Source: a virus
Virus record (IMG/VR): IMGVR_UViG_3300037574_000313
Span: 1 to 38,811 of that record
Length of the DNA: 38,811 bases
Strand: one strand, 5' to 3'
How positions within the stretch are numbered: position 1 is the first letter of the stretch; every line of letters starts with the position of its first letter. The position numbers and the translations under genes were made by a program. Below, piece after piece: positions 1-38,811 of the stretch. The notes beneath the pieces are model-generated. The model was not told where the DNA came from and ran no database searches. It saw only the letters and a program-made list of their open reading frames with translations.

Positions 1-125
1 AGGTTTTCCTTGTTGCGGATCATGTCTTCGTCTTCGCCGTCGAGCTGGCGAATCGTTACACTGCGGATGACGTTTCCGTCAGGTCCGATGAATCCGTTAG
101 GTAAAATTATCTCGGTTGTTCTCAT
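1..125 (-). CDS. Putative tail assembly chaperone, N-terminal part (runs off the window edge)
   Basis: Only the first 41 codons are inside the window. The visible protein starts MRTTEIILPNGFIGPDGNVI and continues with VTIRQLDGEDED, a pattern of a short beta-hairpin followed by an acidic 'R-L-x-G-x-(D/E)' segment that recalls the N-terminus of small tail assembly chaperones of contractile and siphoviral tails. The position supports this, because in myoviruses the chaperone gene follows sheath and tube and precedes the tape measure. It is separated from the tube gene by an intrinsic terminator, so it is probably expressed at a lower level by read-through. The assignment rests mostly on synteny. 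No frameshift signal can be judged because the 3' part is missing. Confidence 0.5.
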   Translation of the reverse strand, partial: MRTTEIILPNGFIGPDGNVIRSVTIRQLDGEDEDMIRNKEN

Positions 126-138
126 TACCAATCCTGTC

Positions 139-173
139 TAAACAAAAGGCCGCCCCAGGATTGGGGCAGCCTT
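139..173 (-). terminator. Intrinsic terminator behind the tail tube gene
   Basis: A 12-position stem with one mismatch (AAGGC/GCCTT extended by GCCCCA/TGGGGC) closes a 4-base loop. On the minus strand it is followed by TTTTGTTT. It lies between the tube stop codon and the chaperone start, a usual place to attenuate transcription after very abundant structural genes. Confidence 0.75.
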
Positions 174-218
174 GAGCTTAACAACAACCGGGGCTTCCCG
201 CCACTTGGGCGGTATTAA

Positions 219-749
219 TCACTGATTATCCCCGATGCCCTGTACGAGGAAAAAGCCTTCATGAGTAACCGTCATGGACTCGATGCTGTTGTCGCTGCTC
301 TCGGCGTCTGCGTCGCCCATCGCTTTGAACTGGGAAGGCCATGCCTCTACGACACGCCAGCGGCGCACCTCATTGCCTTCCTTGTTGAATTGAACGATGT
401 CGATATCGCGGCGAAACGAGCCAACGGATTTAGCTACCTTAGCGGAGACATCAAAGACCTGGCTGTACCAAGCTAGGATGTCCTCGCCGCCTGCGCCTGA
501 CGCCAAAACCTGTCCTCGCTCAAACGTGAGGTCAGGAAATTTGGTCAAGCCGGGGCTCTTTTGGACGGTGGCGTTTTGGCCACCTTCCCGGTATTCGGTC
601 ACATCAGTCTGGGCTTCAAGCCCGCCAACCTTTTGGAATCCGAAGCGAGAAAAGCCTTCAATTTCGATATGGAATCGGAATACCTTGAGAGGATCTTCAG
701 CGTCAGTGCGCCCAAAGGTGCCAAGAAACGGTGCTTTCATAATACTCAT
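219..749 (-). CDS. Tail tube protein (T4 gp19-like)
   Basis: This is the major inner tube subunit of a contractile tail, polymerising as hexameric rings inside the sheath. The 176-aa length is typical. Recognisable family features are the start of the core (DPLKVFRFHIEIEG), GFQKVGGLEAQTDVTEYREGG, and a PGLTKFPDLTFERG segment followed by DILAWY, the usual order in gp19/PVC-type tube proteins. The start ATG at 749 has AGGAG six bases upstream. The gene sits 11 bp after the sheath gene and is followed by an intrinsic terminator, the standard sheath-tube arrangement. The first residues (MSIMKAPFLGTF) carry a short motif resembling the N-termini of two other genes in this window (see findings). 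Confidence 0.93.
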   Translation of the reverse strand: MSIMKAPFLGTFGRTDAEDPLKVFRFHIEIEGFSRFGFQKVGGLEAQTDVTEYREGGQNATVQKSPGLTKFPDLTFERGQVLASGAGGEDILAWYSQVFDVSAKVAKSVGSFRRDIDIVQFNKEGNEVRRWRVVEAWPSQFKAMGDADAESSDNSIESMTVTHEGFFLVQGIGDNQ

Positions 750-760
750 ATCGTCTCCTA

Positions 761-2539
761 TTAAGCGAGCGCCGCTTCTAGCCCACGCTGGTCTTGTTCA
801 ATTTCGATAACCAAGAACTCAGTGGTTCGCGGAATATTGACGCCAATAGAGATAAACATCTTACCCTCGTTAATGATATTCTCAGGGTTGTTCGACTTAT
901 CGCAAGTCACAAAGAATGCCTCGTCGATGGTATCCCCTTCAAGATTGCCGCGCTCCCACTCAGTCTTGAGGAATGAACCGACGACACGCCTAGCCTTAGC
1001 GCGGGTAGGGGCGTCGTTCGGCTCGAATAGCACGAATCTCGTGCCCTCACGGATTGACTCGCGAAGGTAGATAAACGTGCGTCGGACATTGATTTGGTTA
1101 AACTCACCAGATTCCATCGTGCGAGAGCCCATTACAGACACGCCGACACCTTCAATGTCTTGGAGAGGGTCGATATTGACAGGGTAGAGCTGCGCTCGCT
1201 CGTCATCCGTCAGGTCAGTCTCGACCCCTAACGTGCCGAGAAGCCGTCCAACAAGCTCACCTGCCGGGGCCTTAGCCACGTTCCGGTCACGGTCAGTACG
1301 AGCGACCATGCCCATAACGTAGCCCTCGGGTGGCATAAGGCCCTTCTGGGAGGTCAAAGGAAGCAGAATCTCCACCCACGGGTAAACAATGATCCCGTAG
1401 CTGCTAGATCCTAAGAATTGACTCTTATGAATCACCGCGTTTGCAACAGACGTTCCGCTGGGCGTTGTCATGATGCCTACACAGTCGGCGCGAGCGGAGC
1501 AATAATCTATGAGCCCAACCGACACAGCGCCTTGCGTAGTCCCCGTTACACCAGGAATAGCGATTAGACGAACGTCATTCTTCGTATCTAGAGCATAAAG
1601 CCCGTCTACGGTAGAAGAATTACCGATATAGTCCAGGTCAGCGTAAACGGTTTTCAGTTCCCCGAGGGTAAGAAGGTCACCGCCAACGTCCGCATTGACA
1701 GGACGATTGTCCAGCCCTGTTGCGCCTACAGGCGACGCCAAGTCTGTAACCGTAGTCACTAGCTCATCATCGCCCGTGTTAAGACGATTAACGAAGTAGT
1801 TTTTCTGGCTCAGAGGCGAAGACCGCAGCCCCGCGTAGGGGCCTTGGACGGTCCTGCCTTCGTCGAGGTCACTCACTGTCCACGTTTCCAGGTCACAATA
1901 CGCGAGCGCTGTCGTAATCGAAAAAGCGATGGTCTGAGTGTCCTCCAGAAGAACCTTATTCCCCACCTTTTGAGCAACGACGAATCGCAGGTTATTGGCA
2001 GGAGTAACCGAGTCCACGATATTGAGTGTATCGCCTACGGTGACGAGGGCAGCCGTAGCGGCAGTAAGATCAACCTCAGAGATAGGTGCCGCTGGGATCG
2101 TGGTAGCAATGGCAGCAGCGGTGAGGCCGATGCGGGTGTCCTCGCTTGAAACCAGAATCTTAATGCTATTGTAGTCTGATCCTGGCCCAATCGAATCGAA
2201 GGTGGCAGCGTTAACCGCGCCCGCATCATCGATAGTGACGGTAGCCAACACGTTGGAGCCACCGCCGCCAGACGGCTGAATACGGACAAGATAGAGGCCG
2301 GAACCCCCATTCTTGAAAAACGCATCCGTGGATTCAGCCCAGTAGCTATTGGGGTCGTAGTTACCAAAGATTCGTTGTGCCTTTGCAAAGCTATCTACAC
2401 GGGTAGCCTTAGCGACAGGACCACGGAGCGACGTAATGACAAACGCGCCAATGCTGGTGGGCACGCCACGAACCTGTGGAACGCCTGCCCGAAGCTCCCT
2501 AACAACGATTCCAGGTGCCTGGAAATTCTCTACTGCCAT
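761..2539 (-). CDS. Contractile tail sheath protein
   Basis: The 592-aa protein has the hallmark start APGIVVRELRAGVPQVRGVPTSIGAFV and the early segment GPVAKATRVDSFAKAQRIFG. The C-terminal domain is equally typical: SRTMESGEFNQINVRRTFIY, then FEPNDAPTRAKARRVVGSFLKTEW and, near the end, FISIGVNIPRTTEFLVIEIEQ. Sheath monomers form the helical tube that contracts to drive DNA delivery. The size is in the normal range for phage sheaths. About residues 110-250 are Thr/Ala/Val-rich and are probably the variable surface domain. Its ATG overlaps the stop of the preceding small gene by one base (TAATG), implying translational coupling. This gene and the tube fix the phage as a myovirus. Confidence 0.96.
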   Translation of the reverse strand: MAVENFQAPGIVVRELRAGVPQVRGVPTSIGAFVITSLRGPVAKATRVDSFAKAQRIFGNYDPNSYWAESTDAFFKNGGSGLYLVRIQPSGGGGSNVLATVTIDDAGAVNAATFDSIGPGSDYNSIKILVSSEDTRIGLTAAAIATTIPAAPISEVDLTAATAALVTVGDTLNIVDSVTPANNLRFVVAQKVGNKVLLEDTQTIAFSITTALAYCDLETWTVSDLDEGRTVQGPYAGLRSSPLSQKNYFVNRLNTGDDELVTTVTDLASPVGATGLDNRPVNADVGGDLLTLGELKTVYADLDYIGNSSTVDGLYALDTKNDVRLIAIPGVTGTTQGAVSVGLIDYCSARADCVGIMTTPSGTSVANAVIHKSQFLGSSSYGIIVYPWVEILLPLTSQKGLMPPEGYVMGMVARTDRDRNVAKAPAGELVGRLLGTLGVETDLTDDERAQLYPVNIDPLQDIEGVGVSVMGSRTMESGEFNQINVRRTFIYLRESIREGTRFVLFEPNDAPTRAKARRVVGSFLKTEWERGNLEGDTIDEAFFVTCDKSNNPENIINEGKMFISIGVNIPRTTEFLVIEIEQDQRGLEAALA

Positions 2540-2844
2540 TAGTCTTTCTCCTTAGTCCCATCACCGCCGGATGGAATCTCTGATGGTTGACGCGATGTCT
2601 TTTGCCCCTTGTGCTTCGTAAGAGGAGGTCTTTCCTTTTCTACCTCTTTCTTAGGACTTTTGGGAGCTTCTTTTTTGGATTCAAAGACGGCAATCAATCC
2701 AGATTGTTTGCAGGAGGCCACATGGGAAGACCCAGCGTCCTTCGCGGTGATCTCTGCCCTGCTCCTAGAATTTAGGCGCAGAACCCTCCCGTCTTTTAAC
2801 ACTATTTCAAGGGGCTTGCCTGTATTATTTTGAACGATAGCCAT
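2539..2844 (-). CDS. Hypothetical small protein, neck/tail region
   Basis: A 101-aa protein. The first 55 residues look like a compact beta domain (MAIVQNNTGKPLEIVLKDGR then LNSRSRAEITAKDAGSSHVA). The remainder is a Lys/Pro/Glu-rich, probably disordered tail (KKEAPKSPKKEVEKERPP). It is tightly packed between the probable tail terminator and the sheath gene with one-base overlaps at both ends. I do not recognise the family. Its place suggests a small neck or tail-completion component. Confidence 0.6.
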   Translation of the reverse strand: MAIVQNNTGKPLEIVLKDGRVLRLNSRSRAEITAKDAGSSHVASCKQSGLIAVFESKKEAPKSPKKEVEKERPPLTKHKGQKTSRQPSEIPSGGDGTKEKD

Positions 2845-3611
2845 TATGAAATCTCACTGGAAGTAATAATCCGTTTTCGGGTACGGTTCACGTAGGCGTA
2901 TTGGTCTGTCGTGTCAGAGTACCCTTCAACACGATAGGTAAAAACCTTAGTATGCTCGATAACGGCCCCCGGAGCCCCTGTGTAGACCGCCTCTTGTCTG
3001 TCCAAGTCTGCAAAATCCTCGAATAGCATGTCCCACGATCTGTAGGTGCCATCACGCATGGGCACTCTAATAAAATATCTGGGAGGAAATACATTATAAA
3101 TGTACTGCACGAGGTAAGAAGCTTCTGATTCATTTAACGTGTGAACACGGACTTCAACAGTAATATCCATAGGATGCTCGATGGGGCGTATCTTCACCAT
3201 GCGAGCTGCGATTCCTAGGCTTTCACCGTTTCCGTCAAATACTTCCTCTTTCGAGTTTTCTACAGGCTCATGATACACGCCATCCCCGTTATAGTCTTCA
3301 CTTCTGTAGACAAATTCAGCATAGCGAGGGGTGTACCCAGTGATATCAAACGATATCGAGGGGAAAATCAGATCAAGGTTAGCCCCGTCAGCCCGAAAGT
3401 TAAACACCGGGACGTGTATCCCCCCCACATAGGTAAGGGGGTCGGCTTTCGGGCTGGTAGGCACAACCGCCTCGGCGCGCTTTCCGGCGTTTTGGATATC
3501 CTCAGTGGTGCGCTTCTGCAACTGCTCAAGGCTGGGAAACGGGGGGACAAACTTAGAGCCCTTTCCTGTGAGACGGGAACGTACCGATTCAAGAACGCCC
3601 AAATAGCCCAT
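2844..3611 (-). CDS. Probable tail terminator / tail completion protein
   Basis: A 255-aa protein without a family I can name with confidence. It contains a basic, helix-prone N-terminus (about 1-50) and then a beta-rich body with FPSISFDITGYTPRYAEFVY, MDITVEVRVHTLNE, YNVFPPRYFIRVP and FTYRVEGYSDTTD. It lies directly after an HK97-gp10-like gene and directly before the sheath module, the slot where tail terminators (gp15/gpU-type) are usually encoded. The start at 3611 lies inside the end of the preceding gene (23-bp overlap). Function is inferred from synteny and the beta-rich character only. Confidence 0.5.
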   Translation of the reverse strand: MGYLGVLESVRSRLTGKGSKFVPPFPSLEQLQKRTTEDIQNAGKRAEAVVPTSPKADPLTYVGGIHVPVFNFRADGANLDLIFPSISFDITGYTPRYAEFVYRSEDYNGDGVYHEPVENSKEEVFDGNGESLGIAARMVKIRPIEHPMDITVEVRVHTLNESEASYLVQYIYNVFPPRYFIRVPMRDGTYRSWDMLFEDFADLDRQEAVYTGAPGAVIEHTKVFTYRVEGYSDTTDQYAYVNRTRKRIITSSEIS

Positions 3612-4032
3612 CTCGAACCTCCTTCCCTAGCCTCTTGTGGCCTGTCTTGTCCATCCAACGCGCGATAGACCTCATATGGGGTCGGGCGGGCATCGTCTTA
3701 GTTCCATATTCTAAGAGCGTCCCCAGCGCTTGGTTACTCAAATAGGTATTCTGGCCGGTAGGCCCAATATCCGCCTCGAAAGGCGACACCTGCGTGACCT
3801 TCCAGCTATCGATATAGTTGCCGGTATCAATCAGAGGAGGACCGCTGCCTCGCTTCTTCGGCGGTCCAAAAGCCCCAGCGCGTGCGCTCTTCTGAAGCCT
3901 TTTAACGGCTTCATTGCTCACCTTCATCATGGCTTTTGAGACAACATCTTCAACACTGCTGCCCGCTTCTTTGAGCATCTCCACGGCAGCACGCCATTCG
4001 TTGGACTTCACACGTATCCGAACCCTTATCAT
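3589..4032 (-). CDS. HK97 gp10-like head-tail/neck protein
   Basis: A 147-aa protein with the usual pattern of the HK97 gp10 / virion-morphogenesis family: an N-terminal helix with regularly spaced Ala/Val/Lys (residues 12-50), then PPLIDTGNYIDSWKV (65-79) and LLEYGTKTMPARPHMRSIA (106-124), ending in a basic helix. Members join the portal-connector stack to the tail. The start overlaps the stop of the upstream connector gene by four bases. Its order (after the connector, before terminator and sheath) fits the neck assignment well. Confidence 0.8.
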   Translation of the reverse strand: MIRVRIRVKSNEWRAAVEMLKEAGSSVEDVVSKAMMKVSNEAVKRLQKSARAGAFGPPKKRGSGPPLIDTGNYIDSWKVTQVSPFEADIGPTGQNTYLSNQALGTLLEYGTKTMPARPHMRSIARWMDKTGHKRLGKEVRDGLFGRS

Positions 4033-5558
4033 GAGTACGAAAATCCTGATTTAATGAGGTCTTTTAAGCCAGTAGGGCTGACAAGCACCAAGTCCAGGGG
4101 CTTATTGACGAAACTCTCATTAGTGAGTCCAGGCGTGGTAACAACAAGCTCAGTCAATGATCGGGTCACCTCAGCGGCCTTCTTGCCGCTTATCAGCAAG
4201 TGGGTGCCTTCTATGATGTTGGTGCCTTTAATTGTGACCGTCGTGCCTCCCGATATCGTACCAGAAACGGGCGATATAGCGCTTGGGTCAAGAGCCCCAT
4301 TTGCTTCCCGCAGGAACTTGGCCCGTATCGGGAGAGTCTTTACATGAAGCACATTCGATTGTTGGACCTGGCCATTTCGATTAATCGCATATAGCCTATA
4401 GTAATAATCAGATTCAGGCTCCAAAGGCTGGCCGAGAACACTCAACGAGCCTGAGCCCGGATTGTTCATGATCACACCGTCGATAAACACGGGCTTCACA
4501 AGCCCGGTGCTCGCCTGCTCAGCGGCAGTGCCAAAGAAGAACCCGTCAAAGACGGGTGATGAACGGTTCCCTGTCAGCCCCATAACCTGCACAGCCGTGC
4601 CGGGCCGGTCGTATTGGGTCTGAATGGGTAGGGACGGAGTAGCCACCCCTGCGTGGTCCAGTCTGCCAGCTAGAGAGCGCTCTACACTGCCCTGCGTATC
4701 TCGCCACAGCTCATAGAATAAAAAGGTTGGATCAGGATCCTGAAGCCATCGTACTCGGGCTGTAGTATCTTCTACATCGTCATCGGATGGGGTAAGCAGT
4801 CTGGGAGGCTCCGGGGGGAGAGAGGCCCTGTACGGGGCTGTGTACCCGGTGCGGAGAGATGAACGAACGAGCGTCCCGCGAATCGCGTCCCCTGTTCCGA
4901 CCTTAGATTCATCAATCTTCGGGCTAGGGATAATGCGGGCTTGTCTACGAATGTCCCTGTCGTATTGAGACTCTAGGTTCTCAGCAAGTTTGATAAAAAC
5001 GTCAGCGTCACCCTCTAAGCCTCTGCGCCGGGAGGCGTCTGTAGCCATCACCTTATACGCCAAAGCCTTGGCGCGCATGAGGACGTAGGGGTGCTCGGCC
5101 TCTGGGACCGTGTTGACGTTGTAGTTAGGGTTATGAATATTAATCGATTCGATCAAGTATTCACGTAACTCGTTATTCGAGAAAATCCTATGACGAAGCG
5201 TCGCTGCTGCATTATTCGAGATGTCGATCATCCCTCCCTCGACCTGTAGGTCAATCGAAGGATGGTCTGCGGCAGGCTTAAAGTTTTGGTCTTCCGAAAT
5301 CTTGTACCCACGCTCCTTAGAAAACGCGGTGATCAAGCCTCCGACAGACCTATATAGCGGACTAGAGAGGTTCCAACGGATCGGATCGATCCCGTTTCCT
5401 CCCTCAATAGTTATAACAAGAAATCCGTTAGCGATTTCGAGTAGGGCACTCTTGCACTCAGCGGTGGCTGTGACAGAGAAAGAAGTTACAGTAGCTCGAT
5501 CATCGCTGAGTCGAGTCCGTAACCGCGTAATTAATCCCTGTCGAGCAAGAGTGCCCAT
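4029..5558 (-). CDS. Connector-region protein with FN3-like and IPT/TIG domains
   Basis: A 509-aa protein. Residues 1-240 form an unfamiliar region starting MGTLARQGLITRLRTRLSDD, probably the structural part. Residues 248-420 contain a fibronectin-III-like pattern (LPPEPPRLLTPSDDD, DPTFLFYELWRDTQG and YYYRLYAINRNGQVQQS). The C-terminus (about 425-509) is an IPT/TIG immunoglobulin-like domain: AISPVSGTISGGTTVTIKGT followed by GTHLLISGKKA and LVVTTPG. Such Ig-like folds decorate phage virions and often bind surface carbohydrates weakly. The gene sits in the head-tail joining cluster, where a much smaller adaptor is usual, so this may be an adaptor carrying exposed decorations. The domain calls are from visual pattern only. 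Confidence 0.65.
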   Translation of the reverse strand: MGTLARQGLITRLRTRLSDDRATVTSFSVTATAECKSALLEIANGFLVITIEGGNGIDPIRWNLSSPLYRSVGGLITAFSKERGYKISEDQNFKPAADHPSIDLQVEGGMIDISNNAAATLRHRIFSNNELREYLIESINIHNPNYNVNTVPEAEHPYVLMRAKALAYKVMATDASRRRGLEGDADVFIKLAENLESQYDRDIRRQARIIPSPKIDESKVGTGDAIRGTLVRSSLRTGYTAPYRASLPPEPPRLLTPSDDDVEDTTARVRWLQDPDPTFLFYELWRDTQGSVERSLAGRLDHAGVATPSLPIQTQYDRPGTAVQVMGLTGNRSSPVFDGFFFGTAAEQASTGLVKPVFIDGVIMNNPGSGSLSVLGQPLEPESDYYYRLYAINRNGQVQQSNVLHVKTLPIRAKFLREANGALDPSAISPVSGTISGGTTVTIKGTNIIEGTHLLISGKKAAEVTRSLTELVVTTPGLTNESFVNKPLDLVLVSPTGLKDLIKSGFSYS

Positions 5559-5566
5559 CCCTTTAA

Positions 5567-5932
5567 CTAACCCTTAACGATAATCCAACCTTTCGCCTCC
5601 AAAGTGGATGCGTGGCTTGGATCAAATTTAACGGATTCTCCACGACTCAGACAATACGAACGGTTACCCATGCAGACACGGGCTTGGCTTTGAAGGCAGA
5701 TCCCTTCCACGTCATTCGACGTAACTGGGGGGAGCTTCATTTCCTTTTTGACCGCAACGTGGGGTGTCTCAGCATCTCGCTTCGCTTTGACAGCCACGGC
5801 TGCGGCTACTTCTGATTCTTTCATAGCTGACTCTGCTGACTCTGCCGCTTGGGTGACGTTTTGCGTCTCCTGTTCGGTCAATTCATCAGAGGAGGCTTGT
5901 TTACCTTTAGTGGATCTAGATTGCCTAACCAT
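5567..5932 (-). CDS. Hypothetical head-completion region protein
   Basis: A 121-aa protein. The N-terminal 70 residues are polar, Ala/Glu/Lys-rich and probably disordered or helical (TEQETQNVTQAAESAESAMK). The last 45 residues form a compact domain with three Cys and the end RGESVKFDPSHASTLEAKGW. That C-terminal pattern (a short beta-strand pair ending 'A-x-x-L-x-x-x-G-W-I') is reminiscent of small phage head proteins, but I cannot name it. It lies between the decoration-like gene and the connector gene. Confidence 0.55.
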   Translation of the reverse strand: MVRQSRSTKGKQASSDELTEQETQNVTQAAESAESAMKESEVAAAVAVKAKRDAETPHVAVKKEMKLPPVTSNDVEGICLQSQARVCMGNRSYCLSRGESVKFDPSHASTLEAKGWIIVKG

Positions 5933-5947
5933 TAGTTAAGTCCTTTA

Positions 5948-6271
5948 TCAAGTGCCCAGCGTACAGGGCGCGTATAGCATAACGATTGTCGAACTATCGG
6001 CAACAGCAGCCGAAGCTGTCAAAATCGTCACACCTGTTGAAATGTTATGGGACGTGACTGCGAGGTCTGCCGTCTCGCTCGCGCGAGGTGCGGCATTGTC
6101 GTAACACGCCATCGAAATAGGCACCAAATCGTCTGGCACATTCGCTGGAAGCGTCAAGGTCACAGTATCGGAGGTTGAAAGTGCTGTCTCAAGCTCGACC
6201 TCAATGATTGCAAAGTTGCTCTCATTGACGCCTTGCCCAGAGTACACTCCGTTAACGGGTACATCAGCCAT
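5948..6271 (-). CDS. Putative capsid decoration protein
   Basis: A 107-aa, beta-strand-rich, acidic protein (ALSTSDTVTLTLPANVPDDL and TGVTILTASAAVADSSTIVM). It lies 14 bp downstream of the major capsid gene, the usual place for head decoration or stabilising proteins. There is no Lys- or Arg-rich segment and no membrane segment. The alternating hydrophobic/polar pattern and position support a small capsid-surface protein. The family is not recognised. Confidence 0.55.
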   Translation of the reverse strand: MADVPVNGVYSGQGVNESNFAIIEVELETALSTSDTVTLTLPANVPDDLVPISMACYDNAAPRASETADLAVTSHNISTGVTILTASAAVADSSTIVMLYAPCTLGT

Positions 6272-6285
6272 GATTAGTAATCTCC

Positions 6286-7269
6286 TTACGCAGTCTCAAT
6301 GACTACCATGTTATTGTTTTCGAGAAGCGCTTGGCCCCAGATCGAGTACCACGCCAAAGCGTGCTCACGTCCGAAGTCTTGGACACCGTTGTCACGAAGC
6401 TCAACGGGAAGCGCCACGGCATGGCCGTAGCTGTATTCACCAAACATAAGCGCCTGGTAAATCGTCGTCTGGTTCGAGCCGAAAGAGGCATCGAGCGCAG
6501 CGCTATAGCCTGGGTCAGCAAACTCGCCAGTGTCGGCATCAACAGCACTGTTTCCGCCGTTAGGCATCATCGAAGTGCTAATGAAACGAACATCGTTGTA
6601 ACGGCCAACCTCTCCGAAGAAGATCGGAACGCTGCCTGCATACAAACTCGCATTAACCCAACCAGCGCTCTGACGAAGAGAGCTGATCTGATGCGGATGC
6701 ACGAAGCAGATGTAGAAGTCGTTGCCCCACTTAGGAGCATTCAACGTCTCTAGCTGTTCCGTCGCCTTGTGGATCTCGGAAGTGGTGAACCCATCGCCGC
6801 CAACAAGTTGGACGCGAGAAGCCTTGCCGCCGCCGAAAACGGTATTAGTGGCAGACACCGCAACATCGCGAAGTTCTAGATCAAGAACAACGGCAAGGTC
6901 ACGACCAAGCAGCATAGAAGCGGCTGCGAGGTTGTCATAGAACGAGGTCTGCAACAGACGCTCGGTCATACCAATAGCGTTGCCCTTCTCATCCACCGTA
7001 ATGTTGGCTGAGCTGAGCGACATCGCATTGGTCTGCATACGGACACCCTCAGTGAGTGTGCCGCCTCGCTTGATCGCCCCGAATTTCGGGAGGACGATGG
7101 TATCGCCAGGTTGAACCCCAAGTTCTTCTTTTCGCGTAGCGAATTGATCGAACCGCAGGTTGGGAAGGGCCGTGAAATAAATCTCAGCGGAATAGACATC
7201 ACGGATCGCAGCGAGCAAAGCGCTGAAACCGGGGCCAGAAGCTGAGGCACTAGTTAGAACGGAAGGCAT
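6286..7269 (-). CDS. Major capsid protein (N4-gp56-like, HK97 fold)
   Basis: The main shell subunit, 327 aa. It fits the N4 gp56 family: an N-terminal helix (SALLAAIRDVYSAEIYFTAL), FDQFATRKEELGVQPGDTIV, GTLTEGVRMQTNAMSLSSAN, the central ITVDEKGNAIGMTERLLQTS, and a C-terminal DFGREHALAWYSIWGQALLE segment before the last strand. The start ATG is preceded by GGAGGAA at good spacing. It directly follows the scaffold-like gene, from which it is separated by a 26-bp inverted repeat. No cleaved N-terminal delta domain is evident. Expression should be very high. Confidence 0.92.
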   Translation of the reverse strand: MPSVLTSASASGPGFSALLAAIRDVYSAEIYFTALPNLRFDQFATRKEELGVQPGDTIVLPKFGAIKRGGTLTEGVRMQTNAMSLSSANITVDEKGNAIGMTERLLQTSFYDNLAAASMLLGRDLAVVLDLELRDVAVSATNTVFGGGKASRVQLVGGDGFTTSEIHKATEQLETLNAPKWGNDFYICFVHPHQISSLRQSAGWVNASLYAGSVPIFFGEVGRYNDVRFISTSMMPNGGNSAVDADTGEFADPGYSAALDASFGSNQTTIYQALMFGEYSYGHAVALPVELRDNGVQDFGREHALAWYSIWGQALLENNNMVVIETA

Positions 7270-7299
7270 TTACTTGTTCCTCCAGGGGAGTGGGGTTTA

Positions 7300-7325
7300 C
7301 CCAATTATGATTACATTAAATTGGG
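7300..7325. repeat. Inverted repeat between scaffold and capsid genes
   Basis: CCCAATT and AATTGGG form a perfect 7-bp stem around a 12-base AT-rich loop. It begins seven bases after the scaffold stop codon and lies upstream of the capsid ribosome-binding site. There is no U-run on the minus strand, so it is more likely an mRNA-stability or processing hairpin than a terminator. Confidence 0.5.
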
Positions 7326-7331
7326 CAAAGC

Positions 7332-8522
7332 TCACTGCGTTGCCCTTTTGGCAGCTACTGCTGCCTGTGCCGCCGCTCGCGCAGCATTAGAGTCAATTGG
7401 CGTGCCTTGATCCACCTCAAAAGGCTGTGCCGCATAACCCGTCGTTTGCGTAGGTACACGTTGCCCCGTAGGGGTTTCGATATACTGCGCAGACTGCTGT
7501 GCCATCATCCCTGGAACCATAGGAGTGAATCCAGGGTTAGCCGGCGCGGCAGCCACCATTGGCTGCTGCATCGGAAGCGATTGCGTGATAGGGGGACTTG
7601 CCCCAGGATGGGGCAAGGGTTGGGCTCCCGCATATTGTACCTGCGGTGGGGCAGGCGCGGGTAATGTTTGTTGTACCGGGGGCTGTAATTGATTGTCGCC
7701 AAAGGCCCATTTTCTTCCACCTGGGCCTGTAGCTCCGTTCCGTAAAGCAGCTATGATCTGATGTCTAAACATTCCATATTCACCAGTGCGAACACCGGTA
7801 GTGGTCAAATGACGCAACACGTTAGGATCGAGGATCCCGTCCGCCTGTTGCTGTTGAGGTACGCCCGTAGCTTGAATCATACTGGGAGCGCTGACAGGTT
7901 GAGTCTGCGGCTGCTGTTGCTGTTGCACAACGGGCTGGCCGCCGATCTGGCTTACTACGCCTTGCGGCTCAGCAACAGGGGAATGATTCGATTGCTGAGA
8001 TCGAATGTCTTGGGCAACCTGAGAGGCGATGTAGTCATATTCGGCTGATGCCACCTGAATAGAAGCGTCGATCTCCTCTGGCGTGTCTCCAAACACTAGA
8101 GAATCTACAAGATTGTCGCCATTTTCAATGGCTTCGTTAATCGCCTCTTGTCGGTACGTCGCAACCTGGCTGCTATAGAGGTCATCTTGCAGGGAGGCAA
8201 TCTGGCCTTGCAGATCGCGCATAGTAACCCGCCCGCTTCCCTCTTCCTCTTCACCGTCTTCGAGGTCTTCTGTCAGCAGCTCTTCCTGCGACTGGTACGC
8301 CTGCTCTAAGCGCGCAAGTGCGCCCTCTTCCCGCGCACTCATAGCTTCCAAGATGTCTGGCAATGCGGATGTAGGGATAGACGGCTCGTCTACACCCTCT
8401 TCTACAGGCTGTGGAGGCACAGCCGCCACAACAGGCTGCGGTGCAGGGGCAGCAACGGGTTGAGGCGCTGCCGCCACCTGCTCGGGTTGATTAAATGTTC
8501 CTAGGTACTTGCAGTGTTTCAT
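7332..8522 (-). CDS. Putative scaffolding protein
   Basis: A 396-aa protein located immediately upstream of the major capsid gene. Composition is low-complexity and typical of scaffolds: Pro/Ala/Gln-rich arms (residues 13-45 and about 280-390), a poly-Gln stretch near 215, and an acidic helical centre (EEGALARLEQAYQSQEELLT, ending in a run of acidic residues near 94-98). A short ordered segment lies at about 240-270 (LRHLTTTGVRTGEYGMFRHQ). The start of the protein, MKHCKYLGTF, resembles N-termini of the tube protein and a 62-aa protein near terL. Function is inferred from position and composition. No protease domain is visible. Confidence 0.72.
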   Translation of the reverse strand: MKHCKYLGTFNQPEQVAAAPQPVAAPAPQPVVAAVPPQPVEEGVDEPSIPTSALPDILEAMSAREEGALARLEQAYQSQEELLTEDLEDGEEEEGSGRVTMRDLQGQIASLQDDLYSSQVATYRQEAINEAIENGDNLVDSLVFGDTPEEIDASIQVASAEYDYIASQVAQDIRSQQSNHSPVAEPQGVVSQIGGQPVVQQQQQPQTQPVSAPSMIQATGVPQQQQADGILDPNVLRHLTTTGVRTGEYGMFRHQIIAALRNGATGPGGRKWAFGDNQLQPPVQQTLPAPAPPQVQYAGAQPLPHPGASPPITQSLPMQQPMVAAAPANPGFTPMVPGMMAQQSAQYIETPTGQRVPTQTTGYAAQPFEVDQGTPIDSNAARAAAQAAVAAKRATQ

Positions 8523-8547
8523 TTAATAGTTCCTTTGATTAATCGTT

Positions 8548-8799
8548 TTAGCGAACCTGGCCGGTGCGGCGGTTGCCTTTTTTGATCATCGGAATGGTCG
8601 CATCGTCAGCGCTGGGACGAGTCGGGCCACCATTACGGTTAAGGCTCAGATTCGCGCGCTCGTTAAGAACGGTCATATAATCGACACCCACGCCAAAGCG
8701 TTCTCCCTCGGACACGTCGCCACTCTGTACGGGCAATTTGTGGCCGGGGTTTTTGGCTCCGGTGGTGTGTTTACGGTTTCGGCTGTACTGTTTTGCCAT
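8548..8799 (-). CDS. Hypothetical small basic protein
   Basis: An 83-aa Arg/Lys/Asn-rich protein (MAKQYSRNRKHTTGAKNPGH; ends MIKKGNRRTGQVR). The start has AGGAG seven bases upstream. It lies just upstream of the scaffold gene in the head module, so it is probably a minor head or DNA-contacting protein. The family is not recognised. The adjacent gap at 8800-8874 holds only a ribosome-binding site. Confidence 0.55.
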   Translation of the reverse strand: MAKQYSRNRKHTTGAKNPGHKLPVQSGDVSEGERFGVGVDYMTVLNERANLSLNRNGGPTRPSADDATIPMIKKGNRRTGQVR

Positions 8800-8874
8800 G
8801 AGGTAACTCCTATTAGTGATCGCGATTGTGGAGGAGAGATTAAAGGTATATCCCAGAAATCATGTATTAGACAA

Positions 8875-9225
8875 CTACCCTCCTGCTGATTGTCTAACAT
8901 AAAACCCCGTTGGGCCGCCGGTTGAGGCGGTCAAACGAAGGTGCATCTTGGCATACGGTGCAACCATATACCGTCCCATAACGCCTACGGCAACGGTGAT
9001 AGAGTCTAACAAGAGCCATAGGTCGTCAGCGGCTTCATAAGTATAAATTTCAATACTCACATCTGTGCCGCCCTGACAGATTACATCAAGCTGACAGAAG
9101 TTACCGTATTTATAGCTAGTTTCAAACGCCTTGCCAGCGGCAACGGGGTCAGAAACATTGGGGTCCGGGTCAACAACTACGTTGCCCTTCTTGTAAATCG
9201 TTGACCAGATGGGTGGTACGCTCAT
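8875..9225 (-). CDS. Putative head decoration/fibre-like protein
   Basis: A 116-aa beta-rich protein (YGNFCQLDVICQGGTDVSIE, then DDLWLLLDSITVAVGVMGRY, ending in LTASTGGPTGFYVRQ). The alternation of strands and the terminal 'R-L-x-x-T-x-G' pattern resemble small virion surface domains. It is located between the basic paralogous proteins and the scaffold gene. GGAAAG precedes the ATG. A TATAAT element lies only about 20 bp upstream (see rejected items). The exact role is unknown. Confidence 0.5.
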   Translation of the reverse strand: MSVPPIWSTIYKKGNVVVDPDPNVSDPVAAGKAFETSYKYGNFCQLDVICQGGTDVSIEIYTYEAADDLWLLLDSITVAVGVMGRYMVAPYAKMHLRLTASTGGPTGFYVRQSAGG

Positions 9226-9307
9226 ATTTCAATCTTTCCGATTATATATCGTATTTGTCAACCCTGTTAGTTTTTCTTCTGCGCTTCTTAGTTTTCAAGG
9301 CTACAGC

Positions 9308-11452
9308 CTAGGACTTGCCCCTAGACCACTGGCGTCGCTCTCGCTTCTCGACGTTAACGCCAAGATACTTACGCAGACGGTCCCCTCTGGACGGCTTAGT
9401 GGGCTTAATGGGCTTCACCGCCTTCTTTTTGCCAGAGGTAGCACTCTTAAATCGATCCTCCCACGTTTTCTCTGGCGCTCGCTTTCCTGACAAAGATTCC
9501 CGCATCTCGGATACGGATTTTATACCGCTCATGCTGGCCTTCTTCTTCTTCTTCTTGGACTTCAATTTCTGACGGTAGCTTGGCAGCCTTCTCCGCGCGC
9601 GTGCCTTGGCGGCCTTCTTCGCCTGACTTAGCTTCTTTTCGCCACTCTCGATGGCAGCTTCGCGCTTAGCGCGACGGCGATCAGTCTTCGCCCGCGAAGC
9701 CTTGCTCGGCGGCTTTTGGCCCAGATACCCTTCATAGTCGAGCGCCTGAATCTGCTTCTGATAGTCGCGCTCCTTGGTGTCTCTTAACCGTTTAACGTGC
9801 ATTTCAAGCCGCTCTGGATCGTGCTTCTTTGCGGCCTTCTTCTTCTTCTTAGTACCCTTAGATTGCACAGCTTCAGTAGAGCCCTTAGATACCTGGCCCT
9901 TTTCCCTTTGCGCCAGACCCTTGAGCTGCTCACGACGAAATGCGCCCGCCGTGGGCTTATTCGCCTTAGACTTTATGGCGGGTTTGGCCGCCTGCTTGGC
10001 TGAGTAGTCCTCTGCCTTCTTCCAGTTCTTTGCCAACTCAGTGTCGCCAGCCGACTCAGCCTTGATCCGCTGGGCTTTGGCGTTCTTGTGGTCGGCCACC
10101 GCGCGCTTCCTATCGCGCTCCTCGCGCGTAGGCATCCCCTTCATCCGTGCCATCGAGCGCTTCGCAGATGCGGCTGACCCCCGTGCCTGCAAAGTTTCCC
10201 CACCCAGGCCGCCGAGCCGAGCTGCGAACTTTCTCCTCACGCCCGGCGGCATCGAGCGCGGGTCGGGCCGCCGACCTCTTTCCGCAATGCCTACGCCGAT
10301 GGCTGCCCCGGCTGGGTTAGGTCGAGACGCCTCGTCTGTGTAAAAGGCGCGATTCTCTACCCACTTGCCAGCAGAACGCCCATAATTTCCTCTTTTATCG
10401 TATATGGCGATCCGGCCTGGGCCTAGGCCATCAGCCTTCTTCAAAAAGCGTTCGCCGCTTTTGTCCCACTTTTCGCTGAGAACAGTGTCCGCGTAGTCGT
10501 GGAGCCCGCGACGGTCGCTCAACCCTGCCCAAAGGGTTTTGGACTTACTGCCATCTTCAGGTTCAAACACAATGCGATTGCCCGCCTTGGCTTGTGCGAC
10601 CATATTGGTGCGGTCTTTTGGATCCAAGACAGAATCCTTAGCTGAAGGGGCCTTCTTCTTACCGCCGAGCCGGCCAATGGCCGCTGCCTGCTTTGCTGAA
10701 GGCCCCTTCTTAGGCTTGGACCTGGCAGCCGCTCGGCGCTCGCGCTCAGGCCGCGCGCGTTCATTAGCTAAGTCTTTCGCTGCCAACTTATCGAAGCGAG
10801 CTTGTTGTTGCTTGTGCTTGCGGGCCTGCTTGGGTGACAGACCTGCGATACCGCCGTCAATAACCTTCTTCTCCGCCGCTATGTTCGCGTCGGTGGTCTT
10901 CAGTGTAAATTTTACACCAGCGGCGGCCTTTTTCTGTATCGAACCGCGAGTTTTCTTTCTGTAGGCATCCCGCGCGATTTGAAACGCACCCTCCCGCTGT
11001 TGAGTTCGCTTATTCGCTGGAGTGCCTCTCTTCATAGAGGGGGGCTGGTCGTACCTTTTACCTTTATGACGCATCCGTTCCGCTTCACGGCCCTCGGCAG
11101 CCCCAGATGTCGTGCCGGTCCTTTTAGCGAACTTCTCTAATCGCTTCTTGGTAGCCTTCTTTGCGCCTGCGGCGGTCTTTTTTTCTACCCACGCCTTAGA
11201 CACAGCCTTTTGGCCGCCGCGTGATTTGCGCACACCCCCGACGCGGGGAGCAGCGAGCTTAGGTCCGGCACTCTTCCTGGCTGGGCGAGCTTTTCTGCCC
11301 TTACGGGTAGAAGGCGTAGGCAGCGGGCCATAAACCTTGCTTCCTCCGCGAGAAATGTAGAATTTGCCCCCTCGGGGGCCACTCTGCATTCCTCCGCGAG
11401 CGCCTCGACGGCTGCTACCTGAGTTGCGTGATGGTCTTTTGTAGAATGGCAT
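9308..11452 (-). CDS. Basic tagged virion-cargo-like protein, third paralogue (unrecognised middle domain)
   Basis: A 714-aa, extremely Lys/Arg/Ala-rich protein. Residues 22-47 carry the shared tag MQSGPRGGKFYISRGGSKVY followed by a G-P-L-P-T-P end. Residues 60-280 are basic and helical. Residues about 280-395 look like a folded domain (NRIVFEPEDGSKSKTLWAGL, ERFLKKADGLGPGRIAIYDK, WVENRAFYTDEASRPNPAGA) that I do not recognise. Residues 523-539 repeat the second shared motif KGSTEAVQSKGTKKKKK, followed by more basic helix to the end. It is the last of three tandem paralogues between portal and scaffold. The composition suggests DNA contact inside the head or ejection with the genome. No MuF fold was seen. 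Confidence 0.72.
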   Translation of the reverse strand: MPFYKRPSRNSGSSRRGARGGMQSGPRGGKFYISRGGSKVYGPLPTPSTRKGRKARPARKSAGPKLAAPRVGGVRKSRGGQKAVSKAWVEKKTAAGAKKATKKRLEKFAKRTGTTSGAAEGREAERMRHKGKRYDQPPSMKRGTPANKRTQQREGAFQIARDAYRKKTRGSIQKKAAAGVKFTLKTTDANIAAEKKVIDGGIAGLSPKQARKHKQQQARFDKLAAKDLANERARPERERRAAARSKPKKGPSAKQAAAIGRLGGKKKAPSAKDSVLDPKDRTNMVAQAKAGNRIVFEPEDGSKSKTLWAGLSDRRGLHDYADTVLSEKWDKSGERFLKKADGLGPGRIAIYDKRGNYGRSAGKWVENRAFYTDEASRPNPAGAAIGVGIAERGRRPDPRSMPPGVRRKFAARLGGLGGETLQARGSAASAKRSMARMKGMPTREERDRKRAVADHKNAKAQRIKAESAGDTELAKNWKKAEDYSAKQAAKPAIKSKANKPTAGAFRREQLKGLAQREKGQVSKGSTEAVQSKGTKKKKKAAKKHDPERLEMHVKRLRDTKERDYQKQIQALDYEGYLGQKPPSKASRAKTDRRRAKREAAIESGEKKLSQAKKAAKARARRRLPSYRQKLKSKKKKKKASMSGIKSVSEMRESLSGKRAPEKTWEDRFKSATSGKKKAVKPIKPTKPSRGDRLRKYLGVNVEKRERRQWSRGKS

Positions 11453-11467
11453 AGTTGATTAATCCTA

Positions 11468-11683
11468 TTACTTCAGTCCGAGCCGTAGCAGGTAGTACGG
11501 TTCCCACAAGGAGCCGCCAACCATGCCAGACAATTCAATATACGCAAGAAGTTGGTTCTTATAAACCATTTCAAATCGTTTTTTGGTGAGCTTGCCACGA
11601 TTCTTCTCCCCTTTGGCGTCGGCCAACAGCTTTCGCAACCTCGTCATAGCCTGTATAGGGGTTATAATCTTTCGTTTACCCAT
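11468..11683 (-). CDS. Hypothetical 71-aa protein
   Basis: A small basic helical protein (MTRLRKLLADAKGEKNRGK, then FEMVYKNQLLAYIELSG) ending with Trp/Tyr-rich SLWEPYYLLRLGLK. It is inserted between two of the basic tagged paralogues with short spacers on either side, so it is co-transcribed with them. It lacks the shared tag. The function is not recognised. A partner of one of the large basic proteins is possible. Confidence 0.5.
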   Translation of the reverse strand: MGKRKIITPIQAMTRLRKLLADAKGEKNRGKLTKKRFEMVYKNQLLAYIELSGMVGGSLWEPYYLLRLGLK

Positions 11684-11687
11684 TATT

Positions 11688-13160
11688 CTAACCGTTCTCT
11701 TTCTTCCACAGGGACGGGGCAGCCTTCTTTAGAGCCTTAGAGTGTCTCCAGCCGATCTTACGGAGGCGAGCGTACCTAGCCATCTGACTGTCAGTGAGGT
11801 CGCCAAGTGTCGCCCCGCTCCGGGGCTTCTTTTTCTTAGGCTTCTTGATGACCCTCTTCTTCTTCTTCTTGGTGCCGGTAGATTGTGTTCCAACAGAAGA
11901 ACCTGATCCCTTAGGAACACCCCTCTTAACAGGTGCCTTTCGTTTGGCCTTGGCCTTAGTGCCTGTAGACTGCCTCGCTTTAGAAGAAACAACAGGCCCC
12001 ATTCCAAGGTACTTACGAACATCCTGACAAAACGCAGCCTCCTCCGGGCGGCGAAGGCGCATGGCGTGAGGGTTAACCACATACGCTGTCATTGTCTCTG
12101 CGAACCACTCATGTTGATCGGTCAGAGCATAGACGCTCACCGCCCCCTCCTTACCCGTCGCGTTATCGAAGTGATGGCCCCAACGTCTGATCAAGTCATG
12201 CCCTTCACCACTAATAGCATTAAACCCTTTCGGAGGAGCTTCAGTCTCGGCCAAAAACTCGCGGGGGGTGGGTTTCTGCCAAATCCTTTTAACCCAGCGT
12301 GTGCGCATAAAACCCCCAGAAGTGCGCTCAACCTGAGGGTCTTTCGCGAGAATGGGGACTTGGGGGTTTGACTTACTGATCGCGTCATGAATTAAGGCAT
12401 ACGACGCATGGTGCATCATCTCATGCACCACGATAGCTTTAGTGTGATCGTATTGCCTCTCGGCCTTAGACCCCTTGCGCACAGGGTACGCCACATTGTG
12501 ATAAACCGGAGGGGTGCCTATGCCACGAATCTCGAAATGCGACGAGCCTCCTGGCGATACCTTGTTGTGGCTTGATGTCAGATCGAACGTCGGCGGCCTA
12601 ACTATGATGTACTGCTGCTTACCCTGCACTGGCCAAGAGTCACGGGGGCTAACGTATCCTCCACTGCCATAGTGGTCAGAAACTTGCCTAAACGACACAT
12701 TCCCGAGGGGATGTCGGGCCAGAACAGGCCCCATGCCAGACGCCTCTACCGCCTTGTCCAGCAGTATCGTATAAGCTTTATGCGCGTCAGCACTGACATC
12801 CCGCTCCCCAACCTCTGCCCTTCTCCTGGCAAACTTGCCCCGAGTGTTTACCTCAACGGGGGCATCTCTCTTCTGGGAGTACGCTGTCTTAGTCGCCTTG
12901 GGCTTGGCTTTAACCGTGGCTGCCTGTTTGGTTGCCCTAGAGGTGAGCTTATCTGCCTTCTTCTTAGCTATCCGCTCCCCAACCTCTGCCTTTCTCCTGG
13001 CGGCTGACTTCCTTCCTGCCGCGCCTCGACGTGCAGGCTTCTGTGGAGTGGGCAGGCTCCCGTAAACCTTGTTGCCGCTGCGCGAAATGTAGAACTTACC
13101 CCCTCGGGGTCCGGTCTGCATCCCTGAGCGGGGGGCTTTACGCGCTGGCCGAGAAGACAT
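11688..13160 (-). CDS. Basic tagged protein with HExxH metalloprotease-like domain, second paralogue
   Basis: A 490-aa protein. Residues 14-39 carry the shared tag (MQTGPRGGKFYISRSGNKVY, then S-L-P-T-P). Two near-copies of RRxAEVGER occur at about 55-63 and 113-120. The central part, about 125-390, is folded and contains KAIVVHEMMHHASYALIHD (241-259) with the zinc-metallopeptidase HExxH at 246-250. A candidate third ligand lies in EWFAETMTAY (Glu355), the spacing expected of a gluzincin-like site. A Lys-rich C-terminus repeats the second shared motif (GSGSSVGTQSTGTKKKKK, 418-435). It probably acts on a peptide substrate: either a virion protein during maturation, or peptidoglycan or a host protein after ejection. 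The substrate is unknown. Confidence 0.72.
   Translation of the reverse strand: MSSRPARKAPRSGMQTGPRGGKFYISRSGNKVYGSLPTPQKPARRGAAGRKSAARRKAEVGERIAKKKADKLTSRATKQAATVKAKPKATKTAYSQKRDAPVEVNTRGKFARRRAEVGERDVSADAHKAYTILLDKAVEASGMGPVLARHPLGNVSFRQVSDHYGSGGYVSPRDSWPVQGKQQYIIVRPPTFDLTSSHNKVSPGGSSHFEIRGIGTPPVYHNVAYPVRKGSKAERQYDHTKAIVVHEMMHHASYALIHDAISKSNPQVPILAKDPQVERTSGGFMRTRWVKRIWQKPTPREFLAETEAPPKGFNAISGEGHDLIRRWGHHFDNATGKEGAVSVYALTDQHEWFAETMTAYVVNPHAMRLRRPEEAAFCQDVRKYLGMGPVVSSKARQSTGTKAKAKRKAPVKRGVPKGSGSSVGTQSTGTKKKKKRVIKKPKKKKPRSGATLGDLTDSQMARYARLRKIGWRHSKALKKAAPSLWKKENG
12801..13001. repeat. Pair of 30-bp direct repeats inside the metalloprotease-like gene
   Basis: Positions 12801-12830 and 12972-13001 are identical except for one base. 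In the gene they encode two copies of the peptide around AEVGER. The high nucleotide identity suggests a recent internal duplication of the N-terminal linker. Confidence 0.75.
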
Positions 13161-13166
13161 AATCGA

Positions 13167-15215
13167 TTACCTGTCCTGGTGACGGATTTTGGCGGCGCGG
13201 TAATTTGCGTAATCTCTCAATGTATGGATAGGACTGGCCTTTGCGGCTTCAACTTGCTTCGCAGTGGGCTCAAGTCGGCCACCCTCCTCAGTCTTGCCCG
13301 AGCCCTTCGCCCACTTGGTCTTGCCCTTCTTAATCTTACCCCCTCCAGCAACAAACTTTTTCCTAGCCTTATCAGCCTTCTCGCTGCCGGCCCACCTCGT
13401 CTTAGGGCCGCCCTTCTTTAAGAATGGGTTCGGATTCCTCGGCTTAGGCAAAGGTCTGCGCTTCTTACGGGGCGGCGGCGGCCTACGCTTCTTTGTACCC
13501 GTCGATTGAATCGCCTCAGTAGAGCCCTTTGACTCTTGGAAGCGCTTCGGTGTCCCTCCGGGCACCACCTTGTCCTGCATGTCGGCGCGGAATACCCCAG
13601 GCATCTTGAACGATTTCTTCAGCATATCGTCCATGTTCATATCGACCTTAATGACGTTCATCTTTCTGGTCGGGCCAATAGTCAGCATAGCCGCGTATCG
13701 ATGGTGCCCATCCAAGATGAAGTTATCTTTACTAACAACAATGGGCTTCTTGCCGGGGTCGTATTTGCCCTTCAGATGCGCGTCTGCCATTCCAAAGGCT
13801 TTACCTGCTTTGATCTCTCGCTGCGTGGCCTTCAGCTCCCCGACGTTCATCTTGCTTTCGCTAACCTTAATGCCCTTAGATTTCAGCCGACCCATAAAGG
13901 CATCGAACATGGAGCCCTTCATGTTCGGGTCAGCGCCAGCCGCGATAGCAGCGTCAACCTTCCAAGCATTCTTGGGGTCTTTACGAAGCTCTGAGAAAGG
14001 CACATCGAGTAGCTGGGGCATCTCAGACCGGGGGACGTTCTTGTTCCCCGCGCATACAGGAGGCGATTTCTTACAGACATCAGCAGACTTGCTGATCCCT
14101 TGCGCCATCTTCTTAGCGATGTAGGCAGCCTGCTTTTTGTTCTTGCCAACTACTTCCTGATTATACTGAGCTAACGGATTAGCTTCTTTTTTGCCGGTCA
14201 TCCCAGGAACAGGCTTTGCGCTATCACCCTCAATGTCATTATTGGCTTCCTTCTTGGCATCAGTGGCAATTCGTAACCGCTGCTTAGGCTCAGGCTTCTT
14301 TTTTGCGGGCTCACCGACGTCAATGCGCTGCTTCTTGGGAGCCTCTTTAGGCTCACCTGTGTCAATGCGAGCCTTGCCGGCTTTCGCCGCCATCCGCTGC
14401 CGCACCGCTTCCTTATTCGAGGGGCTCAACTTATCGAAACGTCCCTTGGCTTCCTGCGCCCTAGCCTTCTTGCCCTTGGCGTGCTGTTCAGATCGCTCGC
14501 GGGCTACCTCTTTCTTTAGCCCAGCCAGCTCACGCTTCTCAGCTCGCCTCTTAGTCACAATCGACCGAACACGCTCAGCCCGGTCTGGAGACATTTTAGA
14601 AAGAACCGTCTCTTGCCCAGACGAGAAATCTTTAGATGCCTTGGTTTTAGGGGTACCAATGATCTTTTTTCTCAGAGCTGAGAGGTCGCTCTTCGTCTTG
14701 TCCATGTGCTGCTTGCGCGCACTTGCCTGGGGCTTCAGCCTCTCAGTTCTCGCCTTTACCTTTTCGTATCGCTTATAGCTTTTTTCTGCACCACCAACGG
14801 CCTTCTTAGCCCTCTCAAGCCTTTTTTGCCGTCCTTTATCCTCACGGCTCATCCCGGCTTTGGCTTTCCACCCCCGAGATCCAGCTTCCGCCTGCTTTCT
14901 TTTTTGACCAGCTTTCTTTTTCCATCCGCCACCCGCCAAGGCGGCTCTGCGCAGGGGCGGCCTGACCTTCTTTAAGGTGGGGCGTTTAGGCTGTTTGGCC
15001 GGCAACGAGGGTTTCTTTAGACTGGGGCGGGCTCGACCCGCAGAGGCACGAGCGCCCTTTCGCCCCCTAGGGGTAGGTAGATCGCGGTAAACCTTGCTGC
15101 CGCCGCCAGACACATAGTATTTGCCGCCCCTAGGTCCGCTCTGCATCCCTCCTCTGCTTCGACCAGAGGAAGAGCTTTTGCGGCCTGAGATTGATCTACT
15201 GCGTCTACGGGGCAT
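13167..15215 (-). CDS. Basic tagged protein with ParB/Srx-like domain, first paralogue
   Basis: A 682-aa protein. Residues 24-49 carry the shared tag (MQSGPRGGKYYVSGGGSKVY, then R-D-L-P-T-P). Residues 50-350 are basic and coiled-coil-like. Residues about 378-535 match the ParB/sulfiredoxin-like domain often seen in phage and polymorphic-toxin proteins: NVPRSEMPQL, LKATQREIKAGKAFGMADAH, then VVSKDNFILDGHHRYAAML with DGHHR at 502-506. Residues 563-576 give the second shared motif KGSTEAIQSTGTKK, then a Pro/Arg/Lys-rich tail. It lies directly after the portal gene. The ParB-like fold can bind nucleotides or cut DNA, so candidate roles are DNA processing in the capsid or an ejected effector. Confidence 0.75.
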   Translation of the reverse strand: MPRRRSRSISGRKSSSSGRSRGGMQSGPRGGKYYVSGGGSKVYRDLPTPRGRKGARASAGRARPSLKKPSLPAKQPKRPTLKKVRPPLRRAALAGGGWKKKAGQKRKQAEAGSRGWKAKAGMSREDKGRQKRLERAKKAVGGAEKSYKRYEKVKARTERLKPQASARKQHMDKTKSDLSALRKKIIGTPKTKASKDFSSGQETVLSKMSPDRAERVRSIVTKRRAEKRELAGLKKEVARERSEQHAKGKKARAQEAKGRFDKLSPSNKEAVRQRMAAKAGKARIDTGEPKEAPKKQRIDVGEPAKKKPEPKQRLRIATDAKKEANNDIEGDSAKPVPGMTGKKEANPLAQYNQEVVGKNKKQAAYIAKKMAQGISKSADVCKKSPPVCAGNKNVPRSEMPQLLDVPFSELRKDPKNAWKVDAAIAAGADPNMKGSMFDAFMGRLKSKGIKVSESKMNVGELKATQREIKAGKAFGMADAHLKGKYDPGKKPIVVSKDNFILDGHHRYAAMLTIGPTRKMNVIKVDMNMDDMLKKSFKMPGVFRADMQDKVVPGGTPKRFQESKGSTEAIQSTGTKKRRPPPPRKKRRPLPKPRNPNPFLKKGGPKTRWAGSEKADKARKKFVAGGGKIKKGKTKWAKGSGKTEEGGRLEPTAKQVEAAKASPIHTLRDYANYRAAKIRHQDR

Positions 15216-15242
15216 AAGTTACATTCCACCTGCCGTTGGTTT

Positions 15243-17456
15243 CTAGGCCAAGTCGTCCCCTGGTGCGAAACGGTTACCACGCCCCGGCCCCGGCCCCGGA
15301 GGGAGTGGGGCTCCGTGATTATCACCAGGCTGATTAGGCTGCATCCCTGGCGTCTGCGCAACCTGCTGTGTCGGATCCTGCTTGCCCTGGATAGCCAACA
15401 AGAATGGAATGTCGTCGGCTATCGCCTTATCGACCTCAATCGCATTCTCTCCAATCTCAAGCCGCTTCATGATGTGGTGACGGTCTAGCCATCCATTCTG
15501 CTGCCACTGTGCATACAGATTTGAGTCACGTTCCCTATCACGCGGCAAAGCACTCTTAATCTCAACGGTGGTTTCGTATGGATTGAGGTAAACCGGACTA
15601 ATACATCCCGTAGGAACAAGAGTCTTAACCCCTAGGTTATCCCTAACAAATTGTTGAGTCTGCGCATCCCACGTCATGATGGTGACCGGGATGGTTACGG
15701 GCTCTTCTGGGATGTCGATATCATGCGGCGATAGTTGTTCTGGCTCCACCTCAACAGGAGGCTCCAGTTCTGGCGGCATCGGCTCAGGCGGTTGCGGGAT
15801 ATCAGCAACCTGACCTTGAATCTCAGGAGAAGGTGCGTTGCCATCTTCATCAACCTTCTTAGGCGGCTCCTCTTCCTTAAGAGTGCGCTCGTTCTGTTCG
15901 TAACTGCCCTGAGCAGCCGTTTGCCAATCCTCAGCGGCAATTGCCCGTTCCTGGTCATCTTCAGCCTTTTGCTGGAGGTCCACCTCAGGCTCTGGATCCC
16001 AGAAGCTAGTAGACGCTTTCTTATGCTCACGAATAGCCTGAGAAAATGGCACCTTACGAGTTTCAGATCCGAAAGAGTACTTCCTCTTAATGCTGACCTG
16101 AACATCTTCCGGCGACAGAAATTGTAATGTTAGCGGGTCTATCGCAAAACACTGCCGCTTTGATACGCCGTCCTCCTGCACCTCAACAATCCTGCCGCCG
16201 CAGTGCTTGCAAAGATCAACAGGAAACGAAATGCCGGTGGCTAACTGGTAATAACGCAGGATCAGATAATTGACCTGTTCGAGCCCCTTCTTAAATGAAG
16301 GGAGCTTCCTCTCGGTCGCTTCCACAAGAGGCTGGAACTGCACCTGCAAAGCCGCTGCGCTCGTATTCGAGATAGGCTGAGTGCGCCCCAGTGACCCCTC
16401 GGGCAGTCCCGCCAGATCGAACATGATCTGTTGCACTGTCTTCAAGTATTCGTGGCTCACCGCGAGGTTCCCCCCAAGCTCTAGGTTGAACACCTTTGCG
16501 TCGGAAGGTAAGCCGCTCCATAGCGATTTCGGTCCTTTGTCTAACTGCTTGGCTCGCGCGCCAAGAATAACCGTCACGGGAGCGGCATGGTAATTAACAA
16601 TGTCTGAGATGTCAGTTAACTTCTCATTGTATTCTCGCTGTATATCGATAATGCCGTCCAGGTCAGACAAGCCGTAATACTCACGAGGGAAGCTCTGATT
16701 GGAGATATGAACAATAGGGATCTCACCCAGGTCGTTCGGCCTTGTGGCCCGCTCTTCCCCGTCCCACCCTTCGACGATCCTGTCGGGGTATATGTCTTCG
16801 ATGTAACGCCTGTTCTGCGTAACACCTAAGCCTCCCATAGTGATCGGCGTGCTCTCAACGGTCTGAGTGCTGCCATCGGTTGACATCCCCTGTCCCTGCA
16901 CCTCAGTGACAATGCGAATGCGCTCGATCTGCTCAACATTAAGAGGGTTCCACACAGGGAACACCTGCTCCGAGCCCAAGAGCCGAAGCCTTACACGACC
17001 GCGAGTAAACGGATTAATAGATTTTTTAATCGCAGAGGGCTCTTCGTACGTCACCATAACGAAGGTGTCCCCTGTGACGCCCCCCATAGTCGCCATATCA
17101 AGGACGAACCCTTCCTTGTTGTTGTAGTCCCAAACCTCATCAATGACGGGTTTAGTGATATTGGTGAGAGGCTCAGGGACGAGGAAGTTAATGCCTCTGC
17201 CAACCAGAAAAGACGCCTTTTTATCTACAATACGCCGGCAGTAGTTGGCGGTTACCAGAGGCTCCCCATCTTCCCTCTGAAAGTTCCACTGAAGGCCAGT
17301 GTAAAATCGCCAATGCTCTGAGTATCTGCGCAGACGGAGTGAGTCTTGCGGATTGGTAGCGACGGTGGACAGGGTGTTTCGACCCTCACGCCGCTCATAG
17401 GGTACGGCTGTCCCGCCTGACCCTTGTAAGTGTAGAGATTGAAATTGAATGGGCAT
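15243..17456 (-). CDS. Portal protein (SPP1 gp6-like)
   Basis: The dodecameric DNA-entry channel of the head, 737 aa. Recognisable portal features are TANYCRRIVDKKASFLVGRG near residue 70, VHISNQSFPREYYGLSDLDG, IDIQREYNEKLTDISDIVNY and SNTSAAALQVQFQPL. Residues about 420-435 add a CKHCGG segment with a further Cys 16 residues on, a possible zinc site. The C-terminus is acidic, then Pro/Gly/Gln-rich (about 520-737), longer than in most portals. The gene follows terL at a distance of six small genes and precedes the three basic paralogues. AAGGA lies nine bases before the ATG. Confidence 0.92.
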   Translation of the reverse strand: MPIQFQSLHLQGSGGTAVPYERREGRNTLSTVATNPQDSLRLRRYSEHWRFYTGLQWNFQREDGEPLVTANYCRRIVDKKASFLVGRGINFLVPEPLTNITKPVIDEVWDYNNKEGFVLDMATMGGVTGDTFVMVTYEEPSAIKKSINPFTRGRVRLRLLGSEQVFPVWNPLNVEQIERIRIVTEVQGQGMSTDGSTQTVESTPITMGGLGVTQNRRYIEDIYPDRIVEGWDGEERATRPNDLGEIPIVHISNQSFPREYYGLSDLDGIIDIQREYNEKLTDISDIVNYHAAPVTVILGARAKQLDKGPKSLWSGLPSDAKVFNLELGGNLAVSHEYLKTVQQIMFDLAGLPEGSLGRTQPISNTSAAALQVQFQPLVEATERKLPSFKKGLEQVNYLILRYYQLATGISFPVDLCKHCGGRIVEVQEDGVSKRQCFAIDPLTLQFLSPEDVQVSIKRKYSFGSETRKVPFSQAIREHKKASTSFWDPEPEVDLQQKAEDDQERAIAAEDWQTAAQGSYEQNERTLKEEEPPKKVDEDGNAPSPEIQGQVADIPQPPEPMPPELEPPVEVEPEQLSPHDIDIPEEPVTIPVTIMTWDAQTQQFVRDNLGVKTLVPTGCISPVYLNPYETTVEIKSALPRDRERDSNLYAQWQQNGWLDRHHIMKRLEIGENAIEVDKAIADDIPFLLAIQGKQDPTQQVAQTPGMQPNQPGDNHGAPLPPGPGPGRGNRFAPGDDLA

Positions 17457-17480
17457 GACTATGCTTCCTTAATGATTCTG

Positions 17481-18128
17481 TTAGTCGTAGCCAGATTTAC
17501 TATTTAAGTGTCTGAGCTGTTCTTGAGCCCTGGCACGCTGCTTTGGTGCCCCTACTTCAGATTCAGCCTGAAGTGCTGTCTTTTTAGCATTAAAAGCCGC
17601 ATTCCGCGCGTTTAGATCAGACGGAGAGAGATCACTAATGACCTCAAGATCGGCCTCAGTCTTCGCGGAGATGGCAACCGCATTGGCTCTCACAGCTTCA
17701 AGCGTTGCTAGAGTGTTCTTGTTGAGCACCTTAACGGTCCCGCTAAGATTCCCGACAACAGTTAGATTGCGCTTAAAGCCCTTTAGTACCTCAAAAGCCG
17801 TGTATGTGCTCAAAACGGTCAAGGCCAGGACGAACACTCCGAACATTTTAATGAGCTTTGCCGTGCTCATCATCTTGACCCTCGTCTCAGTAATCTCGTC
17901 AATTAGCTCTACGTTTGCCTGACCGATAGTCCGCAGCGCAGTGATCAAGTCCTTCACATGCTCGTCGCCTAGAGCAGTGGTGGAGACGGCAGGGGGACCA
18001 TCCACACCAGTAGCGGGGGGAGGGGGAATGCTCTCAGCTATGGCACAGGCCACAGCGAGCCTCTCCTTCATGGCACCCGTGTCATACGGACGCCATGGGC
18101 CTCCCCTTTTTATCGGCTTATTCGGCAT
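17481..18128 (-). CDS. Single-pass membrane protein with coiled coil
   Basis: A 215-aa protein with one clear hydrophobic segment at about residues 92-112 (LIKMFGVFVLALTVLSTYTA) between a soluble N-terminus and a helical, Ala/Lys/Glu-rich C-terminal half. There is no signal peptide. It begins inside the end of the preceding gene (11-bp overlap). Adjacent to it are a holin-like gene and other small genes, so a role in lysis or in the membrane during ejection is possible. It is not a family I recognise. Confidence 0.55.
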   Translation of the reverse strand: MPNKPIKRGGPWRPYDTGAMKERLAVACAIAESIPPPPATGVDGPPAVSTTALGDEHVKDLITALRTIGQANVELIDEITETRVKMMSTAKLIKMFGVFVLALTVLSTYTAFEVLKGFKRNLTVVGNLSGTVKVLNKNTLATLEAVRANAVAISAKTEADLEVISDLSPSDLNARNAAFNAKKTALQAESEVGAPKQRARAQEQLRHLNSKSGYD

Positions 18129-18321
18129 GGCGAACAGACTCTAGTATGGCGACAGCATCACCTACGGCTTGCCCAATATCCGCCCGAAGCCGCCTAAGGT
18201 TACTGGAGGGCGTTTCCCCAGAGTTAATGCGCTTCAAATCAGAGGTAAGCACGGACAGGGCATTAAGACCTTCGATAAATTTAAGCTCTTCAGCAGTCAT
18301 GCAATCGCCCTTTTTCCGCAT
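18118..18321 (-). CDS. Hypothetical 60-67-aa helical protein
   Basis: A helical protein (MTAEELKFIEGLNALSVLTS, then RRLRADIGQAVGDAVAILES). Two starts are possible. The ATG at 18321 lies three bases after the upstream stop codon. The internal ATG at 18300, giving 60 aa, has AAAAAGGG about seven bases upstream and looks better. It is located between the holin-like gene and the membrane protein. The function is not recognised. Confidence 0.5.
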   Translation of the reverse strand: MRKKGDCMTAEELKFIEGLNALSVLTSDLKRINSGETPSSNLRRLRADIGQAVGDAVAILESVRHAE

Positions 18322-18324
18322 TAG

Positions 18325-18567
18325 CTACTTGCCCCATTTTGAACGTATCAGCTCACCCTGGTCTTTAACAGCGCTGGTGAGGTTTGACAGCGTGGTGCGT
18401 TGCTCATCAGCAAACTCTAGTAATCGGTTCGCGTTCTCGTGAAGGTAGTTTTCTAGCTTCTTTTGACTGTCTATGCGCTCTTTTCTCTCGCTCCAGAGCA
18501 GCCACAATAGAAGAGAAGCTATCGGGCCACTCGTAATAAGCCCTCTCAATAATTCTTGCTCCATCAC
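18325..18567 (-). CDS. Holin-like small membrane protein (BhlA-type layout)
   Basis: An 80-aa protein with one N-terminal transmembrane segment (GLITSGPIASLLLWLLW, about residues 9-25), followed by a charged amphipathic helix (SERKERIDSQKKLENYLHEN) running to the end. This layout of a short N-terminus, single TM and long cytoplasmic coiled coil matches BhlA/UviB-type holin-like proteins. It lies in a cluster of small genes between terL and the portal gene rather than beside the cell-wall hydrolases at 24-29 kb. The holin role is inferred from layout only. Confidence 0.55.
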   Translation of the reverse strand: MMEQELLRGLITSGPIASLLLWLLWSERKERIDSQKKLENYLHENANRLLEFADEQRTTLSNLTSAVKDQGELIRSKWGK

Positions 18568-19058
18568 TCTTTCCCTACAGGCTCAAAGCAATCGTCAAAA
18601 ACAATATGTTGACGACCCCCCGAGTATCTGCGCTCAGAACGGAATCGACCCGAGTTAGCGAGCAAGGCTGTCTCTCTAAAGGCCCCCTCTTCTAACGGCA
18701 CCGGCCCGTTCTTGCGCCCCTCCCCGTAGTGGCTCACGGCTCTCTCTTTTGGATCATTGAACTGACTATCAGTGCTAGTCCTATCAAGAGGAAAAGAATC
18801 CCTTTTTGATCGGCCTCTCGGCAGGAAAGGACGAATGGTAGGATCGGACCTAGCCGCTGATATAAGTTCTTTCTGTTCTTCTGTGCTCCACCCTGCGTCC
18901 GCAGCCCGTAAGCGAAGAACACGGAGTATGATCCACCGTTCTAGGTATGCGCGAATCCGATTAACGTGATACACGAGCCACCCTTGTAGCCCGTACCCTT
19001 GACGATAGACGCTGGGGTCTACAAGTTCGCCAAAGGCCCGTACCTCGTTAACGTCCAC
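18564..19058 (-). CDS. Hypothetical protein
   Basis: A 164-aa protein starting at GTG with AGGA close upstream. The N-terminal 60 residues are helical and hydrophobic/basic (LQGWLVYHVNRIRAYLERWI, then ILRVLRLRAADAGW) and may associate with a membrane. The rest is polar and Arg/Ser-rich (PLDRTSTDSQFNDPKERAVS). It overlaps the holin-like gene by four bases. The family is not recognised. Confidence 0.5.
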   Translation of the reverse strand: MDVNEVRAFGELVDPSVYRQGYGLQGWLVYHVNRIRAYLERWIILRVLRLRAADAGWSTEEQKELISAARSDPTIRPFLPRGRSKRDSFPLDRTSTDSQFNDPKERAVSHYGEGRKNGPVPLEEGAFRETALLANSGRFRSERRYSGGRQHIVFDDCFEPVGKE

Positions 19059-19063
19059 GAATC

Positions 19064-19327
19064 CTAACGCCGCTTCCTGTCGAAGTTACGGCCATAACTA
19101 CGAAAGTCAGTCTTGGGCAGACTGATGTTACGGCTAGCACTAGCTCTCCCCCGCGCCAGTCCTTCGCCTTGAACAGCGGTGCCGGTGCCGGATGGGTACT
19201 CATCCTCCTGCTTCACAGGAATGACGCCCCCGGCATAGGATGTCTTCGGGCCGCCTGTGCCACCTTTAGGCGGGTCTTTCAGGTCTAGAACAGAGGGCTT
19301 GTAGCCGAATCTTTCTTTTCCATGCAC
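19064..19327 (-). CDS. Hypothetical 87-aa protein
   Basis: A Gly/Pro/Lys/Arg-rich, probably unstructured protein (KDPPKGGTGGPKTSYAGG; ends in a basic patch around SYGRNFDRKRR). The start is GTG with GGAG at suitable spacing, overlapping the end of the upstream beta-rich gene's region. Position in the head cluster suggests a minor virion or packaging accessory protein. No family assigned. Confidence 0.45.
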   Translation of the reverse strand: MHGKERFGYKPSVLDLKDPPKGGTGGPKTSYAGGVIPVKQEDEYPSGTGTAVQGEGLARGRASASRNISLPKTDFRSYGRNFDRKRR

Positions 19328-19331
19328 AGCA

Positions 19332-19775
19332 TTACTCCACGTATTGCCCGGTACTGGGCTCCATTAACAGTGTAGTGATAGGGGCATTAGGGCCGCCACC
19401 AGCAGTATAAGTACGGTCCACGGTAAAGAGATCACCGACGACAAAGCTCATCAAAGCCTTGTCAACGGAGGGCAGAAGCGCTTGAAGCCCGTCGCCAGAT
19501 GCAAGGTTGACCGTGAGGGTTCCAGTAAGAACGGTTGAGCCATTCTTCTGTACGTCAAATACCACGCTCTCGCCTGCTGCCATCCCTTCAGACATGGCGA
19601 TGTACAAATCCCCAATCTGACCGGCAAAGGTGGCGATCCACAGGAAAGTCCCGGCTGCGGTGGCTGTGGTGGTCTGGGTTTCTGACTGTTGTTCGATCTT
19701 TCCGACCAACTGTCGTGAGGTTTTCTCGGTGAAGGGGGTGCTTAATTGCGTTTGGTAATTAGTGAACTCTGACAT
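19332..19775 (-). CDS. Putative beta-rich virion surface protein
   Basis: A 147-aa protein with a Thr/Gln-rich N-terminus (residues 1-40) and a beta-sandwich-like body (GTFLWIATFAGQIGDLYIAM, SVVFDVQKNGSTVLTGTLTV and DLFTVDRTYTAGGGPNAPIT). The pattern resembles head-fibre or tail-fibre tip domains. It is 11 bp downstream of terL. GGAG six bases before the ATG supports the start. The exact role is unknown. Confidence 0.55.
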   Translation of the reverse strand: MSEFTNYQTQLSTPFTEKTSRQLVGKIEQQSETQTTTATAAGTFLWIATFAGQIGDLYIAMSEGMAAGESVVFDVQKNGSTVLTGTLTVNLASGDGLQALLPSVDKALMSFVVGDLFTVDRTYTAGGGPNAPITTLLMEPSTGQYVE

Positions 19776-19786
19776 CGATGTCTCCG

Positions 19787-21424
19787 TTATCGGTAGCGGT
19801 CGGAACGAGAATTGGCACGACTGTACCTGTCATCTCTGCCTCCGGTATAAATGTTATTCTTAGAACATTCAACAACTGCCTGGGTGTCGGCATCTAGCGT
19901 AGTAGCATAACATGCCAGAGCACCGGAATCACAGTAGTCATCATGCTCCCCCTCGGGAGCATGGCACGACAAATACGCTCCTGTCCACTCTTTCTCCAGG
20001 TTGCGGTGCTCTATGACGAATCGCTGGTAACACCCAGTCTTTCTAGTCTCCTCCCCCGCTGCGTAGAATAACCTGCCTGCTGATATCTCTTGTAGATACG
20101 CCTTATACATATGGTCTTTAGTTACAACGCTAAATTTGACCGGGATGACGGATATCGTTGGGAGTAGTAATGCCAATTCCTCAGCGATTGGGTCACCGAC
20201 TCCAGTAGCGTCTACGCACAAGGTGTCTACAGCGTACATAGCTAGAAAGTTCACTAAGTCTTTTAGCTGCTCCCGCCAGAGCCCCCCAGTCTCGAACCAA
20301 GAGACGATTGTCTTTTCGAGATACGTGGGGGCTGCCTCATCTCGCATGATCGAGGAAACATTATAGTTTACCGGATCGCCCACCTCCATGATGGTCAGGA
20401 CAGTAGAGTCATGCACCCTGCCAAGGTCTAGCCCCGCGACCTGGCGGCGGAATTGACGAACCTCCCCTGTCTCTAAGCGGTGCTCGGCGGCTGCATCGAA
20501 AGATTCAATATCGATAGCCCCCAGACTTAGGTCTTGCCACAGGAGACGGAAGTTCATCTTGAACTCGTCGTTCTCTATGTTGCCGCCCAGACGATCAAGC
20601 TCAGTGTTCACCCAGGATTCGTAGTTTAGATGAAACTTATTCCCCGTTGTTTCATACATCCTGCGCTTCTCAGCCACCACAATCTCATAGGGGAACTCGA
20701 AGTGGTTGCGGGCTCCACCCTCCTGCTCCCTTTCCATGTTGTGCGTGATTGTGTCATGGAATCCGCCCTTAACGACATGGGCCGTACCAATTTTGACGCA
20801 GCTACCGTTTGTGGCAGCCAGCATGGGCATGATCTCTTTTTGCACCTTCGTGCGGCTGATCAGTTGAGCCTCATCCAAAATGAGCAAATGGTAGGTTCCA
20901 CCCTCCACGTTTGATTGGATGCTGGCGGTTTGAGAGCGGCAAAAACTACCATTAGTCCACGCAACAACATCGCCACGGCTGACCGCTACGCAAATATCAA
21001 TGTCTGTGTCTTGGTAAATCTCCTGGCTTGACTCCCTAGACGCACGAGAGCGGATGCGGTCATAAATAAACCCGCTCTGCTTGAGCTTAGGGGCGAAAAC
21101 GCCTATCCAGACGCCTTCGCGGTACTGCGAAAGGCGCGGATCGTCAGGAAACGCCTTTGCCACAGACGGCAAAAACACGCACAAAGCCCCGGCCAAGCAG
21201 CTAATAGACTCTGACTTCCCGCTCTGCCGGCTCCATAGCCCAGAGATTACGCCACCGTCCTGCAAGAACAGGCTTTCAACAATCCTGCGCATAAATAGGA
21301 TCTGAAAGTTGTAAAGCTGGATACCCGCCGGCTCGTTGTATAAACGAACGAACGAGATCACTAGATCAATCAGCTTGTCCGTAGATAGAGGACATAGCTT
21401 TCTAGTGCTAGGCTCTTCGCTCAT
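19787..21424 (-). CDS. terL: Terminase large subunit
   Basis: The 545-aa ATP-driven packaging motor and headful/site nuclease. The N-terminal ATPase domain has Walker A SRQSGKS (65-71), Walker B LLILDEAQ (180-187) and the coupling motif GTAHV (213-217). The C-terminal RNase-H-like nuclease domain shows the acidic residues in VAGLDLGRVHDS (Asp333), LCVDATGVGDP (Asp405) and EHDDYCDSGALA (Asp495/496/499). All catalytic elements look intact. The start overlaps the stop of the Prp-like gene (ATGA). No obvious small terminase gene is adjacent. The Cys-containing protein at 22963-23523 and the 415-aa protein at 34129-35376 are weak candidates. Confidence 0.95.
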   Translation of the reverse strand: MSEEPSTRKLCPLSTDKLIDLVISFVRLYNEPAGIQLYNFQILFMRRIVESLFLQDGGVISGLWSRQSGKSESISCLAGALCVFLPSVAKAFPDDPRLSQYREGVWIGVFAPKLKQSGFIYDRIRSRASRESSQEIYQDTDIDICVAVSRGDVVAWTNGSFCRSQTASIQSNVEGGTYHLLILDEAQLISRTKVQKEIMPMLAATNGSCVKIGTAHVVKGGFHDTITHNMEREQEGGARNHFEFPYEIVVAEKRRMYETTGNKFHLNYESWVNTELDRLGGNIENDEFKMNFRLLWQDLSLGAIDIESFDAAAEHRLETGEVRQFRRQVAGLDLGRVHDSTVLTIMEVGDPVNYNVSSIMRDEAAPTYLEKTIVSWFETGGLWREQLKDLVNFLAMYAVDTLCVDATGVGDPIAEELALLLPTISVIPVKFSVVTKDHMYKAYLQEISAGRLFYAAGEETRKTGCYQRFVIEHRNLEKEWTGAYLSCHAPEGEHDDYCDSGALACYATTLDADTQAVVECSKNNIYTGGRDDRYSRANSRSDRYR

Positions 21425-21744
21425 GCCGCAGGCCCCATGTCAATATGACCTGGGTACGCTTCTGCCACGCGCGAGAGTCCGTCTAACACAAACTCAACAT
21501 ACTTAGGATCTGCCGCGCCTAGTCCGATCCTAATAAAACCGCTCTTATCCCCGTCCCATCTGCCCTTCTTTTCGGCCAGATTCCACAGGGTAAACGACAA
21601 AGCTGACACGGCGGCACATACCTGGGTGCCCTCTCGTGTGGTGGCGTTGCCTTCAGCGTGGCCCGTAATCTCAAGCCAGGAGTCATCAACGTCTTCGTAC
21701 TGCTTTATGACAATGATGGCGCATCCCTCCTGTGTACGGCCCAC
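21421..21744 (-). CDS. Prp-like cysteine protease
   Basis: A protein of up to 107 aa that matches the Prp (YsxB) family, which in Firmicutes removes the N-terminal extension of ribosomal protein L27 and processes some phage scaffold and capsid proteins. It shows the catalytic His in ITGHAEGN and the catalytic Cys in TQVCAAVSALSFTL, with the usual spacing of about a dozen residues and the Gly-containing flexible loop between them. The in-frame GTG at 21744 has little Shine-Dalgarno signal. A perfect AGGAGGG lies inside the reading frame, seven bases before ATC at 21715-21717, giving the family-typical beginning (M)IVIKQYEDV. Neighbours are terL and a tiny basic protein, so a prohead maturation role is likely. 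Confidence 0.8.
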   Translation of the reverse strand: MGRTQEGCAIIVIKQYEDVDDSWLEITGHAEGNATTREGTQVCAAVSALSFTLWNLAEKKGRWDGDKSGFIRIGLGAADPKYVEFVLDGLSRVAEAYPGHIDMGPAA

Positions 21745-21749
21745 GAAAC

Positions 21750-21787
21750 CCCGGTTGTATGGCTGTCAAAAGGGGATGACAACCGGG
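21750..21787. repeat. Hairpin upstream of the Prp-like gene
   Basis: CCCGGTTGT (21750-21758) and ACAACCGGG (21779-21787) form a perfect 9-bp stem with a 20-base loop. It lies in the 63-bp gap between the 62-aa gene and the protease gene. No U-run follows on the minus strand, so it is probably an RNA stability or translation-control hairpin. Confidence 0.55.
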
Positions 21788-21807
21788 AAAAGAAATCCCT
21801 GCTCGGA

Positions 21808-21996
21808 TCAGCCAGCAGCGGTGGCGCGGTTGAACCGTGACTGCACGCCTCGCTGGAAGTTGGCACCGCCGGCTGCCATTGACCGCTGTTGGCGACGGCT
21901 AGGTCCGAGGCCCTCACGCGCACGACGCTCGATGCCTCGCGCCGTTGCTCCTCGGCTTTGCAAACCGCCGCCTCCAAATGTATTCAAAAACTTCAT
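21808..21996 (-). CDS. Hypothetical 62-aa Gly/Arg-rich protein
   Basis: Starts at ATG 21996 with GGAG six bases upstream. An earlier in-frame TTG is less likely. Sequence features are MKFLNTFGGGG, then Arg/Gly/Ala-rich helix (RGATARGIERRAREGLGPSR) and GGANFQRGVQSRFN. It lies directly upstream of the Prp-like protease. Because its N-terminus resembles those of the scaffold-like and tube proteins, and it is small and basic, it could be a processed head component. Function unknown. Confidence 0.5.
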   Translation of the reverse strand: MKFLNTFGGGGLQSRGATARGIERRAREGLGPSRRQQRSMAAGGANFQRGVQSRFNRATAAG

Positions 21997-22059
21997 CTGT
22001 ATCTCCAATTCTCCTGCGGTATGCAGGTACCCTATTCTAAGAATATTTTCTTAGTATGT

Positions 22060-22740
22060 CTACCAGAACCTGCGAGCGCCTATCTTTCGAGATTCCCCGA
22101 AAGAATGCTCCCTGTACCTACAAGACACGCAAACACCACACGGACCTTCTTCCTCGCTGAAGCAGGTCCATGAAGCGTCCATCGGCGCTTCTATAGACCT
22201 GCCGTAGGCTATTATCTCAGCCTTATTCATGTGGCAAAACGGGGCGTAAAACGAAACGGGATCCCCTTCAAACCCTCTTTTTGAGCCGAGACACAGTGCG
22301 ACCTCTAGCCCTTTCAGGAACATGGGGCTTGCGTCGGGGTTAACTGTATAAAGTTGGCCTTCATTAGTGAAACCAACCCATATCTCATCAAAGTTCAAGA
22401 CCTCTGCGTAGCCCGTAGCCACAACAAGGAATAAGGAGTTTCGCAAAGGCACGTAACTTGACGCGACAGTTGAGGACGCTTTGGTGGGGTCAGAGTCGGC
22501 GGGCAGCGCCACAGAAGAGTCAGTTAAGTCATTACTTCCGAAGTCGAGGCCGGAAAGGTCGATCTCCTTGAACTTTAAGGAGTAATGGGAGCACACCTGC
22601 TCTACAGCCCGCCTCTCCCCCCGGTAGTTTCGTTGCCCATAGTTTATGAAAAGAGGCAGTACCTCATGCCCCTGCTTCAGTGCGTCAGCGATAGCGACTG
22701 TGCTGTCAAGGCCGCCAGAAAACAGTACGATTATCTTCAT
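22060..22740 (-). CDS. queC: 7-cyano-7-deazaguanine (preQ0) synthase
   Basis: Converts 7-carboxy-7-deazaguanine to preQ0 with ATP and ammonia, in the cytoplasm. The 226-aa length is normal for QueC. It has the PP-loop SGGLDS (8-13), the conserved YVPLRN (96-101), GFTNEGQLY in place of the usual N-type pyrophosphatase-loop neighbour, and the zinc ligands Cys193, Cys201, Cys204 and Cys207 (CGVCVSC). All key residues are present. The start overlaps the stop of the previous gene. Phage queC genes normally serve DNA modification through dpdA, and a dpdA is found at the right end of this window. No queD, queE or folE lies in the window, so they are elsewhere in the phage or supplied by the host. 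Confidence 0.93.
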   Translation of the reverse strand: MKIIVLFSGGLDSTVAIADALKQGHEVLPLFINYGQRNYRGERRAVEQVCSHYSLKFKEIDLSGLDFGSNDLTDSSVALPADSDPTKASSTVASSYVPLRNSLFLVVATGYAEVLNFDEIWVGFTNEGQLYTVNPDASPMFLKGLEVALCLGSKRGFEGDPVSFYAPFCHMNKAEIIAYGRSIEAPMDASWTCFSEEEGPCGVCVSCRYREHSFGESRKIGARRFW

Positions 22741-23192
22741 TTACGGGTTCCGCCCTCTGTTACCTTTTTTCTCGCCTCAAAGTAGCCCTCACAGTCGCAG
22801 TCTGGGATCAAGCACGCACACTTAACGCCCGCTGCTTTCAGATCCTCTTCTACCATCCTGTGATTGCCCTTTGAGTGCTCGCACACGCAAAGGGCCGTAA
22901 TGCCACCTGGAACGATTATTCTGCCGAACTCTGTAGATCCTTCACGTCCGCGCCTTCTGGGCTCATGCCTGTTCTGAGGGTCCAACCCACGCTCGATGGT
23001 CGTCAGCGTCCTTGCGCCCCTTGCGAGGCTGGCTAGGGCCGCTTCGTACTCTGCTCCCTTTGTTCCTAGAGATTGCCCGTGAGTTGCGTAGCTTAATGCC
23101 TTTTGACTCGCGTCTAACGCCTTCTCTGATTTGCTCAATCGCGGCTTCGTCGAAGTGAACCCGCCCCGAGTTAGCTTGATATCTTCTGACAT
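22737..23192 (-). CDS. Cys-rich hypothetical protein
   Basis: A 151-aa protein. Residues 1-75 are helical and Ser/Ala/Lys-rich (SKSEKALDASQKALSYATHG). The C-terminal half carries a metal-site-like Cys/His set: LCVCEHSKGNHRM, then KCACLIPDCDCEGYFE. GGAGG lies nine bases before the ATG. The gene is coupled to queC by ATGA. Its first 230 bp overlap the end of the 22963-23523 gene in another frame. A zinc-dependent role is plausible, and a link to queC is only positional. Confidence 0.6.
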   Translation of the reverse strand: MSEDIKLTRGGFTSTKPRLSKSEKALDASQKALSYATHGQSLGTKGAEYEAALASLARGARTLTTIERGLDPQNRHEPRRRGREGSTEFGRIIVPGGITALCVCEHSKGNHRMVEEDLKAAGVKCACLIPDCDCEGYFEARKKVTEGGTRK

Positions 23193-23523
23193 CTGGAACG
23201 TCCTCCACAGGGAACTCGTTTCGCGCTAATAAGTCAACAACCGCCTGCCAGTGCATTAGTGCGGTTTTTCTGCACGCCTCGTCGCAGACGTGTTCCTGGC
23301 CGGAACGGAGCCTGCTCTTACACCTCGGGTTTAGGCAACGCGGCCTTGTGGTGTCGCCCACCAAAGGGCGAGCCATCTTCTCCACATCGGTAAGCGCTTT
23401 CACCGAGCCTTTGGGCCTCCCCCGTTTTTTGGGGGGAGGGATCTTAATCCACTCCAAAGGAACAGACACAATAGGGTCTTTACCCTCTGCTAGCATCTGG
23501 TCAATGGCGTCCCAAACCGCCAT
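22963..23523 (-). CDS. Hypothetical AT-hook / zinc-knuckle protein
   Basis: A 186-aa protein whose ATG overlaps the stop of the preceding gene (TAATG). It has a KKRGRPKGS AT-hook-like segment (about 32-40) and a possible zinc site with paired Cys (PRCLNPRCKS, then HVCDEACRK). Next come a helical part (LMHWQAVVDLLARNEFPVED) and HFDEAAIEQIREGVRRESKG, ending in a basic tail. The DNA-binding look and its proximity to terL make a small-terminase-like or packaging role conceivable, but no family is recognised. The last 230 bp are overprinted by the next gene. Confidence 0.55.
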   Translation of the reverse strand: MAVWDAIDQMLAEGKDPIVSVPLEWIKIPPPKKRGRPKGSVKALTDVEKMARPLVGDTTRPRCLNPRCKSRLRSGQEHVCDEACRKTALMHWQAVVDLLARNEFPVEDVPDVRRYQANSGRVHFDEAAIEQIREGVRRESKGIKLRNSRAISRNKGSRVRSGPSQPRKGRKDADDHRAWVGPSEQA

Positions 23524-23960
23524 TAATCGTCCCAGAAATCGGGCAGATCGCCAACCTTCTCCACGGCTCCTATCAAATACTCCAACGTAACGTCTTTTGT
23601 GGTGCTCAAGTTCTTCGCCTTGAGACTGGTGATCCCTTCTCCTGGCGAAAGCGTGACGAACCAGTGCCCTTTGATGCCTGCCCGCATAGGTCCGGCTGTG
23701 GCTCCGCTGTTCTCTGTGTCTGAGGTCACCATCTCTAAGATCAGCGAGTCTGGCGAATAGCACGCCAGGAGAAGCACCTCAGTCACGCCCGTGGAAAGCC
23801 CTAAAGGAATAGTGGTCAATGCGCCCCCTAGAGGGATGGCGACCTCAAGGCTCTTAGCCTCAATCTCTCCAACAATCTGCGACAACGCTACCGAAGTGTC
23901 TCGTCGAGCCGTTGTAACACGGTACGTTCCACCTAAATTAATTGAACTTGTGCCAGCCAT
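23523..23960 (-). CDS. Putative beta-rich virion protein
   Basis: A 145-aa protein rich in Thr/Leu/Gly with predicted strands throughout (INLGGTYRVTTARRDTSVAL, SLEVAIPLGGALTTIPLGLS and TEVLLLACYSPDSLILEMVT). It ends with an acidic LPDFWDD. It resembles small capsid-surface or fibre-associated proteins in composition. It overlaps its neighbours by one base at either end. The role is inferred from composition and the presence of other head genes downstream. Confidence 0.5.
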   Translation of the reverse strand: MAGTSSINLGGTYRVTTARRDTSVALSQIVGEIEAKSLEVAIPLGGALTTIPLGLSTGVTEVLLLACYSPDSLILEMVTSDTENSGATAGPMRAGIKGHWFVTLSPGEGITSLKAKNLSTTKDVTLEYLIGAVEKVGDLPDFWDD

Positions 23961-24241
23961 TACGCTCTCCTCTCAAGGGTATCATGATCACGTGGGAGCG
24001 GAGCCCCACGAATTATACTCAGTATCTCGCCAGCCTGAATGGCTGCGACAACACTATCCTCTTCATCTAGGAACAGGATAGGACGCATAAGTGACTCCCC
24101 GCCTTCCAGCCGTTCATCCAGCCCTTTAATCCACTGCTGAATCAAATCAACAGAAGATCCAAAATGCTGAGGAGGCCCATGCTTTAGGAATATGAGGTAC
24201 CCGATTAATTCATTACTCTTCTGATTGTTCTTTTCTGACAT
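23960..24241 (-). CDS. Hypothetical 93-aa protein
   Basis: A mixed alpha/beta protein (IGYLIFLKHGPPQHFGSSVD, WIKGLDERLEGGESLMRPIL, VVAAIQAGEILSIIRG). It overlaps the end of the upstream zinc-ribbon gene by 29 bp. There are no Cys and no membrane segment. The family is not recognised. Confidence 0.5.
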   Translation of the reverse strand: MSEKNNQKSNELIGYLIFLKHGPPQHFGSSVDLIQQWIKGLDERLEGGESLMRPILFLDEEDSVVAAIQAGEILSIIRGAPLPRDHDTLERRA

Positions 24242-24488
24242 TCTGATCCGTTCCTATGTATAGGGTATCACACCGCTCGCAGTAACAGGTTGGTGTTGCG
24301 TAGTGGGTCGGACAATACATCTCTAACTTTACAGGCTTAACTACTCCCTTATCGTTGGCGCATTTACAGGTCAACGCACAGACAGTGGGGCCAATATAGT
24401 AGAGCTTAGTCTTTGAGGTGACCTTCCCGTGTTCAGGGTGGTAGACAGTGAGCACCTCTTCAAGGCTAGGCGATGTCATCATCATCAT
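24213..24488 (-). CDS. Small zinc-ribbon-like protein
   Basis: A protein of about 91 aa that begins at a run of ATG codons inside the last codons of the peptidase gene. GAGGAG lies 4-7 bases upstream of the first two ATGs. Its C-terminal half has many Cys/His: CALTCKCANDKG, then MYCPTHYATPTCYCERCDTL. At least two CxC/CxxC pairs and a His suggest a structural zinc site. The function is not recognised. It is translationally coupled to the endolysin-like gene. Confidence 0.55.
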   Translation of the reverse strand: MMMMTSPSLEEVLTVYHPEHGKVTSKTKLYYIGPTVCALTCKCANDKGVVKPVKLEMYCPTHYATPTCYCERCDTLYIGTDQNVRKEQSEE

Positions 24489-26154
24489 CGCGCTCCTCAA
24501 CACTGTCCAAGAACAGCATGATGTTGTCCCAGGCTTTCTCAAGAGAATCGAGAACCTCGCTAAAGAAAGTGACGTAGCCGAAGCTGGGTGCCGGGATTGT
24601 GTCTGTGCAGACCTCAATCGACGGAGAGGACTCCGTGTCTGGCAGTGCATCTTCCGCAGGGGGAGGAGGAGGCTCACTGACAATAAGAGGCTCCTCTACG
24701 GGGGCTGTCTTCTTAGGGTATCCGATAAACCCCATCAACGCGGGGTAAGAAAATTTGCGATCCGTCTCCATCCAACGGTCATTCTCGTTACCTCCGATCC
24801 CTAGGTAGGTGTCTTCGTCAATTCGGCGGATATACCTGGCGACGTGTCTGTTCCATCCGCCGCGATTGTAAATGATGCAGTCGCCCTCCCCAGGCTCATA
24901 CTCGCCCAGCTTTACCTCTTCAACGCTGTGCCAGTTCCCGGTCACAGCAGCGTCTCTCTGTAGCTCAATGCCCGAACACCTGCGCCCATGGGGTATCACC
25001 TCCCCTTCGCGAAGGCACGCCCACGAAGCGGCGCAGAAAGCAGACGCGCACCATTTGGCCTTTCTAAGTTTGATGGGCCTTTCGACACCATTTGGATCCG
25101 GCGATCCCGTCTCAGGATTCACCCTACGGGTCAAGCCTTGAAAATAGGTGTGTCTAATGCGCTGTCCTGTGTTTGACCCGCGTGGCTCCTCTTCTACGCC
25201 ATCTTTAAGCTCATTACGGGACCAGATAACGGCACGTTCGCCAAGCGAGATATCCGGGTCTTTCCACGGGGGAACCGGCAAGTCATCCGGCTCCACAGGC
25301 AATTCGGGTTCCACAGGCTCCGGCACAGCGGTAACTCTAACGATAAACAAAGGGCTGTCACTCTTATTGCGCACATTGGCCTCAGAGGCGATGGCCAGTC
25401 CGTACAGCTCCTCACTCCTTAGGACATCGGCAGTGAGCATCTCCTCCCCGTCTACAACGCATGTGCTTCCTACCAACATCCCAGTCATTGAGTAGTCCTT
25501 GTGCGAGTAGTGATGACGACCAATCGCATCGATTACCCGCAAAGGCTCTTCTTCAGTGCTGGTGACAGCCGCAGATTGCCCAGCAGGGGTAAACCAGCCG
25601 TATAGCCGCTGTTTGTTAAGGATTGTTGGTTCCCACAAGACCCAATGCTTCCCAACATTGTCGATGATATCCGTATCAGACAGCTCTGCGCCGTCCAGAG
25701 CCTCTAGTACCGCTCTGTCTACCCTAGCTGAGTGGTCATCTCTCGCCCGATCAGTGACCATCTGCCCCCAGTCTGGGGAGTAGTTCTTGGGCTGAGGGGG
25801 GATCTGTACCTGAGATTGCCGGTGCCGCAAATCAAGCAGCTTAGGGGTAGGCAGTATAGCGCCCACCTCATCAGCCAGCTTTTGGAGTTCGATAGGTGTG
25901 AATATCTCCCTAACACCTGTCTCTTCGATTTTAGGGGCATCGGCAAGAATCTTAAACTCTGCCGTGTGTCCGTTCCATGTAGAGACGATTATTGCCCAAT
26001 TAATGATGTAACCGTTAACGATCATGGTCTGGTGACTCCTATGTGCGATTTTCCTCGCCTCTTGGCGGATCCTATATATCTCATCGACCGTAGCCTTCAT
26101 CTCAGAAAAGTCGCCTAGCGCAGTCAGTGCATTTGCCCATTCTCCGGTATTCAT
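24466..26154 (-). CDS. Probable cell-wall peptidase (Cys-His, CHAP/NlpC-like domain)
   Basis: A 562-aa protein. The peptidase-like domain is at about residues 360-480: AKWCASAFCAASW with catalytic-type Cys369, GEGDCIIYN, NRHVARYIRR with His437, then GIGGNENDRWME. This order (WC-A-x-F, GD-x-I, HV, GGN) is that of the small amidase/peptidase family found in phage endolysins. Residues 40-270 form another domain (EIFTPIELQKLADEVGAILP, then TPKLLDL; LYGWFTP; RHHYSHKDYSMT) that I recall only from uncharacterised secreted bacterial proteins. A Pro/Glu linker (277-297) separates them, and the C-terminus is Pro-rich and acidic. It is adjacent to a second wall hydrolase, so it may be an endolysin or a virion-borne lysin. 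Confidence 0.68.
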   Translation of the reverse strand: MNTGEWANALTALGDFSEMKATVDEIYRIRQEARKIAHRSHQTMIVNGYIINWAIIVSTWNGHTAEFKILADAPKIEETGVREIFTPIELQKLADEVGAILPTPKLLDLRHRQSQVQIPPQPKNYSPDWGQMVTDRARDDHSARVDRAVLEALDGAELSDTDIIDNVGKHWVLWEPTILNKQRLYGWFTPAGQSAAVTSTEEEPLRVIDAIGRHHYSHKDYSMTGMLVGSTCVVDGEEMLTADVLRSEELYGLAIASEANVRNKSDSPLFIVRVTAVPEPVEPELPVEPDDLPVPPWKDPDISLGERAVIWSRNELKDGVEEEPRGSNTGQRIRHTYFQGLTRRVNPETGSPDPNGVERPIKLRKAKWCASAFCAASWACLREGEVIPHGRRCSGIELQRDAAVTGNWHSVEEVKLGEYEPGEGDCIIYNRGGWNRHVARYIRRIDEDTYLGIGGNENDRWMETDRKFSYPALMGFIGYPKKTAPVEEPLIVSEPPPPPAEDALPDTESSPSIEVCTDTIPAPSFGYVTFFSEVLDSLEKAWDNIMLFLDSVEERDDDDDIA

Positions 26155-27291
26155 CTAAGCCACCGACTCGTTAAACGGTACCTCAGGGCAGTAGTTCACC
26201 ATATCCTCGGCATCTTTTTTTAAGCATTCCACGATTTCATCGGTAAGAGAGCCGTCAACCGGGAATATCCCGCGCGCTATCTTGTATGAAATTAGGGCCT
26301 CTTTACTCTTCGTCCCCCAAGATCCGTCTACCCCGTTCCTGTCTGGCCCATATTCCCCTAGGTCAAAGCCTAGGTACACGAGATACGACTGAATGTCCTC
26401 GACTGAAGCCAGCAATTCCTGGGATTCCCAGCTTTTCAGCTCTTTGGCGTAGTCTGGAAGGTCTACCCCAAACAGCTCCTCCAGCACAGGTCGGATTTTG
26501 CTGTACCTGTGGGGGTAAATCGCAATATTCGGCCCAAACGTAAGCTGTTTAAGTAGCTCTACCGTCCATCCCTCGGTAAAAACAGGCTCTTTCGTGTGTT
26601 TCAAGTGAGTAATTAACTGCTTATTGGCCACAGCGGGCAGGTTGCCTGCAAAGCTCAAATATGCGGCTAGACTAGCCTCTTCCCACACCGAGGGCTCATC
26701 TGAGTCCCATAGCTCTTTGCTTATAGGCATCATGAATGAGTAAATCCGACCCATGATGAAATCTAGCTGGGCTGCCTGAGCAACAGGGTCTTCGTAGACG
26801 CCAGCGATCACCTCGGCCCAGCGCATAGCGTAGTCCTTAGATCCATCATCCCACGAGCCAATTTTGCCATTACTGTTCAAGAGGAACAGCCTGCGCTGCT
26901 CAGGAACAGTGTCTACCTCTGAAAATCCCTCTGCGCCCCTCCTGTAGAACCGCCATTTCTTGCGAACAGAGTTAGTGAACACGTAGCCAGCCTCATGCAC
27001 CCATTGAGAGAATTCCTGATCGTCTTGAAGTGCAGGAGCCCCTTCTTCACACGCTTTTCCCAGCATGTCTGAAACGGCCCATATCCCAGCTTCACAGAAT
27101 TGGATAAGACCTACAGATAAGACGCACCTGTCGTACATATTGATCGCGTCATAGCGCCCGCCCTCCGTTGCAGTGAACACAGAGAGTACCTTCTCCCCAA
27201 AAGACGGGTCTTCCGGGGTCACATAAGGCTGCGTACCCGGAAAATACGGGCCTTCGTATTGACGGTATTTTCCCCACCTGATGTCAGACAT
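26155..27291 (-). CDS. Probable lysozyme-like endolysin with C-terminal peptidoglycan-binding domain
   Basis: A 378-aa protein. The N-terminal region has a glycosidase-like segment, VFTATEGGRYDAINMYDRCV followed by LSVGLIQFCEAG, with an acidic residue ahead of a 'G-L-x-Q-F' turn as in lysozyme/transglycosylase folds. The C-terminus (about 297-365) matches a PG_binding_1 domain: IQSYLVYLGFDLGEYGPDRN, then GVDGSWGTKSKEALISYKIA. No signal peptide is seen, so a holin would be needed for export. It overlaps the upstream small gene by eight bases and abuts the peptidase gene. The catalytic residue assignment is tentative; the binding domain is clearer. Confidence 0.7.
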   Translation of the reverse strand: MSDIRWGKYRQYEGPYFPGTQPYVTPEDPSFGEKVLSVFTATEGGRYDAINMYDRCVLSVGLIQFCEAGIWAVSDMLGKACEEGAPALQDDQEFSQWVHEAGYVFTNSVRKKWRFYRRGAEGFSEVDTVPEQRRLFLLNSNGKIGSWDDGSKDYAMRWAEVIAGVYEDPVAQAAQLDFIMGRIYSFMMPISKELWDSDEPSVWEEASLAAYLSFAGNLPAVANKQLITHLKHTKEPVFTEGWTVELLKQLTFGPNIAIYPHRYSKIRPVLEELFGVDLPDYAKELKSWESQELLASVEDIQSYLVYLGFDLGEYGPDRNGVDGSWGTKSKEALISYKIARGIFPVDGSLTDEIVECLKKDAEDMVNYCPEVPFNESVA

Positions 27292-27508
27292 CCTCTTCTT
27301 CCCCCTTGATAGACGCCTGTAGTGTCTCGCACTTGCGCTCTTGAATGGTCACCTCTGCCCTTAGCTTGCCCAGCCGTCTGTTGTGCCTGTCCTTTTTAGA
27401 AGGACTAAGTTTCTCGAATGATTTTCTTTTCATGATTACCAATTGCCTTTCTACGCTCTTTTTGCTGTTCGCAAGAGCGAGCTGTTCCTTTTGCAGTAGT
27501 ACCTTCAT
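27284..27508 (-). CDS. Small coiled-coil protein
   Basis: A 74-aa Lys/Gln/Leu-rich protein (MKVLLQKEQLALANSKKSVE, then RKSFEKLSPSKKDRHNRRLG). The start chosen is the ATG overlapping the upstream stop (ATGA), giving 74 aa rather than the longer open frame. It is predicted to be mostly helical. No membrane segment or Cys pair is seen. It lies just upstream of the endolysin-like gene. Function unknown. Confidence 0.5.
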   Translation of the reverse strand: MKVLLQKEQLALANSKKSVERQLVIMKRKSFEKLSPSKKDRHNRRLGKLRAEVTIQERKCETLQASIKGEEEDV

Positions 27509-27846
27509 GGCTTCTCTTCTTCGGGAGATTTGTGAATCAGTCTTTTGGCCTTTGCGACGATCCGATCCCACTGCGCGTCCAAATATTCCGCATTTTGGGG
27601 CATTTCTGCGATTTCATGAGCTAAATCGACCAATGAAAACACAGAAGTAGCCTGTTCTATCGTCATGTTAACCGTCACAGCCCCTTCGGTTTCGGAGGTT
27701 TTCATCCCTTTCTCGAAAGCTGACTTTAAGGCCACAGCAAGCGATTCTGCTACGGGGAGCACCCTTCGGTGCAGCTCAGGGTCATATCCCTCTACGAATA
27801 GGGCGCTTATCACCTCTTCTGCTTCGTCTTCCCAGTCGTGTTCCAT
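27505..27846 (-). CDS. Hypothetical acidic protein
   Basis: A 113-aa helical, acidic protein (MEHDWEDEAEEVISALFVEG; MTIEQATSVFSLVDLAHEIA). It is packed one base from the DnaA-like gene and coupled to the next gene. GGCGG lies shortly before the ATG. The family is not recognised. Confidence 0.5.
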   Translation of the reverse strand: MEHDWEDEAEEVISALFVEGYDPELHRRVLPVAESLAVALKSAFEKGMKTSETEGAVTVNMTIEQATSVFSLVDLAHEIAEMPQNAEYLDAQWDRIVAKAKRLIHKSPEEEKP

Positions 27847-27847
27847 G

Positions 27848-28318
27848 CTACCGCCTAATTTGCTTCCGTATAGAGTCTAATTCCTGGCTGATCTTCTTAC
27901 TCTTCTTGGCCTTTTCTCCCATCCGTGACACAGCGCGCATGACCGTAGTGTGGTCACGGTCAAACTGCTCTCCTATCTCAGGAAAGCTCGCTTCTGTCAT
28001 CGTGCGAGACAGGTACATAGCCACACTACGTGCTCGTTCGACGGTCTTGCCTCGGCAATGCTCAAGAACCTCTTCTGTGTCTAATCCGTAGAACTGGGCG
28101 GTTTCTTTTATAATGGTTGGGATCCCTTGAAACCCGTGCGGGCTAAAATACGGACGCACAGTGATTTCTGACAGCTCAATACCCCTATTTAGCTTCTTTC
28201 TGAGCGTTTTTCGGGCCTCTTCCCTCGCATCCACCCAGAATTGCGCGGTGACGGTAAATTCAACCGCTTCCTTAGGACACAGCACGGTCCATCGCTTTGG
28301 CGTAGCAAATGGAGACAT
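27848..28318 (-). CDS. DnaA domain IV (origin-binding) protein
   Basis: A 156-aa protein. Residues about 66-150 match the C-terminal DNA-binding domain of the replication initiator DnaA: KTVERARSVAMYLSRTMTEA, then SFPEIGEQFDRDHTTVMRAV, with the signature DHTTV at 122-126 and the preceding basic loop and helix-turn-helix. There is no AAA+ ATPase domain. The N-terminal 60 residues (PKRWTVLCPKEAVEF, then VDAREEARKTLRKKLNRG) are unrelated to DnaA. The protein could bind DnaA boxes on phage or host DNA, acting as a competitor, recruiter or regulator. It overlaps its upstream gene by one base. Confidence 0.82.
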   Translation of the reverse strand: MSPFATPKRWTVLCPKEAVEFTVTAQFWVDAREEARKTLRKKLNRGIELSEITVRPYFSPHGFQGIPTIIKETAQFYGLDTEEVLEHCRGKTVERARSVAMYLSRTMTEASFPEIGEQFDRDHTTVMRAVSRMGEKAKKSKKISQELDSIRKQIRR

Positions 28319-28596
28319 CAGGTCACTAGGTCTAGGATGATGTGAGATTTCAGCACCTCTAATGTCGCAACTACCTCAAGAACATTCATACATGCGTAGA
28401 GCACCGCTCCTGTATGTTCGTTCGCGTTTGGAATGTAGAGGATGGCATCCTCGAAAATGGCAGGATCATCCAGTTCCACCAGAGCCTTCATCTGTCTTAG
28501 AAACTCAATAGCCCCTTGCCGTTCGCTGTCGATTAGCCTGAACGGTTCCTTTTCCTCCTCGGGGGGTACTTCGTCCTCGGGCTCTTTTGGTTTCAT
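28318..28596 (-). CDS. Hypothetical 92-aa protein
   Basis: An acidic, Pro/Glu-rich N-terminus (MKPKEPEDEVPPEEEKEPF) is followed by a helical, hydrophobic C-terminal half (ALVELDDPAIFEDAILYIPN, CMNVLEVVATLEVLKSHIIL). Its start lies 92 bp inside the end of the transglycosylase-like gene in another frame, an appreciable overlap. It is coupled to the DnaA-like gene. The family is not recognised. Confidence 0.5.
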   Translation of the reverse strand: MKPKEPEDEVPPEEEKEPFRLIDSERQGAIEFLRQMKALVELDDPAIFEDAILYIPNANEHTGAVLYACMNVLEVVATLEVLKSHIILDLVT

Positions 28597-29341
28597 TTAG
28601 TAACTCTTTTTGCTCTTCGGTTAAGGTTTTAGGTGCCTGATGGATCCTATAGAAAGTTTTTACCCGACTAATGATACGTTTGTCCTTCCTTGGGTCGCCT
28701 CTAAGCCCACCGTATGAGCCAAACACGCACGATTCAGTGTGCCTTGGTCCGTGATGCGTGCAGTACTGGTACGCCCTATTCATAATCCTCAGGGAAACCG
28801 TCAGGCATTTGCGGGTGGATTCGGCTGAGATCCCAATCATATCCTTCCCATAGTACCCTTCTTGGCTCTTTTTCTTGCCCAACATTACCTGCCCTAAGCA
28901 GTAACTCCTACACGTTCCTGGGATTCTGCGCCGTTTGCCAAAAGGCCCCGTCCACTTGCAGTCTCCAAGTGCCCATGAGCCTACGCCATCATGGACATCT
29001 CGCCTGAAACCACTCTCATTGTAAATAGAAGCCAGTGAGTACCTCCACAGAGTTTTCTTAGGTGTTTTCCATCCCTTCGTTCCCTTATAAAACCACTTCT
29101 TTGCATTGACCTGCTTATGCAAGGCTTCTGCGATGGTCACATAGCGCTCAAACCCCTGCTTATAGTTCTCCACAATCACAAATCCGTTGTGCGCTTTTGA
29201 CCACGTTGGTGGGGCACATCGTTTGTCATGCTTGTTACTACAAGGTGCTGGGGTGTCCTCCGGTACAACAACTACCGAATAGTCGCTTTTTCCGGGGGGT
29301 TGAATAAACAGCATCGCTGCAAGAATTACTTCAAATGTCAT
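28505..29341 (-). CDS. Lytic transglycosylase / lysozyme-like protein
   Basis: A 278-aa protein. A short hydrophobic N-terminus (MTFEVILAAMLFIQP) could serve as a signal or anchor. The catalytic-like core is SLASIYNESGFRRDVHDGVG with candidate Glu109, followed by SWALGDCKW and CRSYCLGQVMLG, the E-S-G-F and G-x-x-Q pattern of family-1 lytic transglycosylases. Paired Cys may form disulfides outside the cytoplasm. The C-terminus is basic and Gly/Arg-rich. GGGAGA precedes the ATG. It is the first enzyme behind the strong promoter near 30.1 kb. It could act in lysis or in virion entry. Confidence 0.68.
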   Translation of the reverse strand: MTFEVILAAMLFIQPPGKSDYSVVVVPEDTPAPCSNKHDKRCAPPTWSKAHNGFVIVENYKQGFERYVTIAEALHKQVNAKKWFYKGTKGWKTPKKTLWRYSLASIYNESGFRRDVHDGVGSWALGDCKWTGPFGKRRRIPGTCRSYCLGQVMLGKKKSQEGYYGKDMIGISAESTRKCLTVSLRIMNRAYQYCTHHGPRHTESCVFGSYGGLRGDPRKDKRIISRVKTFYRIHQAPKTLTEEQKELLNETKRARGRSTPRGGKGTVQANRQRTARGY

Positions 29342-29355
29342 AATTGTCTCCCATT

Positions 29356-29589
29356 CTAAGGTTCCACCAAACGTATATATTTTTTATCTTTAGAGATACA
29401 GCCAGAACAGATGAGTCCCACTCGCCTAGGCAAGTCTGACCATCCCTGCGGGATGCCAGGGCCTTTTTTCTCGCGAACCATAGCTCGTGTTCGCCTAGTC
29501 GTAGCAGCACAGCCGCACAAGTCACATTTCCAGTGCCAGTCACCCCCTCTAAGGATGTTACACCTGGCTTTGGTCAGTTTGGGCCTCAC
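29356..29589 (-). CDS. Small zinc-ribbon protein (GTG start)
   Basis: A 77-aa protein starting at GTG, whose first base is the last base of the preceding gene's TAG stop (TAGTG), so translation is coupled. It has KCDLCGCAATTRRTRAM, then GWSDLPRRVGLICSGC, two Cys pairs about 35 residues apart, typical of a structural zinc ribbon. A longer in-frame extension to 29715 exists but would overprint the 37-aa membrane protein and has an unprotein-like composition. Role unknown. Confidence 0.6.
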   Translation of the reverse strand: MRPKLTKARCNILRGGDWHWKCDLCGCAATTRRTRAMVREKKGPGIPQGWSDLPRRVGLICSGCISKDKKYIRLVEP

Positions 29590-29702
29590 TAGCAAAACAG
29601 CCGCCATAGCCATGAAAGTAGGCTCAAGAACAGAACTCCTGCCATGAGGCCCAAAAGAAGCCCCACCACAGTAACTACCCATTCTTTTGCGCGATTTGCC
29701 AT
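29589..29702 (-). CDS. 37-aa membrane protein (possible small holin or antiholin)
   Basis: A short gene. The protein is MANRAKEWVVTVVGLLLGLM followed by AGVLFLSLLSWLWRLFC: a charged N-terminus, a continuous hydrophobic helix of about 25 residues, and a Trp/Arg/Cys end. GAGGG lies about seven bases before the ATG. It sits between the coiled-coil gene and the zinc-ribbon gene, which starts within its stop codon. Proximity to the transglycosylase suggests a lysis accessory. It could also be one of the small unknown membrane proteins common in phages. Confidence 0.55.
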   Translation of the reverse strand: MANRAKEWVVTVVGLLLGLMAGVLFLSLLSWLWRLFC

Positions 29703-29711
29703 TACCTGCCC

Positions 29712-29915
29712 TCATGCCTTGATCTGGCCCTCCCTTGTACCAGTAGCTTCTTTCTTTCTCAAAGGAGAATGCACCATCAATTCCAGCTTAATCGCCACTA
29801 ACTCCAGTTTTTCGGCCTGTAGACGCAGTTCCTTCACCTGTTTTCTTAGCTCTTGAATGACGCTTTTCACCGTTACACCCCCATTTTTTCTAAAATTTTC
29901 CCTGTTTTCGGCCAT
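29712..29915 (-). CDS. Small coiled-coil protein, first gene behind the 30.1-kb promoter
   Basis: A 67-aa protein when started at ATG 29915; a GTG near 29868 is an alternative with better Shine-Dalgarno spacing. The core is a heptad-like helix: KSVIQELRKQVKELRLQAEK, then LELVAIKLELMVHSPLRKKE. It ends in an ATGA overlapping another possible start. There is no TM and no signal peptide. It lies at the head of the lysis-type cluster. Function unknown. Confidence 0.45.
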   Translation of the reverse strand: MAENRENFRKNGGVTVKSVIQELRKQVKELRLQAEKLELVAIKLELMVHSPLRKKEATGTREGQIKA

Positions 29916-30087
29916 TAATCGGCATTTCCGCCCAGAACTCGGTCCCCCTCCCCCTAAAAGATCCGTCTTGGTGGCGTTGTGACCCATAGACGATATTAAA
30001 GGGGTGGGGGCACCGCAGCCCTCCCTCGGCCCCGCTAGCACTCACGTAGCGCGTGCGCTGTGCGCTCACTCTGTTCATGTTGTGCAT
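29916..30087 (-). other. 5' leader of the 30.1-kb transcript
   Basis: About 170 bases lie between the predicted promoter and the first credible gene. They hold GC-rich dyads, including AGCGCGTGCGCT near 30047-30058, and a Gly/Pro-type open frame without a ribosome-binding site that I do not accept as a gene. It is probably a structured untranslated leader. Confidence 0.4.
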
Positions 30088-30117
30088 AGTATATAGGGAA
30101 GCCACTCATTTGGTCAA
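30088..30117 (-). promoter_or_regulatory. Strong sigma70-like promoter for the lysis and structural genes
   Basis: On the minus strand TTGACC (30117-30112) is followed after 18 bases by TATACT (30093-30088). TATATA two bases earlier gives a 16-base spacer. Both hexamers match consensus at 5/6. It lies just downstream of a terminator and upstream of an uninterrupted block of about 30 kb of leftward genes. It is a good candidate for the main middle or late promoter. Confidence 0.65.
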
Positions 30118-30164
30118 GAGCTGTGAGCCCTAGCCCCTAGTGGATCTTCACATGTAAAAGCCTT

Positions 30165-30182
30165 CTAAAAGCCTGCTTTTAG
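30165..30182. terminator. Palindromic terminator between regulator cassette and late region
   Basis: CTAAAAGC and GCTTTTAG form a perfect 8-bp stem around two bases. On the minus strand the T-rich arm is followed by AGAAGGCTTTTACA. A second hairpin (CACACC/GGTGTG, 30185-30201) stands beside it and is followed by CGATTTTTG on the plus strand, so the region may terminate in both directions. It isolates the 30.1-kb promoter from upstream transcription. Confidence 0.5.
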
Positions 30183-30448
30183 ACCACACCTCTCTGGTGT
30201 GCGATTTTTGTGGTGATCGCGACTAGAGGGCCATGCCCATATTGAAGCGTTTCAGGACACTGGCCAAGCGCCCAGCCTTAAATTTTTGGTGCGCGTTTTC
30301 ACGTAGCGCATAGGGGGGTATGCAATTCACTTCTAATGCGAATGCGTCAGCCTCAGCGCCCCTGCCTGCCATGCGTAGGTCACGCTCAAAGATTTTGACT
30401 ATGGTATGCGTATGTAGCACGGGCTCTCCAATAGCCTGCTTTTAGACC
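30170..30448. repeat. 16-bp direct repeat flanking the 65-aa gene
   Basis: AGCCTGCTTTTAGACC occurs at 30170-30185 and again at 30433-30448. Each copy is followed by a small GC hairpin containing CTCTGGTG. The copies lie immediately downstream of two consecutive small genes. They may be duplicated terminators or operator sites for the adjacent ribbon-helix-helix protein. Confidence 0.7.
30223..30420 (-). CDS. Hypothetical 65-aa protein (GTG start)
   Basis: Starts at GTG with GGAGA six bases upstream. The sequence looks protein-like (TIVKIFERDLRMAGRGAEAD, ALRENAHQKFKAGRLASVLK) with mixed helix and a basic C-terminus. It lies 21 bp downstream of the ribbon-helix-helix gene and is followed by the terminator. 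It could be a partner of that regulator, and a toxin-antitoxin-like pairing is possible but unsupported. The family is not recognised. Confidence 0.45.
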   Translation of the reverse strand: MLHTHTIVKIFERDLRMAGRGAEADAFALEVNCIPPYALRENAHQKFKAGRLASVLKRFNMGMAL

Positions 30449-30609
30449 CCCCTCTGGTGGGTCGTCAGGTACTCATGGTAATGCTTTAGGGCCATTCTCA
30501 TAGCTAGACTTTTATTAGTATTAACGATTTTTACCACCTCGTCAAGCCTGCTCCTATCTTCAGGGCGCATCTCGATACTCAGCACACGCCGCTTCTTACG
30601 AAAATCCAT
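30442..30609 (-). CDS. Ribbon-helix-helix (CopG/Arc-like) DNA-binding protein
   Basis: A 55-aa protein starting MDFRKKRRVLSIEMRPEDRS and continuing RLDEVVKIVNTNKSLAMRMA, then LKHYHEYL. The strand RVLSIEM, helix PEDRSRLDEVVKIV, turn N-T-N-K and helix SLAMRMALKHYHEY are exactly the short ribbon-helix-helix layout. A near-perfect AAGGAGGTG stands upstream of the ATG. The gene lies between a strong terminator and the main leftward promoter, so it is a good candidate for a switch repressor acting on that promoter or on the two 16-bp repeats nearby. Confidence 0.75.
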   Translation of the reverse strand: MDFRKKRRVLSIEMRPEDRSRLDEVVKIVNTNKSLAMRMALKHYHEYLTTHQRGV

Positions 30610-30639
30610 TGGACACCTCCTTGCTCAAATCGTAGGCAC

Positions 30640-30681
30640 AAAAAAAGGAGCCACCCCCAGAGAGCATTTGAGGGTAGCTCC
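30640..30681 (-). terminator. Strong intrinsic terminator
   Basis: GGAGCCACCC (30647-30656) pairs with GGGTAGCTCC (30672-30681) with one mismatch. On the minus strand it is followed by seven T. It lies six bases after the 52-aa zinc-finger gene and closes the early block. Confidence 0.85.
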
Positions 30682-30687
30682 TTAATC

Positions 30688-30846
30688 TCACTTATCCTTG
30701 CATTCCTGAGAACAGTATCCGTCAAACGCCAGGTCACCCGGCTCCGGGTTATCCTTCAGCTTAGCTTGGCAGATGTAGCAGATGTCATCAGGGCACTCAG
30801 GCTCTTCTGGCGGGTCATCATTCCGAGATGGGAGTGTATGACTCAC
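30688..30846 (-). CDS. 52-aa zinc-finger-like protein (GTG start)
   Basis: A short gene starting at GTG within the stop codon of the preceding gene (GTGA), ending at TGA just before the terminator. The sequence is acidic/Pro-rich, then CPDDICYICQAKL, and ends with DGYCSQECKDK: two Cys pairs about 20 residues apart with the 'C-S-x-E-C' ending of TRASH/MYM-like treble clefs. It probably binds zinc and may be a protein- or nucleic-acid-binding adaptor. Function unknown. Confidence 0.65.
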   Translation of the reverse strand: MSHTLPSRNDDPPEEPECPDDICYICQAKLKDNPEPGDLAFDGYCSQECKDK

Positions 30847-31313
30847 GAGTATAGGGCCTTCAGCTCTTTCTTGATCCGCCGCGCAGTATCACCGCGCCAC
30901 GTCGAGGCGTTGCTCAGGAAGTATAAGATAACTTCCTTCGCAGGGTCCAGCCCATATGTGTCGTCAATCGACTTGAGGCTGAGCATCGCATCGAGGTAGG
31001 GCACGGCTCCAAAGTAGACCTTTTTCCAGTCCTCGCGAATTTCTTCTGCGATGACATAGATTGGTCGTGGACCCTTGAGGGCCTCGCATCCTTGGCTCCG
31101 TCCGACCCCGAGGTCGGCAGCAACACGTGCTGCATTAGCGATGCTCCACCGGATGTCGTCCTGAGCTAGTTGCTCAAGAGTTTCATCCATTGACTCACGC
31201 GCCTTGTCCGTGCGCTTCTCATTGGCGAACTGTTCGAGTTCATCTTCGCTCATCAACTCCGTCGCTTTCGCGGCATCTTCGATCAGCTCCAAAACTTCTT
31301 GTCTAGTCGTCAT
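30843..31313 (-). CDS. Conserved-type phage hypothetical protein
   Basis: A 156-aa protein. The C-terminal two-thirds contain VYFGAVPYLDAMLSLKSIDD, then TYGLDPAKEVILYFLSNAST and WRGDTARRIKKELKALYS. I recall this pattern (A-x-PYL-x-A, FL-x-NA-x-x-WRG, R-x-IK-x-ELK) from hypothetical proteins in many unrelated phages. The N-terminus is acidic and helical. AAAAAGG lies upstream at rather long spacing. Function unknown. It is probably a non-structural early protein. Confidence 0.6.
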   Translation of the reverse strand: MTTRQEVLELIEDAAKATELMSEDELEQFANEKRTDKARESMDETLEQLAQDDIRWSIANAARVAADLGVGRSQGCEALKGPRPIYVIAEEIREDWKKVYFGAVPYLDAMLSLKSIDDTYGLDPAKEVILYFLSNASTWRGDTARRIKKELKALYS

Positions 31314-31382
31314 AGTACCATTGTCCTTTTTGTTGAGATGTAAATCCTAATAATCTGAGCAGAACCGCGAGGCGGTTAATGG

Positions 31383-31616
31383 TTAGTCGATGGGTTCGAT
31401 GGGCTCGTCTACGTCACTCTGGTCATAGCCGGTCAGTATCTCAGGGCGGTACCCTGAGAGCTTGTCCTTCTCACAGTGGCCGCATACCTTGGCGATCTCG
31501 ATTCCTTGAGAATCCCGCGCCCACCAGGCTGCTTCGCCTGATCCGCACGAGCAAGCGAGGAACCTGCCGGTTCCTATCTCTCGATCAAGCCACCCTGGGC
31601 TCAGTTGCCAGGGCAT
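31383..31616 (-). CDS. Small zinc-binding-type protein
   Basis: A 77-aa protein. It has FLACSCGSGEAAWWARDSQG, then KVCGHCEKDKLSGYRPEILT, and an acidic tail. A CxC pair and a CxxC pair about 20 residues apart suggest a compact zinc ribbon. The ATG overlaps the upstream stop (TAATG). A small GC hairpin (AACCGC/GCGGTT, 31364-31378) follows the stop. It is enclosed with its neighbour by an inverted repeat. Function unknown. Confidence 0.6.
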   Translation of the reverse strand: MPWQLSPGWLDREIGTGRFLACSCGSGEAAWWARDSQGIEIAKVCGHCEKDKLSGYRPEILTGYDQSDVDEPIEPID

Positions 31617-31921
31617 TATTTGTACTCGGGTTTGATGTTGGGATTAGTCCAGGGAAGGCTCTGCTGCACCTCAAGGCCAGCGGCCTCCAAGTGCTTAGGA
31701 TGCACCGTCTCATCAGGGCTCATGCCCTGAAACACCGTACATCCAGGGAACAGCTCCCCGACATGCTTGAAACCCGCGCCTTGTAGATGCTCGAACAGAT
31801 TCTCATCTGCTTCAAGCGACTGGACACAGGGGTCTTTGAGGCACTCCTCGATAGCGCATCCACAATGAATGCACGCGCCGTGAGGGGTATCACTAATGAT
31901 TCGTCCTTTTCTTTTACTCAT
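31616..31921 (-). CDS. Small Cys-rich protein
   Basis: A 101-aa protein. The N-terminal part is GACIHCGCAIEECLKDPCVQ, a four-to-five-Cys metal-site-like cluster. Then come ENLFEHLQGAGFKHVGELFP and a polar C-terminus ending NPNIKPEYK. It is transcribed with the next zinc protein inside the same inverted-repeat-bounded cassette. The family is not recognised. Confidence 0.6.
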   Translation of the reverse strand: MSKRKGRIISDTPHGACIHCGCAIEECLKDPCVQSLEADENLFEHLQGAGFKHVGELFPGCTVFQGMSPDETVHPKHLEAAGLEVQQSLPWTNPNIKPEYK

Positions 31922-32019
31922 ATTTGCTCTCTTTCACAGTGCCTTGCAGCTCTGCTCAGATTACTAGGTGTCAGGCCCCGTGCTCTGCCCATGCCAACCG
32001 GAGGGCTGGGCTCTATTCG

Positions 32020-32751
32020 CTAGACGACGACGTACTCTACAGAGGCGTCTTCGATGCTCCGCATCGGGCCACCAATCTCTTGGTCTTCGGCCCAAACAGT
32101 ATCGAACTCCGATTCAGAGATGTACGCAGGGGCACCCTCGAACGTCCCATCGGCTTTGAATCGCCAATGGATCGCCATGTTACCGAGGGATCGCTCATCT
32201 GTCCCATGGCCACCGTGATCAGTATCGCGGGGGATGGCACAGAGAGCCAGCATCGGACGGATAGGATCATCAACGATCACTTCGTCCTTCCTGTATTTGA
32301 AGGTGTTGACCACGACAACGAAGCCGTGAAACTGCTTCCGCCAATCTTGATCAGCGGCCTTTCTACTCTTGTCATTCCAGACAAGTTTTCCACCAAGGAT
32401 GGCTTCAAGGCCCCGTTCGGGACTCTTTGCACGTTTGGCAGCAGCTTTCTCCTTCTGACTGGTCAGTTGCTCTAGCAACTTCGCAATCTGGGCATCCGCC
32501 TTTTCCATCCGCGCCACCATCTCTTTCAGCTCTTTGCCGGGTTTTGCAATCCCGACAGCCTTACCGATCTTCGGCTTCACAATCATCTTCGGGGTAGACT
32601 TCTCAGTCTTCCCCTTAGTTGGCCGCGTTACCGTAGGTCGCGAAGGTCGCTTCTTCATGGGGGTACTATTCGAGGTTTTGCTCGCTGTAGCCCCACTCTT
32701 CTTGGTGTTCTTGGTTGTCGTCTTCTTCGTGTTACTTTTGCGTGTTGCCAT
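32020..32751 (-). CDS. Hypothetical protein with histone-like basic N-terminus
   Basis: A 243-aa protein. Residues 1-75 are Lys/Thr/Ser/Pro-rich and repetitive (RKSNTKKTTTKNTKKSGATA), like bacterial histone-H1-type tails. Residues 75-112 form a coiled coil (ELKEMVARMEKADAQIAKLL). The rest is a compact, acidic, aromatic domain (FHGFVVVVNTFKYRKDEVIV, GNMAIHWRFKADGTFEGAP, VWAEDQEIGGPMRSIEDASV). AAAGGA stands upstream, just after a perfect 8-bp hairpin. The layout suggests nucleic-acid binding. Function unknown. The gap at 31922-32019 upstream of the neighbouring cassette holds the repeat arm and no gene. Confidence 0.55.
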   Translation of the reverse strand: MATRKSNTKKTTTKNTKKSGATASKTSNSTPMKKRPSRPTVTRPTKGKTEKSTPKMIVKPKIGKAVGIAKPGKELKEMVARMEKADAQIAKLLEQLTSQKEKAAAKRAKSPERGLEAILGGKLVWNDKSRKAADQDWRKQFHGFVVVVNTFKYRKDEVIVDDPIRPMLALCAIPRDTDHGGHGTDERSLGNMAIHWRFKADGTFEGAPAYISESEFDTVWAEDQEIGGPMRSIEDASVEYVVV

Positions 32752-32772
32752 TATAGGTGTCCTTTCAAAGAC

Positions 32773-32793
32773 ATCACCACGAAGTGTGGTGAT
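32773..32793. repeat. Leader hairpin before the basic protein gene
   Basis: ATCACCAC and GTGGTGAT form a perfect 8-bp stem around GAAGT. In the transcript it stands directly before AAAGGACACC, the ribosome-binding region of the 243-aa gene. TTTTCC follows on the plus strand. Translation control or transcript protection is likely. Confidence 0.55.
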
Positions 32794-32801
32794 TTTCCGG
32801 G

Positions 32802-33206
32802 TTGGACCCGGATTCCAAGGCGGCTAATGCGGTTACTGTTTCTAGTCCCAATCCTCACAGAACAACTCATCTGCGGCTTCCCTAAGCGCCTTAGCGCTGG
32901 CAGCCCTACTCTCACGGTGCTTTAGGATCCGTGTGTACTCTTCTAGCTGTTTATCAATCAATTCCAATTGTCTGACTTCTTCTTTCGCTTCATTATCGGC
33001 TAATCGCCAAAAACACTTAGGACAGGTCGCGATTTTCTCATCGAACGTCCACCGTTGGATGCGGGTGTTGCCATGGCCATTAGAGTGGCAGCAATAGCCG
33101 GACTCATAGCCGTGGTCATACAAATGAACTAATGATTCTTTTTCTTTCTTCTTTGCCATAGGCATACTCTCTTTCTTGCATTAGTCGCCCTCGAATCCGA
33201 GCCCAA
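32802..33206. repeat. Inverted repeat pair enclosing a zinc-protein gene (copy 1)
   Basis: The left arm 32802-32830 begins TTGGACCCGGATTCC. The right arm 33178-33206 is its reverse complement with five differences in 29. Three of the five are G-U pairs in sense RNA, so 27 of 29 positions could pair. The 12-base outer core is shared with copy 2 (33217-33620). Confidence 0.75.
32842..33159 (-). CDS. Small zinc-binding-type protein, paralogue A
   Basis: A 105-aa protein. The start chosen is the second of two near ATGs (MAKKKEKE), because GAGAG is seven bases before it but only one base before the first. It has SLVHLYDHGYESGYCCHSNG, then KIATCPKCFWRLADN and a long charged helix (ELIDKQLEEYTRILKHRESR). 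It aligns loosely with the gene at 33279-33575 in the frame 'VHL-x-D ... C ... K-x-x-TC-x-x-C-x-x-R-x-x-DN' and has a nearly identical 5' flank (GAGTATGCCTATG). This indicates a duplicated gene. Function unknown. Confidence 0.6.
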   Translation of the reverse strand: MAKKKEKESLVHLYDHGYESGYCCHSNGHGNTRIQRWTFDEKIATCPKCFWRLADNEAKEEVRQLELIDKQLEEYTRILKHRESRAASAKALREAADELFCEDWD

Positions 33207-33216
33207 CCCTCCAAGC
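33207..33216. other. Loop of the hairpin joining the two repeat cassettes
   Basis: The inner arms of the two neighbouring cassettes (33195-33206 and 33217-33228) are themselves complementary. In sense RNA they give a 12-bp stem with two G-U pairs around this 10-base loop. The intergenic hairpin therefore competes with the longer stems that enclose the genes. Confidence 0.6.
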
Positions 33217-33620
33217 TTGGACCCGGATCATGGGACAATTGGCGCGGGGTGAGATGTTAATAAAACCCATTGTTAGGTTTAGCCCTCTATCGGGTAGAGT
33301 GCATCGTCGTCTATCGGCTCACCATCCCTGTTGTACAGGGTTGGCTCATGATACTCAGAAGCTTGGTCGATCTCCGAACGTGGGAATCGCGGCTTTCTGA
33401 TGAGACTATGATTATTGTCGAGGAATCGCTGTTTGCACTCCTCGCAAGTCACGAGCTTGAAGTTCCCTGAAATGGGACCAGCAAATTCGTCGATATTCCA
33501 GGTGATACCCGGACAGTCTCTTGCATAGTCTTCCAGATGAACTACAGCTTTTTGCTCAGCGGTAGGCATGGTCATAGGCATACTCCTTTCTGCGCCAGTT
33601 GCCCCATGATCCGAGCCCAA
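33217..33620. repeat. Inverted repeat pair enclosing a zinc-protein gene (copy 2)
   Basis: The left arm 33217-33245 begins TTGGACCCGGATCATGGG. The right arm 33592-33620 is its reverse complement with four differences in 29. Three of these become G-U in sense RNA. The enclosed 346 bp hold one gene and its ribosome-binding site. No target-site duplication is visible outside the arms. Confidence 0.78.
33279..33575 (-). CDS. Small zinc-binding-type protein, paralogue B
   Basis: A 98-aa protein starting MTMPTAEQKAVVHLEDYARD, then FKLVTCEECKQRFLDNNHSL and an acidic C-terminus. AAAGGAG with TATGCCT as spacer supports this ATG over the one six bases earlier. The open frame continues upstream to 33935, but that part is Ser/Arg/Ala-rich, lacks a ribosome-binding site and spans the repeat arm, so it is not counted. 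It is a paralogue of the neighbouring gene. A weak hairpin with TATT follows its stop codon (33258-33276). Confidence 0.6.
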   Translation of the reverse strand: MTMPTAEQKAVVHLEDYARDCPGITWNIDEFAGPISGNFKLVTCEECKQRFLDNNHSLIRKPRFPRSEIDQASEYHEPTLYNRDGEPIDDDALYPIEG

Positions 33621-34040
33621 ACCAGATGGCATGAGCAGAACACGAGGTCTGACATTCAGGCGAGGTGACCCCTTGCGGGATTCCTTAGCCTGTCTAATTG
33701 TCACAGAACCGCTCCCGTCTCCCCTGCTAGCGTCTCGCGCGACTCCCCCTAGGGCTATCCGAACAGGCTCGATATGGGCGGCCTGTGAACTGCGCTCAGA
33801 CGACGTGCTAGCGTCGAAGGTGATACCCCATCTTCTTCTCGTGGGCGCGTAGGTTAAAGTTTTGGACCTAGCTGTGATCGACGTGCTTGCGGTAGAGCCA
33901 GCAGACCTCGCCCTTTGGATACGATGCGTCCCCAACTCGCCATTGCTACGGCGCAGGATAGGCCCATGCGACCCCTACGAGGGCCCGATGGGCAGGATGG
34001 GGCGCATATGAGCGCCCCCGGGAATGTCCGATCTTCCCTT
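33621..34040 (-). other. Long structured leader without a convincing gene
   Basis: About 420 bases separate the 34.06-kb promoter from the first clear start codon. I see a perfect GC hairpin (GGGGCGC/GCGCCCC, 33999-34018), a second dyad (GCCCAT/ATGGGC, 33963-33992) and an open frame of uncertain value (33582-33935). No tRNA fold was found. It could be a regulatory RNA leader or a small non-coding RNA. Confidence 0.45.
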
Positions 34041-34046
34041 ATCTAT

Positions 34047-34075
34047 AATATAATCATTAATCGCATTAAAGTCAA
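34047..34075 (-). promoter_or_regulatory. Sigma70-like promoter with overlapping operator
   Basis: On the minus strand TTGACT (34075-34070), a 17-base spacer and TATATT (34052-34047), both 5/6 matches to consensus. The promoter reads into the zinc-protein cassettes. It is embedded in inverted repeats that would place a repressor over the -35 element. Confidence 0.7.
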
Positions 34076-34114
34076 GGGGTGACTTGTCGATTAATGACGA
34101 TTTGTGGGACAAGT
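34054..34114. promoter_or_regulatory. Operator-like nest of three inverted repeats
   Basis: TCATTAATCG (34054-34063) and CGATTAATGA (34088-34097) form a perfect 10-bp dyad. Inside it AAGTCA (34069-34074) and TGACTT (34080-34085) form a perfect 6-bp dyad. ACTTGTC (34082-34088) and GACAAGT (34108-34114) form a third. The first two lie across the -35 and spacer of the promoter, as expected for repressor sites. Confidence 0.65.
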
Positions 34115-34128
34115 AGGTGCATGTAGGT

Positions 34129-35376
34129 CTATGTAGGCTTGAGCACGTCCAGGCTCACCCGCTCCTCCGTCAGCGTGACGGAAATCTCACCAGCCTCCTC
34201 GGGGGAGGGGGGCACCGGGGACGGGAGAGGGGACCGTGGTTCCGTCATACGGTCTGGCATACGGATCGGCGTATGGTCTGCCCTATGGTCTGGCATGGGT
34301 TCCGGGGTAGTGTCTATGGTAGTCACATTGCTCTCAACAACTAACATCTCCTCATCCCTATCTTCGCGCGCCGGCCTCGGTGCCAACCCAGCCATCAGCT
34401 TGCTAAGCATCCCGCCGCCTTCGGCTCCAGTCTCTTGGCTAACAATAGAGATACTCCTCTTCACACCCATCTCCATAGAGCCCTTGAGCCTAGCCACACG
34501 CTCAGCCGCCCCCGCAGCCACCTCAATCTGCCTCGACACGTTGGGGTCTATCTGCCCGCCAGTCACACGTGCCTCTAGGAACACCGCCCTCCTCGCGCGG
34601 ACAGCCTGCATGTCTGCGAAGCTCTCAAGGATGGGAAGCAGATTAGTCGAGTCACGGGTACTGAGCCCTCCAAAGAATTCGTCATAGGCGCACGTTGCAT
34701 TAGTCTCAAACTCGGGGCAGTTCTCTGCGGCTGGGCAGTGGTCACACACGACACCGGGCATCCCCATGATGCCTGCCATGTCTTCCTGCTGAGCCAGGCT
34801 ATACTCCGTCCGCTTCGATCTCCTCTGCGCCTTCACGGCTAGGTCGCTGCGCTCTGCGCCATCCACAACGAGAGAAGTCTCATTATTCTCACCGCCATTA
34901 GTCGGAGCCTCCTCGTCAGCTTCGGGCTTTGGCCCCTCTGCGTCCTCAATATCACTCCGCAGAATCGGTAGCCTTTTCTGCATCGAAGTCAGTAGTTCCT
35001 CCCGCTCTCCGCGCGTGCGCGTTGACCTTAGAACCTCGGGCTTTCTTTCCAACATCTCGTCCAAGTAATCGTCAGAGACTACGCCCGCCGATACGGGAGG
35101 AGCGGCTGCGGCAGCCTCGCCCTTCTTCTGTAGGGCCTGTAACCTCTCGAAAGGGTTAGACGACGGCAACGCCTTGCCACCTTTCTTGGCCTTATCTGCA
35201 AGATGCTTTGGGTGCCCACCGGGAGACGGCAGGTCGTCGTCCTTACTCGGGAGGGAGGGCTTCTTCAGGTTAATGGTCCTTGCGGCACCTCCTGGGGAAC
35301 GCCCCCCATCGCCATACTTTGACGGCTTCCGTTCACGTGTTCCTTCGCCTGGCTTCTTTAATTTGAACTTTGACAT
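34129..35376 (-). CDS. Hypothetical protein with central Cys cluster
   Basis: A 415-aa protein. The N-terminus is basic and Pro/Gly-rich (MSKFKLKKPGEGTRERKPSK). Residues about 100-200 are acidic and helical. A Cys cluster follows (VVCDHCPAAENCPEFETNAT, then CAYDEFFGGLSTRDSTN), and next a long helix (ESFADMQAVRARRAVFLEAR) and VSRQIEVAAGAAERVARLKG. The Cys cluster plus helices recall phage proteins I have seen annotated only as hypothetical or small-terminase-like. The C-terminus has a low-complexity MPDxR repeat. It may bind DNA. The assignment is open. Confidence 0.6.
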   Translation of the reverse strand: MSKFKLKKPGEGTRERKPSKYGDGGRSPGGAARTINLKKPSLPSKDDDLPSPGGHPKHLADKAKKGGKALPSSNPFERLQALQKKGEAAAAAPPVSAGVVSDDYLDEMLERKPEVLRSTRTRGEREELLTSMQKRLPILRSDIEDAEGPKPEADEEAPTNGGENNETSLVVDGAERSDLAVKAQRRSKRTEYSLAQQEDMAGIMGMPGVVCDHCPAAENCPEFETNATCAYDEFFGGLSTRDSTNLLPILESFADMQAVRARRAVFLEARVTGGQIDPNVSRQIEVAAGAAERVARLKGSMEMGVKRSISIVSQETGAEGGGMLSKLMAGLAPRPAREDRDEEMLVVESNVTTIDTTPEPMPDHRADHTPIRMPDRMTEPRSPLPSPVPPSPEEAGEISVTLTEERVSLDVLKPT

Positions 35377-35412
35377 ATCGAATTACTCTTGTGGTACATT
35401 TGACAAGTTAAC

Positions 35413-35441
35413 AGGTTATGTGCCACTTTAGTGATCGTCAA
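35413..35441 (-). promoter_or_regulatory. Possible promoter upstream of the 415-aa gene
   Basis: TTGACG (35441-35436), a 17-base spacer and TAACCT (35418-35413) on the minus strand. The -35 is a 5/6 match but the -10 keeps only the key first, second and last bases. It lies about 37 bases before the gene, in a 158-bp gap otherwise occupied by hairpins. Confidence 0.35.
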
Positions 35442-35489
35442 GTGCCCTCTGTGAGGGGCTCTTGTGTTGCCAGTACCTTTCTAGTCGGA

Positions 35490-35531
35490 ATCCCCTCAGG
35501 CATAGGCTTTGCCACTTGTGCCTGAGGGGAT
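35490..35531. terminator. Perfect 13-bp hairpin, U-run on the plus strand
   Basis: ATCCCCTCAGGCA (35490-35502) pairs perfectly with TGCCTGAGGGGAT (35519-35531) around a 16-base loop. GTTTTATTT follows on the plus strand, so it is oriented to stop rightward transcription. On the minus strand it begins three bases after a stop codon and could still protect or terminate the leftward transcript. Confidence 0.6.
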
Positions 35532-35534
35532 GTT

Positions 35535-35807
35535 TTATTTCTTCTTTAGACTGGGCCGCTTGGGCCGTTTACAGAACGTGGGCCGAAGCGGAGGCGCACG
35601 CCAACACTCATCAAGTTCGGCGTTGGATTCGATCAGCCCTGTGGGGAAGAACCGAGGGTTGTCTTTCGCGTAGAGCAAAAGCGATCTAATCGCGTGCTGT
35701 AGACACGTACCGCGAAAGGTGCGGAGCCTCCCGCCGATGTTGTTACCCTCGTAGTCCACAAGGGTGACGTTAAGCTCAAGCTTGGTAATGTAGCTCCTCT
35801 TACCCAT
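35535..35807 (-). CDS. Hypothetical 90-aa basic protein
   Basis: The preferred start is ATG 35807 with GGGG close upstream; a GTG nine bases earlier is possible. The protein begins MGKRSYITKLELNVTLVDYE, continues LRTFRGTCLQHAIRSLLLYA, and ends in a Lys/Arg/Pro-rich tail. It overlaps the upstream gene by eight bases. The family is not recognised. The basic tail suggests nucleic-acid contact. Confidence 0.5.
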   Translation of the reverse strand: MGKRSYITKLELNVTLVDYEGNNIGGRLRTFRGTCLQHAIRSLLLYAKDNPRFFPTGLIESNAELDECWRAPPLRPTFCKRPKRPSLKKK

Positions 35808-36147
35808 TTGCCCCACGGGCTCCCCTGAAGAAGTACACCCCCTTGCGGCTCACGATGATGACGATCTTTCCGTCCACCTCATATGGTCCCTTGCCGTATT
35901 CGTTGAGAAGACGCTCCAACAATTCACTGCGGGCAGCCTCCCGTTCTCCGAGCGTCTCGTGGAGATTAGTGATGCTTTGATCAAGCTCAGTGTACTCCTC
36001 GGTGTAGTCATCAGGCAGAGAAAACACCTCGCGCTTTTTCGTCTTCTTCTTCTTGGGCGTCGGGTTCTCATTCATCTTGATGAGATTGACCAGCTTGGCA
36101 ACGCCTGGCTTCCTGATACTTGGCTTCTTCTTTATCTTAAATCGCAT
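35800..36147 (-). CDS. Hypothetical coiled-coil protein with basic N-terminus
   Basis: A 115-aa protein. Residues 1-40 are Lys-rich (KKKPSIRKPGVAKLVNLIKM), 45-90 are a charged coiled coil (DDYTEEYTELDQSITNLHET), and the end is a short beta part (GPYEVDGKIVIIVSRKGVYF). It is coupled to the regulator gene upstream through overlapping stop and start codons. No family recognised. Confidence 0.5.
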   Translation of the reverse strand: MRFKIKKKPSIRKPGVAKLVNLIKMNENPTPKKKKTKKREVFSLPDDYTEEYTELDQSITNLHETLGEREAARSELLERLLNEYGKGPYEVDGKIVIIVSRKGVYFFRGARGANG

Positions 36148-36731
36148 TACTTATCCTCCTTCGCAAGGTATCTCTGAAGAGCTTCATTCAACATTTCCTT
36201 AGGACTACGATCCTCATCCATGCCCCGTTGAAGCAGCTTGTCGAGGAACACAGTCCTGATAGGCACTCGAAGTTCTATGTAAAAGGTCGGCACACCCAGT
36301 GCCATCGTCAAAGCTCTTGGATTCTCCTTCAACTCGTCCGCTGTCAGTTTGCGGATAGGCTTCGTTGGTAGGGGAGTACCAGTAGCAAACAAGTCCTCAC
36401 CGATCTCCCCTGGCGTTTTGGTCCTCTTCGTCGTCTTCTTCTTTCGCGGATTGTATGGAAGAGGCTTCATACTCGCGTCAACAATGAACCCCTCGTCATC
36501 GTCCCATAGGCTATGCTTCTTCAACAGGCGGATGATCTTTCTGTAGTTAGTGGCCTTAATAGACTTCCTCTGGCCTCGCGCGATCTTCCGTATGTTCTCT
36601 GTAGACATGCCCACCACGGCTGCGGCGTCTAAGAGATGGACGCCTTTTCTGCTAATCACCGTCGCTAAGGCGAGGACGAGAGGTTTAGTAACCTTCACAT
36701 GATTATTTCTGATGTTATATGCTTGACCCAT
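36147..36731 (-). CDS. Putative regulator with helix-turn-helix and ribbon-helix-helix-like parts
   Basis: A 194-aa protein. The start at ATG 36731 has AAAGGAAA six bases upstream. Residues about 14-72 form an HTH-like region (LALATVISRKGVHLLDAAAV, then VGMSTENIRKIARGQRKSIK). A basic linker (PRKKKTTKRTKTPGEIGEDL) leads to a C-terminal RHH-like end: TFYIELRVPIRTVFLDKLLQ, then RSPKEMLNEALQRYLA. The combination of two small DNA-binding folds suggests a transcriptional regulator, possibly of the 34.06- or 38.05-kb promoters. Both domain calls are from pattern only. Confidence 0.6.
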   Translation of the reverse strand: MGQAYNIRNNHVKVTKPLVLALATVISRKGVHLLDAAAVVGMSTENIRKIARGQRKSIKATNYRKIIRLLKKHSLWDDDEGFIVDASMKPLPYNPRKKKTTKRTKTPGEIGEDLFATGTPLPTKPIRKLTADELKENPRALTMALGVPTFYIELRVPIRTVFLDKLLQRGMDEDRSPKEMLNEALQRYLAKEDK

Positions 36732-37022
36732 ATTGTTTCCTTTTATTTGATTAGTACCATTCGTTGGGATCGCACGAGCCCGAGGACGTTTTGACTTAGT
36801 TGCCTTCGGGGTCGCACGAGCCGGGAAAGGTTCGCTCAAACCACGTTGAGCGTTCGGTGGTTGTCATCGTGTCGAGCAACAAGTCCCATGCGGCGAGTTG
36901 GGCGGCGCACTCGGCAATGGACGGTTCGTCGTTGTCGAGCATTACCGAGTGCAGTTTCGTGAACGCTTCTTGACTCATATTGTTTCCTTTTACGTTTCCA
37001 TTAGTACCATTCATTGGGATCG
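36725..37022. repeat. Direct repeat pair (~50 bp) carrying stop codon and ribosome-binding site
   Basis: 36725-36772 and 36972-37022 are near-identical apart from a short variable middle. Each includes an AAAAGGAAACAATATG ribosome-binding site and start, and upstream of it the end of a reading frame coding NEWY-stop or its relic. The gene at 36796-36978 lies between the copies, so it probably arose or was inserted by a duplication. Confidence 0.75.
36796..36978 (-). CDS. Hypothetical 60-aa protein
   Basis: The start at ATG 36978 uses the ribosome-binding site of the direct repeat. The sequence is MSQEAFTKLHSVMLDNDEPS, then IAECAAQLAAWDLLLDTMTT and FPGSCDPEGN. It is acidic and helical. It lies between the two direct-repeat copies and could be lost by their recombination. 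The family is not recognised. Confidence 0.5.
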   Translation of the reverse strand: MSQEAFTKLHSVMLDNDEPSIAECAAQLAAWDLLLDTMTTTERSTWFERTFPGSCDPEGN

Positions 37023-37252
37023 TGCGGCTCTTCATCCGGCCCCGGATCATCGTCATCGTCGTAGAGCGTATACCCGCGCTCGTCTTGAGAGGGGCCGTTC
37101 AAGCATCCCTGACAGATTGAAACCTTGGACGTGAGGGGTACGGTGGCCCCGCACGTACACTTCATGTTCAATTGCCTGCCTGTCTCAGGGTCATAGTCGG
37201 GGCAGCACCCCGCCTCGTGGCCACAGCATGGCCATTCTTCGCAGCTAGCCAT
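37001..37252 (-). CDS. Small Cys-rich zinc-ribbon-like protein
   Basis: An 83-aa protein starting at ATG 37252 with GGAGG six bases upstream. It contains MASCEEWPCCGHEAGCCPDY, then MKCTCGATVPLTSKVSICQG and CLNG, nine Cys in all, followed by a strongly acidic tail (YTLYDDDDDPGPDEEPHDPN). Two or more zinc sites are likely. Its C-terminal codons are part of the direct repeat. It overlaps its upstream gene by eight bases. Function unknown. Confidence 0.6.
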   Translation of the reverse strand: MASCEEWPCCGHEAGCCPDYDPETGRQLNMKCTCGATVPLTSKVSICQGCLNGPSQDERGYTLYDDDDDPGPDEEPHDPNEWY

Positions 37253-37718
37253 GTGCCACCTCCGCGTGCGAGTCCGCCCCAAAGCTTCGACACGCGGCGC
37301 AAACCCCGCTCTCGTTGCTTTCAGTGACGGGCTCACCAGTTCCTGCAATCGAGCATCTTGGGGGCTCATGGGCATCCCGCCCATAACGCAAGGTGGGCTT
37401 ACCCTTGGAGTCCCTGATATCGCAAGCCCAGTTGTACGCAAAGGCGAACTCATCGTGCGTGCCCGTTGCTCCGCACGGATGAGAAAGACTTGTGATCTTG
37501 TTTGCGAACAGAACAGACAGCGGATGAAGGTTCACCCAATACGTGCCGTAGCCGTGCTCGTTAGCGTATATCCACAGGTGACTCAAAATCCTTGAGAAGC
37601 TGTGGACAACTCCCGACAGGTTACAGGCATCCTGCACGTTAATCGCGTTAATGACCATCATAGTCATTTCCTCATCTGTGACTGGTGTGTCTCGACAGGC
37701 GTCAGGAGTTCGACTCAT
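37245..37718 (-). CDS. Conserved-type phage hypothetical protein
   Basis: A 157-aa protein; the start ATG at 37718 overlaps the upstream stop (ATGA). The centre reads INVQDACNLSGVVHSFSRIL, then YGTYWVNLHPLSVLFANKIT and SLSHPCGATGTHDEFAFAYN. The pattern 'D-A-C-N-L-S-G-V-V ... N-x-HP-x-x-x-L-F-x-x-K-I' is one I recall from hypothetical proteins in many phages. The C-terminus has a CAACRSFG pair. The function is not known. Confidence 0.6.
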   Translation of the reverse strand: MSRTPDACRDTPVTDEEMTMMVINAINVQDACNLSGVVHSFSRILSHLWIYANEHGYGTYWVNLHPLSVLFANKITSLSHPCGATGTHDEFAFAYNWACDIRDSKGKPTLRYGRDAHEPPRCSIAGTGEPVTESNESGVCAACRSFGADSHAEVAHG

Positions 37719-37972
37719 CCTATCCCCCGCGTACATGCGCCAAGGATCTGTGCCAGCTCACTTGCCTGCGGTGCCGTAAGTCGGCCTACGTTAGCCGTAC
37801 CCCACGGAGTGCCGTCTTTCTTGGTGCCCTGTTTCTGGATAGACACCTTTTCCGGGCCACTGTTGTAGCTCCGAAGGGTGACGTTAAGCACAGTGTCATT
37901 GCCTAACTCCACGGTGCCCATCTCTGCGACGACCACATCCTTCTCTTCTTCGTATTGAAATCCGTTTGCCAT
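37715..37972 (-). CDS. Small putative nucleic-acid-binding protein
   Basis: An 85-aa protein starting at ATG 37972 with AAAGG seven bases upstream. The sequence is beta-rich then helical: VVAEMGTVELGNDTVLNVTL, YNSGPEKVSIQKQGTKKDG and GRLTAPQASELAQILG. The strand-strand-helix end recalls PC4/YdbC-like single-strand-binding folds, but that is a guess. It is the first gene behind the strong promoter at 38.05 kb, so it is probably early expressed. Confidence 0.5.
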   Translation of the reverse strand: MANGFQYEEEKDVVVAEMGTVELGNDTVLNVTLRSYNSGPEKVSIQKQGTKKDGTPWGTANVGRLTAPQASELAQILGACTRGIG

Positions 37973-38013
37973 TGTGTACCTTTCTTTCTTTCTTTCTGTT
38001 TCCCTTCTCCTGC

Positions 38014-38029
38014 CCATGCAGAAGCATGG
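38014..38029. promoter_or_regulatory. 16-bp palindrome at the transcription start
   Basis: CCATGC and GCATGG around AGAA lie just downstream of the -10 element, overlapping the predicted start point. It is a suitable place for a repressor to block the promoter. It could also be a leader hairpin. Confidence 0.5.
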
Positions 38030-38032
38030 TCC

Positions 38033-38061
38033 ATCGTAACATAAGCCAAAAGATATGTCAA
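38033..38061 (-). promoter_or_regulatory. Strong sigma70-like promoter
   Basis: On the minus strand TTGACA (38061-38056, perfect), a 17-base spacer and TACGAT (38038-38033). The TGA of the -35 element is the dpdA stop codon. It drives the leftward early genes. Confidence 0.75.
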
Positions 38062-38811
38062 GTATGTTTTTTCTTAGCCTTCGTAATGAGCGGGTGTTCG
38101 GTCACCCGCTGGCCTGCCTGTTCAAGCTCGTAAAGGTAAGGGTATCGACCTTGATTACGGATGTGACCTTGACGCTCGTAATAGTTAGCTAATTCACGCC
38201 AAGCGATGATGGTAGCCAACCTCATCTCTTTCAGATCATCCTCCCAAATCTTACCCCAATCTAGACCCCACGCCTCGAAATGGTCCTTATACCTTATTCT
38301 ATCCTTCTTATGTTTATGGTCTAAGACGATAAACTTATCTTTAAGAAAGACACAGGTGCCTCCATACTTATCAGCTCTCAGCCAGGTGGTGGAGTCAACG
38401 CTGTCGAAGTTCATCCACTTCATGTCTGTCTTAACGCGGGTGATGCCAAAGCCGTGGACCCATTTCCCGTGCCTGTGTGCGGTAGCTATGGTGGCAGGAA
38501 CCCCCTTAGAGGTATCCGAGCCTACCCCCACAAACGGAGAGTAAGTATCTAAGAGCCATCCCTTGAGCCACCCCTGGCCTCTGTGCGGATGGTAGACGGG
38601 CATGATCTTAGAACGAATACCTTCCACAGAAAGCATCCTATTCGTCCATCGATCTACCTCAGTGATTTTGACAAGTGAGCCATCAGCACGTTTCGCCCCC
38701 TCCACATCAAACTCAGCGATGATGTCAAAGACATCTCCGAAGTCCCTACAGAAATCCAAATACTCTTCAAAGTATTCCTCAGGTGGAGTGTTAGCGGCTG
38801 TGCCTTCTTTC
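38058..38811 (-). CDS. dpdA: DNA 7-deazaguanine transglycosylase, C-terminal part (runs off the window edge)
   Basis: The last 250 residues are in the window; the reading frame stays open to the edge. DpdA is a tRNA-guanine-transglycosylase relative that exchanges guanine in DNA for preQ0 or a derivative. Visible family features are YFEEYLDFCRDFGDVFDIIA followed by EFDVEG, IMPVYHPHRG, VHGFGITRVK (38459-38430) and the characteristic NFDSVDSTTWLRADKYGG (about 38408-38355). The C-terminus (KEMRLATIIAWRELANYYER) is helical. With queC at 22.06-22.74 kb it makes a coherent modification pathway. The gene is intact as far as seen. Its stop codon is part of the -35 box of the next promoter. Confidence 0.87.
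   Translation of the reverse strand, partial: KEGTAANTPPEEYFEEYLDFCRDFGDVFDIIAEFDVEGAKRADGSLVKITEVDRWTNRMLSVEGIRSKIMPVYHPHRGQGWLKGWLLDTYSPFVGVGSDTSKGVPATIATAHRHGKWVHGFGITRVKTDMKWMNFDSVDSTTWLRADKYGGTCVFLKDKFIVLDHKHKKDRIRYKDHFEAWGLDWGKIWEDDLKEMRLATIIAWRELANYYERQGHIRNQGRYPYLYELEQAGQRVTEHPLITKAKKKHT

Follow-up and report, generated by a model that had tools for sequence, protein, structure and literature searches.

Directly behind its portal gene, the phage described here encodes three adjacent basic proteins that begin with the same short tag and differ in what follows it. What kind of proteins are these, and what does the tag do at this locus? The window is the whole stretch of DNA analyzed, an IMG/VR virus record of 38,811 bases. 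It belongs to a contractile-tailed phage, and tail sheath, tail tube, terminase, and QueC-like genes were recognized in it.

Three basic proteins between the portal and the scaffold

The genes, here called gpA, gpB, and gpC, all lie on the minus strand between the portal gene and the probable scaffold gene:

15243..17456, minus strand: portal protein, SPP1 gp6-like (profile match, 2.2e-19), directly upstream of gpA
13167..15215, minus strand: gpA, 682 aa; basic leader, tag, basic arm, ParB/Srx-like cargo, second motif, basic tail
11688..13160, minus strand: gpB, 490 aa; basic leader, tag, basic arm, HExxH metalloprotease-like cargo, second motif, basic tail
9308..11452, minus strand: gpC, 714 aa; basic leader, tag, basic arm, middle part without family match (ca. 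residues 275-430), second motif, basic tail
7332..8522, minus strand: probable scaffold (position only)
6286..7269, minus strand: major capsid protein (profile match)

The open reading frames and coordinates given in an earlier sequence-only reading were exact on re-check. Its description of the proteins as Lys/Arg-rich and located between portal and scaffold agrees with their pI (10.7-11.2), their net charge (+115, +63, and +131 for gpA, gpB, and gpC, respectively), and the portal and capsid profiles; the scaffold is assigned by position only, as a family search with this candidate yielded no match. The end of the portal gene and the start of gpA are separated by 27 bp, which places gpA immediately downstream of the portal, the site known for MuF toxins. 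Elsewhere in the window, QueC-like and queuine tRNA-ribosyltransferase-like genes (22060-22740 and 34129-35376) suggest 7-deazaguanine DNA modification; QueC-like genes were also seen by eye in G001, another contig with tagged proteins.

A conserved tag and a second shared motif

The tag comprises 26 residues with the consensus MQ[ST]GPRGGK[FY]Y[IV]S..G.KVY..LPTP, behind a basic leader of 13-23 residues:

15069..15146, minus strand: tag of gpA, MQSGPRGGKYYVSGGGSKVYRDLPTP (DNA pattern, identity against shuffles)
13044..13121, minus strand: tag of gpB, MQTGPRGGKFYISRSGNKVYGSLPTP (PBCV_basic_adap, 15.0 bits, below the cut-off of 20.4)
11312..11389, minus strand: tag of gpC, MQSGPRGGKFYISRGGSKVYGPLPTP (DNA pattern, identity against shuffles)

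A degenerate DNA pattern of the GPRGGK core had three matches in the window, exactly at the three tags, and none in 100 shuffles. The best pairwise identities over 26 residues were 18, 21, and 22, compared with at most 12 in 150 composition-preserving protein shuffles, so the common N-terminal module reported earlier was recovered at exactly the same coordinates. For each pair of window tags, 10-11 codon differences are synonymous and 4-8 non-synonymous. It is therefore the peptide that is conserved, and a recent copying of the DNA does not account for the tags. The tag is weakly predicted to form a hairpin.

The sequence-only reading held that the proteins diverge completely past the tag. This had to be corrected, as a second motif, (S)KGSTEAxQSxGTKKKK or a variant of it, had been overlooked after the cargo of all three proteins:

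13473..13532, minus strand: second motif of gpA, SKGSTEAIQSTGTKKRRPPP, adjoining the cargo cassette to the base
11850..11909, minus strand: second motif of gpB, GSGSSVGTQSTGTKKKKKRV
9830..9889, minus strand: second motif of gpC, SKGSTEAVQSKGTKKKKKAA

With the tag masked, the best identity over 20 residues was 14 for gpA-gpC, 12 for gpB-gpC, and 10 for gpA-gpB, where shuffles reached at most 11, 10, and 11, respectively. The residual similarity is thus above chance for gpA-gpC and gpB-gpC; gpA-gpB taken alone is not.

Cargo domains and the transfer of one cassette

Residues 430-549 of gpA match phrog_2859 (4.6e-21), and overlapping stretches more weakly match several ParB-like families (~1e-3 to 1e-4), which confirms the ParB/Srx-like domain proposed for this protein; Pfam yielded only sub-threshold matches to it. 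Relatives of this cargo are present in many named phages, and the ParB-like domain also occurs within giant proteins of phages phiC725A and 8P, whose annotation is internal virion polymerase or structural protein.

In gpB, two sites are of interest:

12411..12425, minus strand: HEMMH (HExxH) of gpB (homologue alignment)
12096..12110, minus strand: EWFAE of gpB, probably the region of the third zinc ligand (conserved also in L012 and L063)

The metalloprotease profile matches of gpB are weak. Still, the HExxH and the downstream E.FAE...AY are invariant in three homologues, gpB, L063, and L012, the last two of which are also tagged. The invariant gpB residues are H246, E247, H250, E351, and F353-A354-E355, that is, the zincin combination of HExxH and a downstream ligand, and the metalloprotease-like assignment of the sequence-only reading is retained on these grounds. 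The gpB model from the three-sequence alignment had a pLDDT of 44, and Foldseek with this low-confidence model returned no match at E <= 0.001; therefore, we claim no fold. For gpC, no match was found in Pfam, PHROGs, or NCBIfam, its middle part had no relatives in the viral contigs searched, and the AlphaFold2 model built without an alignment had a pLDDT of 42. A resemblance of this middle part to ADP-ribosyl cyclase, seen by eye, was dropped for lack of evidence.

The cargo of gpA has a close counterpart at the DNA level:

13533..14231, minus strand: gpA cargo cassette, ParB/Srx-like (80.5% DNA identity over 702 bp to L003)

When the whole window was compared by blastn with the whole 14.8-kb L003 contig, this 702-bp cassette was the only DNA in common. 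The match stops right at the border of the second motif of gpA, which begins at 13532 in the gene direction. At the protein level, the gpA cargo is 80% identical to a part of a 944-aa L003 protein with another leader (LRKPGPHGGYQYWYPGEG) and an acidic context, and the L003 portal belongs to another family than the window portal. The isolated match, its stop at the second motif, and the different leader and surroundings in L003 mean that the whole cargo was transferred between chassis as one block. In keeping with cassette exchange, the similarity between gpB and L063 stops just before the first QSTGTK copy of gpB.

The tag in other contigs and its proximity to the portal

Further tag proteins were collected by pattern scans of viral contigs and reading of their open reading frames; L063 came from the portal survey described below. 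N-terminal tags were found in L012 and in a 328-aa ADP-ribosyltransferase-like protein (both in G001), in L044, L045 (two genes), L047, L053, and L108. The sequence-only reading had proposed a search for the tag on other domains at the same locus. Such domains do occur: metalloprotease-like ones in L063, where the tag is degenerate, and in L012 of G001, whose portal is a relative of the window portal; an ART domain (PF01129, 5.7e-6) in the 328-aa protein of G001; and small basic proteins inside the split portal locus of L045. Phages unrelated to the window phage add RelA/SpoT and SAM lyase cargo: L108 combines the tag with RelA_SpoT (8e-16), and in L027 the module precedes RelA_SpoT (1.8e-13) and S-AdoMet_lyase (4.3e-10). 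In L003, a single long protein contains both an InPase domain and a related unit (GGPYIGPRGGKWADA.HK.PW), the latter three times.

Each of the 13 tag proteins measured has a pI > 9. Among eight proteins, ten of the 26 tag columns are invariant, in part because the search pattern imposes them. In relatives, the tag may also be located in the middle of the protein or at its C-terminus. The tag pattern had 11 matches in 12 contigs, some of them chosen for having the tag, and the reversed control had one. Against named phages, tblastn returned no match for gpB, the ART protein of G001, the tag protein of L053, or the tag itself, which the low-complexity filter may hide; a literature search with the tag letters found nothing relevant.

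In five of six contigs, the nearest tag is 29-1342 bp from the end of the portal gene (rough Fisher p ~3e-7, or 4e-6 without the window); this test assumes that the distance is uniform along the contig, and the sample includes several fragments and some contigs identified through their portal, which makes the value a guide only. The tag genes of L044, L045, and L063 share 1-11 nt with the 3' end of the portal gene. In L045 and L063, they lie between two halves of the portal, the C-terminal part of which is encoded separately behind them, whereas the portal is a single gene in the window. In G001, the tag genes lie 8 kb away from the portal or at the contig end, and the tag gene of L108 has no recognizable head genes nearby. 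In a survey of 48 portal loci, tags were present at four loci of close relatives (L044, L063, L067, and L068); distant portal relatives had no tag within the DNA examined; hence, the portal family as a whole is not characterized by the tag. Moreover, L061, a close portal relative, has the portal, two small genes, a scaffold-like gene, and the capsid protein, with no tag genes. This empty site means that the tag genes are accessory.

Several side observations were made at these loci. The portal is split at a similar place in L045 (4321-7583), L063 (10001-13280), and L064 (797-3258), with tag genes in the gap except in L064. The portal gene of L072 (10133-13144) appears to hold an intein (the insertion begins with CVDEETEILTNKGWKKYTF). 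In L071 (4763-5734), a Lys-rich histone-like protein of 323 aa with another short N-terminal unit (GWVTINGARVPITGG) occupies the tag-gene slot downstream of the portal. The tag and RelA_SpoT gene of L108 (10831-12610) adjoins an opposite-strand gene resembling HD-type alarmone hydrolases.

Relation to the PBCV basic adaptor

As judged from sequence comparison, the tag is a distant relative of the Pfam family PBCV_basic_adap (PF08789), below the family cut-off in the window, where the best tag, that of gpB, scores 15.0 bits and the curated cut-off is 20.4. C-terminal forms from viral contigs pass it at 31-35 bits, as does L051 (25.2 bits), a phage ParB-like protein with a C-terminal module, encoded beside a scaffold-like gene. 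Profile-profile comparison of window-type tags with C-terminal-type modules gave a probability of 98.7%, both sets having been gathered through the GPRGG motif. In chlorovirus PBCV-1, the basic adaptor domain is joined to a protein kinase in A278L and A282L, both of which are abundant in the virion and associated with DNA (PMC3281028).

The C-terminal form of the mini-module is also common in genome contigs on bacterial proteins with apparent signal peptides, several of them nuclease-like by eye. In L023, L031, L038, and L056, the module is present once or twice at the C-terminus of secreted-looking, nuclease-resembling proteins. Inspection by eye gave HNH-like motifs in L013, L018, and the secreted L023, L031, and L038, and a nuclease-like sequence in L056; Pfam did not confirm the motifs of L013 and L018. 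Proteins of L004, L007, L013, L015, L018, and L046 start with a constant stretch of ~90 residues that ends in VGPRGGKYY.G...TGEPA, their C-terminal parts are quite different, and their genes are near baseplate-like genes. Since the module occurs on secreted bacterial proteins, it is not specific for capsids, and a "capsid signal" is too narrow a description. DNA binding would fit all of these settings.

Comparison with known systems

MuF polymorphic toxins of temperate phages are encoded immediately downstream of the portal and consist of a constant N-terminal part and exchangeable toxin domains, including nucleases, metallopeptidases, ART, and RelA (PMC5576092). The window proteins share this slot and catalogue of domains, but no MuF domain (PF04233/PF06152 or related) was found in gpA-gpC with Pfam, PHROGs, and NCBIfam; the constant part is a mini-module of 26 residues, and there are three separate genes side by side. 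Phage polyvalent proteins, such as DdrB of P1, are similar in their catalogue (ParB/Srx, metallopeptidase, ART, RelA/SpoT, InPase), their late or head context, and their proposed packaging (PMC5512222). The window likewise has ParB/Srx-like and metalloprotease-like cargo in a late-gene context, between the portal and the capsid protein. However, a polyvalent protein is one multidomain protein with at least two effector-type domains per polypeptide, whereas here a recognizable cargo domain is present once in gpA, once in gpB, and not in gpC, next to a shared tag, and the portions of that account consulted contain no tag of the window type.

The PBCV-1 kinases resemble the window proteins in that a small basic module is fused to an enzyme, though the window tags are below the family cut-off and both the viruses and the cargo are different. 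T4 internal proteins with a capsid-targeting sequence are similar in concept, in that a common N-terminal element brings different proteins into the head. Unlike there, the tag here may also be in the middle or at the C-terminus of a protein, and no prohead protease was found among the window proteins scanned, a subset of the open reading frames. Thus, of the two comparisons made in the sequence-only reading, the one with polymorphic toxins is close, through MuF, and T4 internal proteins are a less close parallel than MuF toxins, polyvalent proteins, or the PBCV adaptor. Taken together, gpA-gpC probably work like MuF toxins or polyvalent proteins, with the same slot and catalogue, and show the defining domain arrangement of neither.

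Possible roles of the tagged proteins

Our main reading, with a probability of about 0.6, is that gpA, gpB, and gpC are accessory effectors of the MuF or polyvalent type, held in the head by a mini-module predicted to bind DNA or the portal. The location between portal and capsid protein, the proximity of tags to the portal, the range of cargo, the cassette swap, the empty site, the basic character of the tag proteins, and the giant proteins of phiC725A and 8P count for it, as do the slot and domain catalogue of MuF toxins and polyvalent proteins and the virion kinases of PBCV-1. The secreted bacterial forms of the module, the positions of the G001 and L108 tag genes, the scores of the window tags below the family cut-off, and the poor models of gpB and gpC weigh against it. 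In a phage known here from its DNA record, the supporting points suggest that the tag may help to load enzymes into the virus particle. The proteins would be made together with the late head proteins and would enter and stay in the prohead through binding of the tag and the basic arms to the portal, the scaffold, or packaged DNA. They would then be ejected with the genome, and in the new host the nuclease-like activity of gpA and the protease-like activity of gpB could act on the host or its defences. From the earlier proposal of capsid targeting we thus keep a constant tag with interchangeable effector-like domains at head loci, one cassette of which has moved; a capsid-specific signal is given up in view of the secreted bacterial forms and L108.

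Retention could also depend on a T4-like targeting peptide that binds the scaffold and is removed by a prohead protease. The N-terminal position and the head locus would fit such a peptide, but we regard it as very unlikely, given that the tag follows a leader of 13-23 residues, is a weakly predicted hairpin, and changes position among relatives, and that the proteins scanned include no prohead protease. Retention by DNA or portal binding appears more likely than a cleaved signal of this kind, because relatives of the module occur on DNA-associated virion kinases of PBCV-1 and on secreted nuclease-like bacterial proteins. The same relatives, together with the net charges of +63 to +131 and the histone-like L071 protein with its other mini-tag in the same slot, would also be expected if the tag were a mere nucleic-acid-binding mini-domain and the proteins acted, undelivered, in the producing cell, in genome condensation, packaging assistance, or late host takeover. 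We consider this unlikely, as enzyme-like cargo from the polyvalent and MuF catalogue and cassette exchange are unexpected of condensation proteins, and L061 lacks tag genes. Finally, the tag and basic arms could be a spreading low-complexity hairpin with no trafficking role, at a spot near the portal that tolerates insertions of accessory genes. The portal locus is indeed variable in this lineage, with the portal split with (L063) or without (L064) tag genes, but the invariant tag columns, even if partly due to the pattern, and the mostly synonymous codon differences make this explanation the most doubtful.

Beyond the window, the accessory-effector reading may be extended, tentatively and with less than even odds, to GPRGG..Y....G.K.Y as a portable head-loading tag of unrelated tailed phages, with a related form in chloroviruses, by which exchangeable enzymes ride on packaged DNA in a cassette-based arrangement at the portal locus. 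The selection of proteins for the phage head is understood in few systems. Head entry becomes testable here, because different enzymes carry one short conserved tag, a cargo has been swapped in nature, and a relative has an empty site; the tag also provides a handle to find unrecognized injected effectors by the tag instead of the cargo.
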